A DNA stretch of 64,000 bases. Source: Polytrichum commune (Eukaryota > Streptophyta > Polytrichopsida > Polytrichales > Polytrichaceae). Numbering within the stretch: position 1 is the first letter of the stretch; the number at the start of each line of letters is the position of its first letter. Of this stretch, positions 1 through 64,000 are shown piece after piece. The translations under genes were made by a program, and so were the position numbers. The DNA lies in NCBI GenBank assembly GCA_950295325.1, contig OX485805.1, positions 20,943,501 to 21,007,500 of the forward strand, read 5' to 3'. The notes under the pieces were generated by a model that was given only the letters and a program-made list of their open reading frames with translations, did not search any database and had not been told where the DNA came from.

Positions 1-925
1 CCCCACGCCGATGGTGTCATCGACAGACATGGTTGTCACTGTTCCGTCCATCGCGAACGACGCATAACACATGCACATGCCATAATACACAGGTGATTCA
101 CATCGTCATCAACGGTGCTAGAGTGTGAGCAAGAGCAACTAGTTTTGAGCTCTTAGTGCAATGATTTATATTAAAAATAAACACGTTAGAGTAATAAAGA
201 ATATTCTTAAGCCTAGATATAGTAATGTCAAAAATTACAAAGTCACAAAAATTACAAAAGTTTTATTCAAAATAATAAATTCTTCAATCAATTGTTGTAT
301 AAATCAAAATTATTGAAAAACCAACATCTCCCACAACAAGAAGATTTCACCACGAGAGATTTGATAAACAAATGAAATTCATCCATATCATTCATTCATC
401 ATTCATTCACCATTCATCCAAAAAGAACTTTCTTTGGACATTGTTAAAGATGCCTTGAAAAAATGAATGATTTTTTTTGCTTATTTAAAAAAATCATTTA
501 CAAAAAATATTTGATTTATTGACTGCAAAAACTTTGTTAACTATCCCAGAGGTTGGTTTAATGTGTTTTGGAACCAAAGAATACCTTGAAGGTTCATTTG
601 GAGATATGTAACAAACAATTTTACAATGTTGTTTGGATGTGGTTAAGTGTTTCTTAGAACTGAGGAGCTCTCTCAAGATTCATTTGTAGCATAGTAAGAT
701 TTCATCCTACAATATTGTGAGGCTAAATTCAGCCTTTTCTTATATCTTTATTTCATGTTTACAATTTTACAAATGATTTGAATGGTCCTTGAAGTGCCAT
801 AAACAATTTCTACCATAAAGCAATTAGAATTTAAGGTATGTGGCATCTACTCCAATTGAAAATTCTATATCCACCTCTGCACATAAATGGTTTTACTATT
901 TACCACAAGACAAATACAAAAAATC
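1..925. other. AT-rich stretch without a gene
   Basis: I see no coding stretch, terminal repeat or RNA gene here. There are short ATTCATTC-type runs near 395-420 and scattered A/T tracts. The downstream end of the decayed SWIM gene begins at 926. Confidence 0.5.
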
Positions 926-3900
926 TTATAGATTGCTACCTACAAGAAGTAACTTCACTTCATCAAAACTCAGACTTGGTGCATGTATATATTTGTCGTT
1001 TTCTAAGTTTGCCTTGCAAATAAACCCAAAGACATAATATAAATGCTTGCAGTTTACCCAAGATTTCCTACTACCAAGTGCAGCCGTACTCATGGTGATA
1101 AAGTCTTCGCAAATACAAGCAGGAAAATCCGAAATTGTGATTCGATAAACCTTTTGGTTGGAAAAGATACTAGAGATCAAAGTTATCACTATGCCATAGC
1201 CAATGTATGGAATAACGACAATAGAATCAATGACTGCATTCAAGTTCCGTGTTGTCTCCCATTTGTTGCGGTGGTCAACTGTGGGCGCATTAGGATTACG
1301 CCGAATGGTTCTTCCCAATCGCTTGGTGGGGTGCATATCACCGTCAAATGGTTGCACATCACTATCTAGTTGCTTTGAGTGTAGGAAGGACACATTTTTT
1401 CATGTATCGTCTTCATTGAAGAGGTGGAGTGTTGGTTCGCCTACATCTTCAGTTTGCAATTGAAATCTTGCTTCCTGTAGAAAAAGAATCTCTGATTTTG
1501 TGAGATGTGTCCCACATGCAATAGGCCATACATTTGGAAGAGGAGGCCAATTGTGAACCCACTTAACCTTAGAGCCTCCAACACAACGCAATAGGTCATC
1601 TGCACAAAACCAGAAATCAAAGTTGATAATGGCCTTGGTTCCATATTATGTTATGCGGCCGTTGTAGGTAGGTGCTACCGTTCCACTCTTGCTTGACTTG
1701 TTTATCTTGGCCCCGCATCTCTTCTTCATCCCGATTTGAACTCCGTGACAAGTCTTCCCTTCTTTTTTACACCTAGCAATGTGCCATAGTGAAGGGTTGC
1801 AGTTTGTTTCAAGTATTTTGGTAGCATGTCGACATACTGTGTTTGGTTCTCCTTCTTGTGTTGACACTGGCGTTGGCGTTGGCGTTGGTATTGTTGTCGA
1901 TGCATCTCCTTCTGTGTGTGCTTTGATTGACCGAGTCTGAACTCTAGGTGTAGAAAAATTCACTGTATCGTGGCGATGAGAGTCGTTGTCTGATCCAGGA
2001 GGCAAATTCAGTTTGCGCTTTGAGGAGCCAAATATTTCTTCACCTTCCAAGTGGGGAACCCGCGTGGCTAATAGGTGAGCATCTGGTAGTTTGGCGACAG
2101 CCTCAGCAAATTTTGTTGGATTTCTCGTTCGTCTTGTAGCTCGAAGGCGAAGTCATCCAAGTGGGGACCAGTGCCAGATGCATACCCTTGGAGGTATGCC
2201 CAATAATTAGTCGATTGTTGAATAGCCCGCATCATGTCATCGGTTGTGGCGACGTACAAGCAGGTTCCCCTCTTCCCAGACATTTGCAACCACTTGTTGT
2301 GAACCGTGTCTGCCAAATTGCATGAAGGCATCTCGGCTAGCTCTTCTAAATTGAGGTTCTGCAACAATAAGAATGATTTTGAATGATAAAGTAAGGTTTC
2401 ATTGGTTTCCAAAATCATGTTTCCATAATAAGACTACTGGATGTTGAACCCAAACTTGTGTAAATATTATAGATGTGAAGGAAAACAATTAAACAAAACC
2501 ACATACGTTAGGGACACTAAAGCAACTTGTCCATGAATAATAGTTGAGCAATAAAGAAGGAAAATTCAAATTCAAGGAGGTATATAACTTACCAATTCTA
2601 AAAATCCACCCCACTGCCGGTATCAAAAGTGCCAAAAACCCAGCCAGTCATCTAGTTCTCGCAAAGAATCCTCTGATGCACCTCTTGAAGAAAGCCACCA
2701 ACCCTTGATTCCAAGGTATTTCTCTTCTGCTTCTGCCATTGATTTTGCATCCTTGTATTGTTTGCAAAGCCTCTTGTGAGTTTCTTGGAACTCTAGTCGA
2801 ATGAGCTTTCCTCAGACATCTTGAAAAGGTAAACTTTATCCTTACCTTGGCCTGGGAACACACTAACTTGAATAAAGGAATATGTACTTTTCATTTTCAA
2901 CGAGATAATGTTGTAAATGGGTCCCCTGTTTGTATTGTGATGGAAACTAGAGATGGTATTTTGAATAGTAGGTGAACTGAGTATCCGGAATTTGTCCATA
3001 ACAACCTCAAGGGCCTCTCCGCAGAGGGGCTTTCGGTCGCTGTGTAGTCCTTCCTCTCCAAAAAATTCAGATGCAAGAAATTCCTTGCTAGCAGCAAGCT
3101 GAAAGGCGGAATTTGTTGCAGTTGGTGTCTTTGATACCTTTTGACTAATCAAAGATGTTGTTCGATGAACAGAATCACGACAAATCCCTTTACCCACTGG
3201 ATGATCGTGAATACCAACATGGATACAAGCTCTTGGAAGACCTATTGAGTTCAAGACCCTATACATGCGGCAAGGGCATGGAGCTATGCAGGATGGGACT
3301 TTTTTATAGATCCGACATACGAGATTAGACTTTATAGGAGATTGTTGTCCCACATCAAAGACAACAGGTGACGATCCCTCCCATTTTGTCTCATTTTTGT
3401 TGTCACTTCGCCGTAGTCTAGGGCAAGTTGTGTTCTCGCAAACCAAATGGTCCACACACAATGAATAGCGGAACTTTAGGCGGAAATCATTTGCAATGTT
3501 TGTGGTGTGTATGTGTGTCCAATTGTGGCTATCGAACTTACGCTCCATGCCTTCTAGCTGTCGACCTACAGAATATGATGAAATTGAGTTGGCTCCACTT
3601 CTAGAAGGGGATGCCGAAGAAGGAAGATGAGGTAACTCAAAAAACACATCTCCATTAAATGATTGAGGAAAATGACGGACTGCCTCACAACGGATTGTAT
3701 TGAGGTTTATAAATTTCAATTCATTCCGTGCACGTGGACGACTTTGGATATTTCTAAGGCATTCCAAGATGCTCACAAATTTAAATGTTTTTTTTATGAA
3801 CAAAAGGATTCAATGTGCTATGATGGTTCATGTGATGTACACTTAGAAAATTGTGTTCACATTTCTCATGTATAGGAGATAGCTAGAGATTCGCATCATT

Positions 3901-4335
3901 GACAACAACTACATCATCATCATTGGAAGACTCAGTAAGAACAATATGAATATGACTTGGAGATTCTACCTTTACACGAGTTTCCCAAGGCATCTGAACA
4001 GTGGAGGTTGTAGACCTAGATGTGAGAATTTCTGTCGATATCGACCTAGTAACTCTTGGAGTACCAAAAACATGGTATTTGCCTGGAGGAAGCCTCCAAC
4101 TGCATCATGAGTCAGTCTCGATCTTTAGCAACATGAATGTAGATAAGATTTGAACTCTTTCTGAATCAAAAAAATCCTTCTCCACCCACAAGGACGACAA
4201 ATCCAAATTGAATCTTACACTGAGAATCAATATAGATACCAATGCCATATCATCATCATTACAAGGAAAATAAATTGGAATGCTAGAGGCGTCTCCGCGA
4301 ACAAACGCCATGTCCATACTTGCATGTGTGTACAA
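926..4335 (-). pseudogene. Decayed SWIM zinc-finger, transposase-like gene (core deleted)
   Basis: Reading down the minus strand, a chain of frames gives one family's domains in order. An N-terminal part (about 4335-3890) has an IPIYFP motif and an acidic stretch. A Cys-rich region (about 3500-3150) contains RACIHVGIHDHPVGKG and TPTATNSA. Next come FPGQGKDKVYLFKMSEE (about 2860), a coiled segment near 2800-2650, NLADTVHNKWLQM (about 2300), SKRKLNLPPG (about 2000) and WHIARCKK (about 1790). The C-terminus (1393-926) is a SWIM finger, CIC followed by WVNCKHLYYVF, with all metal ligands intact. MULE and FAR1-like proteins use SWIM fingers with a DDE nuclease; here the stretch between KMSEE and the coiled segment is missing. 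Frameshifts and stops show it is dead. A second copy at 23.9-26.1 kb matches it block by block. I recall similar proteins from moss genomes but could not check. Confidence 0.72.
2359..2592 (-). other. Surviving GT-AG intron in the SWIM pseudogene
   Basis: On the minus strand the exon ending in GGFLEL stops at AGAATTG, followed by GTAAGT at 2592. The next exon begins after TTGTTGCAG, ending at 2359, and opens with NLNLEELAEMPSCNLADTV. The 234-bp interval has no family similarity and is AT-rich. Donor and acceptor are both canonical and the family sequence continues across them. The copy was therefore not made from spliced RNA. Confidence 0.6.
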
Positions 4336-4555
4336 CCTACAAAGTCACGTTCAATGTCATTGTATGAGAGGGTTATATGAAAGTTTGTTGTAATAGAAAA
4401 GAACTAACTATAAAATAGTGACAACCAAATATTTCCGTTACGTGGTGTTAGCTAGTAGTGATTTAAAATTTGAATTGATACATCTGACATACAAAGATTT
4501 CATGTGATTTTAGTGACTATTATAGAATGTTTTGAATTATTAATTATTGGGAGCG

Positions 4556-4686
4556 CCTCCTTTAGAAATGAACGTTTACATCCATGTAAGTAGATATCAT
4601 TTCTAGACGAGAAGCCGTATGCCTCCTTTACAAATGACCGTTTATATGTATGTAAATAGATATCATTCATTTCTAAGAAGCCATAA
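4556..4686. repeat. Two tandem 66-bp units
   Basis: Two adjacent units start at 4556 and 4622 with CCTCCTTTA(G/C)AAATGA. They share ATGTAARTAGATATCATT and end in AAGCC. The units differ at several positions, so the duplication is not new. Confidence 0.7.
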
Positions 4687-5002
4687 ATAATCGGATGATG
4701 ATACATTCATTACACTACAGGAGCGTTATATATTGGAGAGATTGCATAGTTGTGACCAAATAGTAAAATTATTTTTCATGTAGTGTTTCCAGTTGGAGGG
4801 ATGCCAAAGGGTTTTCATAGGAAGAGACGTAAGGTTGGTCTTTTTATTTCTAGTAAGAAATAGTTAGAAAAATTAACGATAGTTAGACACTTGCAGAAGG
4901 CCAATAGTGATGAAATTAGTATAATTATTTGGACCTTGTCCTATGAGAATCATGAAGTTTCACATTCTTAATGTGGGAAGAACTCGATACAAAAAATGAG
5001 CA

Positions 5003-5318
5003 ATGGATATTGCCAAGGTTGATTGTATGAATGAAATTGAAGAAGAAGGAGGCGAATCTAGTCCAGCTACGAATGCCATATCTCCCACAAATACAGAAGT
5101 GGTAAATTCATGTATTTATTACCTAAATTATAACCATTAGATTAGAAGGATTTAAATTTATGTGTACATGTTTTTTTTTCTTTTTGGAGGTGAATTTGAC
5201 ACCAAACCCATGTATTGGAGCTCGAGAAGACGATTCCAACAGTATATTGCACACAAAAAATGAAGAAGTTGTAGATGTTTTACGGCCCAAAAACGAAAAG
5301 AGCATCTTTGAATCTTGA
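5003..5318 (+). CDS. Possible two-exon small acidic protein, unknown
   Basis: This is a weak candidate. An ATG at 5003 opens 33 codons (MDIAKVDCMNEIEEEGGESS...) to 5101, followed directly by GTAAAT. After a T-rich tract ending TTTTTGGAG at 5189 the same frame resumes (VNLTPNPCIGARED...) and stops with TGA at 5316. The product would be 75 residues, acidic and without a recognised domain. The pyrimidine tract before the acceptor is good and the phase is preserved. A pair of short frames like this can arise by chance in 300 bp. Either exon could instead belong to a larger decayed gene starting near 4800. Confidence 0.2.
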
Positions 5319-5639
5319 GAGAAATCTTCAAAATCATAAGATTTCTGGGAGAAATCTTGTCCGATTAATTTAAGAGGAGTTTTCCAATTTTTGTAAAATC
5401 ATCATTGAGTCCAAATTTTTTGAAAACAATCGAGGTGGTTTGTAAAGTTAGAAAGTATGCTTGGGAAAAAATGGCTTTATAATATTTTAAATGATAGGAT
5501 ATAGCTAAAATATTCTTTTGGCCCAAATCAACCAATTTTTTAAATTTTTTTAAGAGACCGAAGCCCAACTTTACATGGTATGCTAGGGTTTATTTTTGCA
5601 TAGTCTTCTCCTTTTGCATTGTTGCGTTTAGGTGCACAT

Positions 5640-6253
5640 TGTTCATTGTTGCTTCAGAAATGAACTTGAAGAGCATTGTAATGCAGAAACATGGACATGA
5701 GCACGGCGATGATGGGGAGGGCGGACATGAGAATGTCTCCGAATGCATGGAGGGCGCACATAATTCGGAGATTGGAGCCGCCGAAATGTGGTATACACAA
5801 ATATCAATGACGTGTTATTCTAAAGTCCTTCAATAATTATTACGTAGTTCGAGTTATTCGATGCGAAGGGTCCCTACTAACCTCACGTAAGGTACGAGGT
5901 TTATGGCTCAATACCTTTGTGAACTCGATTATATTCTTGATAATATAGTATTCACATGTCTATGCAGAATTCTGCTGAGGCAAAGTAGGTACTATCCAAC
6001 AATCCGGCAGCAATATCCTATGTCACTTGAGCGAGCTCTCTTTATAGCCTCTCCTCGTTGTCTATATTTTTGCCAAATATGTGCGGATGGTAGTATCGAA
6101 GTGCAATCCCGAGTTTTACAAAGCATTCATGTGGAAAAAATCATGATTCCCTATAATATAGATGCTCTAGTACATCTCGCAAGTATAAGGTACTATAAGG
6201 ATTGTAATGTCCAGCTGTCACCAAAAAGCCTCCACCCTTCAATTTCGTCCTAG
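5640..6253 (+). other. Short open frames, not recognised
   Basis: Two plus-strand frames lie here, at 5639-5836 (65 residues, His/Gly/Glu-rich start) and 5903-6253 (116 residues, with CLYFCQICADGS). I recognise no domain and see no convincing splice links. The second is longer than most chance frames nearby, so decayed coding sequence is possible. Confidence 0.15.
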
Positions 6254-6400
6254 CCCGAATGGAGAAGTTTATAATGACATGTAGAGACTTCTCTCTTTGT
6301 AACACAATGTATGATTCCAATCTATCGTTGAAATATACGCAACTTAGCCAAGTCTATACTATGTCTTCTTACACTCCTTAATTTCGAAGTTTGGAAGTTT

Positions 6401-6841
6401 GGAAGTTTGGACATAGTCTCGGTTTTTTGGCTCTCAAAAATTCATATGAAGTCCAAAAAATGAGTTCTTGGTATCCATGAATAGGTAATGAAGTCCTCTA
6501 CATGAATATGCAATAATATTTCTACTGCCACAAAGTATATGGTCGCAATTCTACGCTGTTCCCTTTGAATCTACACTTTTTTACTAGTTTTTTGGAAGTT
6601 TGGACATAGTCTCGGTTTTTTGGCTCTCAAAAATTCATATGAAGTCCAAAAAATGAGTTCTTGGTATCCATGAATAGGTAATGAAGTCCTCTACATGAAT
6701 ATGCAATAATATTTCTACTGCCACAAAGTATATGGTCGCAATTCTACGCTGTTCCCTTTGAATCTACACATTTTCACTAGTTTTTGGAAGTTTGGACATA
6801 GTCTCGGTTTTTTGGCTCTCAAAAATTCATATGAAGTCCAA
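6401..6841. repeat. Tandem 193-bp repeat, 2.3 copies
   Basis: Unit 1 is 6401-6593, unit 2 is 6594-6785 and a partial unit is 6786-6841. Each begins GGAAGTTTGGACATAGTCTC. Units 1 and 2 differ at only a few positions near CTACACTTTTTTACTAG versus CTACACATTTTCACTAG, so the duplication is recent. A short GGAAGTTT triplication (6385-6408) sits at the left edge. I do not recognise the unit. Confidence 0.88.
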
Positions 6842-7485
6842 CAAAACTAAATGCTCCAATAAGAGACTTTGCACATCCGCATAAGTATAAGGCTTATCAA
6901 TGTAAATCCAAGTATTCAAACAAAGCCATAAATTGAACTTTAAATCATTCACGCCCAACTATTACTAACAAGAGGTCAAGCCCTCTTCAAGGCCAACTAG
7001 CCTTGGCTCCTAACCTTACATCTATGCACACACACGTGCTCCTATCTTGCTTCCCACGCACCCACATTTAAAACACGTGGAGTGCCAAGGAGCACGAAGG
7101 AAAGAGATGATGAGTGAAAGAAGAATGAGGGATTATATAGTGAGTTTGAGGGGGTGAGCACCCTCAAGGCTCACGATATGCCTTCGAGATTTCCTCCTAC
7201 TTTGTAGGCTCTTATCCTATCTCCTAAGCCTTCCTCCCTCAAATGATCAACAAGGATCCTAATTCAAACATTTAACTAACCTTGGTTTTCTACCTACCAC
7301 ACTTTACCAAGGTTTATCCTTCTCCTATTTAAATCCGCTCCACAAAAGCCTAATGCTTCAAACTAAGCTTTCTTCAAGCTTCACTCTTTTTATATTTTTG
7401 TGAATGATCATAAATCACCAAAACACCACTTGTAATGTTTTACAAGTGTTAACAACCAATGTGGGCATCAATTTTGGGCTCACAC
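6842..7485. other. Intergenic, no feature
   Basis: There is no coding frame of note. The stretch contains a CA/CG-rich patch (ACACACACGTGCTCC) around 7026 and purine-rich sequence around 7090-7160. Nothing here looks like a terminal repeat. Confidence 0.4.
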
Positions 7486-7810
7486 CAGCCTCAGCAACGC
7501 GCCATATGTTTCATCAATGAACTCTATAAATACTTCTATATTCTCAGCCGGATGCAATTCAACAAAATTTCTTAAAATTTGTATCATATATGGACTACAT
7601 ACATGAAACTTTACATCTTCTAGTTTTGGATTCAACCATATTGTTATCCATTCTACCAGATAGTTAGACACTTTTCCGTATGGCTCTATCAGTAGTTTAA
7701 GGCCATATGTCCAATCTAAAGTACAAAAAATATTCTTATATGTAAATTCAAATAAAGAATATGTTTTTCCACCTGCGTGCTTTATAATCGTATTGACTAA
7801 TTCCTTTAGC
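7486..7810 (-). CDS. Exon-like open stretch, unknown protein
   Basis: On the minus strand a strong acceptor (ATTTTGCAG, ending at 7811) opens a frame of about 108 residues without a stop. It ends at a possible GTGTGAG donor (7485). The peptide is ordinary in composition, not low-complexity, with blocks such as GGKTYSLFEFTYKNIF, LIEPYGKVSNYLVEWITIWL and FVELHPAENIEVFIEFIDE. It looks helical and could be one exon of a repeat-type scaffold protein. I do not recognise the family and see no neighbouring exons. It could be an isolated captured exon, part of an unrecognised element, or chance. Confidence 0.3.
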
Positions 7811-7844
7811 CTGCAAAATCGAAATGTACAATACTGACATAGTT

Positions 7845-8075
7845 TAGTATTTGAATGATATAGTCTAACATCCGAATGATACATTATACTGTTTGAATGA
7901 CAAAACCTACCAGATTAATTACAGATTCTAACCTGTGAATGACAAAGTCTAGCAATGTTATTAACAACGTTTAGCTTGTGAATCACATAGTTTAGCGTGT
8001 GAATGACAGGTTTTTACTTTTGAATGACAACGTATAGCACGGTAATGACAGAGCTAGCTTATAAATGACATATCA
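7845..8075. repeat. Degenerate tandem repeat, about 26-bp unit
   Basis: About nine units share a GTGAATGACA(A/T)AGTYTAGC core, for example near 7880, 7935, 7976, 7999, 8022, 8047 and 8066. Identity between units is moderate. The array starts just upstream, in minus-strand terms, of the exon-like stretch. Confidence 0.7.
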
Positions 8076-8550
8076 TGTTACAATTGAGACAAAAAATTAA
8101 TAACATAGATTGAATCTTTAGAAAAAAATTGAGATAGATATTTCACCTACCATCACACTTCTATATTCTTGATATGACATCGTCCAAAGTCTTGTTTTTT
8201 TTAAGTGAAAAACCCTTCTTCTTCCTTATTTTTTTATTCAGTCATTCTCCCACCTCCGAGACAATGGAACATGTGGGTATAGCAGGTAACGATTTCACAT
8301 GGGCGATTCTTGAACCGCTAATGCCAATATCCTCCACGTTGTCGTGATGTGGGCCGGCTACTAATTAGAACTTAGGCATTTTGATATGTTATTGTTATTT
8401 TCAAATAGAGGTTAATATGATGATCTAAATTAGTTATTTAATTTGACAACCAGTCTTAAGTTCAAGACCGGGTGATTTGGTAGAAGAATGTGGTAGGTTG
8501 GATTTGACAAGGATAGGATTTACCGGCGGTGGCCGTTACCTAACCGCCTA

Positions 8551-8820
8551 AACTTAAAGTTTCGTATTGGTTCGCCGGATAAGGGTTCTATAAGGCCTTA
8601 CCTTAAAGTTTTCTATTGGTTAGCCGGATAAGGATTCTAAAAGCCTTAAATCAAAACGTTATTATTGGCTTGCCGGATAAGCCTTTAACCTTAACTTTTT
8701 CTATTTCTAGCATGATAAGGGTTCTAGAAGCCTTTAACCCAAAAGTCTCATATTAGTTAACCGCTTAAGGGTTCTAAAGATCCTTAGTCCAAAGGTATCC
8801 TATTGGGCGAAAGGGGCAAG
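8551..8820. repeat. Degenerate tandem repeat, 43-50-bp unit, six copies
   Basis: Units begin at about 8551, 8600, 8648, 8693, 8736 and 8786. The shared core is AAAGTTTTCTATTGGTTAGC followed by CCGGATAAGG and AAGCCTT. Identity falls from left to right. No coding role is visible. Confidence 0.78.
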
Positions 8821-11689
8821 GTGAAAGAATATTTAAGGGGTATTAGAAGGTTGTTGAGGGGGAAAAATTTAACATTTGGAATTGGTATTTGTGTAGACTT
8901 GCAGGAGGTTTGAGAGTGTTTGTGTACAATTTGAGCATAGTATGATACAGAAGTGTTTAGGAAGCTGTATGATATTTGAGGGTGTTGAAGTAAGAATTTT
9001 AGACTCATTAGGTTGCATTAAGTGCACTATTTGTATTGTTTCATTGGTTACTAAATGAGCAGAACTTAAGAGTAAAGGAATTTGTGAATTGTCAATGATT
9101 AACGTGTTCGATTGATATGAAAATTTGAGATAATGTTCCTTATAAGATATAAGTATTGAGCTAAAAATTTCGAAGTTTAAGTCTATAGGATGCAAAGGTT
9201 GTAAGGAGTTGAAAAGAATGGTATCTACAAGTAAAGCCACCTAAGAGGACAAGGTTAGAAAATATAAATCTTTTTTAATTTTAGAGCTATGGTTAAAAAA
9301 ATTTAATATTACCTTCTCATCTTACCTATTTATTGTGTCTAAAAATTTGAGGTTGATTGGACTTGAAGGTTAGAAGTTATGAATGTTTTAGTAATTAGAT
9401 GAAGAAACATAGCATTCATGCAAAAATGTAGAGTTAGTAAATTATGCATACCTTTTGGGTTTAAGCTCTGTTTGTGCTAAATTTTAGTCAATAAACTTTC
9501 AGTAAGGTACTCAATAAATGTACCAAGTTTCAGTTCAAGAAAGTGAGTTGGTTGAAAGTTATATTATTCTGATGTATGGTAGGACAACATTGAGAGGAAT
9601 TTACAAGAAGGGTATAAGAAAAAGAAAAGGTACTACAAAAACTTTAAACATTACCATTGAAGAAGCGTCGTACTTATCGTATATTGTACAAAATTCTCGA
9701 CAACGTCGCTCGCACTGGTGTTGTAATCATCCCGTGTAAAACCCGTACCCAACCATCGCGGCGATGACACTGTCGTTGTACACCCGCGCGGTCCAAGGCT
9801 AGGATCAACGTTAGAGTCCTTCTAAAGCAAGGTCTTTCACTCGAACCGAAACGTAATTTTTTTAGAGATTTCGCGTTCATACAGTGCATTGTGCATAATA
9901 TGCCCATTAGGCGATAAAGGCGACGGGGACGTGAAACACTTTCAGGGATTTTCTTCAAGGTCACTCCGTAGCTGAGTTAGTGATAAATCATGAATACGAT
10001 GAATTCTAAACCTTCGAGACATCTTTGTGAAGGCAAGGATACGTTTTAGATACCATCTAACGCTATTGCTTCTTCTACAACATGCACATAAAACTTAATT
10101 TCGTAAAGAAGTTGAGAAGCTAAGGGAAACTCACCTATTAGTATCAATATGCTTAGCACATCTGATGCAATATGATATGTTGGTTCATCCGAGCCAAACC
10201 CACAATACATCAGATTGAGTTCTGCATTAGAATTTGCATTAGTCTCCTTCATCAATCTCGTATATTAAACTTCAGTATTATGTTCTATATCATTCCGCAA
10301 ATATAAAATGACTAAATTTAAAATATTTATATTTAATTTCCAGATAAAGTTTAATTTTGAATGTTCGATCCTATATGGCTATAAGATGAAATCTTACAGA
10401 TACCATTTCTTCAAATATAATACATTAGGAACAAAATCAAATGCATCAATTGATTATTAAATTCTTATTTTTATTAAATAAAAAATTTATATGTAAAATT
10501 TAAAATAAAATTGGAAAATAAAAATTTATGTATTAATTTATTATAAAGTAATAGTTTTTTTATAAGATTTATATATTTTTATTCTTTCGATTATAAGCCT
10601 TATATTTGCCTCCAATGGAAAAAATACTTATAATCTTTTAGGCTTTTAAGTTAATAAATTAGACTAGTAGTAGAGAACATTTGCCAAAAATTCATGATTA
10701 AGATAATTTTAAGAGGAAGTTACTAGAAAGTTGGTTATATGTGTTTTTCCTCTGAATAAATATTATGTTAGTAATTTTTTCATCCACTACATTTAAATGT
10801 ATAAAAAATGGCTAAATCTAAATTGAAAAAATTAGTTCACTTAATGGGTGAAGTGAGTTATGTACAGGTGTGCAACCATCAAAAGCACAGGGAATCGAGA
10901 ACAACGAGAGGGAGATTGAAGCTTCAAAAGCGAGACGAGGTCGAGGATGTGATGACAGGGACGAGGGAGTGATAGTAACAGAGTCCGGAGGAGAGGCAAC
11001 GAGCAGCGGAGAGAGATGACGGTAGCTGGAGGCGAGAAGACCGGGCAAGGGAGTTGGGGAACGGATATCTGAGCTGGCGAGAACGGGATAACAACCCGGG
11101 TACTTAAAGGGCAAGGGAGCCGGCGGAGGTGACAGGGAACCGGCGTTGGAAGGACAGACCACGTGGAGCAATGGGAGGCGGCCACGACGGGCAACGGGCC
11201 TCAAGCCGTTGGGAACGGGAGCCCAACCGATGGGAGCAATGACTAGCCGACGGGAACGAAGGAGAGCCGACGGGAACGTAGGGGATGGATGGAGAAATTA
11301 ATAGTATAGATTAAGAGACTAAGTGTATATGTAGTCACTTCTTGGATGAGAGGCAAGCACTTAGTGACTATAGGAAGTGACCACTTAGTAGTTAACCAAC
11401 AATGAGTGGACACGTACTTACTAACGCGTGTGGATGAAAGACAATGACAAGGGATTTCCATCCCTTGGATGACATTAACCGCTTTAACCATCTAAGCAAT
11501 GAAAGGATGAGATTTGGGATGGATGACTCATGAATGGTAACCGAACACACCTAGGTACATCTAGGAAATTAGAAGAACCTAACCAATCTTCTCCATACTA
11601 ACATCTATATTTAGCACGTGTGATTTCTGTAAATAGATCCGACAGACCTAAATTTAGACTGAAGCCTTAATTCAGACTATAATTAGCCT
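8821..11689. other. AT-rich region with weak exon-like pieces
   Basis: No gene can be supported. Weak items are a 73-residue plus frame at 9518-9739, a CpG-rich 250-bp island around 9700-9960 with a 96-residue minus frame, and a minus-strand piece at 10046-10255 with possible splice signals (TTCTAATGCAG and ATAGGTGAGT). A purine-rich, GC-richer block lies at 10850-11290, with GCCGACGGGAACG repeated at 11227-11275. The long minus frames over that block reflect its composition rather than a protein. Confidence 0.35.
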
Positions 11690-13450
11690 AATTAGACATT
11701 TGGCATTAGGGGCTACACCTAACCGCTAATTCAACCAATTATAAGATTTCAAAACCTATGTAAAGGGGGCACTACGGACCCCTATAGCACCTCATTATTC
11801 ATTTCAACAATCCAACGTGAGCGTCAAGAGGAGCATTATCGGGAGCGTTTTAACGAAGACCTATTTGGAGCATTATCGGGAGCGATTTGAAGACAATCGG
11901 AGCTTCGCGATTTTACTCGAGGAATCGAAGATCTTTTCGACAACCTTGAAGACTCTAAAACGTTTAGATATATTTGAACACTTAAAGGATTGAAATATAT
12001 CCTCGAGCTTGAAGAACCAAAGGATTGAAATATTATCCTTGAGCTTGAAGACTTAAAGGATTGAGATATTATCCTCGAGCTTGAAGACGACTGAAGGCCC
12101 GCGGCTGAGGGACCACGAGACCACAAGGCGTGAAGACGAAGGCCGAAGACTTAGCGATATGTGAAGATACTCGAAGACGAACGACTTCGAGCTTGAAGAT
12201 CGAATTTAGACTGAGAGCCCGCAATGCTGAAGGCCCGCGGACTGGAGACCATGACTGGAGGACCGCGGAACCGGACGGCGAGTTTCCGAGACTTGAAGAC
12301 TGATTCTTAACAAATCCGAAGATTCGGAGATATGAAGACCCCTTTTGGGTGTACCTTGAAGATTGAGGGCCCGAGTTACTGGGAGACCACAAGACCATAG
12401 GAGCGAAGACTAAAGACCTGTGAAGTATTTGAAGACTTGATTGAAGACTTTTGAAGACTGGGAGAACATGGAAAACTAAAGGGGCCACAAGACTGAGGGC
12501 CCATGATACTGGAGGACCGAGAAGACTTTAGGATTTGAAGGTATTTTCAAGAGATTACGAAATCAAGGACTGCAAGAAAAGACTTGAAGACATTAAGAGC
12601 TTTCTTCAAGATTTGGAGACTGAGGGCCCTCGGGACCAGAGGACCGCAAGCCCGAGACCAAGACCACAAGTTTGAAGCCCTTTTGAGGACTAAAGGTTTA
12701 AACGAATTTTCTAACCAAGATCTAAAATTCCTTTTGGGTCTAAGGAGATGTCAAGATATCAAAAGTGAAGATGCTAAGAGATTGACAAAATCCGAAGCTC
12801 ATCGTGAAGACAAAGAAGATTGCGTAAGGAATCCAAGACCGAAGCACTCAAGAGAATAGGAAGATTAGAGAAGATCCTTCCTAGGAATTTAGAGATATTC
12901 AAGAATGAAGAACTAAACTCTCATGAGTAGAGAATACAAAGGAAAACCAGACAAAAGGGAACTTTAGAAGAATGAAGACATTAAGAGGATTTCAAAGCCA
13001 TCATTCGAGAAAAGAAGAAATTAAAGACCATCAAGTAGTCAACTTCCACTTTGAAAGCGTTGCAATGAATTGTTAAATGAAAACTCTCAAAGTAATGTGA
13101 TTGTGAACTTTGGTTGAGGATTTATAAATGAATGGAAGAATGTTGTTATTGATTACAAAAGAACACTCTCTTCATTCGTAACACTTAACCTCGACATTAG
13201 GATTTCGGGGAACATAAGCTTGAAAGCTTAGGCTACTTTCTCTTTAGAAATTTATCCAAGAGGAAACACCTTCAAAAGTTAATTTAGATAAGTGTGGTGT
13301 CCATGTAAACCGGTCAGCAGCGGGTTACACCGTCTAAGTTGCCGAGGGTTTGAAGGTGACCTAGACAACAGGATATTGGGATGTAAATAGAACAGACCAA
13401 TCGATTTGTGAAGGGGAAGAGCTATAAAATTCAATTTTGAAACCCCAAAT
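11690..13450 (+). mobile_element. LTR-retroelement-like repeat, copy 1
   Basis: This GAAGAC-rich, purine-rich block has a decayed relative on the minus strand at 37.54-38.90 kb. Shared landmarks, in order, are GGGAGC preceded by an AT-rich leader (about 11830), a long GAAGAC-rich tract (11900-12900), ACACTTAACC-GACATTAGGATTT with GGGAACA (13185-13222) and AGCGGGTTAC with CCATGTAA (13302-13335). A TATA-like sequence precedes the leader in copy 2. The layout (promoter, long leader, then the coiled-coil gene at 13.48 kb) suits an LTR retrotransposon. I see no primer-binding site, polypurine tract or polymerase, so the class is inferred. Confidence 0.5.
11984..12090. repeat. Three tandem 36-bp units
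   Basis: Units start at 11984, 12019 and 12055. Each reads AAAGGATTGARATAT, then ATCCTYGAGCTTGAAGA. They lie inside the GAAGAC-rich tract and may have seeded it. Confidence 0.82.
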
Positions 13451-13479
13451 TAATTGTTTAGAAACAGTGGTGAAAAATC

Positions 13480-15526
13480 ATGGAGAATATGTACGGTACA
13501 AAATCTATTCAGAATTTATATGTTAGACGCCTAACTAGGTAACCATAGAGAATGAGAGGCTAAAAAACACAATTGCAGGCCCTTTAGACCATTGCCGATC
13601 AAAGGCAAAAGCACTTGTCTAAGAAGACTGATGCATTCGTGCAATGTCAAATTAGTAATGTCAAAGAAAAAATGAGTTTGCACTAGCTCTGAAGGAAAAA
13701 ATGGAATTGTGTGTGGGGATGAAGGCTTTGAAAAAAAAACGCTGAGGTAGTCAAATGCAAAGGAAAGTTCAACACAAGAAGAGTTGGCCATTAAAACTGC
13801 AACTTCAAGCTCAAGAGCAACATCAAGTGAAGCTAGCAAAATGCCAAGAGAAATTGAAATTAGCTAAATCATAGAGTTACTAGTTGCGGGAGAAACTGCA
13901 GTTGCAGCAGCAATAATTTAAGGAACCGAAAAAAAGAATAGCGAAAATGGTGGAAGCGTACCCTCCTAGTTCTCATGTCAATTTACCTTCTATACATTTT
14001 TTTTTCGTCCCTTAGATTATATAGGTGAACTATGGAAATGGAAGTCTACTCGTCTGATGTCTAAGGATTTATTCCAGTGTTACGAAAGCTAGAGGGATTT
14101 TTTTAAATTACACAACAGTTGTGTAAAAATGAGTGGATAGACCATAGTCAATTTTTAAGGTTATGGCAAGAAAGTATCAAGATAGGCATGAAAAACCTCT
14201 TTGTTGAGGTCTTAGCACGCAAACATCTTCAATTATCTAATCCCCAGTCCGATTTCATGGTTATTGGGAATATGGAAGCTAGAGTTTTAATGGATTATGT
14301 TTCTTTAGACAGACAATGGGGGGTACGTCATCAATCGGCAAACACAAGCGAGGAGCATGTAGTTTCTTGGCAAGATTATGGTACCCACATCTCATCTCAG
14401 TGTTATGGTCAATCATATTCTAATTTGGCAAAATAAAAAATAATCTTGAGTTATCTTAGTCAGCAGTTGTTACAGCTTGATTTTGTGTCATTTCTTTTTT
14501 CAAACAATATCCAGCGGATGTCTATAGCCCCAAGTTACGATCGTATAGGCTCACATTATTTATTTCGATATGACAAGACTATCAGTAGGTTGGAGAGGTA
14601 TATTCGAGAGGCGGCAACTTATAAGCGGCAACTTATAAGCGTCATCTTTTGAACTTACATGATCAAATCCAACTAGAGTTACCTCTATCAAGTTTTTCTA
14701 TTCCTCATGTTGTCCCAGATCTGCCCTTACTAGAGAGTCCATTTACTTTGAGGTATCTTAGTCAATATTCCAAGATGTTTAATGATCCAACCCAAGTACT
14801 AATGCCCACTTGGACAGCCATCAGTTGGCTACTGGAGGATTATAGCCTATCTAGAACAGAGAATGCTCCTGCAAATATTCATTATCAAAGAACCTCAAGG
14901 CAATGGTCTTCAAATCCGCCATCAGTTGTGATAGATTATCCTCATTTTTGCTCATGTCCCAGAAGATTCAAGTGGAACTCATAGGCCACTTTGACAAGTC
15001 TTGAGTACAATTGGCCAATAATACCATGACCTAAGGCAACCGCAGCGGAGTATCAGGTAACTTATCGCAAATTTTTTGAAGCCCATATTCAACATCTTGA
15101 CCCGATATGTTTCCGAGCTGCAGTGTTTTGTAACACTCTTGCCGATTGGTGTGGCCAATGGCATGTGACGATTGACGTCAATTAATTTTTTGAAAGTCAA
15201 CACGAGTTTCTTCTACTTTTGAAATTGTAATATAGACCAACACGATGGGTAATAATAGTGTAGGCCATGACAATTACCCATTTCAATCGACAAGTTTCCA
15301 CATACCAGAGCATGTCCTTTTGAACAATTTATGAGTTGAGAACATAATCACGCCCTTGAATTGGTGGAAAAAAACGAGGATCTTCGCAGGGTTGTGGAGA
15401 AAATGGAGATCCGCAATAGCAAGAGGGCAACCGAGGTTTTTTCCCCAGCTCAAGGCCCCCCTTTCAAACAAATGCGGAAATAAGTTGCTGAGGAACGAGC
15501 AACAAGATAAGTGGAGGGCTATGTAG
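13480..15526 (+). pseudogene. Decayed coiled-coil protein gene, unknown
   Basis: A plus-strand coding trace runs across frames from an ATG at about 13480. A Lys/Gln/Glu-rich coiled coil spans 13560-13930 (QEQHQVKLAKCQEKLKLAKS and neighbours). A globular part follows from 13980, with DYIGELWKWKSTRLMSKDLF, ESIKIGMKNLFVEVLARKHL, LESPFTLRYLSQYSKMFNDP, MPTWTAISWLLEDY and AEYQVTYRKFFEAHIQHLDP. A second coiled coil lies at 15345-15480 (ALELVEKNEDLRRVVEKMEI). Several stops and frameshifts break it, one caused by the 14-bp duplication at 14611. A 560-bp element interrupts it at 15527. It follows the GAAGAC repeat directly, so a Gag-like role is possible. I do not recognise the family. Confidence 0.5.
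14611..14638 (+). repeat. 14-bp tandem duplication causing a frameshift
   Basis: GCGGCAACTTATAA occurs twice back to back (14611-14624 and 14625-14638). Without the second copy, the frame ending in REAATYKR runs straight into the next coding block (LHDQIQLELPL). The duplication is a traceable inactivating step. Confidence 0.82.
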
Positions 15527-16086
15527 CACGGGTAGGTCACTCTAAGGCATTCTTGTGCACCACGTGCGGCAGGGGGTTTTTTGTTTTGGGGCTATTTACC
15601 TTCAAGGGTTGAATTAAAGCCTCCCTATAATTACTTAAATTTCAAAAATGGCCCATTTGTTTGCACCCTTCCATTACTTATATTGTCCAAGTCACTGCAA
15701 TTTTTTGTACTCTATATTCCTTTTAAGTAATAAAAGCTAATCTACTTCCTAATGCATTGACAAGTGTTAAGGGAAACCATGGAAACAAAGAAGGGTGCAA
15801 ACAGTAATATCATTGCAAACAAAGTTATGAAGAAAACACATAGGAGACCATAGCAAACATACTAAACATACCTTCTAGGATCCTTATCTTCAACCCCTAT
15901 ATTAATTTTACAAAAAAATAATGGCCCACATTTTATGTCCACTAACTTACTTATAATGGGATTGTCTACATTTAATGGCCCCTTCATTATTTGGAATTCC
16001 TTTATAATTTTTATTTCAAATGATTTTAATCCTCTCTATATTATGCCGCACGTCGTTTTTAAAATGCACTAAGTGACCTACCCGTG
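15527..16086. mobile_element. hAT-like non-autonomous element with 8-bp TSD
   Basis: The left end is CACGGGTAGGTCAC and the right end is GTGACCTACCCGTG, an exact 14-bp inverted match. Similarity continues inward to TGCCGCACGT / ACGTGCGGCA. CTATGTAG flanks both sides (15519-15526 and 16087-16094). An 8-bp duplication fits hAT, although a Mutator-type origin is possible. The 560-bp interior has no transposase frame. It sits inside the decayed coiled-coil gene and so is younger than it. Confidence 0.82.
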
Positions 16087-16094
16087 CTATGTAG

Positions 16095-17450
16095 TAATAA
16101 TTTTTTATTTTTGAGTTCAAATCAAAATTTAGTGGAAATAGGTCTTATAAAAGCTATATTTTCTAAATTTAGCAGGTGTAAATATGCCAATGCCTTGAGA
16201 TATCAGAAGAGGCAAGTTAAAAAGAATTATAGCCTGATAGAAAATGACATATGGTTTGATATCTAGACAGGCCATAGAAATGATATATAAGAGGGGCAGT
16301 TTTTTAGAGGCCGGAGATTTTAGTTCTTGTGATGTACCGGAATTCTGCCGGTTTTTGTAATTCTCTCTTGCAAATCTATTGCTTATTGTTATTTGGGAAT
16401 TGTAGCGTTGATGTGTGATGCATCTTTGCCTAACAATTCTCTGTGGTGCCCATTACTCAAATTTTACTCCAAGGTGAATGTACTAGAAGTTATTTAATTT
16501 TGTGTTATTTATGTGTGATCACTTTTCGAATGGTATAATTGATAAATCTATCTTGAGGGATCCTCGAGTTTTCATCTATCCACTTTACTCTGAAGTCAAA
16601 TTGTGCATTGTTGGTCTTATCTTTTTGTTACATAACATAATTAAATTGATGAACAGGCTATTGTTTGCGGGAGAGACAAACAATTTGTCATTTTGAAATA
16701 GAGTTTAGCAGTTACTTTGGATTCTAATGAGTAGAGAAGTTGATGAAGGCTATTGTCTGTGCACGGTTACACAATTAATTTACTAGCAGTGATTCTCGGA
16801 ATAGAATATCAACATAGACAACGACAGTCCAATGAGGATTTTGCAAAGCAAATGCCCTTCCGTAATTGTGTACAGTAAGGAGTGCAAATTAAAAATAAAA
16901 TAAAAGTGGAGATACGAATTACATGCAATTGGAGAGATAAGTATTTGGCGTGCATTTGAATCATTGCGCTAGAAACAAATACAACTCTTCATGAGAGAAT
17001 GAATTAAGAGTGTGCAATTAGATTGGATTTCATAGCAAAGAGGTGGGATTTGTCGTTGCATGGAATTGTTTGATTGAGCAAATAAGTAATAAATAAGACT
17101 ATGGTCGTTGTAGTGTAAATGGAGAAATTGTTTCTCTCTAATATTTGACGGAAGGGTCAACATGTTGAGGCCATTGTCCGCGAAAGGTCAACCGGATGCG
17201 GAGGAGACAAAAAGGACGTGCCGCTTATGATATTGCTAAGTAGTGATTGCTAATTAAAATCTTAAGGGAATTAAGGCTAACTTAGCAATTTATCATCCTC
17301 AAGAATTGAACCGCTTAAGCATTATTCATAAGTATGATAAAAAAAAAAGAACCGGTCAATTCTTTGTTTAAAAAACTAAGAGTGGAGAATTAGGACACTA
17401 AATAAATAAGATGAGTTGATGAATTGAATGAGAATATGTTAACACGCATA
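16095..17450. other. Right of the hAT-like element, no gene
   Basis: A 60-residue frame right after the duplication (16084-16266) is Lys-rich and might continue the interrupted gene, but I cannot show it. The rest has no supported feature apart from AT-rich sequence and a poly(A) run at 17339-17350. Confidence 0.35.
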
Positions 17451-18882
17451 CAGTCTAACCTTGATAATGTCACACCATCCGTTTCACCAAAAAGAGTGAT
17501 ATAAACAAGGTGTGACATATTTGATAATGTCACATTTTGAAGATTCGTGCATAATGTGATATTATCAAAAAAATAGGTAGAAAATCAAAATAAAATTACA
17601 ATGTAAAAAAGAAAATAACAAATACGAGACTTCAATGTTTTTGAATGTAAAATCTAATTCAAAATTGTGAATAACAAAAAAAGCACATCATAATATGTCA
17701 TTGAGATCAGGTAAAGACCTCTCACTAGAGATAAAGAAGCTTCTAATGTCACATTGTTTTGTTGATGTTAAATGTGCAACACCAATTCTAATGAGTTTGT
17801 CATGGATTTTTTCCATTCCTAACAACTCCAGAGTGTTGAAAATCTGAGAACCTTGGCTAGCCATAAAATTCAAAACATCTTTAGCATATTTTTGTGCATC
17901 GCTTGGCTTCACTACTTTAGACTCATCATCACTACTATCAACAATCAATGAGTCTACTTCCATGGAATCAAGAACTTGTTGGCCATCTTGCACTCATTGC
18001 ACAAGCTCCTCAGTAGAATATTCCACCTCAAAATCATCTTCATCTTCCATGTTTATGTACTCCAAAGGACAAAGCTTTTCTACAGGCTTGCCTTCGACAT
18101 CCAAACCCAAATTCAATGCGGCGATGAGATTGCCCCATTCCAAAGCTGTTTTTTCCATTTTGGACTTCATACGTTCATCAAAATTGTTGATATATGCACT
18201 CCACTCTGTAGGCAATATGGCGGACTTTCTCCAACAATTTCTAATGGTTTGATCATCTAATTCATGCCATGCCGCCACACACCATAGCATAGCTTGAAAT
18301 AGATCAACATTCAGTTTCCCCAAATCTTCATTTGAGTTGTTATGAATTTGTTGCAAAGTCCAGGCAACAAGCTTGCACTTGTAGCACATTTTGAATGTTG
18401 CAATCACTCCTTGATCCAAAGGCTGAACACCTGAAGTCACATTTGGTGGAAGGAACAAGATAGTGATATGGGAGAGTACAAAAGCATTAAACCCATCTAT
18501 AACTTTCTTGACCTCACCATGAACATCATGGCTTCTTGCATTATCCATAATAATGCAAATATTTCTGTCTTTCAATGTCATTCTTCGGTTCTCACTCTTC
18601 ACCCAATGTGTAAAAACATCACCATTCATCCAGGGTGAATTGTTAGAATAATAGTGTATTGTACTATTTGGATCATCTGTCCATCCAACCATCACATACA
18701 ATCCATCCATACTTGGTATTATCACATTTGCACTACAAATTTTGGAAAAAAATAGTGACATTACCCAAGGGTGATAGGGATAATAACGAGGGAGTTTTAC
18801 ACTATGAGAATCGGTTTCAAACTTTTAGGTGACAATATCAAGGTGTTATATTAACAAAGGTGACATTATCAAGGTTAGACTG
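17451..18882 (-). mobile_element. Tigger/pogo DNA transposon, deletion derivative
   Basis: Perfect 23-bp terminal inverted repeats start CAGTCTAACCTTGATAATGT (17451-17473 and, inverted, 18860-18882). TA flanks each end (17449-17450, 18883-18884), as expected for Tc1/mariner-pogo elements. The core TTGATAATGTCAC recurs inside the left end at about 17520, and an inverted variant, GTGACAATATCAAGG, lies inside the right end at about 18829. The element is 1,432 bp, and the transposase lacks its N-terminal part. Confidence 0.93.
17688..18761 (-). pseudogene. Tigger-type DDE transposase, 5'-truncated
   Basis: This catalyses cut-and-paste transposition in intact relatives. The frame encodes the second half of a pogo/Tigger DDE domain. 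Visible are the MDNARSH motif with the second catalytic Asp, LFLPPNVTSGVQPLDQGVI with the third Asp, and a helical acidic C-terminal tail. The helix-turn-helix and CENP-B-like DNA-binding parts and the block with the first Asp are absent. At about 357 codons it is clearly shorter than typical family members. One in-frame TGA at 17994-17996 splits the tail. The deletion left both inverted repeats intact, so the element could have been mobilised only by a helper. Confidence 0.9.
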
Positions 18883-19983
18883 TAAGTGGTTTTGACTTAT
18901 TGCCTTGAGGAAAGAGATTATGATTATCTAGACCAAGACATGTGAAAGACAATTGTCAGACCGTATAATTAAGATGAAATTTAATTAAAGAAGATTGACC
19001 ATCCTAAAAGGATTACCATATTGCATATTCAAATTACATTAAATGAAGTTAATTAATGAAAGATTATGGACTTCGCCGAAGTGCCCTTGGCTTCAGCAAA
19101 GAGACAAAAATGGGTTACTTTTGCAAGACCATTGACTATGGTTGTGCCTATGCTTGTGCACCGCACTTGGTCCAATTAAAATGAACTCACTACCAGACAA
19201 TTGTTTGGGAAATTAGAGTGAGGTGAGTGGCAATCACAATTGCATGTACTGACATGGAGAGGTTTTTAGAGTTTTTATTCCTTACCCATAAACCAATTGT
19301 CAGTTCTAATCCAAAATCAAGTGAATTAACCTTGTATTTTCCTCAATAAACTTTATCTAAGACACCTAGATGATATACAAGTCACCTTTTAAGTCTTCCC
19401 TGAGTGTTTCCATGGGTTCGTTTGTAACCAAAAACTACACTACAGGGCTCCAACAAGATTCTTAGGAAAATTTGAGGCGCAATCTGCAAGTATCTATAAT
19501 CAGGGAAAGAGCAACTCATCCACATTAGAATTAGCTTGAAGAAATGTTGTATGAAGTAAAATGTTGGTGGACTTGGCTAGTGGATCCGGAGGTTCCAAAA
19601 CCAACGTCCTATATAAATAGATTGTTAAGGCGATAAAGTGTGGTGAAATTAACCTTCAACTCATGTTTAGATAGAGACTAACAAGAATCAAACCCCGGAG
19701 ATGAAGAAGTTGGGGGATTAGCTTGGATTAATTTACCAACATTAACAACACCAAGGATTCTCGGGATCCAAGTTATGGTCACACATTAGTAAAGCCTAGA
19801 AGGTTATGGTGAAACCAACTCCCCCTTTGCACACGGATGAAATTGCAACATTTGAACATTTGGTAGTCTAATGGGCTACAACTTTTTAACAAATGTTTCA
19901 CGTACTCCTTTAGCATGTCTACATACCTTCTCCGACCTATAATTGTGGCTTAGCTATCTCGGCCTTAAGTATATCATCCCCAG
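18883..19983. other. Intergenic, no feature
   Basis: Apart from the first copy of the retroposon's target sequence (19970-19983), I see no gene or bounded element. ACTACACTACAGGGCTCC near 19434 resembles a CACTA end but has no partner. Confidence 0.35.
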
Positions 19984-20071
19984 TCCCCTCGGTGTGGGCG
20001 CGTTTTCCCCCTTTTTGCAATTTATTCTTTCGGCGTTGGCTTGTTGGCCTTCTGTCTCCAAAAAAAAAATA
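19984..20071 (+). mobile_element. 88-bp poly(A) retroposon with 14-bp TSD
   Basis: TATATCATCCCCAG occurs exactly at 19970-19983 and 20072-20085. Between them lies 88 bp that starts TCCCCTCGGTG and ends TCTGTCTCC followed by a run of ten A. Target duplication plus an A tail is the signature of LINE-mediated retrotransposition. It is too short to show A and B boxes, so it is either the 3' scrap of a LINE or a very short SINE. It interrupts the minus-strand reading frame next door. Confidence 0.82.
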
Positions 20072-20085
20072 TATATCATCCCCAG

Positions 20086-20644
20086 CTACACGCTCAGGTC
20101 TTGCGTCCCCAGCTACAGCACCAAGTCTCATATCTCTAGCAATATTATTTGTAGCAGCCACCTAAGCAACAAATCCATCCTTAGCAACACCCTTGATTAT
20201 TGCCTTCATGTTGTCTGCATTTTCCACTGTCTCAGTCTTTGATATAACTCCAATCACTTCTTATTCAACACGACCAAGTTGAATGTCTTTGGTTTTTACA
20301 TCCCCACTTCATGTTCGACCATTGTGGGTGGTCCTCATGTCCTTCACGTTACCAACATTTATGCTAGAATGATCACCAATCCTTTTAGTTTGTGCTACAA
20401 TGGGAGCCGCAGTCCCAGTTGTTGTAGGGGTGACTTTTGTTGGGTTATGCCTGGAGTAGTTGTGGAATGCTAACGATTTTGCTTCCTTTCTTTGTTCAAA
20501 TGAATGTGTTCTCAAGTCATCGTCCACATTATCAAAGATATTTCTTATTATATTTATTCTAATTTTAACTTGTTGGAATCTATCTTGATCTACAACTATG
20601 CTTTTATTCTTTTGTTGTTGATGTGTGTGATGTGAAGTGTACAA
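20086..20644 (-). pseudogene. Decayed reading frame, unknown protein
   Basis: One minus-strand frame runs from about 20644 to 20086 with three stops (TGA at 20309, then TAA and TAG). The peptide is Asp/Asn/Thr-rich, with HTHQQQKNKSIVV, NIIRNIFDNVDDDL and MKAIIKGVAKDGFVA. It reads directly into the retroposon duplication, where the pre-insertion frame would have continued into ILKAEIAKPQL. I recognise no domain. Consistent phase over about 186 codons suggests former coding sequence. Confidence 0.35.
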
Positions 20645-21278
20645 AGATTGAACCTCATCTAACTGATTGAATAGTTTCCAAGAATCACATGTTAAAATCT
20701 AAATCAATCAATCTTCAATTTTAGATAAAATAAAATCATAAAGAGTACATACACACATGACAACAACAACATGATCTATACACAGATCACTATCTAATAA
20801 TATTAATACCTTAATATTAAGATATATAATATGTCGATGATGAGGTGTTGATACCACCGCCAATACCCTGGAACTTCTCTTAGAAATATCAAAGACGGGT
20901 TGCTCTAGCACAATTTTATTTTTTCAAGTTTAATATTTGTCTCCCATAAAATGTTGGTGGTGCCGTCAATATCCTAAAACTATAAATCGACATAAGATTT
21001 GGATTTCATATTGTTTCTAAATTTCTTTCTAATATAATAGATTTCTTTATCATCATACTAATGCATACCTCCTCAAAAGTGGCATATGTCATCCTTTGCC
21101 ACTTTAAGCTTAAAAGTGGCACACTAGGCAAATTAAAAGTGGCATCAGTGTTTTTAATGTTTTATTTGCACTCAAATGTTGGTTAGGCAATTGTGTTGCT
21201 TGTTGTGGAAGATATCCTCTAGCACCAGGGTGGCGCGTGAAGTTCGATTTGTATTCTTATCCCATGTGAGAATGGAAA
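20645..21278. other. AT-rich, AAAAGTGGCA motif
   Basis: No gene is visible. The motif TAAAAGTGGCA recurs at about 21075, 21113 and 21136, and again inside the next element. GGTGTTGATACCACCGCCAA at 20844 resembles the minisatellite at 21.9 kb. Confidence 0.35.
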
Positions 21279-21636
21279 CACTAGTAGAAAACTATGCCCC
21301 AAAAAACCGCAACCGAAAACGGTTGCGATTCTTTTGACCAGCTTGATCAGCGGTCGCTAAACAACTACAATTTTTGTTTTTTTTGGGGGGGGGTTTTGCA
21401 ACTATACTTCAAAAAATTCAAGGCATGTAACATACCATTGGAAATGTCTTCAAAATACCTTTCCAATAGTATATTATGCGCCCCCAAATTTCTAAAATTT
21501 CAGTTGCTAAACCAAAACCAACATCACACACACAACAAGTGCGATAAAGTTAAAAGTGGCACTTTGGGAAACTTAAAAGTGGCACAAATTGACACTATGA
21601 CGGGTATCTGCCACTTTCTGGGAGGCTTGTACTAAT
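21279..21636. mobile_element. CACTA-like terminus, possible short element
   Basis: CACTAGTAGAAAAC at 21279 matches the usual opening of plant CACTA (En/Spm) elements. It is followed by a perfect 8-bp hairpin (CGCAACCG, AAAA, CGGTTGCG; 21308-21327) and GCGGTCGC, both typical subterminal features. The best partner end is CTTGTACTAATG at 21625-21636, only 10 of 14 matches, and no 3-bp duplication is visible. The left end is better supported than the right. Confidence 0.42.
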
Positions 21637-21918
21637 GGCACCACCAATACCCTCATATACATTCACATAGAATATTTAGCGCTTGAAAAAAAAAATTACC
21701 TCAAATACTACAATGTCTAACTTCCATCACTTAGCAACATCTCTTAATGTCTACTACCGACTATGCTATTCAATTTTTCTCTCTGTCATTTCTCTCATCT
21801 TCTCTTCTCTCAATGTTCAATGAAGAAGACAACCTTAACTATAGATTTCCTATTTCTTATGCATAATATTTTAGTGAATGAAATTTGTTAGATGACGAGC
21901 TTGAGTGCTCTTAAACAT

Positions 21919-22230
21919 TTTTTGTTTTGGTGGTACTAATACATCATGTACACTCACAATCATATCCATCTCATATTATGAGGGTATTGATAATGCCACC
22001 AATACCACGAGTATTTTCATAAATGTTTTTTGTTTCGTATCACAAGAATATTGATGGTTCCACCAAAACACCTTGTGCACTCCCAATCATTTTTATTTTG
22101 CATCACAAGGATATTAGCATTGCCATTAATTCCTTGAGAGCTCTCTTAAATATATTTTGTTTCATATCACAATGTTATTGGCGCCAATGCATCATGTGCT
22201 CTTACAAATATTTTCATTTATAATTCCTAC
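21919..22230. repeat. Degenerate tandem repeat, about 64-bp unit
   Basis: About five units carry GGTATTGATGGTNCCACCAA, a CATCATGTGCACTC-like part and TTTTGTTTCATATCACAA. Related single motifs (GGCACCACCAATACC) occur at 20.85, 20.95 and 21.64 kb, so the array belongs to a locally dispersed family. Confidence 0.65.
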
Positions 22231-23874
22231 ATTTTTAACAATTTATTTTTAAGATATTAATTTTGCTTCCAATACATCCAATGGCTCTTTTAGTTGTTGA
22301 AAGAACGTATCAATTGATAAGCTATAAGTTTTTGGTCCAATTATTATGATTTTCTACCACTCTCATTTTCTTGAAATATAAGAAGTTCCAAATGAGTACT
22401 TACACCCTGGAATTTGTTGTCGGCTTTATTTTCTTTGTATTTGTCTCTAGCGTTACTTTTATCTTCTTTATACATCCTTCTTCTTCGTTTTCTTCTTCCT
22501 CCTCTTCTTGGATTTCAAAATTTTCCACTTTATTATTTAGTACATTTGCATTAAGATCTTTATTTTCTTCTTCATTTTTATATTCCAAATCACAAAACCC
22601 ATACTCCTTTGTGTTTATGCTAAATTGTCAAGAGATTTGTACACTACATTGTAGGATTTTTCCTTCATACTACTCGCTCATTCTCGTACTCTCCTTGTGG
22701 TAAAATACAATCGTCTTCTTCTTCTTTTTCTTCTTCTTCTTCTACCATTTAATTACGTACAATTTTCTTGATATTTTACTTCTGCATTTTTTTATTGTAA
22801 AATCTAATCGCTATACAATCCACATTGTATCACACTCCCATGATATGTATATATTTATTTATTTATTTATTTATTGTATTGACTAAGTATATTGATATCA
22901 TACAATTTCTTTGTCACACCAGTGATCTACAACCTATTTCATATATTTTGTGATCCAATATCCTAATTTCTAGGGCTAAAACTTGGAAGCTAGTAAATCA
23001 AACCCTACCCCAAGCAACTTCATAATCAAATTCAAAGGGTTGGGTGAGGGTTGGAGATGGCCTTCTACTTTTTTAATGCATCTATCAAAAGTGTTTTTCA
23101 TATCTTTTCCCATGGCAACTTTTCCATATATATATATATATATATAATTTATAATTTTGTTTACTTAATTATTTGACAATGGTTACCTAGATAAATGTTG
23201 GGTATTTAGATTTTGGCATTTTTTTTGGCATTTACAGGTTGTCGTGCACATCCTTATCATAATCATCATGCTAATAATGATGTTCATTAAGTCTTTGTAA
23301 AAGTTATATATTCTTTTATTGTTATTCTTGTGTTATGTCCATGTTCGATCATATTTTAGTTCAAGTAAATTGACTACATATTGCCAATACAAATAGTGTC
23401 TCAAACATATACTCCAATGTGTCTCAAATTTTCCCTTGCTTCTTAATGACTTCTATAACATCTTATGAATCTTTTGTGCCGTTCACTTTGGCTCTTGAAG
23501 AATATGGTCATGTAAGTGTCTCAAAGGATTTTTCTTAGTTTGAGGTTCAATCTCCGGGTAGGAACCATGTACATGGAGCAAGAGATTTATTTTGTGGACA
23601 ACATTAGTTCGGAAACAATATTGCTACAAAACAACATGACTGTGGATGGTCATTTTTGGATTTTGTGTCCAAGATCATTTAAAGCAATAGGTTCTTTTTT
23701 ATTTCCAAATACAAGCATCCATCGTTATGTTAATAATCAAGTCTGACACATCCACTATCCAAGTTTCTAGTATGACCACTATCAAGATAGAACCAAGTGA
23801 TGATAATGTTCTAGTGCTATTGAATTCAAATGATAATGATTGTCATATTGTAGGATTTTTGTTGCATACTATTG
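22231..23874. other. Low-complexity region with microsatellites
   Basis: Pyrimidine-rich sequence at 22470-22590 makes a Ser/Phe-rich open frame (22371-22703) that I attribute to composition. Microsatellites are CTT at 22712-22743, ATTT at 22853-22874 and TA at 23126-23146. A 76-residue frame at 23516-23746 is not recognised. Confidence 0.45.
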
Positions 23875-26121
23875 ACCATTGCGTGTTGTGAAATGCATTT
23901 GAAGGTGACGCGGCTTAGACTTTATTTCAGGGAAAACTCGAATTTGGTCATGGCGGATAATGGAGTGTTGAACACGAACTTCAAGGAATTCATGGCAGAC
24001 AATGCTTAGTCAAATTGGAATGCGGTTACGAAAATGTATGGTGAAGGTGAGCAAAGTTTGCCAACGGTGGATTGTGAGCACACTAGTGTTTTCCATTAGT
24101 CACAGAGCTTGGATAAGGTGATGTAGAAGTATATCAAGACATATCTATAGTTTCAACACAAGAATGTAAACAAAGATTATAAGGACGCGAAAAAAATGGA
24201 CGAAGCCGAAACTAAATATCATGTCATTCGTTCATGGTTGTTGTCATCTGAAGCTATTGGAAGTCAATAAGACTAGAGATGAGATTGCATAAGCATATAC
24301 ATGTACACAAAGGCATATGAACAATGCTTGGAGTGAGATGGTCTCATGCTTTCATTGCTTTGCCCTTTTATTAATTTTCTTCTTTTTCTTGGTTCATACA
24401 AACAATATGGGATAACTCTTATCCCTCCCAAACAAACGTTGGAGCCTTATTCTAAGCTTGTTGACTCTCATGTGTCTTGCATTACATTTTTTTATTGACT
24501 ACAAGCAATTTAATGCTCTACCTTCTATAATTCCCTTTAGTATTATATTTCTATGACTACGAGCAATCTAATGCTCCACCTTCAACATGATCTACTACAT
24601 AAGAAGGCATTCTTGGGCTCTCTAAGTGGTTGAACTTTTGGCACTTCCGTTGTAGGCAATGGAATGGTCATATGATTCTTGTCAGTGCATCGCCATTATA
24701 TATTTTGCAATGTTTTTTATTTTGAATATTTAAGATATATGTAAAATATATTATAATTTGTGTAATGTTTGCAAGATATAACTATGGATGAATGTGTGAA
24801 AATGCCAACTTTAACCTTACAATGATGGTATACAACAAATGCCTCCAACAATCTAGAAATAAGATAATTTATTTGTATGAAGCGATAGTGGATGATTTAA
24901 TATGTGCATTCATGCATATTGCAAATTATGGATCGTGGTTGAGAGGTGCTTCTACTAGTAAAGGCCATGATTCCGCATTCTTGAAATTGAAGGCTGTTGC
25001 TAGATCTGGCAATCCGAAGCTACTAGAACATGCCATAAAGTCCTATTCAAGGGTGGAAGATCTCAATACTAGGGATTGTGCTTTGGAAGGGTCTAAGTTG
25101 TTTGAATCCACCAAACGGAAGCTTAATTTGTCACCAGGTGTGGAATGTGATTCACAGCAACCTAACAAAGTAAACTACTCAATTCATCGTCCTAGGGCTA
25201 AAAAGGCATGCATACAAAAATTCTTGAATTCTACAAAGCATGGTATGACACATACCACAATGGTGTTAGAGACTGATCGACCTTCTTTCCATTGGCACAT
25301 TGCAAGGTTTTCACTCAACTCTACCAAAAGATGTTGAGCAATGCAAGCCAATATAGGGCCTTTGTGTAACACCAAAGTTGGAACTAGCAAACATGGCACC
25401 CCTACTTCCACTTACAAGGGATTGAAGAAGGAATACCACTCCACCGACAATGAGGAGTACAAGTTTTGGTTTTGCCATGATGACATCAAGTGTCATGTGA
25501 GTGGAAACAAGAAGAAATATGTGTTAGACTAGCATGTAGTACCCAACATATGGGCAGTGAAGATAGGCATCAATCTTTGAAAACAAGAGGTATTAGCACT
25601 TAAAGTTTTTTGGTTCCAATTGCAGTAGAGAGAGGTTCTCTCTCCTTAGCATAGGCTTTCCACAAATGCAACACTCCCAATCTCTTTGGACAGATTCCCG
25701 TGTGCCACTAAACCTGGATGCCCATGAAACTTCCATGATTAGAAAGACATTATGCCACAATCTAGCAACACCGACAGCAGATCACAAAAACAAATAGCAA
25801 GAGCATGAGACTCATGGATGGTTACTGTGTGGTTGGAGTCACTGCTATTGCATATCCATGATTTGGAGTGTTAATCGACATTCTCTTCAAAGAGGATATC
25901 GCATACTGTGTCACAATTGTTGACATACCGTACATGCCATGATTGTACAAAAATGTCATCTCAATTCTTGGGATAAAAAGAGAAATGAGTGTATTGCAAA
26001 CATTTTTATTATGTGTTTAGATTTCTTTGCAAGGTGGATTATGATAGTAACAAATTCATACACACTCGAACATACTCCTATATTGAGATCATGTGGCTAT
26101 TTGAACTTGCAAGTGTTGTAA
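23875..26121 (+). pseudogene. Decayed SWIM-family gene, second copy (5'-truncated)
   Basis: This copy retains what the minus copy at 0.9-4.3 kb lost. From about 23880 it reads GVLNTNFKEFMADNA and SNWNAVTKMYGEGE, the part expected to carry catalytic acidic residues, then YKDAKKMDEAETKYH (about 24180). After a 500-bp gap, intron or insertion, it continues with MVYNKCLQQSRNKIIYLYEA (about 24830), STKRKLNLSPG (about 25110), WHIARF (about 25293), YKFWFCHDDIKCHVSG (about 25460) and PNIWAVKIGINL (25545). The SWIM region follows at 25900-26120. CKHFYYVFRFLCKVDYD-like sequence can be read across frames, but the first Cys pair is lost. Frameshifts and stops are frequent. The N-terminal third is absent. 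Confidence 0.7.
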
Positions 26122-26990
26122 AGTGTGAGTGGTATTTCAAGTGTTGTGTTCAACCGCATGTTTGAGAATTACAGTGAGTAACATGAATTGGTGTGGATTG
26201 TTAAAAGGAAAAAATAGCAATGGGCTAATAGATTTTGAAAGTGTCCATGGTAATAGGCTCTCTTCATCCTTGTTCAATCAAAATGTGAGTACTTTAAAAT
26301 AAAAAAATTACAAAATTCAAGTTCCAATTTTAGAATATACATCCTAAAACCATGCCCATTTACTAAATTTGGCATCATTGCTCACATGTTATTATTCACT
26401 CCTCATGTGTTACCGCTCACTTCTCACCACTCACCGCTCATCGCTTATGTCTTAGCTTCCTTAAGGGTTTCCTCAAACCTCTTCCAACACCACTCTTGAC
26501 CATCGGACCCTACAGTGTAGAATTTACTTTCATATGCGAATACAACTTTCCTCCACTGCTCCTCCATCCAATCCTTATGTTCTTTTGCCCATTCATGCTT
26601 GATTGTTTGTAACAATCCGAAAGGAGAGGCTTGTTCTTCTTAACTGCAAACTGTAATCCTTAGCGTTTTAGTGCTCTTCTTATTGTGTTAGGGGAAGTTG
26701 TGATATTTGAAACCTCTTGAAGAACCCTTTGAGATTTCATTGCATTACTCTACTATTATGTTTGCACCAATCGTGCCAAATAACAATCACCCCCCTCACA
26801 AAGAATGCGTGGATGCCTTGACCTTCCCTTATACTCTAGCTTCCCCGTAGCTCTGTAACATTTAATGATGCAACACAATGTTGATGGTGTTGTTCTTAGT
26901 TTCTTGGCTATTGTACAGCAACTCTATTGTTCCGTTATGGAGGGCAATAAGTTGTGCACGAATTTTGTAGGAAGTTTTGGGCATGGTGGA
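26122..26990. other. Intergenic, no feature
   Basis: I see no coding frame or bounded repeat. CTCAC/CTCATCGCT runs occur at 26395-26445. The tRNA-derived sequence starts at the right edge. Confidence 0.35.
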
Positions 26991-27055
26991 AGGGGGGATT
27001 GAACCACGGACCTCATGAATGCAAAGCAAAAGTGTTAACTAGTGAGTTATTGCAG
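26991..27055 (-). other. tRNA-derived sequence (SINE head or decayed tRNA)
   Basis: On the minus strand TAACTCACTAGTTAAC (27034-27049) resembles a polymerase III A box. GGTTCAATCC (26997-27006) is a good B box, about 30 bp away. The intervening TTTTGCTTTGCATTCATGAGG resembles an alanine (TGC) anticodon arm, and CCACCA follows the T arm at about 26984-26989. Stems do not pair well, so it is not a working tRNA. No downstream tail or target duplication was found. Confidence 0.4.
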
Positions 27056-27059
27056 ACTA

Positions 27060-28575
27060 TAACGTGGATTGCTCATGTAACTAAGCAAATTCGAAGAGCT
27101 CCAAGAGTAATGCAACACCCCAAATTCATGTTTTTACCATTTATTGTTGGCTTGTGAGTCCGATCACCATGGAAATCGACGTGAGGCTAGCTACATACTT
27201 TATTTAGATAGTGTTGGCACCACATGGCATGAGTTTTTCCCTGGTTCCAAGAAAATGTGTCAATTTTGTATGTTTGGAAAGGATGTTACATTGCATTTGA
27301 AAGGTCACTATAGCATTAAAAACACTTGAGTGACACCAAACCCCTAGCCATGGACTCATTCATCCATACACACATACATACATACATCATGCACATACGT
27401 CAAACACATTCATTGTTCAAGGGTTTTTAAGCAATGTATGCTATTCTTGACGAGTGTCTCCAGTGTTTAAAACCGGAGCCCTCATACGAGTTTCATTTTG
27501 AAGGGCTCTCAAATTCCAACCCTTCAATTGAAGGGTTCGTTCAAACCTAAGATGTCAGTCCAAGAATATAGAAACGAAATACAAAACTCATACTAAATTT
27601 GTGCATGAAGTATATGGTACATGGTTCCAGTACAATGTGAAGAATAAAGAATCAACCATCTAACTCCACTTCTTGTCGTGACAATACCCTACGCTTGTTG
27701 ACTCTTGTGGCAGGCAGATTACATTGAGGACTTCCAGTGACGTCCTCATTTTCAGTTTGGGGTTGCGTTTGGGAGGGGTGTTTTGAGAGAGGTATGTGTT
27801 GAAGGGCATTGAAGACTTCAATCTTGAACATTGCTAATGAGTGTCTCTAACTTATCTGATCAAGCGGGGTTTCTATATAAGTTATTCCGAGGCTCCTCCT
27901 ATGGCCTGGGCAGCATATATCCCTCAATGCCCAACAACATGTGCTTGGATGGCATCTTCCTAGATGCAGGCTAGGCTCCTAAATTTAAATCCGGCCCCAG
28001 CTGCATCCATTCCCTCGATCATTCTAAATAAATGCATGTGAGATCTTATAATGATATGTGCAAAGTCAAAATGGGTACTTATAATACCCTACCCATTATC
28101 GTGTCCCCTGTACAACGCATCTGGGGAAATTAAAGTACAAAAAAGTTCTATGTTTACTAATAAACTTATCTGCCCCCCCCCCCTCCCCTCTCCCCTTCCA
28201 ATCCTATCATATGACGACAGTAGTAGCAGTAGTAGTTATGACAGGTATGTGTATATGTAACATATAGTATAATATATATATATATGTCACGGTGTAAAGC
28301 CATATATACCATACACTATCGACGATGCCACTTATAACCACATCGTAAGTCAACTCCTCCTTATGATTGCAGATTGCCGAAGTTTGATTCATATTTTATA
28401 ATATTCTTATTCTTATTATGTATTCTTCCCTCAGATTTGTTTGTGCGCTTCCTTCCTTCCTTCCGTCCATGCATGTTTCACTTTCCGGTACATTCATACT
28501 TAACTCAATTACTTTCGGTTAGGAAATGTTTGTTGAAAGAGGACCAGGTGGACAAGAACATCAGGGAACTCATAA
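27060..28575. other. Intergenic, with a 20-bp palindrome and a C11 tract
   Basis: AACCCTTCAATTGAAGGGTT (27518-27537) is a perfect palindrome inside a wider inverted arrangement (GAGCCCT ... AGGGCTC, 27477-27508). C11 lies at 28173-28183. A 76-residue plus frame at 28374-28604 crosses into the MITE and is not recognised. Its part before the MITE (KCLLKEDQVDKNIREL) looks protein-like. Confidence 0.4.
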
Positions 28576-28803
28576 GCAGTGATCGGGGAGATTTTTGGGC
28601 ATAATTGGTTGAGATCCGAGTGTTTGCAAGTCCAACCGGTTGCATGTTGACATCCTCCGGTTTTCCTTTATTAAATTGGGGTACATTCTATAAATCCCTC
28701 TACAATGATCGGTAATTTTCCTGCAGTCTTGAACTTCAACCGGTTATTTCTCAAACTCAACCGGTTCATTTGTAACTAACTGCCGGTTCTCCCCGATCAT
28801 TGC
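28576..28803. mobile_element. 228-bp MITE with 6-bp TSD
   Basis: GCAGTGATCGGGGAGA opens the element and TCTCCCCGATCATTGC closes it, inverted with one mismatch. TCATAA flanks both sides (28570-28575, 28804-28809). The interior has several ACCGGTT motifs (about 28638, 28656, 28740, 28760, 28783). The superfamily is unclear because a 6-bp duplication is atypical; an eroded 8-bp duplication (ACTCATAA/GCTCATAA) would suit hAT. Confidence 0.72.
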
Positions 28804-29216
28804 TCATAAGGTGGATGGGGTCCTTGAGCAGTTACTCTTCTCGACTGGCCACTACATAGATGATCGCGATTAGTATGTGTGGTGCTAATTTTCAAACCAC
28901 GCGCTATTTTGTCAAGTTTGAAAATGAGCGAGGGTTGAACTTTTTACTGAGTGATGTCAAATTCGTGAATACATGTTCATTTCCTTCTGCTTTATAGTTA
29001 TCGATTCAATCTTAAAACTTCAACGTTCGCACTAATTTATGTTCTAAGTAATGTGAGAACTGGCAATCATGTCGCGCGTTGCACAAAAGCCGGGGCTGTG
29101 AAACATGGAAGCTTATTTGACCACCCATGACTTTTTTTCTTCTTCCAAATCAATCCCAATCTTTATTGAAATTCCGGTACCCTATAGGTTCCCATTGGGG
29201 TCTTGATTGGGAATAG

Positions 29217-29598
29217 ATGGTTCAACTCTAGACTATAATCAAGAATTTTAGGGGAATGGAGCAATATGATTGGCTAAGAAATGGATTTTTCAACGAGTGG
29301 GATTTACACTACAACCAAGACTTCTCCAATGGAGAATTGCAAGCGTGAATGAAAAATGACACAGTTGCTAACATGGCAACATTTTTTTCTAAGGAAACTC
29401 TCCGGAGGTCAAGTTTCCTAGACAACCTCAACCCCTTGGACCAAGAAAGCTTGACCTCCGGAGAACCCCAACTTGAGGCATTTTTCAAACCAATGTTCCA
29501 TATTGTCTGCCATACCAACCGTTGCCTCGAATAACCTTGTTTTGTGCTGAAATTCTTCACCGACCAGTGCACTTCTTCACCGTAGCCTAAACTGGCCT
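29217..29598. mobile_element. Harbinger-like MITE family B, older copy
   Basis: This copy matches 34516-34914 in order: AAGAATTTTAGGGGAATGGA, GGCAACATTTTT, CTTGTCTGCCATACC-like and CCAGTGCACTTCTTCA. The right end GTAGCCTAAACTGGCCT inverts to resemble the left end of the better copy. The centre holds a strong hairpin: CTCCGGAGGTCAAGTTT (29400-29416) pairs with its complement at 29445-29463. The left terminus is degraded. Confidence 0.68.
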
Positions 29599-29945
29599 TG
29601 AGATACCAATTAAATTAGGCATACATTTGTTATAAGGTAATATAGAACTGCAACCTCCTATTTCCAACACCACAAGAGGCCCGAGGCCATTGCTTGCCTA
29701 AGAAAGAATAAGTGTATGATGATGGAGTGAGTGAGTGAGGGAGGGCGTCCTTGGACAGGCGAGAGTGTCTTTTCTTGTGGCTCACTTTGACTGTCTTGTC
29801 AAATCTTTGTATCATTGTCACCTCGTGGAATCGGTCAAGTTGTGGATGTGAAGCTTAAAGCCTCGACCTCAACATCCGACCTATAATTTCCCAATCATTT
29901 ATGTGGGATTTTCATTTACTTTGGGGGTGTAAAGTATCCATCCAA

Positions 29946-30453
29946 GGGCCACTTTACACTAGTTCTTGAGGGCCCTTGACCCATGACATACACATTGTGT
30001 GATTGGTTGACAAGCCGGAGACGGTTCAAGTTCTCTTTATACTACACTTTGAGGGCTTGAGGGATCGAAGAAATTTGAATGGATGAAAAATGTTCACGGC
30101 GTTTTACATGGCACCAAATGGATAATGTTTCACGGTCTACCCATGTTGCGTTTGGCCCTTCAAAAGGATGTGGGTTTAATGCAAACCTAGGGGCCATGGC
30201 CAACATTAAATTATCATTGGCTCCTGGGAACATTAAATTACCATGATGGGGTCTTGGACTACCTATTATTTTGGGTCGTGAATAGAATATGGTTGTAGTC
30301 CCTCAACATGATCCACTTACACTTTAAACTAGGTTTGGGGGCCCATCATCCGCAAAAGTGGATTTCTATTTCCCATAATATGGCCTTTTAGATGGATTTC
30401 AAGGGCCCTTAGGTTTTCATGGTCACGACTCTTAGTGTGTGTGTAGAGTGGCC
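29946..30453. mobile_element. Harbinger-like MITE family A, old copy E
   Basis: GGGCCACTTTACAC at the left and GTGTAGAGTGGCC at the right are inverted ends of the family at 41-42.6 and 62.2 kb. Internal matches include ACATGGCACCAAATGGAT and TTTTCATGGTCACGACTCTT. Flanks are CAA and TAA, an eroded 3-bp duplication. It is the most diverged copy in the window. Confidence 0.7.
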
Positions 30454-30814
30454 TAATAGATAGATAGGCTATAGATATAAGGTAGAAATACTAAAACCAC
30501 CACTTTAAGTGTTAAGCATAGATGTTGTTATTATAATTGAGAAGTCTTCAATGATTCTTGTTCGCAATTGACAGATGATTTCAATGCACCTATGTATGTC
30601 TATGAATTATGTTTGTAAAATTGATAAGAGAGTGTCCAACAAGCACACCATAGCATTGAGCAATGTTGATCTTCTTTCCATGGGTTGGGCCTCCCATTAT
30701 TCAAAGCCCACCAAGGGCCGTCCACACCATAAAGGCATATTGGCCAGGAAAATAATATGTCTTCCTTTGTCAAAAGAGCTAAGATGGCATGTTAAACATA
30801 ATCTACTATGGTAG

Positions 30815-31230
30815 TTGTTAATGCGCCCACCTAGAATTACACATGTCAACATGTGCCCATCCATGGTGCCTCAATGATAGCACACAATTTTACTTGGGTT
30901 GTAATCACCTCCTAGTAGATGTAGCATTGTACCAAGTTAGAATGTTTCATTGTAGTAATCATTTGTGCTCACATTTGTTCCACAAATTTTATCAACGACA
31001 AAAAAAAGCATGTGTGTCACTGCAATAATGATTTATGTTCCCGTCGGTTTTTTAAAATTTTCTCGATGATAAAAAAAAGGTATATTGTTGTAATAATGAT
31101 TTGGTGTTTCCATTGGTTCCTTTAATTTTCTCAATGATAACGAACAAGGTGAGATTGCATTTTGGTGTTCCCAGGGCGCTTCCCGAAGGGAAACACAATG
31201 GGATCCACCATTGAATACACTCCCACCTTG
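30815..31230. repeat. Dispersed repeat X copy 1, with 69-bp tandem units
   Basis: The segment shares with 59935-60270 the landmarks CACCCACCTA, TGTCAACA, GATAGC-CA-AATTT and GATTGCATTTTGGTGYTYCC. Inside, three tandem units of about 69 bp (30952-31156) each carry AATAATGATTTRTGTT and TTTTCTCRATGATAA. Confidence 0.65.
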
Positions 31231-31544
31231 CGCATATAGTTCTTTTTCTTTTTCTTTTTCTTTTGGAGGAGGGGGGGGGGCGAGAGTTTCCATCATGTCC
31301 CTAAAGAGTAGGTAAAAAGCATGTCATGAATGGACTTTGGGGGAAAATGGTTTGGGTTTGAATCTCATCCCCTGCACATACACCCATGTAACACTATAAT
31401 ACTTTTTCACTTAATAGTTTCCATTTCTTTACATCTCCAATTCTTAAATAAGGGGGAAAGAGGGGGGGGGGGGGGGAGGGTCCTTTCACTTATGTGCTTA
31501 AATCCAAAACATTGAAACACTGAATGTGGTAGTTACCAGGTCCA

Positions 31545-31770
31545 TTTACCCAAGACGACTGTTGGATAAACTATAAATCGTTCAAGAAGACATATGAAAC
31601 TAACCTCAAAAAGAAAAAGAAAAAATCTTCAATTAAAAGAAAAGAAAAAGAAACCAAAAGATCACAACATGTAAGCGGTTGGACTTGGGAACACTAGGAC
31701 TTTGACCCAAGGTGGTCAGTCACGTAGTAGTTGTGATTTTGGAAGCCCAAAAGCTCATGGACACCATCAT
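31545..31770. repeat. Dispersed repeat Z copy 1
   Basis: AAAGATCACAACATGTAA-C, TTGGACTTGGGAA and AGCCCAAAA match 63505-63640 (AAAGATTACAACATGTAACT, TTAGACTTGGAAA, TGCCCAAAA) in the same order. G-runs precede it at 31271-31280 and 31462-31476. The source element is unknown. Confidence 0.55.
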
Positions 31771-32284
31771 GTGTTCGTAATGTCTCCATGATTTGTTTGG
31801 AGGCCCTATATTATTTATACACGTTCCGTACCTGACGGTGCCCATTGGCTAAGTTAAAGGGAGGGTTGCCACTCAGCAGCTGGAGTGACACTCTCCTCTC
31901 AACTCCAAATGCCACCCGGTCACTCAAATGTGCACACGTGGACGCCACCTCATCGTTTGTAGACATGCTACTTTTCCCTCATTCTTTCGGCAGGAGTCCA
32001 CTCATTGTCACTCCAACAGTGGCTGTACCCGACTTCGCCCTCATTGGCCTCCCCTAGCCTCCACGTAACTAACTCCACTTACATGCCGCCTCTCCTTGGG
32101 CCTCGGGGCTTGGGGATTTGTTACCGCAAGGGGAAATGGTAGAAACCTTAAGCCCCTTAATTAGGTTGCTTGTTGATTCATCCCAATTTCATTCTCGAGG
32201 ATCATAGTAACTTCCTCTCAATGTTGTATGAAATCGGTTGCGTTGAATTCAACAAATTACGAAAGGAAATCCACATCTTTAGTA
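31771..32284. other. Intergenic, no feature
   Basis: A GC-richer patch at 31850-32110 holds a 70-residue frame without recognisable domains. No inverted ends are visible. Confidence 0.35.
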
Positions 32285-32621
32285 CACCAAATATGATATT
32301 TAGTGTTTGATTAGATTTAGTGTTTTACCACCCTACTATGCTCAACACTAATTTTCAATTCTTTGATAATTAGTGTTAGACATAAATGCACCACCGCCGC
32401 CTTCCTTGTTACCACCTCTTTCCTGGAAACAATCAATCGCCTTCCTTGTTGCCACCTCTTTCCTACTAAACACTAAATTCGTGCATGTAACTTTCACATA
32501 TTACCATAGATGATATTTAGTGTTTGAGTTTACATTTAATGTTACTTACTTTCATAGGGTTAGTGATATTTAGTGTAGTGTTCGTATTTAGTGTATCTAA
32601 CACTAAATATCATATTTTGTG
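32285..32621. mobile_element. Stowaway-like MITE (TA TSD), copy 1
   Basis: The left end CACCAAATATGATATTTAGT and the inverted right end CACAAAATATGATATTTAGT agree at all but two positions, and TA flanks each side (32283-32284, 32622-32623). TTTAGTGTT and its inverse recur through the interior. A 27-bp segment starting CGCCTTCCTTGTT is repeated 40 bp apart (32398, 32438). TA duplication and a short AT-rich body fit Tc1/mariner-type MITEs. Confidence 0.8.
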
Positions 32622-33332
32622 TAGTGGTTTCGTCTGTATGGATGGCATTTTTTTAAAGTTGGGATTCTGCACACGAAATGTCAGCCGTCCATGTGTGCTA
32701 ATCCAAAAGATTACAACATACACATGTACATTAGTAGGGTCAGGCAAAGGTGACTACCTGGACGACCAAAAACAAATCGCCTCAGCGTTTGAGAATACAT
32801 AACTCCAATGTAGGGGTGTTCAAAATGACAATGTTTGGGCTCTACAATAGTGATTAGCGTTTTCATCCATTTCCTTCTCCATTTCCGTCCTTCCCCTCGG
32901 TAGGTGTGTATAAAAATTCACCTCTCTCCTTGCATCAAAGCCTTGCCCATCCACCCACCACTACTTGCTACAAAGGATGGTAATTGGACAATATCCGACA
33001 TACATTTTTATCATTTTGCATGTGGTGGTGGTGGTGGGGAGGGGGGGATCAAAAAGCTAAAAAATCAAAATCAAGAGTGATGCATGGTCTACACTTTTTA
33101 TGGTTGGTAGTGTCACGTATCCGTCATGTACACTATTTGTAAAGGATCATGCTAAAACATTTAGTGGCTTAGAAATATCATGTCCATAAACTATCCACAT
33201 GACATTGTTTGTCCATATAGGTGACTTTTTGGAGTCAAGATGTTCATACAATGTGACATTTAGTAGAGCACATTGGAGTGCTTTGGATGATACTTTGTAG
33301 TTTTAATTTAGTATGCAAGAGGAAGATAGTAT
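32622..33332. other. Intergenic, no feature
   Basis: No gene is visible. GGTGGTGGTGGTGGGGA and G7 lie at 33024-33047. A 92-residue frame overlapping the preceding MITE is chance. Confidence 0.35.
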
Positions 33333-33506
33333 TGAGCATACTAATGTCAAGTGTCATTTTACATAAACGATCAAAATGTTGATCACGAGCATAACCTAGG
33401 TATTGGTCTCATAATAATTTGAGCATACCAATGCCAAGTGTCGTGTGGTTATACTAATGATCAACTTATTGACCATGGGTGTAACATAAGTGTGGGCCTC
33501 ATAATA
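33333..33506. repeat. Two tandem 87-bp units
   Basis: TGAGCATACYAATGYCAAGTGTC starts both units, at 33333 and 33420. CATAACCTAGGTATTGGTCTC pairs with CATAAGTGTGGGCCTC downstream. The units are moderately diverged. Confidence 0.65.
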
Positions 33507-33753
33507 GGATAAGCGACACTATCAGGTAGGTGACAAATTACATTGTAACTAAACTACTCCCAGATAAATTCTTGATTTTGGCAAAAAGCTAGTGGGCAAG
33601 AAGGTCTTAATTTGTGTTTTCTTTCTTACGAAGCCGACTTATCTAAGTGCATGATTGGTTGTAACTCATGTGGGATGGTGTATATGATGAATGCATGGTA
33701 TCAATACTTGGAAATGAAGGTATAAGTGAAGCTACCCAACCCGTATCAACATA

Positions 33754-33960
33754 CACTGGAAGAAAACTTGTCCATTGCAACTAATGGCAAGAAAATGCAA
33801 AAGTAAATCAACTACATGTTTTTGGTGGTCAATTTTCCATCAAATCATAACTAAAAACCTCCGGTAAACAACTAAAATGATTCATTTGTTGTAGTTCCTC
33901 GCCCGTAGTTGCAATGAAGCAATCCCAACAAACGGTCGTAGTGGACAAGTTTTCCTCTAC
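33754..33960. mobile_element. Short inverted-repeat element (CACTA-type MITE candidate)
   Basis: CACTGGAAGAAAACTTGTCC at 33754 mirrors GGACAAGTTTTCCTCTACG at 33943-33961. A second inverted pair lies inside (CATTGCAACTA at 33773, TAGTTGCAATG at 33906). The roughly 205-bp unit is flanked by ambiguous 3-bp sequences. The opening CACTGGAAGAAAA fits CACTA-type ends. Confidence 0.58.
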
Positions 33961-34515
33961 GTATTGTAAAACCAATCAAGAATCAGAAGTTGGTGGAGAC
34001 TACTGGATGAGACAAATGTTGCACACAGAAGTAACGATTTGGATCAATAGCATTCAAATATGAAGTTGATACTAGAATCAAATGAACATCAATGGATGTT
34101 TGCATCGACGTGAATGGGAGCATGTCCTACCTTATCTTGAACATGTTTTTCAAAGTGTAAAGGTAAAGTTACTTCCATCCTTTTGGAGGGTGGGCTCCAT
34201 GGGCAATTGTATTTAGGTATGAAGGTTCTTGCACCAGATGTAGCCCTGAATGGTATCAAATAATGAATCCTAAAAAAAGCTGTGAAATCCTCATTCAATG
34301 TACCCAAGTGCTATGACAATAAGCTGATACCACTCCAACACCAGCTGTAAGATCTTAAGTGTGACATGAAAAATAACTGATTTTATGATAAAGCCTTTCA
34401 ATCCAACCAAAATTGATGGTATTTGCAAACGGGTCTACTTCCAGTGAATTGAAATCATACACTAACCTAATATTCATATCGGTTAGCTAATCTTGAAGGA
34501 GGTGAACACAACTAA

Positions 34516-34914
34516 GGGCTAGTTTAGACTACGGTGAAGAAGTACACTACGGTTAAGAATTTTAGGGGAATGGAGCAATATGACTGGCTACGAATTGGGT
34601 TCTTCACTGGACAAGGTTCACACTACGGTCAAGATTTCTTCAGTGTTGAACTTCAAGCATGGATGAAGAAATGACATGGCTGCCAACATGGCTACACTTT
34701 TTGATATGGGAGTTCTCCGAAGGTCAAGTTTCTTGGGCAATTTCAAACCCATCCGGAGAACTCCAACTTGAGTTTTTTTTAAATATAATAATAATTTAAA
34801 TAAATAGTTTTTCCCATCTTGTCTGCCATACCGATAATTGCCCAAATAACCTTGTCTTGGTTTCTAAATTCTTGACCAACCAGTGCACTTCTTCATTGTA
34901 GTCTACACCAACCT
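34516..34914. mobile_element. Harbinger-like MITE family B, better copy
   Basis: GGGCTAGTTTAGACTACGGT opens it, and the inverted right end reads AGGTTGGTGTAGACTACAAT. TAA flanks both sides (34513-34515, 34915-34917), the 3-bp TWA duplication of PIF/Harbinger. The interior has an 11-bp hairpin (GGAGTTCTCCG / CGGAGAACTCC) around 34708-34768. The older copy is at 29.2 kb. Confidence 0.78.
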
Positions 34915-34917
34915 TAA

Positions 34918-36189
34918 GTATAGGAATTTTGAACATTATGCCATGTTGGAAGTGAAGATATACAAAGTCCTTGAATAATCATATAGGAGGTTCCAAAGTG
35001 GATGGTGCTAAGTAAACCCTCCATTGCATACCTAGATGGCGTGTGTGGGTTATTATGAACTTAAGCCCCCTATACAAGAAGTTTCTAGAGAAAGAAAGAA
35101 ATGTATATGTACTAACGGCAAGCTAGAAATCGGACTCATGTATTTATACTAAGCTTTCCAATTTAATGTCATGAATGCCTTCACTACATATACGAAATAG
35201 AAATCATGAATTGAACATGTCTTTAATATTGAACTTTGTTTCAATAGTAGGCATCAGGATGAACTACAAGTAAGTTGGGATAACAAAACTTGTAAACTTA
35301 TTTAGAAGAGGTGTCATTAGAAAAGTTATCACAAATACCACATGACACTACATACAATATTTAGTGTACTCCTCACTTCATACTTGAAGAGCAGGTGTCC
35401 ATAATGGATCATTATCCAATCAAGCTATGTCTAAGGTGGCCATTACAACCATCCGTTGCAACTTGGCCATTACGACTCGTTGCAAGAAATTGCATAAATA
35501 AAACCATTTTGGTTGTCAACCAAAAGATTTTCAATTCTCAAAGTTTTCATTTGGATTTCCCCACCAACAACAATGTTCAATGTTCATTCCATGACTAGTC
35601 CACTTCATATTGAAAATATAACATTCAAATAGAGGACAAATTGCACATTTTGACGACAGAGGGTTTGTGGTCTAGTTGTGGGTGCCTTTAATTCCACTAA
35701 GAATTTTGGTTGTTGGAGGGGATTGGAAATTGTCTTGATCAGTTCATGCATATTATGGTCATTTTCGAGTTTCATAATCAACATTGAGATGTATAGTACA
35801 CAAAGCAAGGATTCTCTCTTTCTCAAAATAATCACATAGGCCCTTCGCATTATGCTAAGTACGGCACCTAGCATGGTCAATATACTTTAAAAGTGTAGAG
35901 TCCAATCTCATTTTGACACGAGCCTTTCCTTGGTGCTCATTCATGATAAGATTTAGGGTGTTATTTGGTCACTTTTCTTAGACATACACCTATATTTGAT
36001 GGTAAGTGGTTAGGTGAGGATCAAAGAACACCCACCATAAAGTCACATGTTTACAAGGGATTGGACTACATCTTTAAACTTCATTAATTATTCCACACTC
36101 AATAATGAATGCGATTGGGAAGACTTAAGCATTTAGTGAAGGACTCAACAAACATGGACTTTCAATAATCATAACTAAATCATGAAATT
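34918..36189. other. Intergenic with a Stowaway-like relic
   Basis: ACATACAATATTTAGTGTAC at 35352-35371 resembles the right end of the Stowaway-like MITE at 63.09 kb. GGCCATTACNACNNNCGTTGCAA occurs twice at 35438-35488. No coding sequence is supported. Confidence 0.4.
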
Positions 36190-36310
36190 TTAATTTTTGT
36201 TGATGTTTTGTCATAAATATGCTAATGCAACACAAACATAAGGACATAAATTTGATCAATAGAAGATGGAGAATGAGAGACACGAACCAGAGAACACCTA
36301 CATACCTTCC
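36190..36310 (+). repeat. Dispersed repeat Y, copy 1
   Basis: TTTTTGTTGATG, GCTAATGCAACACA and ATAAATTTG-TCAAT are shared in order with 60725-60815. They are shared on the opposite strand with 36853-36945. Confidence 0.55.
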
Positions 36311-36852
36311 AAGCCTTGTCATGTACCTCTCAAACATAGGTTGTTCGATATAGAAGAGTGACCACATGATTAGGCCCACATAATACCTTTTACGATGGGC
36401 CCCATGCCATTAGACTTCAAATAAATGGCGGTGGTTATGGTAAATGCAATGGAGATGTATCATGAGGTCATCGTGTGTTAGCAATACAAACTCGGGGTGT
36501 ACCGATAGAAGAGCGTTTGTGGTGCTTTGACCTTTTAACTTGAGGCATTGGCCACTAGGACTCGACTTGGGGCACGGAATGACTAGTAATTGGAGCCTTT
36601 ATGGGCATGAAATGGATAATGTGGTTGAAATTTTTTGTGGGTTTTTTTAAGGCTCCCGAGCTTCTTCTTTTCTTCTTTTTGGCTTATTTTCCCCCTTGGG
36701 CATGGCAGCCACTGAATTTGATGTGTACGGGCAGGTTGGAAAAGTGTGGTGCCTTTGGTTTCCAGCATAAAGCAGTGGGATAGGTCAGCCGTCACCCTAG
36801 TCCACTTGTTTGCCTTTTGAATGTAAGGTACGTGGGTGTTATTCAATTATGT

Positions 36853-36945
36853 TTCCATGTTCTCCAACTTACACCGATTAGATTTATGCAACAAAATTTG
36901 TGTTGCATTAGCAAATCTACGATGAAACGTTTGCAAAAATTGGAT
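36853..36945 (-). repeat. Dispersed repeat Y, copy 2 (inverted)
   Basis: The minus strand reads ATCGTAGATTTGCTAATGCA and GTGTAAGTTGGAGAACATGG. This matches the copy at 60725-60815 (ATCGTAGATTTGTTAATGCA, GTACAAGTTGGAGAACACGA). Confidence 0.68.
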
Positions 36946-37362
36946 TGCAAATCAGACGTCTCCTGATTCAGTTATGGTTATTTGATGTGTATGTATGTTG
37001 AATTCTGAATGAAATACATGGGTTCTCTTAATTGTGTTCATTATTGAGCCTAGAGTAGTTATTGATATTTGAAGATGTAGTACAATCTCTTTTGAGCACG
37101 TGTCTTTGTCGTGTTTTCTCTTTGATCCTCGCCAACCCACACACCGAACATATATAAGGGTCCGATTAAGGAAACAAGCCACTCAAGACCCATCTACCTT
37201 TATTCACCTCTGCTTCCATTAAAGGGTTCCCATTAAAAATGTCTTCTAAATACTTAGGGAACTTGTGCCCACCTCATTGAAAAGCTAACTACTTTCATTC
37301 TAACAAAAACAACAAGTGAATTTTACACGAGTTCTTCCAAAGAGAGGGACTTATCGCATTTG

Positions 37363-37527
37363 ATTGTACATCTCATTCATCCAACATAAAAGCTCTAAAC
37401 TATTATGTAGCTTAAATTTTATTATTTTAATTTATTTTAGACTATAATTAGTCTAACCGAAGTCATTTGAGATGAATTAACCACAAACTTATACGGGGGT
37501 GAAGTTCATATGTTGGATGGATGCAAT
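37363..37527. mobile_element. MITE with CATCCAACAT ends, shorter copy
   Basis: ATTGTACATCTCATTCATCC at the left and GTTGGATGGATGCAAT at the right are inverted ends. The inner block of its right arm (inverted: TTCATCTCAAATGACTTC) matches TTCATCTCAAATGACCTC in the copy at 52426-52629. No clear target duplication is visible. It lies next to LTR-like copy 2. Confidence 0.62.
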
Positions 37528-37539
37528 ACTCATGCTGTT

Positions 37540-38900
37540 AAGGTGGCCTCCTAGGTCAAGAGGGCTCTCAACCTCAAACGGCGTAACCCGCTACTTGATC
37601 GGTTACATGAATGTCACGCCTTAGATATTTGGGACTATAAAAACCTTATCTTGAAATCGTACCAAGTCATGGCTTACTTCATAAAGGGTGGGCTGAAATC
37701 CCTAACTCTAAGGGTGAGGAGTGGTATCCCGTTCCAAATACTTTCAACTCTTTTTGGGTTCAAAGGACACCTTTACGTAACCACAATAGAATTCCACGTT
37801 TCATATTCTAATGCATGGAACTCATGAATTATAGTTCAAAGAATTCTTAGAAATCAAGGGGTGAGGTGCTCAAGATGTACAAGATTGTGTTCCCATAAAA
37901 TCCTAATGTCATGGTTAAGTGTCTTAGAGTAAAATAAACTTGAAATTCTCAATCATTAATTTCTCTCATAAATCTGGTGTTAAGTAGGTCTATCATTTAT
38001 GTAGGCTAAGTCCAAAGCTCCAACTATCATAGCCCCAATTCCAAAATTTACTTAGTCATTACCTCTCAAATTCTTCTTATAATTCACCAATTACAATGAA
38101 AGGCATGTCCCTTCACTATTCAATAAAATCCCTTTGTTGTAATTCTTCCTATCATCATGTGAAATCTTAGCTCATTCCCACGCATGAGGGGATGGACCAT
38201 ATGGCCCATTTGGTGGCCTTGTTTAATCTTCCTGTCACCTTCAAATCCCCTTTCCAATCAATGGTCTTCCATTGAGTTCATTTGAATTTCCCCGCCTAAC
38301 GTAAGTACGCCTTATTGATGGTGTCTCGAGTCAAAGGCTACTTGCATGTCAAATATGGCGAATGGTTTCCACCCTAGCTTACCAGTCTTGAATTCTTTGA
38401 AAACTATTTTACTTTGAATTTGTTTCTTGAGTCTTCATGGTTTGAATTAAAGGACTTCTTGTGGCCTTCTTCTTTTATACGGGTCCAGTAATTTTCCTTG
38501 TCTTGATGTTGTAGCACCTTTGGTAAAAATTTCTAAGTATTGAGACCAAATGCCTTCATAGATCTCCAAGTCTTGAAGCTTTGAAAAATCTCTAAGTCTT
38601 GAAGCTTTGGAGAATCTCTAAAGCTTGAAGCCTGAAAATCTCTAAGTCTCAAACCCAATCTAGTAAAACTCTAAGTCTTTTGGTCTTCGAGGGTTTCTAA
38701 GTCTTCGAGGGTCTTTGAAAATATGCTCCCAATAGTCTTCGCAACACTCACTTGAGATGTTCGATGTCAAATGGGGGCTTTTAGGTGCTCGATGTGGTTC
38801 CTTTATAGAGTCCTCAAAAATCATGAATTATTGGATTTGGTGGTTACTCTTTCTTCCCCTATTACTATGTATTTAAATTGTGTATTCAAAACCTTGTATG
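37540..38900 (-). mobile_element. LTR-retroelement-like repeat, copy 2 (inverted)
   Basis: Read on the minus strand it follows copy 1: TATA-like TCTATAAAGG (38801-38810), GACATC...AGTGAGTGTTG, a GAAGAC-rich tract (38520-38740), ACACTTAACCATGACATTAG (about 37925-37905), GGGAACACA and CATGTAACCGATC with AGCGGGTTACGCC (37575-37610). It lacks the coiled-coil gene that follows copy 1. Divergence is high, so it is old. Boundaries are approximate. Confidence 0.5.
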
Positions 38901-41051
38901 TTAATATTTGCTAATTTTGTCTTTGTACATCTATTTAAAAACTTTTAGCTTATTTGAATTCTCATATGCCTATGAGGTACATGGAACTTATTTATGCACA
39001 TACATAGATATGATCTTCATTCCATGAACTTCCATTCACCTCATTCATCTCAAAATTTTATTAAGGTAGTTATGTCCATCCAAGGGACTTTCATCCAAAG
39101 ACTTAGTTTCTCATCTACTTAACCTCATTCATAGTCCATTATAAATGGAACACTAAAGCTTCCAAACTCCCTAAGTTCCCTAGTGCTTGAGTTCTCACTG
39201 CCTATGTTCCCCACACATGTTCCTAGTTCCCAAGCCCGGTGCCATTCCCAAGCCTTCGATGTTGTTCCCAATCCTTCATTGGTTCCCCATGAGGGGAATT
39301 GTGTCTTTCACCCCTGGCTCTAAATTGCCTCTGCCCTCCAGTTTGTTGCTCCTTGCTCGTTTCCACAATCTCTTGTTTGAATTGTCTTTGTTTTGTGGCT
39401 CTACATCTTTCTTCCCGATCCCTCCCTCCTTTCTTTCCTCTTTTTCTTTGATGTGATATTCTCTTCATCTTTTTTCCCTTGTTGCCTATCATATATAATC
39501 CTTGAGTCTTTCATTGTCCTTATGTGCGTTAAACTCATGGCTATATGTTTGAATTAAAGCAATAAGGCATGCGGGAGGCGATGAAATAACGAAGGAAAAT
39601 GAAGGACATACAACCACTAGAAAACACAAGATGTCTTGCATCGACAACCTTGATTGTCCAATGCAACCTTCAATCTAGTTTCAATGGCCTTGATTATCCA
39701 AGGAATGCGTAGAACCTTGGCTCAATTCTCCTAGCCTTATCCCTATCTTCCGATCTATGTTGGGGGAAAACCGACGGCTAGTTCATTATCAGCCGATGGA
39801 TTTCCCCTCATGGCCGGTCCAAATTTCCAACCATCGGATGGCAATCCGACTGTAATTTCAATCCTCCAACAATTAGCCGATGGACCATAAAATGTCCCGG
39901 AATTGTAGCCGATTCTTCTTCTGAGTTACTGGATTTCAGCCAGAAGCATCCAGAGCGCTATTTGTCTGGGGCATCTGATGATGCACTTGAGGAAGTACCC
40001 TAAACCTTAAACTTTTTGAATTATGCAACCTTTTCATGACCAAATCCAATTGCTTCTATGAAGAATTGGGGGACCCTTGGCCTTCAAGCGGTGAAGGCAT
40101 TGCTAGGTTCAATTCCTGCCAAGGATATTAACTCTTCAAATTTAAAGTTTTGAACATGCCTTTCTTTTCACTTATTCAAGATTTTGTACTAAGAAATGAT
40201 TTCTAATAGCTTTTCATACATTTTTTAAACAATTAGTGCCGATATGAATCCCATTTAATCGGATATTGGCCAATGAAAATATGAAAATATAGGCAATTGG
40301 CCGATTGATTTTACAAAAGACCGGCTCTTGCCGATGTAAATTGGGAAAAATCCGACCTTTTGTAGCAACTACCGGCAATTAGCCACTAAAAGGCTTCAAA
40401 AACTTCCCGAACTCTGCTTCCGATCTCTCATCATCCCTTGCTCTCATCGGTTGACACTATGTAAGCGAATCCCCATATACTAATGATTGGAAATGGGAAC
40501 AAGACCCACACATTTCACCCCTACATCATCTTTACATTCACCTTTATTACTTCCTTCCATCTTCTCATTCACCAGGTGATGGGAAACTTGCGGTCGGTCA
40601 CACTACATGTGCAAATGAGCCACCGTTTTCGTTAGTAGAGTGACATGTGGCACATTGAGGAGCCGCAAGGTGGCACATGCCTCAAAGTTGATTAGTTAAC
40701 AAATTGACCAAAATATTAGTGGTAAGGACGTAAGAACCGATGTTGTCTTCTCATTGGCTCCCGTGATCAAGGGTTGTGCTCCCTCCTCCCCGTTCTTCAA
40801 GAACTACACTAAATAAACATGCTATTTAGTGTCATAATAGTAACTTTTTGGATGACACTTCTTACGAATAAGTGAACCAATATTGTCATGGACGATGGAT
40901 GAGTTCATCCATTGGCCAAAACCCTACCTTCTCTTTGTCAACAACTAGTGATGAAATATTGTCATGGATGATTGAAGTTTGGATGAAAAATCACTTGGCA
41001 AGTTACAGTAATTGCAACAATGTAAATCTATAGTGTTGAGCAAGACAATTT
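38901..41051. other. Intergenic, no gene
   Basis: TTCCCAAGCC-type short repeats occur at 39225-39290. CCGATGG motifs recur at 39770-40400 without a fixed period. Long frames near 39.2-39.5 kb on both strands are C/T-composition effects. A palindromic relic at 40807 is listed separately. Confidence 0.35.
40807..40831. repeat. 25-bp palindromic relic of Stowaway-like ends
   Basis: CACTAAATA, a 7-nt spacer, then TATTTAGTG. The arms equal the two ends of the MITEs at 32.3 and 63.1 kb, as if the whole interior had been removed. TA precedes the left arm. Confidence 0.55.
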
Positions 41052-42040
41052 GGGCCACTTCACACACGAGACTGCGCGCCCATGACCATTGCAATTCAAG
41101 CACTCTCATTGGTGGAAAAGGTGGAGCCGGTCCAAGTTCGCTTCACACTACGCTTGAGAGACCAACATAGTATGCGAATGCAAGATGGATGTAAAGTCTA
41201 CATGGCATCGAATGGATCATGTTTCGTGGTCACTTGGACTCTTTTCAAAATCCACCCCTTGGAGGTAGGTCCACCACAAAACCAGGAGACCATGGCACTC
41301 CGAATGCTTAAAATTGTTGAGTTAGGGCCACTTCACACATGGGACTAAGAGCCCGTGACCATTACACTCCAAGCACTCTCATTGGTGGAAAGGACGGAGC
41401 CGGTCCAAGCTTGCTACACACTACGCTTGAGGGACTAACAGAGTATGTGAATGCAAGATGGACGTAAAGTCTACATGGATTCCTACATGGCACCGAATGG
41501 ATCATGTTACATGGTCACTTGGATTGTTTTCAAAAACCACCTCTTGGAGGTAGGCCTAACACAGATCCGGGAGACCACGGCACTCCAAACGCTCACAACT
41601 GTTGGTTTATTATACTTTATCATGTGTGAGGACCCGCGTGAGTAGAAATTCATTGAAATAGCATTTGGTTGAGGGCCCCGTCACATATGACTTCACACTA
41701 CACTCGAGGGTCCGTGACCACACTACGTGATTGTGGAGGTGTGTTGGGACGGCCTTTGGACACTTTCTTTTGGGCTCTCACAATCTCATGGTCACGGCTC
41801 TTGGCTTGTGTGTGGAGTGGCCGTTATTCTATTTTATCATGCATGAGGATCCGCATGAATAGAAATTCATTGAAATAGCATTTGGTTGAGGGCCCGGTTA
41901 CATATGACTTCACACTACACTTGAGGGTCCGTGACCACACTTCATGAGTTTGGAGGTGTGTTGGGACGGCCTTTGGACACTTTCATTTGGGCCCTCACAA
42001 TTTCATGGTTATGACTCTTGGCTTGTGTGTGAAGTGGCCC
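41052..42040. mobile_element. Harbinger-like MITE family A, copy A (interrupted)
   Basis: GGGCCACTTCACACACGAG opens it and GTGTGTGAAGTGGCCC closes it, followed by TTA. Copy B interrupts it at 41322-41826. Removing copy B and one TTA restores a unit of about 487 bp that lines up with copy D (62231-62723), including TTCTATTTTATCATGCATGA after the break. It has no coding capacity. Confidence 0.88.
41325..41823. mobile_element. Harbinger-like MITE family A, copy B (nested in A)
   Basis: GGGCCACTTCACACATGGGA and GTGTGTGGAGTGGCCG form the ends. TTA flanks both sides (41322-41324, 41824-41826), exactly at the target triplet within copy A (intact copies read TTTATTCTAT there). The element is 499 bp. 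Its interior matches copy D closely. Confidence 0.92.
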
Positions 42041-42072
42041 TTAGAATTGGTGGCACTACATATCACTATTTA

Positions 42073-42649
42073 GGGCCACTTCACACACAAGGCTGAAGGC
42101 CCTTGACCATGGCAATGTAGGAGCTCTCATTGGTCGAAAAGGCGGAGACCGTCCAAGTTCACTTCACCGTAGGAGGTGAAGGCCTAAAGGCCCAAAGAAA
42201 AGTTCGTGGATGAGAAGTCTACATGGAGTCCTACATCACATGTTGTGGATAAAGAAGAGATGGGCCTGACGCAAATTCCGGAAGACCGTGATTTTTTTTT
42301 AAATTAATTTTTTTTTCCTTCCTAGCAGGACAAATTTCAAGACAGACTGCAGGGCAAATTCCATAACAGATTCTAGGACAGATTCCGGGACAGACAAACA
42401 CCACCAAGTAATTCTCTTAAATTGATAAAGTTTGAGACATATTATATTAAACCAAATCATCCCCTCTTTTTCCGCCAACAAAATATGCAATGGTCGCGCA
42501 ACATGGTCCATTCTCACTTCACACTATGCTTGAGGGCCTGTGACTACATAAAACAACTTTCCCAACACCCATGATACGGCCTTTGGAAGAGAGTCAAGGG
42601 TCCTCACCATTACAAGGTCACGGCCCTTGGCTCATGTGTGAAGTGGCCC
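42073..42649. mobile_element. Harbinger-like MITE family A, copy C
   Basis: GGGCCACTTCACACACAAGG opens and CATGTGTGAAGTGGCCC closes. TTA duplications lie at 42070-42072 and 42650-42652. The middle (about 42290-42480) is foreign to the family: T9, GACAGATTCYRGGACAGATT repeats and AT-rich sequence. The copy therefore has an internal replacement or insertion. Confidence 0.88.
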
Positions 42650-42652
42650 TTA

Positions 42653-44202
42653 GTGTAGCAATCCGGAGGGGAGGGAGGCACAACAATGTTCCCACAACAC
42701 TAGGAACTCACTTCACTAGGAAACCTGTTCTTGGCCCTGCAAGTGGCATGCAATTCGCGAGAGTATAAAATCAATACAAGTATAGTATATTGGCATCCTG
42801 GTCCCATGCAGCTGCTATACTCTATGTGAGAGGTGTGCACTCGTGACCTTTTTAATCAAATAAACCCTTTTTAAACCCTAAATGACCACACCATCAGCTG
42901 AAAAAAAACGTTATTGTTTACAACTTCAAATGCCTTGGTGGTCGCCCTAGCTAACACAGTGAAAGAGATGACATGTGAGTCATGGGAGGGGCCCTGGGCG
43001 ACTACATCACATCTTCATTTGGCTGGGTTCCGCCTCTCCCAAGCCTCCTTCACTGTCCGGTCTTCTTGCCCACACCTGCGTGGGAACTCTTCCTCGTTGG
43101 GAATTAATGTGACAATACCCGGTCACTTGAGTCATTAAGCTCCTTTGGGATGTGAAGGAAGTGGATGCTTTTCTCAAATGTTCAAAATACATTTTTGCCA
43201 GTTGTAAACAGAGGGATTGTTAATGATGTATGAAGAAGCTACGGTGATATGTGCAATTAGGTTGCTTTTGTGAATAGGTTGCATGTCTACCAATTCAAAT
43301 TATCTCGGTTCAAAATTCGATCACGAAAACATGTAACTTTGATGATTAGTCTGTATGAGAACAGTAGTATTTATTTAAAAAAATAACATTTCGCCAATTT
43401 TTTTAATGTGGCGACAAGTGTCCGAAATAGAGTGGAATGTCAATAAAGTAACATGGGGCAACCTAATTGCACATATTAGTGTAAACCCTTCCATGGTGAA
43501 AGCATGTAGTGGCATCAAGAAGTGTTCATTATTTCAAAATCCCAATGTTTTAAGGATAGGACAATATAGATTTTTTTTAATTTTTTTTTTCAATCACGTG
43601 GGGGGAGGGGGGCATATTGAAGTTGCATTGCACTAAAATGAATTTGCTTTGAAAATGCAGGAAGTCAAAAGGCCTATGGGACTAGAAATACATCAAGATG
43701 GTGTACAAAATGCTAATCTCCTAGAGTAGCAAAGTGTAGTGATCAGCATGAGATAGTGGCTAGTATCAACTTGATAGTTCAATTGAAAGAAAGACTTGAG
43801 ATTGCCTAGTATTACGTAACATATGAAATGGCGAAGGACAACTATCTCTAATGGAGTTGTAGAGGGGACAGTCTAGCACAAAGTGTGCCTTGTTTCAACT
43901 ACAACATAAGAATAAAAATGACACAATATGTTGTCTCTAGGTATTGGAATAATTAACCACCAACCAATTTCAATGGTGAGTCTATGATTTGGCAACATTA
44001 AGCTACAATGATTTATGTTGAGACAAAGTGAAATTTTATAATGTTAAAAAGAGCACCCCTCAAATCCAAATTGTGTGAAAGAGAATTGTGATTATAAAAG
44101 ACAAAAGTGAGGGAGGGTGGGACAACTTCCACTATAGGCAAGCTAATAAATCATCTTCTAGAGCTACTTGATCTTATGCACTTCTAAGATCAACGTACTT
44201 CA
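42653..44202. other. Intergenic, no gene
   Basis: Short frames at 42571-43192 overlap copy C or lack domains. A T/G-rich tract with GTGGGGGGAGGGGGGC lies at 43570-43613. No bounded element was found. Confidence 0.35.
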
Positions 44203-44561
44203 TTATTTGGTTCTTATGCATGAGTCCGCATGCATAGTATCGCTCCCATCTCTTTGATATTTGTTCTCGACAGTTACATGCTTGCCTGATAAAATGAAGT
44301 TTAGTGCACCAAATTTGCCAAAGGATAGCACCTCTAGCCTGTCCAAGCAAATATCTTCATGCTTGGTGTTAATCTTGTATTCAATTTTCTGCCAACCTTG
44401 GTGGTGTCCCAGTGCCATAGGTTGATGATCATAATCATCACTTCCTCATTAGCCTCCCTAAAGAGATTCCAAAGCTTCTCAGAAGTTTTGCAATCCAAGG
44501 TTTCTAGTAAGCTGCACCTATCTTGCATACTCAAATGCTTAACAAAAAGAAAATTCGACAA
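44203..44561 (-). other. Possible decayed coding stretch, unknown
   Basis: Two minus-strand frames overlap (44561-44334 and 44418-44203). They read as one protein with a frameshift near 44380: LETLDCKTSEKLWNLFREAN, INLWHWDTTKVGRKLNT, then HEDICLDRLEVLSFGKFGAL and FILSGKHVTVENKYQRDG. The peptide is ordinary in composition. I recognise no family. GT-AG borders are not obvious. Confidence 0.28.
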
Positions 44562-45050
44562 ATCTCGATTGCTCCCTCACCCTAACAAGATATTACCTCA
44601 CACCCTTAGGGACTACATGAGCCCACGTTCCAAAAGGAAAGAAATCCAACACGTGTTTGCATCATGGCCTTTCATGATCAATATAAAGAGAACATGTTCA
44701 TATTCACATTGGTGTTAGAACCTCAAAGTTTTTTTTAAAAAAAGAAAGAGAAGAAAGAAAGAAAGAAAGAATTCTTCTGAGTTAAACTTGTGGTTGATTC
44801 ATTTGATGTCAAAGCATGCTTCATGTGCCAACAAGGAGCCCTATGGTATTGGTTTTCTAGAGAAATGCATTAGTGTTTTGTCTTGGTACCATATAAGAAT
44901 AATTGTATATTTTCCTCCTTATGAATTACCTATACCGAGTTTCCTCCAATCATTATTGAATTTAATCTCCTTATACTAGTAGGGAACATGAGTCCAAACC
45001 ACATGGTTTAGGCAATCGGTTTTAAGATGGCACACAACCAAGGTCTAAAA

Positions 45051-45672
45051 TGTCATATCACTACAAATCGCTACCATATACTATCGTATAGTCACGTCTC
45101 GCTCATATCTTAAGGACCTTCCAATACAAAACAACTTGAATTTCAAGTTACATAATAATGAACTTTATTTTTTCTCAAGTAAGCTTCTACTTTATCTCAA
45201 TTGGACGAATTTTACTCCAAGGTATTAAGAGTCTCCAAAGGAATATCCTTCATAGACTAATATTTGGCATACCGCCATCAATACATCAAACCTTCAAGGC
45301 ACCATCTCCAAAACTCCAACAAACACCTATCAACAACAAACTTGACGAGAATGAGGCAAAATGGTGTTGATTTGGAATACGAACACCTCCAAATAGCTCC
45401 AAAATAGCCCTTTTCACATGCAACCAATTAAAAAACAACACATTTAGCCCCCCTTGGTCATTAGAAGGCCATATTCACTTAGAAGTTGGTTACCTAGAAA
45501 TTGGTCGTTATTAGGACTTAAGGTGACTATTACCTAACTAGCCACCAAATGGCATGGCAACTATCATATCACTACACAATTCTATTAAAAAAATATCGTA
45601 TAGTTATGTCCCACTCATACCTTAAGGAACTTTCAATACAAACCAATTTGAATTTCAAGTCACACAATTGCC
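45051..45672. repeat. Pair of about 110-bp direct repeats, 510 bp apart
   Basis: ATATCACTACA, TATCGTATAGT, CTTAAGGA and TGAATTTCAAGT occur in the same order in 45051-45160 and 45562-45672. The interval has no coding frame of note. It could be a small LTR-like unit, but no TG...CA ends are visible. Confidence 0.6.
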
Positions 45673-45927
45673 CCCCTTGCCAAGAGCCACGCCTTCGCAA
45701 CCAGGGATTTCGCGCCAACATCCGTCACCTCGCAACGTGATGCCAGGCCTAAAAATCTCACATCAAAGGAGGGGGGGGGCATTTCTCCTCGGGGTAAATT
45801 GTAAACTAATCGCCAACAATCAACTTCCAAATTAGACAATTGCCTTTGAGCAGTCACCTAGTGTGTTGACTCCTTAAAAACAATCATTTAGTTTAGTATA
45901 CCGTTCAATAGCAGTTGTCTGCCAAGC

Positions 45928-45978
45928 CAATTGTTGAAGAGTAGTCGACACACCAAGGCGACTACTCTTCAATAATTG
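45928..45978. repeat. 20-bp-arm hairpin at the LINE target site
   Basis: CAATTGTTGAAGAGTAGTCG (45928-45947) and CGACTACTCTTCAATAATTG (45959-45978) are inverted with one mismatch and an 11-nt loop. The last three bases of the right arm begin the LINE target duplication. Confidence 0.9.
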
Positions 45979-45987
45979 TCTAGTATT

Positions 45988-48057
45988 AAACATTTCTACT
46001 CCCCATATCCCCGAGACGGAGTTTTTGGATCAATAGGCACATCATTCCAATACAAATGGCATGGACACGGATATGCCCATCCACACATAGAAAAAGAAGC
46101 CCAAGAAGCCCTTCATTGGGCACGTCTCGCTTCCAAAAACAACTCAGACACAATCACAATCCTTCTAACACCAGATCAAAACTGGTATCACAACCTTAAC
46201 CCCCACAAAGGACCTTTTCCAAACTCACATGTTATCGCACACTTCAAAGCCGACACCATCACATACGAAGAACCAACAATTCCACTAGAATTACGAATTG
46301 AACCTAGAATAGAAAACCGCGCCATACACACTCTATGCGTACACCATAAAGGCATACCCACTGGATCAAAAGAATATACCCAACGAATGTACAATATTGC
46401 TAACACCCTACAAATACCCGCAATATTTGCCCAACCCGCACCACCTACACCGCAAGACACCTCAGTAAACCACAGTTTAAAATGGTCCAAACTCATATAC
46501 CCGCCTCACCCACATACCACCCCAACCCCCAACACTCCACTAATCACCAACATCGACAGATGTATACCCCTCAAATACCTACCACAATTTTGCTACTACA
46601 CAGACGGATCATTCAAACCACCTAAAGAAACATCTCAAGCACATTGGAAATGCGAAAAAGCAGGGTATGGTATCTACAACTCTATAAAGAATCTAAAAAT
46701 TACAGTAAGACTACCAGGGCTACAAAACATACTACAAGCTGAAATGATGGCCATACACCACACTCTTTGACTCCTGACCACCACATATCGTGATGAACCA
46801 CCACATATCTTCATGGACTGCCTTAATGTCCTATATTTATTAAACACTCAAATCAAACACCCCACACTACATAATAGCCACCCAAACAAAAATATCCTTG
46901 AATCCATGATCATAATGCTACAATCCCGCACACAAATCACCACAATCCACAAAGTCAAAGCCCATGCTAGCATAAACGGTAATGAACAAGCAAACACATT
47001 AGCCAAAATAGGATGTGAACTAGATCACAGAGACGTTGTAATGCCACACGAACATGCACACCCTACACCATACTACCTCCAAAAAGACTGGTGGCATTCA
47101 ATGCAAGAAACACCATATAAAGGCCCTATAAGACACCTTGGAAAACACGTCCTCAAATATGACAAAAAATATAATTTAGAAGTCATAGCTAACCAAACAC
47201 ACCAACTACATAAATGGCTTGAAAACAAAGATATTGACAAGACATTATCAAACAATTTTTGGACTAACCCAAGTGTCACGGACAAACAAAAAACATGTCT
47301 AGTCAAATTCTGGATGGGACAGTACATGGGCCAAGCCTGGAAGCAGCTCTTCTTTGGTAGAGAAGCCTACCCATCAAAAAAGTGCCCCATCTGCAACTCA
47401 TCAGATGCAGATACATGGTTACATGTACTACTCAAATGCAAACAACAACACATTCATGCACTAATAACAAAACGACATAACAAAGTTGTATGGGAAATAC
47501 GTAAACTAATTTTGTCAAATAAAATATCTAAACACTATACACTCATGAATGCGGGAATGTACAACGACCAACCTCAAGAAAATACCGTGCCAACATGGCT
47601 ATTGCCATGCACATGTGGCACCCAGAGATGCCACTGCAACGCCAGGTTTAAACCAGACATATTGTGTGTCATAGGACATCCATATAACCACCCCCCACCA
47701 GAAACCCCTACAACATGAATCACCATACAATTCATAGAATTTACATACTACAATGATAGATTTACCGTAGAAACCCTTGATAGGAAAACCACAAAGTACC
47801 AACAGCTCATCAATAACATTATCTCAAGGGAATGGAATGTAGCCCCACTCATGGTATTAGTCGCAGGCGCAAAAGCCACTACACACATCCCATCAATGAA
47901 AAACCTGGAAACAACACTTAATCTTTGTCTCATAAATATAAAAAACACATTTCAACAAATTAACATTATCGCCACACAATATGCACACTCAATACTAGTC
48001 CATAAACGAAGACTAGAGAACAAACAATCAGTCACAAACCTCCATGACCCATCATAA
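45988..48057 (+). pseudogene. LINE ORF fragment: MTase-like, RNase H, CCHC, RLE
   Basis: One frame runs about 690 codons with two TGA stops (46768-46770, 47716-47718). It starts inside a domain with FYSPYPRDGVFGSIGTSFQY, GHGYAHPH and ITILLTPDQNWY. This layout recalls phage-type DNA adenine methyltransferases, but the expected NPP(F/Y) is degraded to AHPH. RNase H follows: YTDGS (Asp, 46603), LQAEMM (Glu, 46741), IFMDCL (Asp, 46816), VKAH, and NEQAN where the fourth acidic residue is Asn (46993). Next are a CPIC...H...C knuckle (47383 on) and RHN, the signature that precedes the restriction-like endonuclease of R2/NeSL-type LINEs. FKPD (Asp 47656), FIEF (Glu 47737) and DRKTTKY (Lys 47785) match a PD-(D/E)-K nuclease order. 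RNase H plus RLE is known from Dualen/RandI LINEs of green algae. Reverse transcriptase is missing. Confidence 0.82.
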
Positions 48058-48263
48058 CTAAATAACCTATCTCATAAAGTGGAACACCTTACCATATAAA
48101 ATAATGCCACCTTATTGGAAAACACCAATAACAACTACCACATACTACCGGTTACCGGTTAACCGGTTATTGTCTACTCCCTACAAAGGGTGAAGTAGTT
48201 CTACATCTAATGCCATTGCCCTAGGGCGTGGCTAAGGATGTTTGACGAACAAATACTCTATTC

Positions 48264-48300
48264 ACTCCGGCCTCCTCCGGAGACCGGAGTTCTTCTTCTT
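48264..48300 (+). other. LINE 3' hairpin and TTC tail
   Basis: ACTCCGG (48264-48270) pairs with CCGGAGT (48284-48290). The loop contains the self-complementary CTCCGGAG. The tail TCTTCTTCTT follows and abuts the target duplication. LINE reverse transcriptases of several clades recognise a 3' stem-loop next to a short tandem tail, so this is the likely recognition element. Confidence 0.7.
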
Positions 48301-48378
48301 TTGTCTAGTATTGAAGTCAATTGCTAACTAGCAGTCAACTTTGCAAGGTGATTGCATTAGCGTAGTCGATAAACCAAA

Positions 48379-48398
48379 TGACTGCTCATGAGCAGTCA
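48379..48398. repeat. 20-bp perfect palindrome
   Basis: TGACTGCTCATGAGCAGTCA equals its reverse complement. Related AGCAGTYRAC motifs occur at 45851, 48332 and 48451. The LINE therefore inserted into an AGCAGT-rich repeat region that also holds the hairpin at 45928. Confidence 0.85.
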
Positions 48399-48989
48399 AC
48401 TTCATATGTCAACTCCACCACTGCAATCAACAAGCCAAACGATTGTTCATGAGCAGTTGATATGTTGACTGCCTGTCCCCCCCCCCCCCCCAACCCTATG
48501 GACATGTGGTGTTCATGGGTTAGGTGGGATGGGGTCACATCCAATCAACGCCCTCCCCATGGGTATATATGGGCCCTACTTCCATTCCACCCTCACTTTG
48601 CACTCACTCCCATGGGTCCTTGGTTGTTATACAACGATTGCCACTTGGAGACCAAGGTGAGTTGGAGGCCCCACATTGTGGGTTTGTGTTTGAAAATTAT
48701 ACTTTATAGCACCACATCGACTTATGTATGTCATACATACCTACATTCTCCATTCCACATTGACACCATAATCCATTGTGACCAATTTTATTTATTAAAA
48801 ACATGGGGTCGAGTTTTGAAACATCACAAGAACTTACAAAATTTAAACACTTATTTTGGAAGTGTTTTGCATAATACGATATTGTCTAGACGACATAAGT
48901 GTAGGCTTTGTGGCAAATAGATTCATTGGGTGTTAGTGCTACCATTCTAGATTAAATTAATTTTAGGCACAAAAACATTTGGTTCTGGC
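48399..48989. other. Intergenic with a C15 tract
   Basis: C15 lies at 48477-48491. The 152-residue frame across it (48462-48920) has no recognisable domain and begins in the tract. I treat it as chance. Confidence 0.4.
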
Positions 48990-50030
48990 AAAGATTATGG
49001 ATGAAGAGAACACACCACCAGAACCTCCGCACGGTGGGGGACTTTGGTACAAATTCCAGGGTCAACATTAGGAGATACACCCTTAAGAAGAAGACCAAAT
49101 GCAGAGAGGGGTAGATCACAACCCATCAATTTGGAGGATGAATCGGCCACAACCCATCAATTCGAGTTGAATCGGCAACATACCTGTAAGTGGGCCAAGC
49201 TTATGGGTTTGTGGATGTTTCATCCTCCTAGCAAGAATGGATGCATATATTTGAACTACAACGATGAGAGGTTGATAGCTAGAGTAGAGGATATGTGGAT
49301 GATACTCCATCAAAGACAATTTGTTCCAGTGACTAAGACCAATTCTTAGGCTATGGCGTGTGCCTTTGCAATCGAGGAGCTGGGATAAAAAATTAAAAAA
49401 ATTAAAGAAATTAAAGAAAGAAAAAAGAGAGTTTATGGTGAGTGGACGAAGAGGGACCAATCCCAACACAGGCAGAAGGGTATCAAGAGTGCTGATGGTG
49501 GCCAGAGCAAGGTTTTAGGGTTACATGACATGGTGGAGGGAGAGACTGATTTTTCGTATGGAAAACCTTGAGAATTTACAAGGAGCTTCACATGGACAAT
49601 TTGCTCAAGGAGGCGGAGCTTCGACTGAAGAGGAAGTCGAAAGCGAGGCACAAGATCGCAATGACGGACGTCGTGGGTCAGAAGCAAATGCAGGATCACA
49701 CCAACTCGTTGTTAGAAGAAGAGGGTAAGCTTCTTGATCTGCTTGCCAAACAACAATGAGGCTGGGAGGATATAACTTAGGGTGGAATGAGAAGATGCAA
49801 GCCAGCCATGTTGATCTGGGGCAGTTTCAAACTGAGGTGACAGTACTCCACCAAATAGGTTTTGAATGCTTTCAAAACCCTAGTTAATGAGCAGGGTGAA
49901 TCCGAGTTCCAAATCGGTGCTGGGAGAAATAATGACACAACAAACCAGATTGCGTTTCTGGAGGAAGATGTTGCAACATGCGAAAGACATGCTGCGACTG
50001 TTGCATGTTTGTGTGTAAGTGGCTAGAGTA
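48990..50030 (+). pseudogene. Possible decayed helical protein gene, unknown
   Basis: Plus-strand fragments in changing frames read as ordinary protein. They are NRQHTCKWAKLMGLWMFHPP (about 49170), RIYKELHMDNLLKEAELRLK and EEEGKLLDLLAKQQ (49570-49757), QASHVDLGQFQTEV (about 49800) and TNQIAFLEEDVATCERHAAT (about 49940). The later pieces look like coiled coil. A low-complexity AAATTAAAG run (49386-49425) separates the first from the rest. I recognise no family. It may be an unknown element's ORF. Confidence 0.3.
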
Positions 50031-52425
50031 CATGGCAGAGGCTTGGAGCATTCATGGTGCCTCCCCAACTGTGTTTTGTAGCCGGCGCTCCATCCTTCAT
50101 TAAGAGAAACCTTTTTCCCCGAGCGCAATAACGGTCACGTGTAGTGTACAGTACCACTCCATCACCCTGCACATATAGATTTAAGTGAAAGTGATTCAAA
50201 ACTGTATTTTAACCTTGCATTTTGTGAAGGAAAAAATCGAAGCATTTGATTAAAAAAAAAACATATTGATCTATATAGACAAGCAATTTATGTTGTCGAA
50301 AAAAATTCCAAGAAAATTTTACATATTTTAGAAGACGGTGCAAGTAGTGTGCAAGTAGATATATTGAACATGTAATTGTCTAGATTTTTTTTTAAACTTG
50401 ACAAAATTACATAAAATTAGTGTTTTTCTACAAATTTTTGTAATGGTGCCCTCAAGTTTATAATGAATTCAAGGAATATGAAAAATATTCCAAATTCAAA
50501 ATATTCAAGGTCATGAAATCTACATCCAAAGCCAGAATTAGCCATCATCTTTCGAGTAGTACTTTTAATGATAAGTTTTGAAGATCTCATCTTGATATTC
50601 AAAATTTGAGTACCTAACACAACAATAGGGGGCATAATGAAAAAATAAATCTAATTTAAACAACTCTTTGCTACTACTTTCAGGCATTTGACCCAAAAAT
50701 TTATGGTTTTAGCGTATCAGAGCACTTTTTCCGTATACGTGACCATGCTTGTTCCCTCCCATTGAAACTTGTGTTGTGGACTAGGGTTTGTGCCAACATG
50801 GGCATTACATTTTTCCTTGTGCCAACATCCATATCATCAATGGTGTGCATTGAATTGCTTTGCTTAGAGCACCGCATGTATACTAAAGAGTTGTGGCCTC
50901 AAAATGCACAAGGATTGGCGGAGTTCATGAGGATTGAAGAAGCCTGGTGCTAGTGGAGGTGCTAATAAGCATCCTGTGTTGTGTAAACCTCATTGAATTC
51001 CTCCTGGCGAGTCCTTTGTTGTCCTGAAATTAACAGTGGTTACTGATGTGTGCTTTTGATTTTCACACCTGTTCATAGTCATGGTTGTCAATATTCACAG
51101 TCTACATCGTGCCTTCAAAAAGGTCCATTTACAGTAAGTTTGTTGAGATTCATGAACATGTGCGCAGTTGTGGAGATTTTGGGAAGTCTGTAGCATGTCC
51201 TCTTGGAGTCCATTCACAGTCATGTCCATAGATGTAAGAATTTGCTCAAAATATGTAACATGTCCTCTTCAAGTCCCTTCATGGTCTATTGAGATTCTTA
51301 GTCATGTCCATAGGTGTGATTGCCAATAAACAGACAGTCTACAACTTGTCCTTATGGCGTCCATTTCTTGAGACAAAACCCTAGTGTAGTCCATACATGA
51401 CCATATATTGTATCTGAATCTTCCATCCCCTCAGTCTTAAGTCTCTCATAATTCTTTCGAAGTCCTCACAACTTCAAGACAGAAACCCTAGAGTGGTAGC
51501 TTTCTTCTGAAATTCTACGTTTCCTGTCTACAGGAGTTCCTTTCATTCTACTAGTGTCTAGGGTTGAATGTCCTCCTAGTCCACAAGCTTAGCAAATTTA
51601 AAGTCCATTGAGTGCTGGAATTGTATCATTAACATACGAGGTAAGTCCATTCAGTGATGCAATGTTACATGAACATGCTTTTCGAGAGCATCCCTTGAAG
51701 TAGTAATTGCACATATGCAAAAGTTGTTTCTCCTTAAGAGCTGAGGTTCTTTTCCTTTTGCAATTTGTCTTCTTTCATAAGTGTTGTGGTGTTGTTGCAG
51801 ACTATGTTCATTGTTCGCAAATGACAACCACAGTGCTTGTATCATCAAACTTTGACCATCAGGACCAGTTTGTCGGTTACCTTGTACTTGGATCCTAAAT
51901 CATCGCTACTCCAATCAAGCCTCCAGGCAAAAATGGAAGCATCCGCTTGCAATGTTGGATACAAGTGGTAAAGCATGGACAGGAAGGTGAGGGTGGTTTC
52001 AACAAATCTATTATTCCTACAGTAGACGTGGTAGCTGACACGATGGAGGTCAAGAAGCATGTGAAAGCAATGCCTCATGCTACTCCTAGATGCTTCATAC
52101 ACCTGCCAAACAACGCCCTCGACGCCCTACAAGTCATGCCTTCAATGGAGGTGTTGAAGGGGCCTTGCATGCCAGTGTTTGAGCTTGTTCTAGGGTCGAG
52201 TAGGTTCTTGAACCATTAGAGTGTTATGTGATCGATCTACTAAAATTTAATAACTTAAACATTTCAAAGAAGTCCACATTGTATTTGCATTAAATGTATG
52301 CTACCTTAGTGTATTGATACGTGTATACATAAGAATTCTTATGTACACATGCTCACTCAATCCTATTACATGGTTTTGTTAAATATTGAATGGTCAACAC
52401 CCACTCAATACTGGAAGGAATGAAT
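50031..52425. other. Intergenic, weak tandem similarity
   Basis: A degenerate repeat around GTAACATGTCCTCTTCAAGTC and GTCATGTCCATAGRTGT recurs at 51060-51380 with a period near 90 bp. Frames at 51707-52219 are not recognised. Sequence at 50200-50640 is very AT-rich. Confidence 0.35.
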
Positions 52426-52629
52426 TATTGTATACGAGCGTACCACTCATCCATCCAACATGAACACTAGAACTCTGAAAGGTTTGTTGCCTATTCATCT
52501 CAAATGACCTCAAGTGGACTAATTCAAAGTCTTTCAAGCTAATTCCGATGTCAAATTAACTTCAAAAAATAACCTCTAGACTACAAGGCTTTTGTGTTGG
52601 ATGAATGAAAGGTACAATTGTATACAATA
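52426..52629. mobile_element. MITE with CATCCAACAT ends, longer copy
   Basis: TATTGTATAC at 52426 mirrors GTATACAATA at 52620-52629. Further in, GTACCACTCATCCATCCAAC mirrors GTTGGATGAATGAAAGGTAC. A relative lies at 37363-37527. The flanking target duplication is not clear. Confidence 0.72.
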
Positions 52630-53759
52630 ATAACTTTGTAAAGTCATGGTAAAGCTTAAAAATCAAACATATTGAAATCGAAGACGTCCATAAGAATACT
52701 CATAATATGATATGATATTAATGCCGATTCTGGATGGAGCAAGCATGAATGAAGAGTCTCTTCGTTCGCTACTCCTCCATTGATGCCGCATGCGAGGGAC
52801 GACATGGCACCGACCTCGGCCCAACTCAAGAACGAGAGCAGAAGACTTATGACTCTTATGGAAAAATTATGTTTGTACAAAACTAATTGTATTAGAAAAA
52901 AGACTTCAAGGCCTATCTAATAATGTAAAACACATAGAAAACGGATTTGAAAGCATTTCATCGGCAAATTTATGAAGTCAGTTGTCCTCAATAAGGTGGT
53001 TTTTCTAAGTTAATTTATGATAATATTCATAACTTCTAGATAGAAAGTTAGATTGGTACAAGACTGCTGTTCCTAGATAGAAAACATTGAAATCTATTTA
53101 CACATATAACATATGTCAAAAATGGACCTAATAGTAACATTTGGTAAACTTTTGAAGTCAATTGTCTTTATCGGGTTCAAAATCATTCACTAGTCAAATA
53201 TTTAAAATAATAATTAAATGTCATATATAAAAAATGTATATTGTACTAGAAATATATTACAAAAAGAGTGAACATATTTAATACAATATAATAATTTTCA
53301 AAATCAACATTATCTAACCATCTGTTACAAATACTAAACAATCATTCAAATCCACTAAAAATAACTAAGCCGTGCGTCCTTAATCAAGGGTAAGATTTGG
53401 TCGGAAACAAGTTTAGATATAATAGAAGAGAGGAGTTAACCAATGGAAATCTGAATCAAAGTATGAAACTGATTTTTTTTTTAAAAAGAAAGAGTAAGAG
53501 ATGAAAAATCGCAAGTCAAAACCATTTTCATTAAGTGTGATTTTTCTAATCTATTATTGTTCATACTTTCATATCGCTAAACTATTTTTTATATCTGAAG
53601 TCATCTGACTGATCTCATCATTAAATTATTATTCCTACAATAAAGAGATTGATTGATCAAAGAATCAAATGAACTACTCACAGCTTTGAATGACGAACTT
53701 TCAAGAGAATCATTAAGCTATGGGTAAATGGAAGTTGTAGAAAGCTACTACCTCAGTTT
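52630..53759. other. AT-rich intergenic, no feature
   Basis: A 74-residue minus frame (52656-52880) is not recognised. 53200-53700 is very AT-rich with A-runs. No repeats with clear ends were found. Confidence 0.35.
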
Positions 53760-55460
53760 GGTGAAATGCTCCCGAAATGGGCATCCACACCAAAATTATT
53801 TTTTGTTGAAATTGGAGGTGTGGTGGGGCTAGATAACCTGTTGTAATATTAGCGATCTTTTATGCTAGCCATGTATTTTACTTTGAAATGCAAGGTACAA
53901 GTTGTTGAGTATGTTGGTCATTATATGTACCTCATGCAAAATGTTGTGCGACATGACAATGGGGTGTTGGGGTTGTCTTAGCTTTGATGGGCTCAAGAGG
54001 AGATGTTGATGTTGTTTGTTGTGCATAAGAGCTCATGAGAGGTAAACTTGGACGTGGTTAACATTGGAGTGCAAGTATGTCTTATTGGCTTTATTTGTGG
54101 CTAGTGTAGGTGTGGGATTGGCTATGTATTGTTCTCTTGTAGGTGGCATAGTGCAAGTGGTGCTTCAAGTGTTTATAATTATGGTCATGGTACTTGTGTC
54201 TACGAATTCTATTGTGGCGGATGTGCTTTGAGCTGGTAATCATACGTTTTTGGAGCTACATATGTAGGCTAATCGTTGGTTTTGCTTAGAAGTTATTGTC
54301 CAAGTGGTGTAGTGGTGTGAATTGAGCCGGTTGCTACACCCAGTTTGTGGCATGGATGTTGCTTGGAGGTACACTTGTAGGATGTTGGATTGTTCATCAC
54401 AGTTCAAGGTAGGGGGTTCGTTCTTGCTAGATTTTTTTGCTTGATGATGTTGACTCTAGAAATGTCCTTGTAATTCTTGGGACATTTGTTGGGTGATGGA
54501 GTCTTATTTGTATGCAATTCACCTCCTATTTGATGTTGTTGGTTGTTGGAGGCCGGGCTCAATTCAATGTTGATACTATACCTTAAGTATTCTTGTTGAT
54601 GGGAGGTGGTGACTACGGAAATGGTTGAAGTGGCAAGGTGGGTGGTAATTGCATGTTGCATTTGGTGTTACAATGTTGAGTATGTGGCAGCCTTCACTGC
54701 TTCAAGCGTCAGTGGAGTTGTGGGTTTGGACAATGTAGGGACATGTGGTCGAGGGAGGGTGGCATACAACTCTTTGTTGTGATGTTGGCTTTGACTTGTT
54801 AATGCTCACTATACTCAAGTTTGTGGCTATCTGTTGGATGGGAAAAGGTGAATAATGAGCTAGTGTGGAAGGTTAGATTTGTGGAGTATTTATGTGGGTG
54901 GCTAATGTTGTTGTGGTTTTGTGCAGGAAGAATTGTATGTCCGTCGGGAGGCGATTCATCATTGTTGAGGAGGGTTAAGCATGTTGTTTTTGTTTTGAGC
55001 AAGTATGTGTAGGTGGATTTTTTTGGATGAGTGTATGTATGTGTGGGTGTATGGCCAAGTGTTGTGAGTGATGAAAGGGTGTGGGAGACAACACTTATCT
55101 ATTTGGCAAGAGTGGTGTGTAATTGGTGCATAACCGTTGTGTTCGTGAGTGTGTGTATTCATCATGGTGAGGTTGTTTTTGGTGATAGGGCAAAAGACCT
55201 CACTAGCTTGGTTGGGGTGGCGGTGTTGTGCTAGGGGAAAATTGATTTTAGGGGTTGATGTTGGACGAATGCGTGAAGAAATTGTTAGCGGGTGGCTATT
55301 GTGGCATTTTTGTTGTTGCTCATTAGATATATTTGGGAGTGTGTGGTTTGTGGGTGTAGGTTGTTTACGTGGTTGACTTGTATGAGTCTTACGGTAGGAG
55401 TGTGGGGCGATTGTGTGATGGTTCAAAGTGGGTTGTGAGGACAAATAGTGGGTGCTTAGA
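53760..55460. other. 1.7-kb G+T-rich plus strand
   Basis: The plus strand is dominated by TTGTGG, GTGTGTA, GGTTGT and TGTTGG words. The minus strand is A+C-rich and gives long frames rich in His, Thr, Asn, Pro and Gln (for example 54959-55444, 161 residues), which reflect composition. The edges are fairly sharp. An A+C-rich sense strand is also seen in the LINE at 46-48 kb, so a decayed element on the minus strand is possible. No motif supports that. Confidence 0.5.
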
Positions 55461-55839
55461 AATGTTATGTAATCATGTATGTCCTTGCTCTATACTTGAA
55501 GGCATTAATCAAAGATGATAGGCATAAGGTTACAGTTTTGGAAGGCAAGATGTTTAAGGTGAGGGTGTTGGGAGGAAAAGGAGGGAAAGGTGCGACAGGA
55601 GGAAATAATCGGAAAAAAAAAAAAACAGAAAATTTCACGAGGATGATTTGACTGACATATTCTTTTACTTTTGGAGAATGATTGATACTAGGGTTCCATG
55701 GTTCACAATTATGAGCCAAAGTGAATAACAAGAACTTTCTTCTATTTCTTGAACATTTGTAGAGGTTCCTACTAATAGAGACATGAAGTACAATATTTTG
55801 CTTCAAAATTTTTATTATCAAGGATATAATAACAATTGC

Positions 55840-55930
55840 AGCATCCCATGGATACATAATTATATTCCTGGGGCCCACATGAATGAATGCATAGTGTTTA
55901 ATAATATTATGATGTAAAGGAACCATCATT
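55840..55930 (+). repeat. Dispersed repeat W, copy 1
   Basis: GCATCCCATGG-TA, GGGCCCACATGAATGAATGC and TTTAATAATATTATG match 61065-61155 in order. This explains most of the long minus frame at 55465-55959. Confidence 0.65.
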
Positions 55931-58264
55931 TTTCTTAGTTTAGTGACACCCCACCTCAAATATGACTAAACAAAAATATCAAAATATCAATTTTAAACAT
56001 CTACGATTTGATGTTGCATTCTTTTTGGGTCCCAAAAGGATGGGCCGTATTTCCCCCCCCCATCATTTTTTCAAAAGCTAGCAACTTGGTGGAAAGGCAA
56101 ACCCCCGTTCTCAATTGCTAGTTCAGTGAATAATCAACTTTTAATTTAGCTTCCGGAATATTTGGATGGTGGCATCAGTGGGGGAAACCACTTGTTTCAC
56201 AACCTATGTGCCCCCCTACACTGCACATGACCCATGATTTGCTCACAATAGAATTCTTGTCCTCAAATATTGAGGATTGTCACACATTGGTTAAAACGAC
56301 CACATAGATGCTTTGCATGGTCACATGACATTTTAAAGCTTGAACAATTGTAGTTGTTAGTTGAAATGTAAAGAAATGGGAAGCGAAGTTGCTAACTTGC
56401 TCCTCTTCATGTGTGTGATGAAAAATCAAAACTTGAAAGATCATTCGACCGTGCGACGTGTCTTTCTGGTCTTTTTTACAAGTACGTGCTAGATTTAACA
56501 ATTCCCTTACTATTTTTAAGTGGGTACAATTAGACAAACATAATCTCATAATGAGATATGTTGAAATCCTTATTCAACTGTCGATGAGACCCAACACACA
56601 AAATGTTATTCAATATTATCAAAGAAAAGAAAAGTTAACATGATTAGTGTATCACCGACGAGATTTTGAGCCCATTGACTTTACCATGTTCAAGAATGCC
56701 TTTGTTACATAAAATATTTGATGCCAATTTGGTATATTGTTTTCATGGGGTTTTTTTTTTTTGTTGGTGGGGATGATTGGTTTGGAAATTTGTGGGCTTT
56801 CTAGTAGGTTGTTGCTTTATGTGTAAATGATGCCTCTTGCTCCAACCGTGATGAGTATGAGGGGGGCTTACTTCCATCCCTGAGCTTTATTTGCTTCTCT
56901 TAGGGGGTCATATACTATTTTTATATTTTTTGATGGCATGGTCACTATATCCATCATGCGTGTTAATAATTCAAAATGTTTTCAAATTCTTATCATATTG
57001 CATGAAGTAGTAATTTCTCTTGAACGTTTGAGAGCCAATGAAACTTGAGAAGATAAAGTTGTCCTTAAAATGACCTCAACAACCATCAAATGTTTGGAAG
57101 TGCATCTTGTCATTGGTGTGTGAGATGAAAACCCTACCGATTTTAACAACTATTCTTAATGTAGACAAGTTGGTCCCATCAATTTCACAACTCCCCAAGA
57201 AATCCCCTTGCTCAATTTACACGTATCCAAAAGAAAACAACCAAAGTCACGATTGAACTCTAGTGACACTAAGAATTTGAACCTATGTCTATTTGCAAGT
57301 CCTAACATGGAAGCAACAAGGAGCTATACGAGAATACAACTACCTTTGAAACTCGTGATCATTTTTTCATGTGTTTCTCCCTCTATCCAACCTCGTAACC
57401 CCTAAAAGCTCGGGGATTTTAGCTTGAATCAAAGATGTACTATAAAGTATGAATTAAAAACATTATTTTGTGTTGGCATACAAGAGAATTTTCCAAACAA
57501 TCAATTTTAAATCTCATTAGTGCAGTTAAAATATGAATCGTTATCCTTTGTCTCCACCAAATCCTTCCACAAGCACTTTCCTTCAAAAAAAATAACAAAA
57601 ATTCCCAAAACGTGTCTAACTCATTTGACCTTTGATACGATTGGTTAAAAGTTTGAGCTGCATCATTTAGTGGGAAACACCAAATACATTCATGTCATTG
57701 ACATCATTACTTTCCCAAAATAGATAATTTTGCAACAAAGTAAGAATTCAGGGTTCCAACCACTTCAAAGCCGACATCTCAAACTCGTCAATATAGAACT
57801 TCGATCCGTTTCCTCTAGACAATGCGAAACTTCATTATGTCCAGGTGCACAACGCCAAAAAGACAAGAAGAGAAAGAAAACAAATTAATTGCCTCGAGAG
57901 AGATATCTTTGGGAAACGCTTGCGACCACGTTTTGGCTTCTTGGGCACATAGGGGCTACAACTCTAGTGGACGAAAGCAAGCGTGGTTGAGGGAAAAGGG
58001 CGGGGGTGAGCTAGTGGTGGAGTGCCCATGGCCCAATGAGTGCCCTAAACAAGTCCAAGCCTACGGACAAGACAAGCGAGGGCACGCTAGCATTCAGTCA
58101 ACACGAGAGTGTCACTCGGGCCGAGGAGCTCAAACACCGACTTCGTGGAAAAAACGCCTCATCATTCATTCATTCATTCATTCATTCATTCATGTGTCTG
58201 CAAATTAAAGGGAGATGCTATGAACAAACTACTAGCTAAGCTACTGCGGCCTCCTCTATCTATA
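55931..58264. other. Intergenic with a CATT microsatellite
   Basis: C9 lies at 56053-56061 and a T11 run near 56750. CATT/ATTC repeats at 58164-58192 make the IHSFIHSFIH end of a 128-residue frame (57822-58208), which I do not accept as a gene. No bounded element was found. Confidence 0.4.
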
Positions 58265-58711
58265 CAGTCCACCCTCTATAAATGTTACACCTATAAGTGT
58301 TAACCCTCTCTCTAAATGTTAACTTTCTTCTACTCCCCACATATTGCACACTATAAATGTTAAACGTGTTAACTGTTAACAAAATGGTACTCCCTTCTTT
58401 GTAAATTTGACTCTATAAATGTTAACGAATGAAATACAATCATAATATGGATGATAAAAACTACACATCCAGTTACATTCCTCTCTCTCACCCGTGATTT
58501 GTAAACTTGATATTGAATAAAGTTTTGATTGGGTTTGCAATTTTATGAATGGTATTCTCTCACAAGGACTCTTCACAATTGCTTATATTTATAAATGTGA
58601 AGATTTGTATATTGCTCAAAAAAGTAATTTTATAATTGTTAACTGTTAACACCTCTATAAATGTTAACTTTGATCCACTCCCGAGGGTTAACATTTATAG
58701 AGGGTAGACTG
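58265..58711. mobile_element. pogo-type MITE with repeated end motif
   Basis: CAGTCCACCCTCTATAAATG opens it and the inverted right end is CAGTCTACCCTCTATAAATG. TA flanks each side (58263-58264, 58712-58713). The core CTATAAATGTTAAC recurs about six more times inside, in both halves, along with GTTAACTGTTAAC. The 447-bp body has no transposase. The CAGTC start and TA duplication match the Tigger at 17.45 kb, but the end sequence differs, so a different transposase is implied. Confidence 0.88.
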
Positions 58712-59187
58712 TATATCTGTAAGCGAATTTATATAAAGAAGAAAAGAAGAAATATATATATATATATATTCCTAAAAATCGATCCTCGTCGTGATGTGGA
58801 AGGTGAGGACACGAGAGTGGTCAAAAACTGCGTGCAAGTACAGATGGTGTACTTTATTTCTACAGCGTATGTAAGGTCTTCCCTTTTAAGCAGTGGGGCG
58901 GGGGTGAAAGTTAGTTTATTTGGGCTTCCGTGTGCGCGTGTCTGTCTGTTGACTATGGCAGTCACCTTGTGCCAAATTACTTGTTCTTCTATATATATTG
59001 TGTGTTGTCATGCAAGCCCCGCCCTAGCCTCTAGCTTAATTATTATCATTGTCTGCACTAACTTACTTCGCAACATTTACTAAGCAGCTACATGCGATGG
59101 GTCACTTTTCCAAAGAAAGAGGATGTGATTAATTAAAGAGCTCTGGTAATTTGTAGTTGCATGTTGAAAACTCTACGGTACACAGCT
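58712..59187. other. Intergenic with a TA microsatellite
   Basis: TA repeats lie at about 58753-58770, after an A/G-rich tract. A 140-residue frame (58661-59083) runs through the MITE end and the microsatellite and is not credible as a gene. Confidence 0.4.
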
Positions 59188-59196
59188 TGAGTGTCT

Positions 59197-59442
59197 GGCC
59201 AGGGATTCGTGGCACTCACTAAAAATCATCCGTGCGGATGAAAAAAATACAGGAATCATCTAAATGGCTATTTTTGGGCAACTTGATTCCGGAAATAGAG
59301 TCAAAGGCCCCGAATTAGTCTAGTGACGTCACATTCGAATGAATCGGCCCTCAACCCCATAGGGGGGCTTTTTTTATTGGAGCCACTTCATCCACGATAT
59401 CTTGGATGGATGATTTTTAGTGAGTACCACGAATCCCCAGCC
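59197..59442. mobile_element. Mutator-type MITE with 9-bp TSD
   Basis: A 35-bp terminal inverted repeat with about 32 matches starts GGCCAGGGATTCGTGG at the left and GGCTGGGGATTCGTGG inverted at the right. It continues through CACTAAAAATCATCC. TGAGTGTCT flanks both sides (59188-59196, 59443-59451). Nine-bp duplications and 30-40 bp ends fit MULE-derived MITEs. The 246-bp body includes the palindrome GTGACGTCAC near 59324. Confidence 0.88.
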
Positions 59443-59534
59443 TGAGTGTCTCCCCATGGACAAGGAATCCCGGGATTGAAGAAGGAATATGCTCAACTCG
59501 TGTCTAGTATCGTAGAACGCAGCCAAGGAGTTGA

Positions 59535-59985
59535 GTAATGTTAATTATGTTCTTCTTGATTGAGATGAAGTTGAAATGAAATGTTGGTATGGATTCACTT
59601 CTAGGCATAGGCCAAACCCAAGTATTATAGTTGTTATTATGATGTTGGTTGTTAATACACCCACATGGAAATAGGCGTGTCTTGACCTTGAGCTCCTTGT
59701 CATAGTATAATAGTGTGAAATGAAATATTTTCAATATTACATTCCCTTTCATTTTTAGTGAAGTTTTTGGGGTTTCTATGTGCATGTTGACAATGATATT
59801 GTGCCAAATTACTCATGTTGTCAAGTCCCATGTTTTGTTCGCACTTCTTCTTGATTGAGAGGTGAGGTTAAATCAAATGTTAGCGTGAATCAAGAGATGT
59901 TTTGCTCTTGGGCATAGGCCAAATCCAACCATGATTTCTCATGGTGATTTTTAATACACCCACCTAAAAATAAGTGTGTCAACAC
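59535..59985. repeat. Imperfect duplication, about 150 bp, 300 bp apart
   Basis: TTCTTCTTGATTGAGA, GGCATAGGCCAAAYCCAA, TTAATACACCCACMTRRAAA and GTGTC recur in the same order in about 59545-59695 and 59845-59985. The second copy leads into repeat X. Confidence 0.65.
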
Positions 59986-60270
59986 CAACCCATTAATGTT
60001 GTCTCATGGATAGCGCATAATTTAATCCCAGGTGATAATACCTCTCAAGTAAATGCAATATGGACAATATTTACTTGTTACACTCTTACATTGTAGCAAT
60101 GAACCAATGTTATCATATTCCATTGTATACAATTATTTTTGTTTATACTAGTTTCCTAATTGTTCATAATGAATTTTTATATTAAAAAAAAATGTGTGAA
60201 TGTATTTTGGTGCTTCCCATGATGTCCCCGGAGGGGTACTTGAAAACCTCATCCCATGCCTTAAGCATAT
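59935..60270 (+). repeat. Dispersed repeat X, copy 2
   Basis: This is the same family as 30815-31230. Shared items include CACCCACCTA, GATAGCGCATAATTT, TTGTAGCAATGAACC-like and GTATTTTGGTGCTTCCCA. The 69-bp tandem units of copy 1 are not evident here. Confidence 0.6.
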
Positions 60271-60724
60271 CAATGATAGACTATGTCCATCCTCAAGGAT
60301 AATATTTACTAATGATGGCCCGCATTGGACAACGGCGCGGTGACTATATCATTCAACACAAATATACTGAAATTTTAAAGAATACAATGGGGATTTTCAT
60401 TTTACATTATTGATTGTCGATGATGCTTCAAATTTATTCTTGAGAATAAAGCTTCTAAGAAGACATTTTTGAAAGCACTCTAATCTCATTATTCTCGATG
60501 TTGCTTGTCTTAGGTCAAGTTAGCAATGTGATAGCTTCATTCCTTATGTATGATTACACTCCATTATTGTAGGGAAATATCCTTTTTTGACAAGACCTTA
60601 ATAAACTTCTAGTTCAAAACTCTGGATTCTTAGACTATAAATCAATTTCATTCCATTCCATTTAGAAGACCTAGAGTTTACAGAGATGCACTTCCGACAA
60701 CCATAATTATATCAGGATAAGTCC

Positions 60725-60815
60725 GATTTTTGTTGATGCCTTCATCGTAGATTTGTTAATGCAACACATGTCTCATTGTGTATGTTCAATTGGTACAAGT
60801 TGGAGAACACGAAAG
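60725..60815 (+). repeat. Dispersed repeat Y, copy 3
   Basis: TTTTTGTTGATGCCTTCATC, GATTTGTTAATGCAACACAT and ACAAGTTGGAGAACACGAAA match copies at 36190-36310 and, inverted, 36853-36945. Confidence 0.65.
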
Positions 60816-61064
60816 ATCGAACTGAGGCATGGGGATTGGCATCCTAACCTTCCATAGCTAGCTTCCTACCGTAACTACAACTCGGCCACGATGTTGCTTC
60901 CTCGAGCACGAGGATGAAGAATGAAGGATGAACGATGGAGGAAGATGTGCACTAACTAACAGAGGCCAAGGTGAGGAATCCAAATTCAGTAACTAGAAGT
61001 GCTTAGTAAGCTAGCTCAACATTTTTTTTTACTTGTGATGTCAGTCCGAATTTGCACTAACTGT

Positions 61065-61155
61065 GACATCCCATGGTTATACTCTCAGGGCCCGCATGAA
61101 TGAACGCACATTGCTTAATAATGTTATGTAAAGAGAAAAGTATCCTTTAAAGACC
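61065..61155 (+). repeat. Dispersed repeat W, copy 2
   Basis: GACATCCCATGGTTATACTC, GGGCCCGCATGAATGAACGC and CTTAATAATGTTATGTAAAG match 55840-55930 in order. Confidence 0.65.
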
Positions 61156-62230
61156 CGCTTACTTTAGAAGATTGGTCCCCCTCTTAACAATCAATGAGCT
61201 AACGAAGATGTATGAATCTATGTATGTATGTTCATTAGCCCAAAAACTTTTGTAATTTTGATTATTTAGAGTATCATTTTACATGACATCATGAGTTGCT
61301 CTTGTGTCCCCTAATGAATGAGTTTGCATAAATGTAAAGGTGTGTTATGGATGCAAATCTTCTTAGGCCCACATTAACATATTCTCTAAAGAGTATCTCC
61401 AACAATTGCATGTAAAATCTCTCTCTCTCTCTCTCTCTCTACAAAATAACATGCTCATTCACTACAAAAACCCACATTTTTAAAAAATCCCTAATGTGCA
61501 TTGTTTATGAAGAGATTGGGTACATTCTCACCCTTTAATACCAAGTGGCCAAGACTTTTAAGCTAAAATGACCAAGGATGTTTTTCTTTCCATTCATAAA
61601 TTGATTTAGAATTTTGTACTGTTGGTTTCAAAATATATTTCACCTTTTACAATGTTGTATTAGATAATTTTGGACCACATCCACATGGTTTTAATGTTCA
61701 AGAACCTTCATGAGCTTCATAACTCTAATTGAAAATATTTTTATTCTACGAGTTTGTGAGTTAATGTCATGGTATAGTTGAGGGTCCAACTTTTGGCAAA
61801 GTTGTCACAAAAGTATGTACTTTCAATCTATGAAAGTGCTACAAACAAAGTTGCATGTGAAAGGCATACCAAACCTTTTCACTTTCGGTAAGAAAGCTAA
61901 CAAAGAGGCATAATTCACTCAAATTTCATACTTTATTAAAGAAAATCAACTTAGAGCGTGCCCATCACCAAGGCATGGGCAACATACTTCAAATTATAGG
62001 AGGCAAGTACGGTGTTTGTTAAGCCCAATGGGACCCTCAACGACATAATGGGGGAGTGAGCATGCACATTGCATGGTCTTCTCGGTATAGGGTTACAATT
62101 TGTTTCGCACTAGAAGAATCAAGATCGTCCATATCACCACGGGTGATGTGTGATGGCTTGCCATTGCTATCTCAAGCTTTTGATTGTATTAATTGTGTCA
62201 AGAGAATGTTGTAATAGGACACATAACTTA
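61156..62230. other. Intergenic with a CT microsatellite
   Basis: CT repeats run at about 61411-61440. No coding stretch or terminal repeat was found in the rest. Confidence 0.4.
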
Positions 62231-62723
62231 GGGCCACTTCACACATGAGACTGAGGGCCCATGATCATTACACTTCAAGCACTCTCATTGGTGGAAAAGG
62301 CGGAGCCAGTCCAAGTTCACTTCACACTACGCTTGAGGGACTAACGGAGTATGTGAATACAAGATGGATGTAAAGTCTACATGGATTCCTACATGGCATC
62401 AAATGGATCATGCTTCATGGTCACGTGGACTATTTTCAAAAACCACCTCTTGGAGGTAGGCCTAACACAAAACCGGGAGACCATGACACTCCGGATGCTC
62501 ACAACTGTTGATTTATTCTATTCTATCATGTGCGAGGACGTGCATGAATAGAAATTCATTGAAATAGCATTTGGTTGAGGGCCCGGTATATATGACTTCA
62601 CACTACACTTGAGGGTTTGTGACCACACTATTTGATTTTGGAGGTGTGTTGGCCTTTGGACACTTTCTTTTGGGCTCTTACAATAGCATGGTCGTGGCTC
62701 TTGGCCCGTGTGTGAAGTGGCCC
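62231..62723. mobile_element. Harbinger-like MITE family A, copy D (intact reference)
   Basis: GGGCCACTTCACACATGAGA opens and CGTGTGTGAAGTGGCCC closes. TTA duplications lie at 62228-62230 and 62724-62726. It is 493 bp, uninterrupted and the best reference for copies A, B, C and E. A 3-bp TTA duplication and GGGCC ends fit PIF/Harbinger (Tourist-type) MITEs. Confidence 0.9.
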
Positions 62724-62726
62724 TTA

Positions 62727-63091
62727 TGTGTTTGGACCGGGCAACCTATGAATGTGGTAAAATTTGGTTAGGAAGTGGGTCCCATAAATTTAATGTCAGA
62801 TTTGAAGGCGGAGCTCGTGGAGAATGCCTACATGGAGCAAATCAATAAATTAAATGTGATTTCATGACGTTCGAGGAATTAGGGTTAAATGGGTTGACTC
62901 TATTTTTACTCTTTTATTCAATAATCAGAATTCAATGAAAATTCTAAGAAAATTTATGATTGTGGACTTCATCCTTGGGATGAGATGCAACATTGGCTCA
63001 AAATATTCCTTAATCCGGCTATCAAAAGAACCAATGTAAACATGGTTTGTTGGATTTGGCTCAAAGAGAATATTAACTTATGTGATAACTA
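62727..63091. other. Short intergenic interval
   Basis: No feature is visible between the Harbinger-like and Stowaway-like MITEs. Confidence 0.35.
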
Positions 63092-63311
63092 CACTAAATA
63101 TGATATGTAGTGTTACTTCCTATTTGGAATTACACATTGCTAAATTTTTTAATTTTTTAATATTCATGTTTTAAAACCAAAAATAGATGGTCATGCTCAA
63201 TAATGTCCAAATCACAAGTTTGACCTTTGTTGACAAAAATCGAATATACAATAAATAGTTTAGCGTTGAGTAATTTCAAATAGTAAGTGACACTAAACAA
63301 TATATTTAGTG
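63092..63311. mobile_element. Stowaway-like MITE (TA TSD), copy 2
   Basis: CACTAAATATGATATGTAGT at the left and, inverted at the right, CACTAAATATATTGTTTAGT. TA flanks both ends (63090-63091, 63312-63313). It is 220 bp and of the same family as 32285-32621, with an unrelated or diverged centre. Confidence 0.78.
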
Positions 63312-63479
63312 TACTAATAGATGCGACTAAAACCACTTTAGAGCCTTATAAACAAGGCATCTGTAGAGTTGTACATAAGTATGTGAAAGACGGTGCTTGG
63401 TTATTTCTTTCCTCTGGTGATATAATTGGTGACAATGAACAGGGAGAACATATTGCTAGTTACATATGAACCAATTGAA

Positions 63480-63640
63480 GTTCAAGACTTTAGGAAAATC
63501 ACCAATCGTTTTTGAGGAATCTATGGAATAAACATCGATTTAATAAAGAAAAACTGAAAGATTACAACATGTAACTAATTAGACTTGGAAAAATTAGGAT
63601 TGTGGTTCATTATGCCCAAAAACCTCCTTGGACATTGACT
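63480..63640. repeat. Dispersed repeat Z, copy 2
   Basis: AAAGATTACAACATGTAACT, TTAGACTTGGAAA and ATGCCCAAAA follow the order seen at 31545-31770. In both places it lies close to a Stowaway-like MITE. Confidence 0.55.
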
Positions 63641-64000
63641 TGTCACACACACAAAAGGGCAAAGGGGGAGAGGGGATGTAGGCTAAGACATGCCCCATGT
63701 AGGTTTGTTGTGATCAATGAATAGGGAGAACCAACATTTCCTTACAAATGACCAATATGGACCGAAAATCAGGTATACAAAGAGGGGGGGGGGAGGTTAA
63801 TCGGATGGGCATCTAATTAATTACATGAGGAAACCGGATATCAACTGGTTTTCATTTTGAAGGTTAATCAACTAAGACATCGGGTATTAACCATCCATCA
63901 TGAGGGTATAGGCAGATACCAGCTGGCCCTCGAGGGTATGGACCGGATTACAATCGTGCATGGGGAGGGTCATCGGGGAGAGTATACTCCCCTCCCTTGC
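63641..64000. other. Right edge, G10 tract, no gene
   Basis: G10 lies at 63784-63793. ACCGGAT/ATCAACTGG and GAGGGTAT motifs repeat at 63830-63960. Nothing further is supported before the window ends. Confidence 0.35.

Follow-up and report, generated by a model that had tools for sequence, protein, structure and literature searches.

Can one plant retrotransposon carry both an RNase H and the restriction-like endonuclease (RLE) of R2-type LINEs and, if it can, to which kind of element does it belong? The question is posed by an insertion in a 64,000-nucleotide stretch of the Polytrichum commune genome (contig OX485805.1, positions 20,943,501 to 21,007,500; this whole stretch is called the window below). 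A preliminary description, made from the letters of the window, read the insertion as a young LINE in which RNase H motifs are followed by an RLE and which would either extend the architecture of the algal Dualen/RandI elements to another lineage or form a new clade. Our analysis points to an insertion that is very probably a dead, 5'-truncated copy, the tail end of a Dualen/RandI-type LINE.

The insertion is bounded by two exact copies of the 12-bp string TTGTCTAGTATT (Table 1), at the limits originally given for it. Both occurrences of this string in the window flank the element (shuffled windows hold a mean of 0.04 matches each); because its TT may be part of the tail, the duplication measures 10-12 bp. 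The reading frame from 45991 to 48057 closes at a TAA and contains, as had been counted, two internal stops, both of them TGA. Its translation reads YTDGS, QAE, MDC and VKAH, then C-x2-C-x9-H-x4-C, RHN, KPD, FIEF and KTTKY, so that every motif claimed for this one frame is present and in the order claimed. Ahead of the RNase H stands the remnant of a PCIF1/CAPAM-like domain, in which HPHI occupies the NPPF position. Pfam searches of three window pieces returned no RNase H or nuclease and one match at chance level; being uninformative on such pieces, they left a question that the window alone could not decide.

Table 1. Features of the LINE copy and its flanks, in window coordinates
Feature	Position	Strand	Evidence
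Left target-site duplication, TTGTCTAGTATT	45976-45987	+	exact match to 48301-48312
5'-truncated LINE copy	45988-48300	+	exact flanking duplications; homology with at least 126 scored places in the genome, this copy counted
C-terminal part of PCIF1/CAPAM-like domain, end approximate	45991-46281	+	alignment; PF12237 in long relatives; PCIF1 structures matched by profile
RNase H domain, ends approximate	46588-47020	+	D-E-D-H-D pattern readable; PF00075 in 6/6 long relatives scanned
In-frame TGA within RNase H	46768-46770	+	translation
CCHC zinc knuckle C-x2-C-x9-H-x4-C	47383-47439	+	motif, alignment
RHN motif, RLE start	47473-47481	+	invariant in 13/13 rows; in stretch aligned to PDB 8gh6/8ibw 940-979
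PD of PD-(D/E)XK site	47653-47658	+	P in 13/13 rows, D in 12/13
In-frame TGA within RLE	47716-47718	+	translation
Acidic residue E of RLE site (FIEFTY)	47737-47739	+	invariant in 13-row alignment
KX2KY, catalytic-lysine position of LINE RLEs	47785-47799	+	invariant in 13-row alignment; role from PMC5678591
ORF2 stop TAA	48055-48057	+	translation
First 3' UTR stem-loop	48198-48246	+	consensus structure of 9 sequences
Second 3' stem-loop, directly before tail	48264-48290	+	consensus structure
(TTC)n-type 3' tail	48289-48300	+	sequence
Right target-site duplication, TTGTCTAGTATT	48301-48312	+	matches 45976-45987

The assembly comprises 408 Mb in 64 contigs, of which seven measure 42-78 Mb. Searched throughout at the protein level, it yielded 4,553 rough candidates, from which 126 places were scored, with identities of 73-100%; open frames of more than 1,200 codons contain 13 of these places. 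The preliminary description had pointed to the assembly as the place to look for full-length copies, and long relatives are indeed found there. Nine were examined, seven at first and two more (L041 and L042) later; the longest single ORF2 frames run to 2,919 and 2,924 codons, the other copies being broken. From its N-terminus, the ORF2 of these relatives comprises a leader with 2A-like peptides, APE, RT, a linker, the PCIF1/CAPAM-like domain, RNase H, the knuckle and the RLE. Taken with its upstream neighbour, L012 measures about 12.8 kb from one duplication to the other and includes an ORF1; its ORF2 is split over frames, so that it is other copies that document a long unbroken ORF2. Over most of its length this ORF1 has no Pfam match (the two ORF1 pieces scanned end some 60-130 codons short), NCBIfam yielded no match over cut-off for the two ORF2s and the single ORF1 piece searched, and the viral_contigs search produced no relatives. 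The 5' leader, taken as the first 2 kb of L009, L010, L012, L014 and L015, is a mosaic whose blocks match across distant subfamilies and also repeat within single copies, which suggests recombination or template switching. Upstream of the L009 copy there is a frame for a Copia-type polyprotein (L030:6-3998, minus strand).

The distribution of the family bears on the possibility that these sequences belong to an algal contaminant of the assembly, an idea that would agree with PMC4438587, where the accessible text records Dualen/RandI for green algae only. Copies are present on all seven chromosome-sized contigs, which contradicts contamination, and the assembly has its own plastid contig (C8, 146,561 bp) with rbcL, matK and rpoA; we give this explanation almost no credence. 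The Rubisco large chain is closest to plant chains among the entries of recognisable source, and of 42 matches for dirigent genes, which are typical of land plants, 41 are over cut-off; together with the plastid genes this speaks for a plant host, probably a land plant. Fragments of plastid matK also occur outside the plastid contig, on contigs C1, C2, C3 and C5, two of them with several stops, and fragments of rbcL on C3 and C2.

The long relatives carry a nuclease that the window copy lacks. Pfam finds RVT_1 and RNase_H over cut-off in all four ORF2s scanned, and upstream of the RT in the same four it finds the APE families PF03372/PF14529, three times over the curated cut-off and once, in L015, below it. 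For L041 and L042 it reports RT, RNase H and PCIF1_WW, all over cut-off, and no APE at E 0.01; the catalytic strings of APE are present in 6/6 proteins covering the region, these two included. RNase H is placed downstream of the RT (PF00075 over cut-off in 6/6 ORFs scanned) and keeps its H, within KAH or RAH. The window copy is without APE because it is 5'-truncated. The proposed pairing of RNase H with RLE is borne out, with the correction that the long relatives have an APE as well. Peptidase families were detected neither in the four ORF2s at E 0.1 nor in two ORF1 pieces ending about 60-130 codons short.

Whether the C-terminus is an RLE can be judged from its motifs. LINE RLEs have been described by a CCHC knuckle of spacing CX2-3CX7-8HX4C, by RH, PD-(D/E)XK and GXW, and by KX2KY, the published position of their catalytic lysine (PMC5678591). 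Throughout a 13-row alignment of family C-termini, 42-86% identical to the first row, RHN, P, E and KxxKY are invariant and D is kept in 12 rows; the knuckle reads CX2CX9HX4C, one residue beyond the published x7-8, and GW stands in place of GXW after the fourth strand. We composed a search pattern from the knuckle, RH(N/D), PD, an acidic residue and KxxKY. It is found in 23 of 29 family loci, the window copy (its stops read as X) included, the six without the full pattern being L002, L003, L004, L006, L007 and L021. It is absent from the eight other retroelements of the genome that were searched (seven LINEs and one Gypsy, not all of these loci spanning a complete C-terminus), from five further loci and from 10.9 million shuffled residues, where a looser pattern without the knuckle matched two places. 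The pattern having been composed after the family was seen, the shuffles test chance and are no independent discovery. Profiles of the C-terminus matched only two PDB entries, 8gh6 and 8ibw (E 1.8 with seven rows, 0.19 with 13), both R2Bm, and did so over the knuckle/RHN part. The C-terminal profile missed three further R2 sequences that the RT profile recovers; phmmer with a single C-terminus against the PDB gave one unrelated weak match (E 0.23). The R2Bm match at E 0.19 being specific but weak, homology with RLEs rests mainly on the motifs. An AF2 model of the last 297 codons of the window copy (single sequence, TGA read as R) had a pLDDT of 33 and was worthless. A profile test of this region, as the preliminary description envisaged it, gave a divided answer: the hallmarks are conserved, and the best profile match, at E 0.19, falls short of significance. 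At the motif level the C-terminus is nevertheless a predicted R2-type RLE, and since it shares one ORF with RNase H, the core of the original proposal holds.

One could object that the family belongs to the APE-only LINEs with an RNase H (I-group or plant L1 type) and that its C-terminus amounts to a zinc knuckle, the PD...E...K after it having arisen by chance. APE LINEs too end in a CCHC knuckle (PMC5678591), and the R2Bm match is weak and lies mainly over this part. Chance would, however, have to account for RH, PD, E and KxxKY being kept between subfamilies whose identity to the first row drops to about 42%, and for the absence of the RLE motif from the seven other LINEs and the Gypsy element, even though not all of these loci span a complete C-terminus. 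The RTs argue in the same direction. In a 15-row tree with long branches, built with two R2 references and no Dualen sequences, the RTs of five family members fall together (100/100), and so, separately, do those of the genome's seven other LINEs (96/99). An RT inside an APE-only clade had been named in advance as evidence against the proposal; the family RT instead stands apart from these same-genome LINEs. The latter, which are plant L1-like, have an RT in 7/7 cases and an APE at E 0.01 in 6/7, in common with the family, and RNase H or PCIF1_WW in 0/7 at E 0.01; RNase H, the PCIF1-like domain and the RLE motif are found on the family's side of this comparison only. We therefore consider an APE-only identity very unlikely.

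Compared against the PDB, the RT profile matches R2 proteins best (2.6e-40 and about 1e-34), then L1 ORF2p and 8c8j (about 1e-25), then R2Bm (3.5e-23). The likeness to R2 thus comprises three R2 sequences as best RT matches and the RLE hallmarks (knuckle, RH, PD, D/E and KX2KY). R2 inserts into 28S rDNA and is not known to have an APE or an RNase H, whereas three copies of the present family have three different target duplications.

The family might alternatively be an RLE LINE resembling Utopia, a group not known to have an APE, that captured an RNase H. This has to be weighed, as Dualen/RandI, the exception known to the preliminary description, is not the only published one: oomycete Utopia elements also combine RLE and RNase H (PMC4640811). 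Their RNase H, however, is of the archaeal type with R and precedes the RT, and they target U2 snRNA genes (PMC4640811). The RNase H described here follows the RT and has H (KAH/RAH), an APE is present, and the three target duplications differ from one another; the domain order in particular contradicts a Utopia-like identity, which we regard as exceedingly improbable.

Between RT and RNase H, all four ORF2s contain a match to PCIF1_WW (PF12237), over cut-off in two, and L041 and L042 exceed the cut-off as well. A profile of this region matches PCIF1 structures in the PDB (best E 0.00078), and PF12237 has been re-identified as a CAPAM-like methyltransferase (PMC7641849). Across the genome all 150 places scored are over cut-off, making at least 150 of 697 candidates; the domain was found in 0/14 control genomes, a contrast that says little since the controls named in other searches were prokaryotic. 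What the family shares with PCIF1/CAPAM methyltransferases is the PF12237 domain without NPPF, their catalytic motif: it is missing from 10/10 proteins, the window fragment among them, and its positions read AHPH, AHPP and AFPT in the alignment. The domain is thus apparently dead as an RNA-methylating enzyme and, NPPF being lost yet the domain conserved, may bind RNA rather than methylate it. The first reading of the locus had missed this domain, which the long relatives reveal; we found no description of a LINE-encoded PCIF1 domain in the literature searched, which was covered incompletely.

Equally overlooked at first were 2A-like motifs, for which the pattern GDI(E/Q/H/D)xNPGP matches 398 times genome-wide (reversed control: 0). 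In the copies examined for reading frame they are in frame with ORF2 and precede the APE, and the leader carries one to three of them. In-frame GDIE forms are present in L009, L012, L013, L014 and L042; L015 has GDIQ and GDIH only, and L041 only GDIK. StopGo peptides are defined as (D/G/C/N)(V/I)ExNPGP, and H at position 14 is highly active and E14Q partly so, the K of L041 falling outside the assay values taken from this source (PMC12846837). The GDIE forms of the family agree with the sequence definition and are putative ribosome-skipping peptides. Such sequences are known from other LINEs and can function in plant cells (PMC4981915); for natural use of 2A by plant viruses, the accessible text of a 2026 survey reports no evidence (PMC12846837).

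All domains tested are under purifying selection. Pairwise dN/dS is 0.04-0.19 wherever computable (nine pairs), with 0.07-0.17 for APE (4/9 pairs), 0.08-0.16 for the PCIF1-like domain (nine) and 0.05-0.18 for the knuckle and RLE (eight), values to be read with the caution that most dS are near or above 1 in 7/9 pairs and that three cells in two pairs are saturated. The recent activity ascribed to the window copy is not borne out: its nearest relative is only 94% identical, and other rows of the subfamily are 86-90% identical, apart from one 339-bp piece at 91%. L009 and L012, of a sister subfamily, are 98.9% alike over 8.4 kb, and the family has therefore been active more recently than the window copy suggests.

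Copies are united by their 3' ends. Among the best 40 DNA matches, 31 (the window copy and 30 of the 39 others) reach the last query base directly, with differing 5' ends, and another six do so by way of a distinct 3' piece. The tails are (TTC)n or (TATC)n and have two stem-loops in front of them; in the consensus of nine sequences 11 of 27 predicted pairs show at least one double change, with a covariation energy term of only -0.08. Target duplications of 12 bp (window copy), 15 bp (L002) and 12 bp (L012) differ in sequence, and each may be 2-4 bp shorter because the tail could supply its first bases. Of eight 3.9-kb loci, six end in a tail that can be recognised, and in two cases, L002 and the window copy, a duplication accompanies it. 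None was seen at any boundary of the six long copies L009-L014; with 4 kb more of upstream sequence one appeared in one of three long copies, L012. Copies without a duplication may start outside the sequence examined. L008, L009, L010, L012 and L013 have in common a block of 3' UTR (for example L013:8838-9110) that contains tRNA-like strings (TAGCTCAG..., ...GAATCGAACC...); a tRNA-like nature of this L009-type 3' UTR was considered and dropped, ARAGORN and Rfam finding nothing (Rfam covered the block copies except L008).

How close does this bring the family to Dualen/RandI? Those elements unite APE and RLE (PMC3636483) and also have RT and RNase H (PMC4640811), and RandI of green algae ends in short non-A 3' repeats (PMC3747384, table 3). 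From the placement of the Dualen RT it has been concluded that APE-type LINEs originated when an APE took the place of the RLE (PMC4640811). Dualen/RandI is present in all the Chlamydomonas relatives compared in PMC8226300, and annotation added cryptophytes to its hosts in 2025 (PMC12747079). The family shares with Dualen/RandI, by description of the algal elements, the APE, RLE, RT and RNase H and the short non-A 3' repeats; it differs from those descriptions in its plant host, its PCIF1/CAPAM-like domain, its 2A-like peptides and the failure to detect a protease. The Dualen of Chlamydomonas, according to an abstract of 2005, is said to encode a cysteine protease. These differences could mean that APE, RNase H and RLE were assembled independently, in a new clade that works like Dualen and is of separate descent, the more so as the comparison is by description and the RT tree has no Dualen reference. 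Against such an origin, the domain set matches the unusual one described for Dualen, and the 3' repeats resemble those of RandI in green algae (PMC3747384); we consider it unlikely, if less so than an APE-only identity. By architecture, set against descriptions rather than reference sequences of Dualen, the family is in all likelihood a Dualen/RandI-type dual-endonuclease LINE, and the suggested extension to another lineage is realised in the long relatives of a plant genome. In a literature only partly covered we found no report of Dualen/RandI from mosses or other land plants; relative to that coverage, the plant host, the PCIF1-like domain and the 2A-like motifs are apparently new.

From the parts and their order, their conservation, the 3' structure and the duplications in three copies, we infer that the element moves by target-primed reverse transcription. 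The long form, of about 12.8 kb in the one duplication-bounded copy, comprises ORF1 and a giant ORF2. Bound to the (TTC)n tail and to both 3' stem-loops, the RT would start synthesis at a nick introduced by one of the nucleases. Second-strand cleavage, probably by the other nuclease, would give rise to the 12-15 bp duplications, and RNase H would clear away the RNA template. At the 2A-like peptides the ribosome would set the leader free from the enzyme, and the PCIF1-like domain might bind RNA, perhaps at a capped 5' end. One could go further and envision a LINE that keeps both nucleases for one nick each, holds its own capped RNA by means of a dead cap-methyltransferase fold and makes use of StopGo. 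Taken as a whole this is a speculative and rather doubtful scheme; were it true, StopGo would be in natural use in a plant genome, which would be notable in itself. The PCIF1-like domain would be an unexpected accessory for a LINE. Finally, both nucleases, the APE and the knuckle-RLE, still look constrained, and the family may thus offer a living system in which to ask why two are kept.
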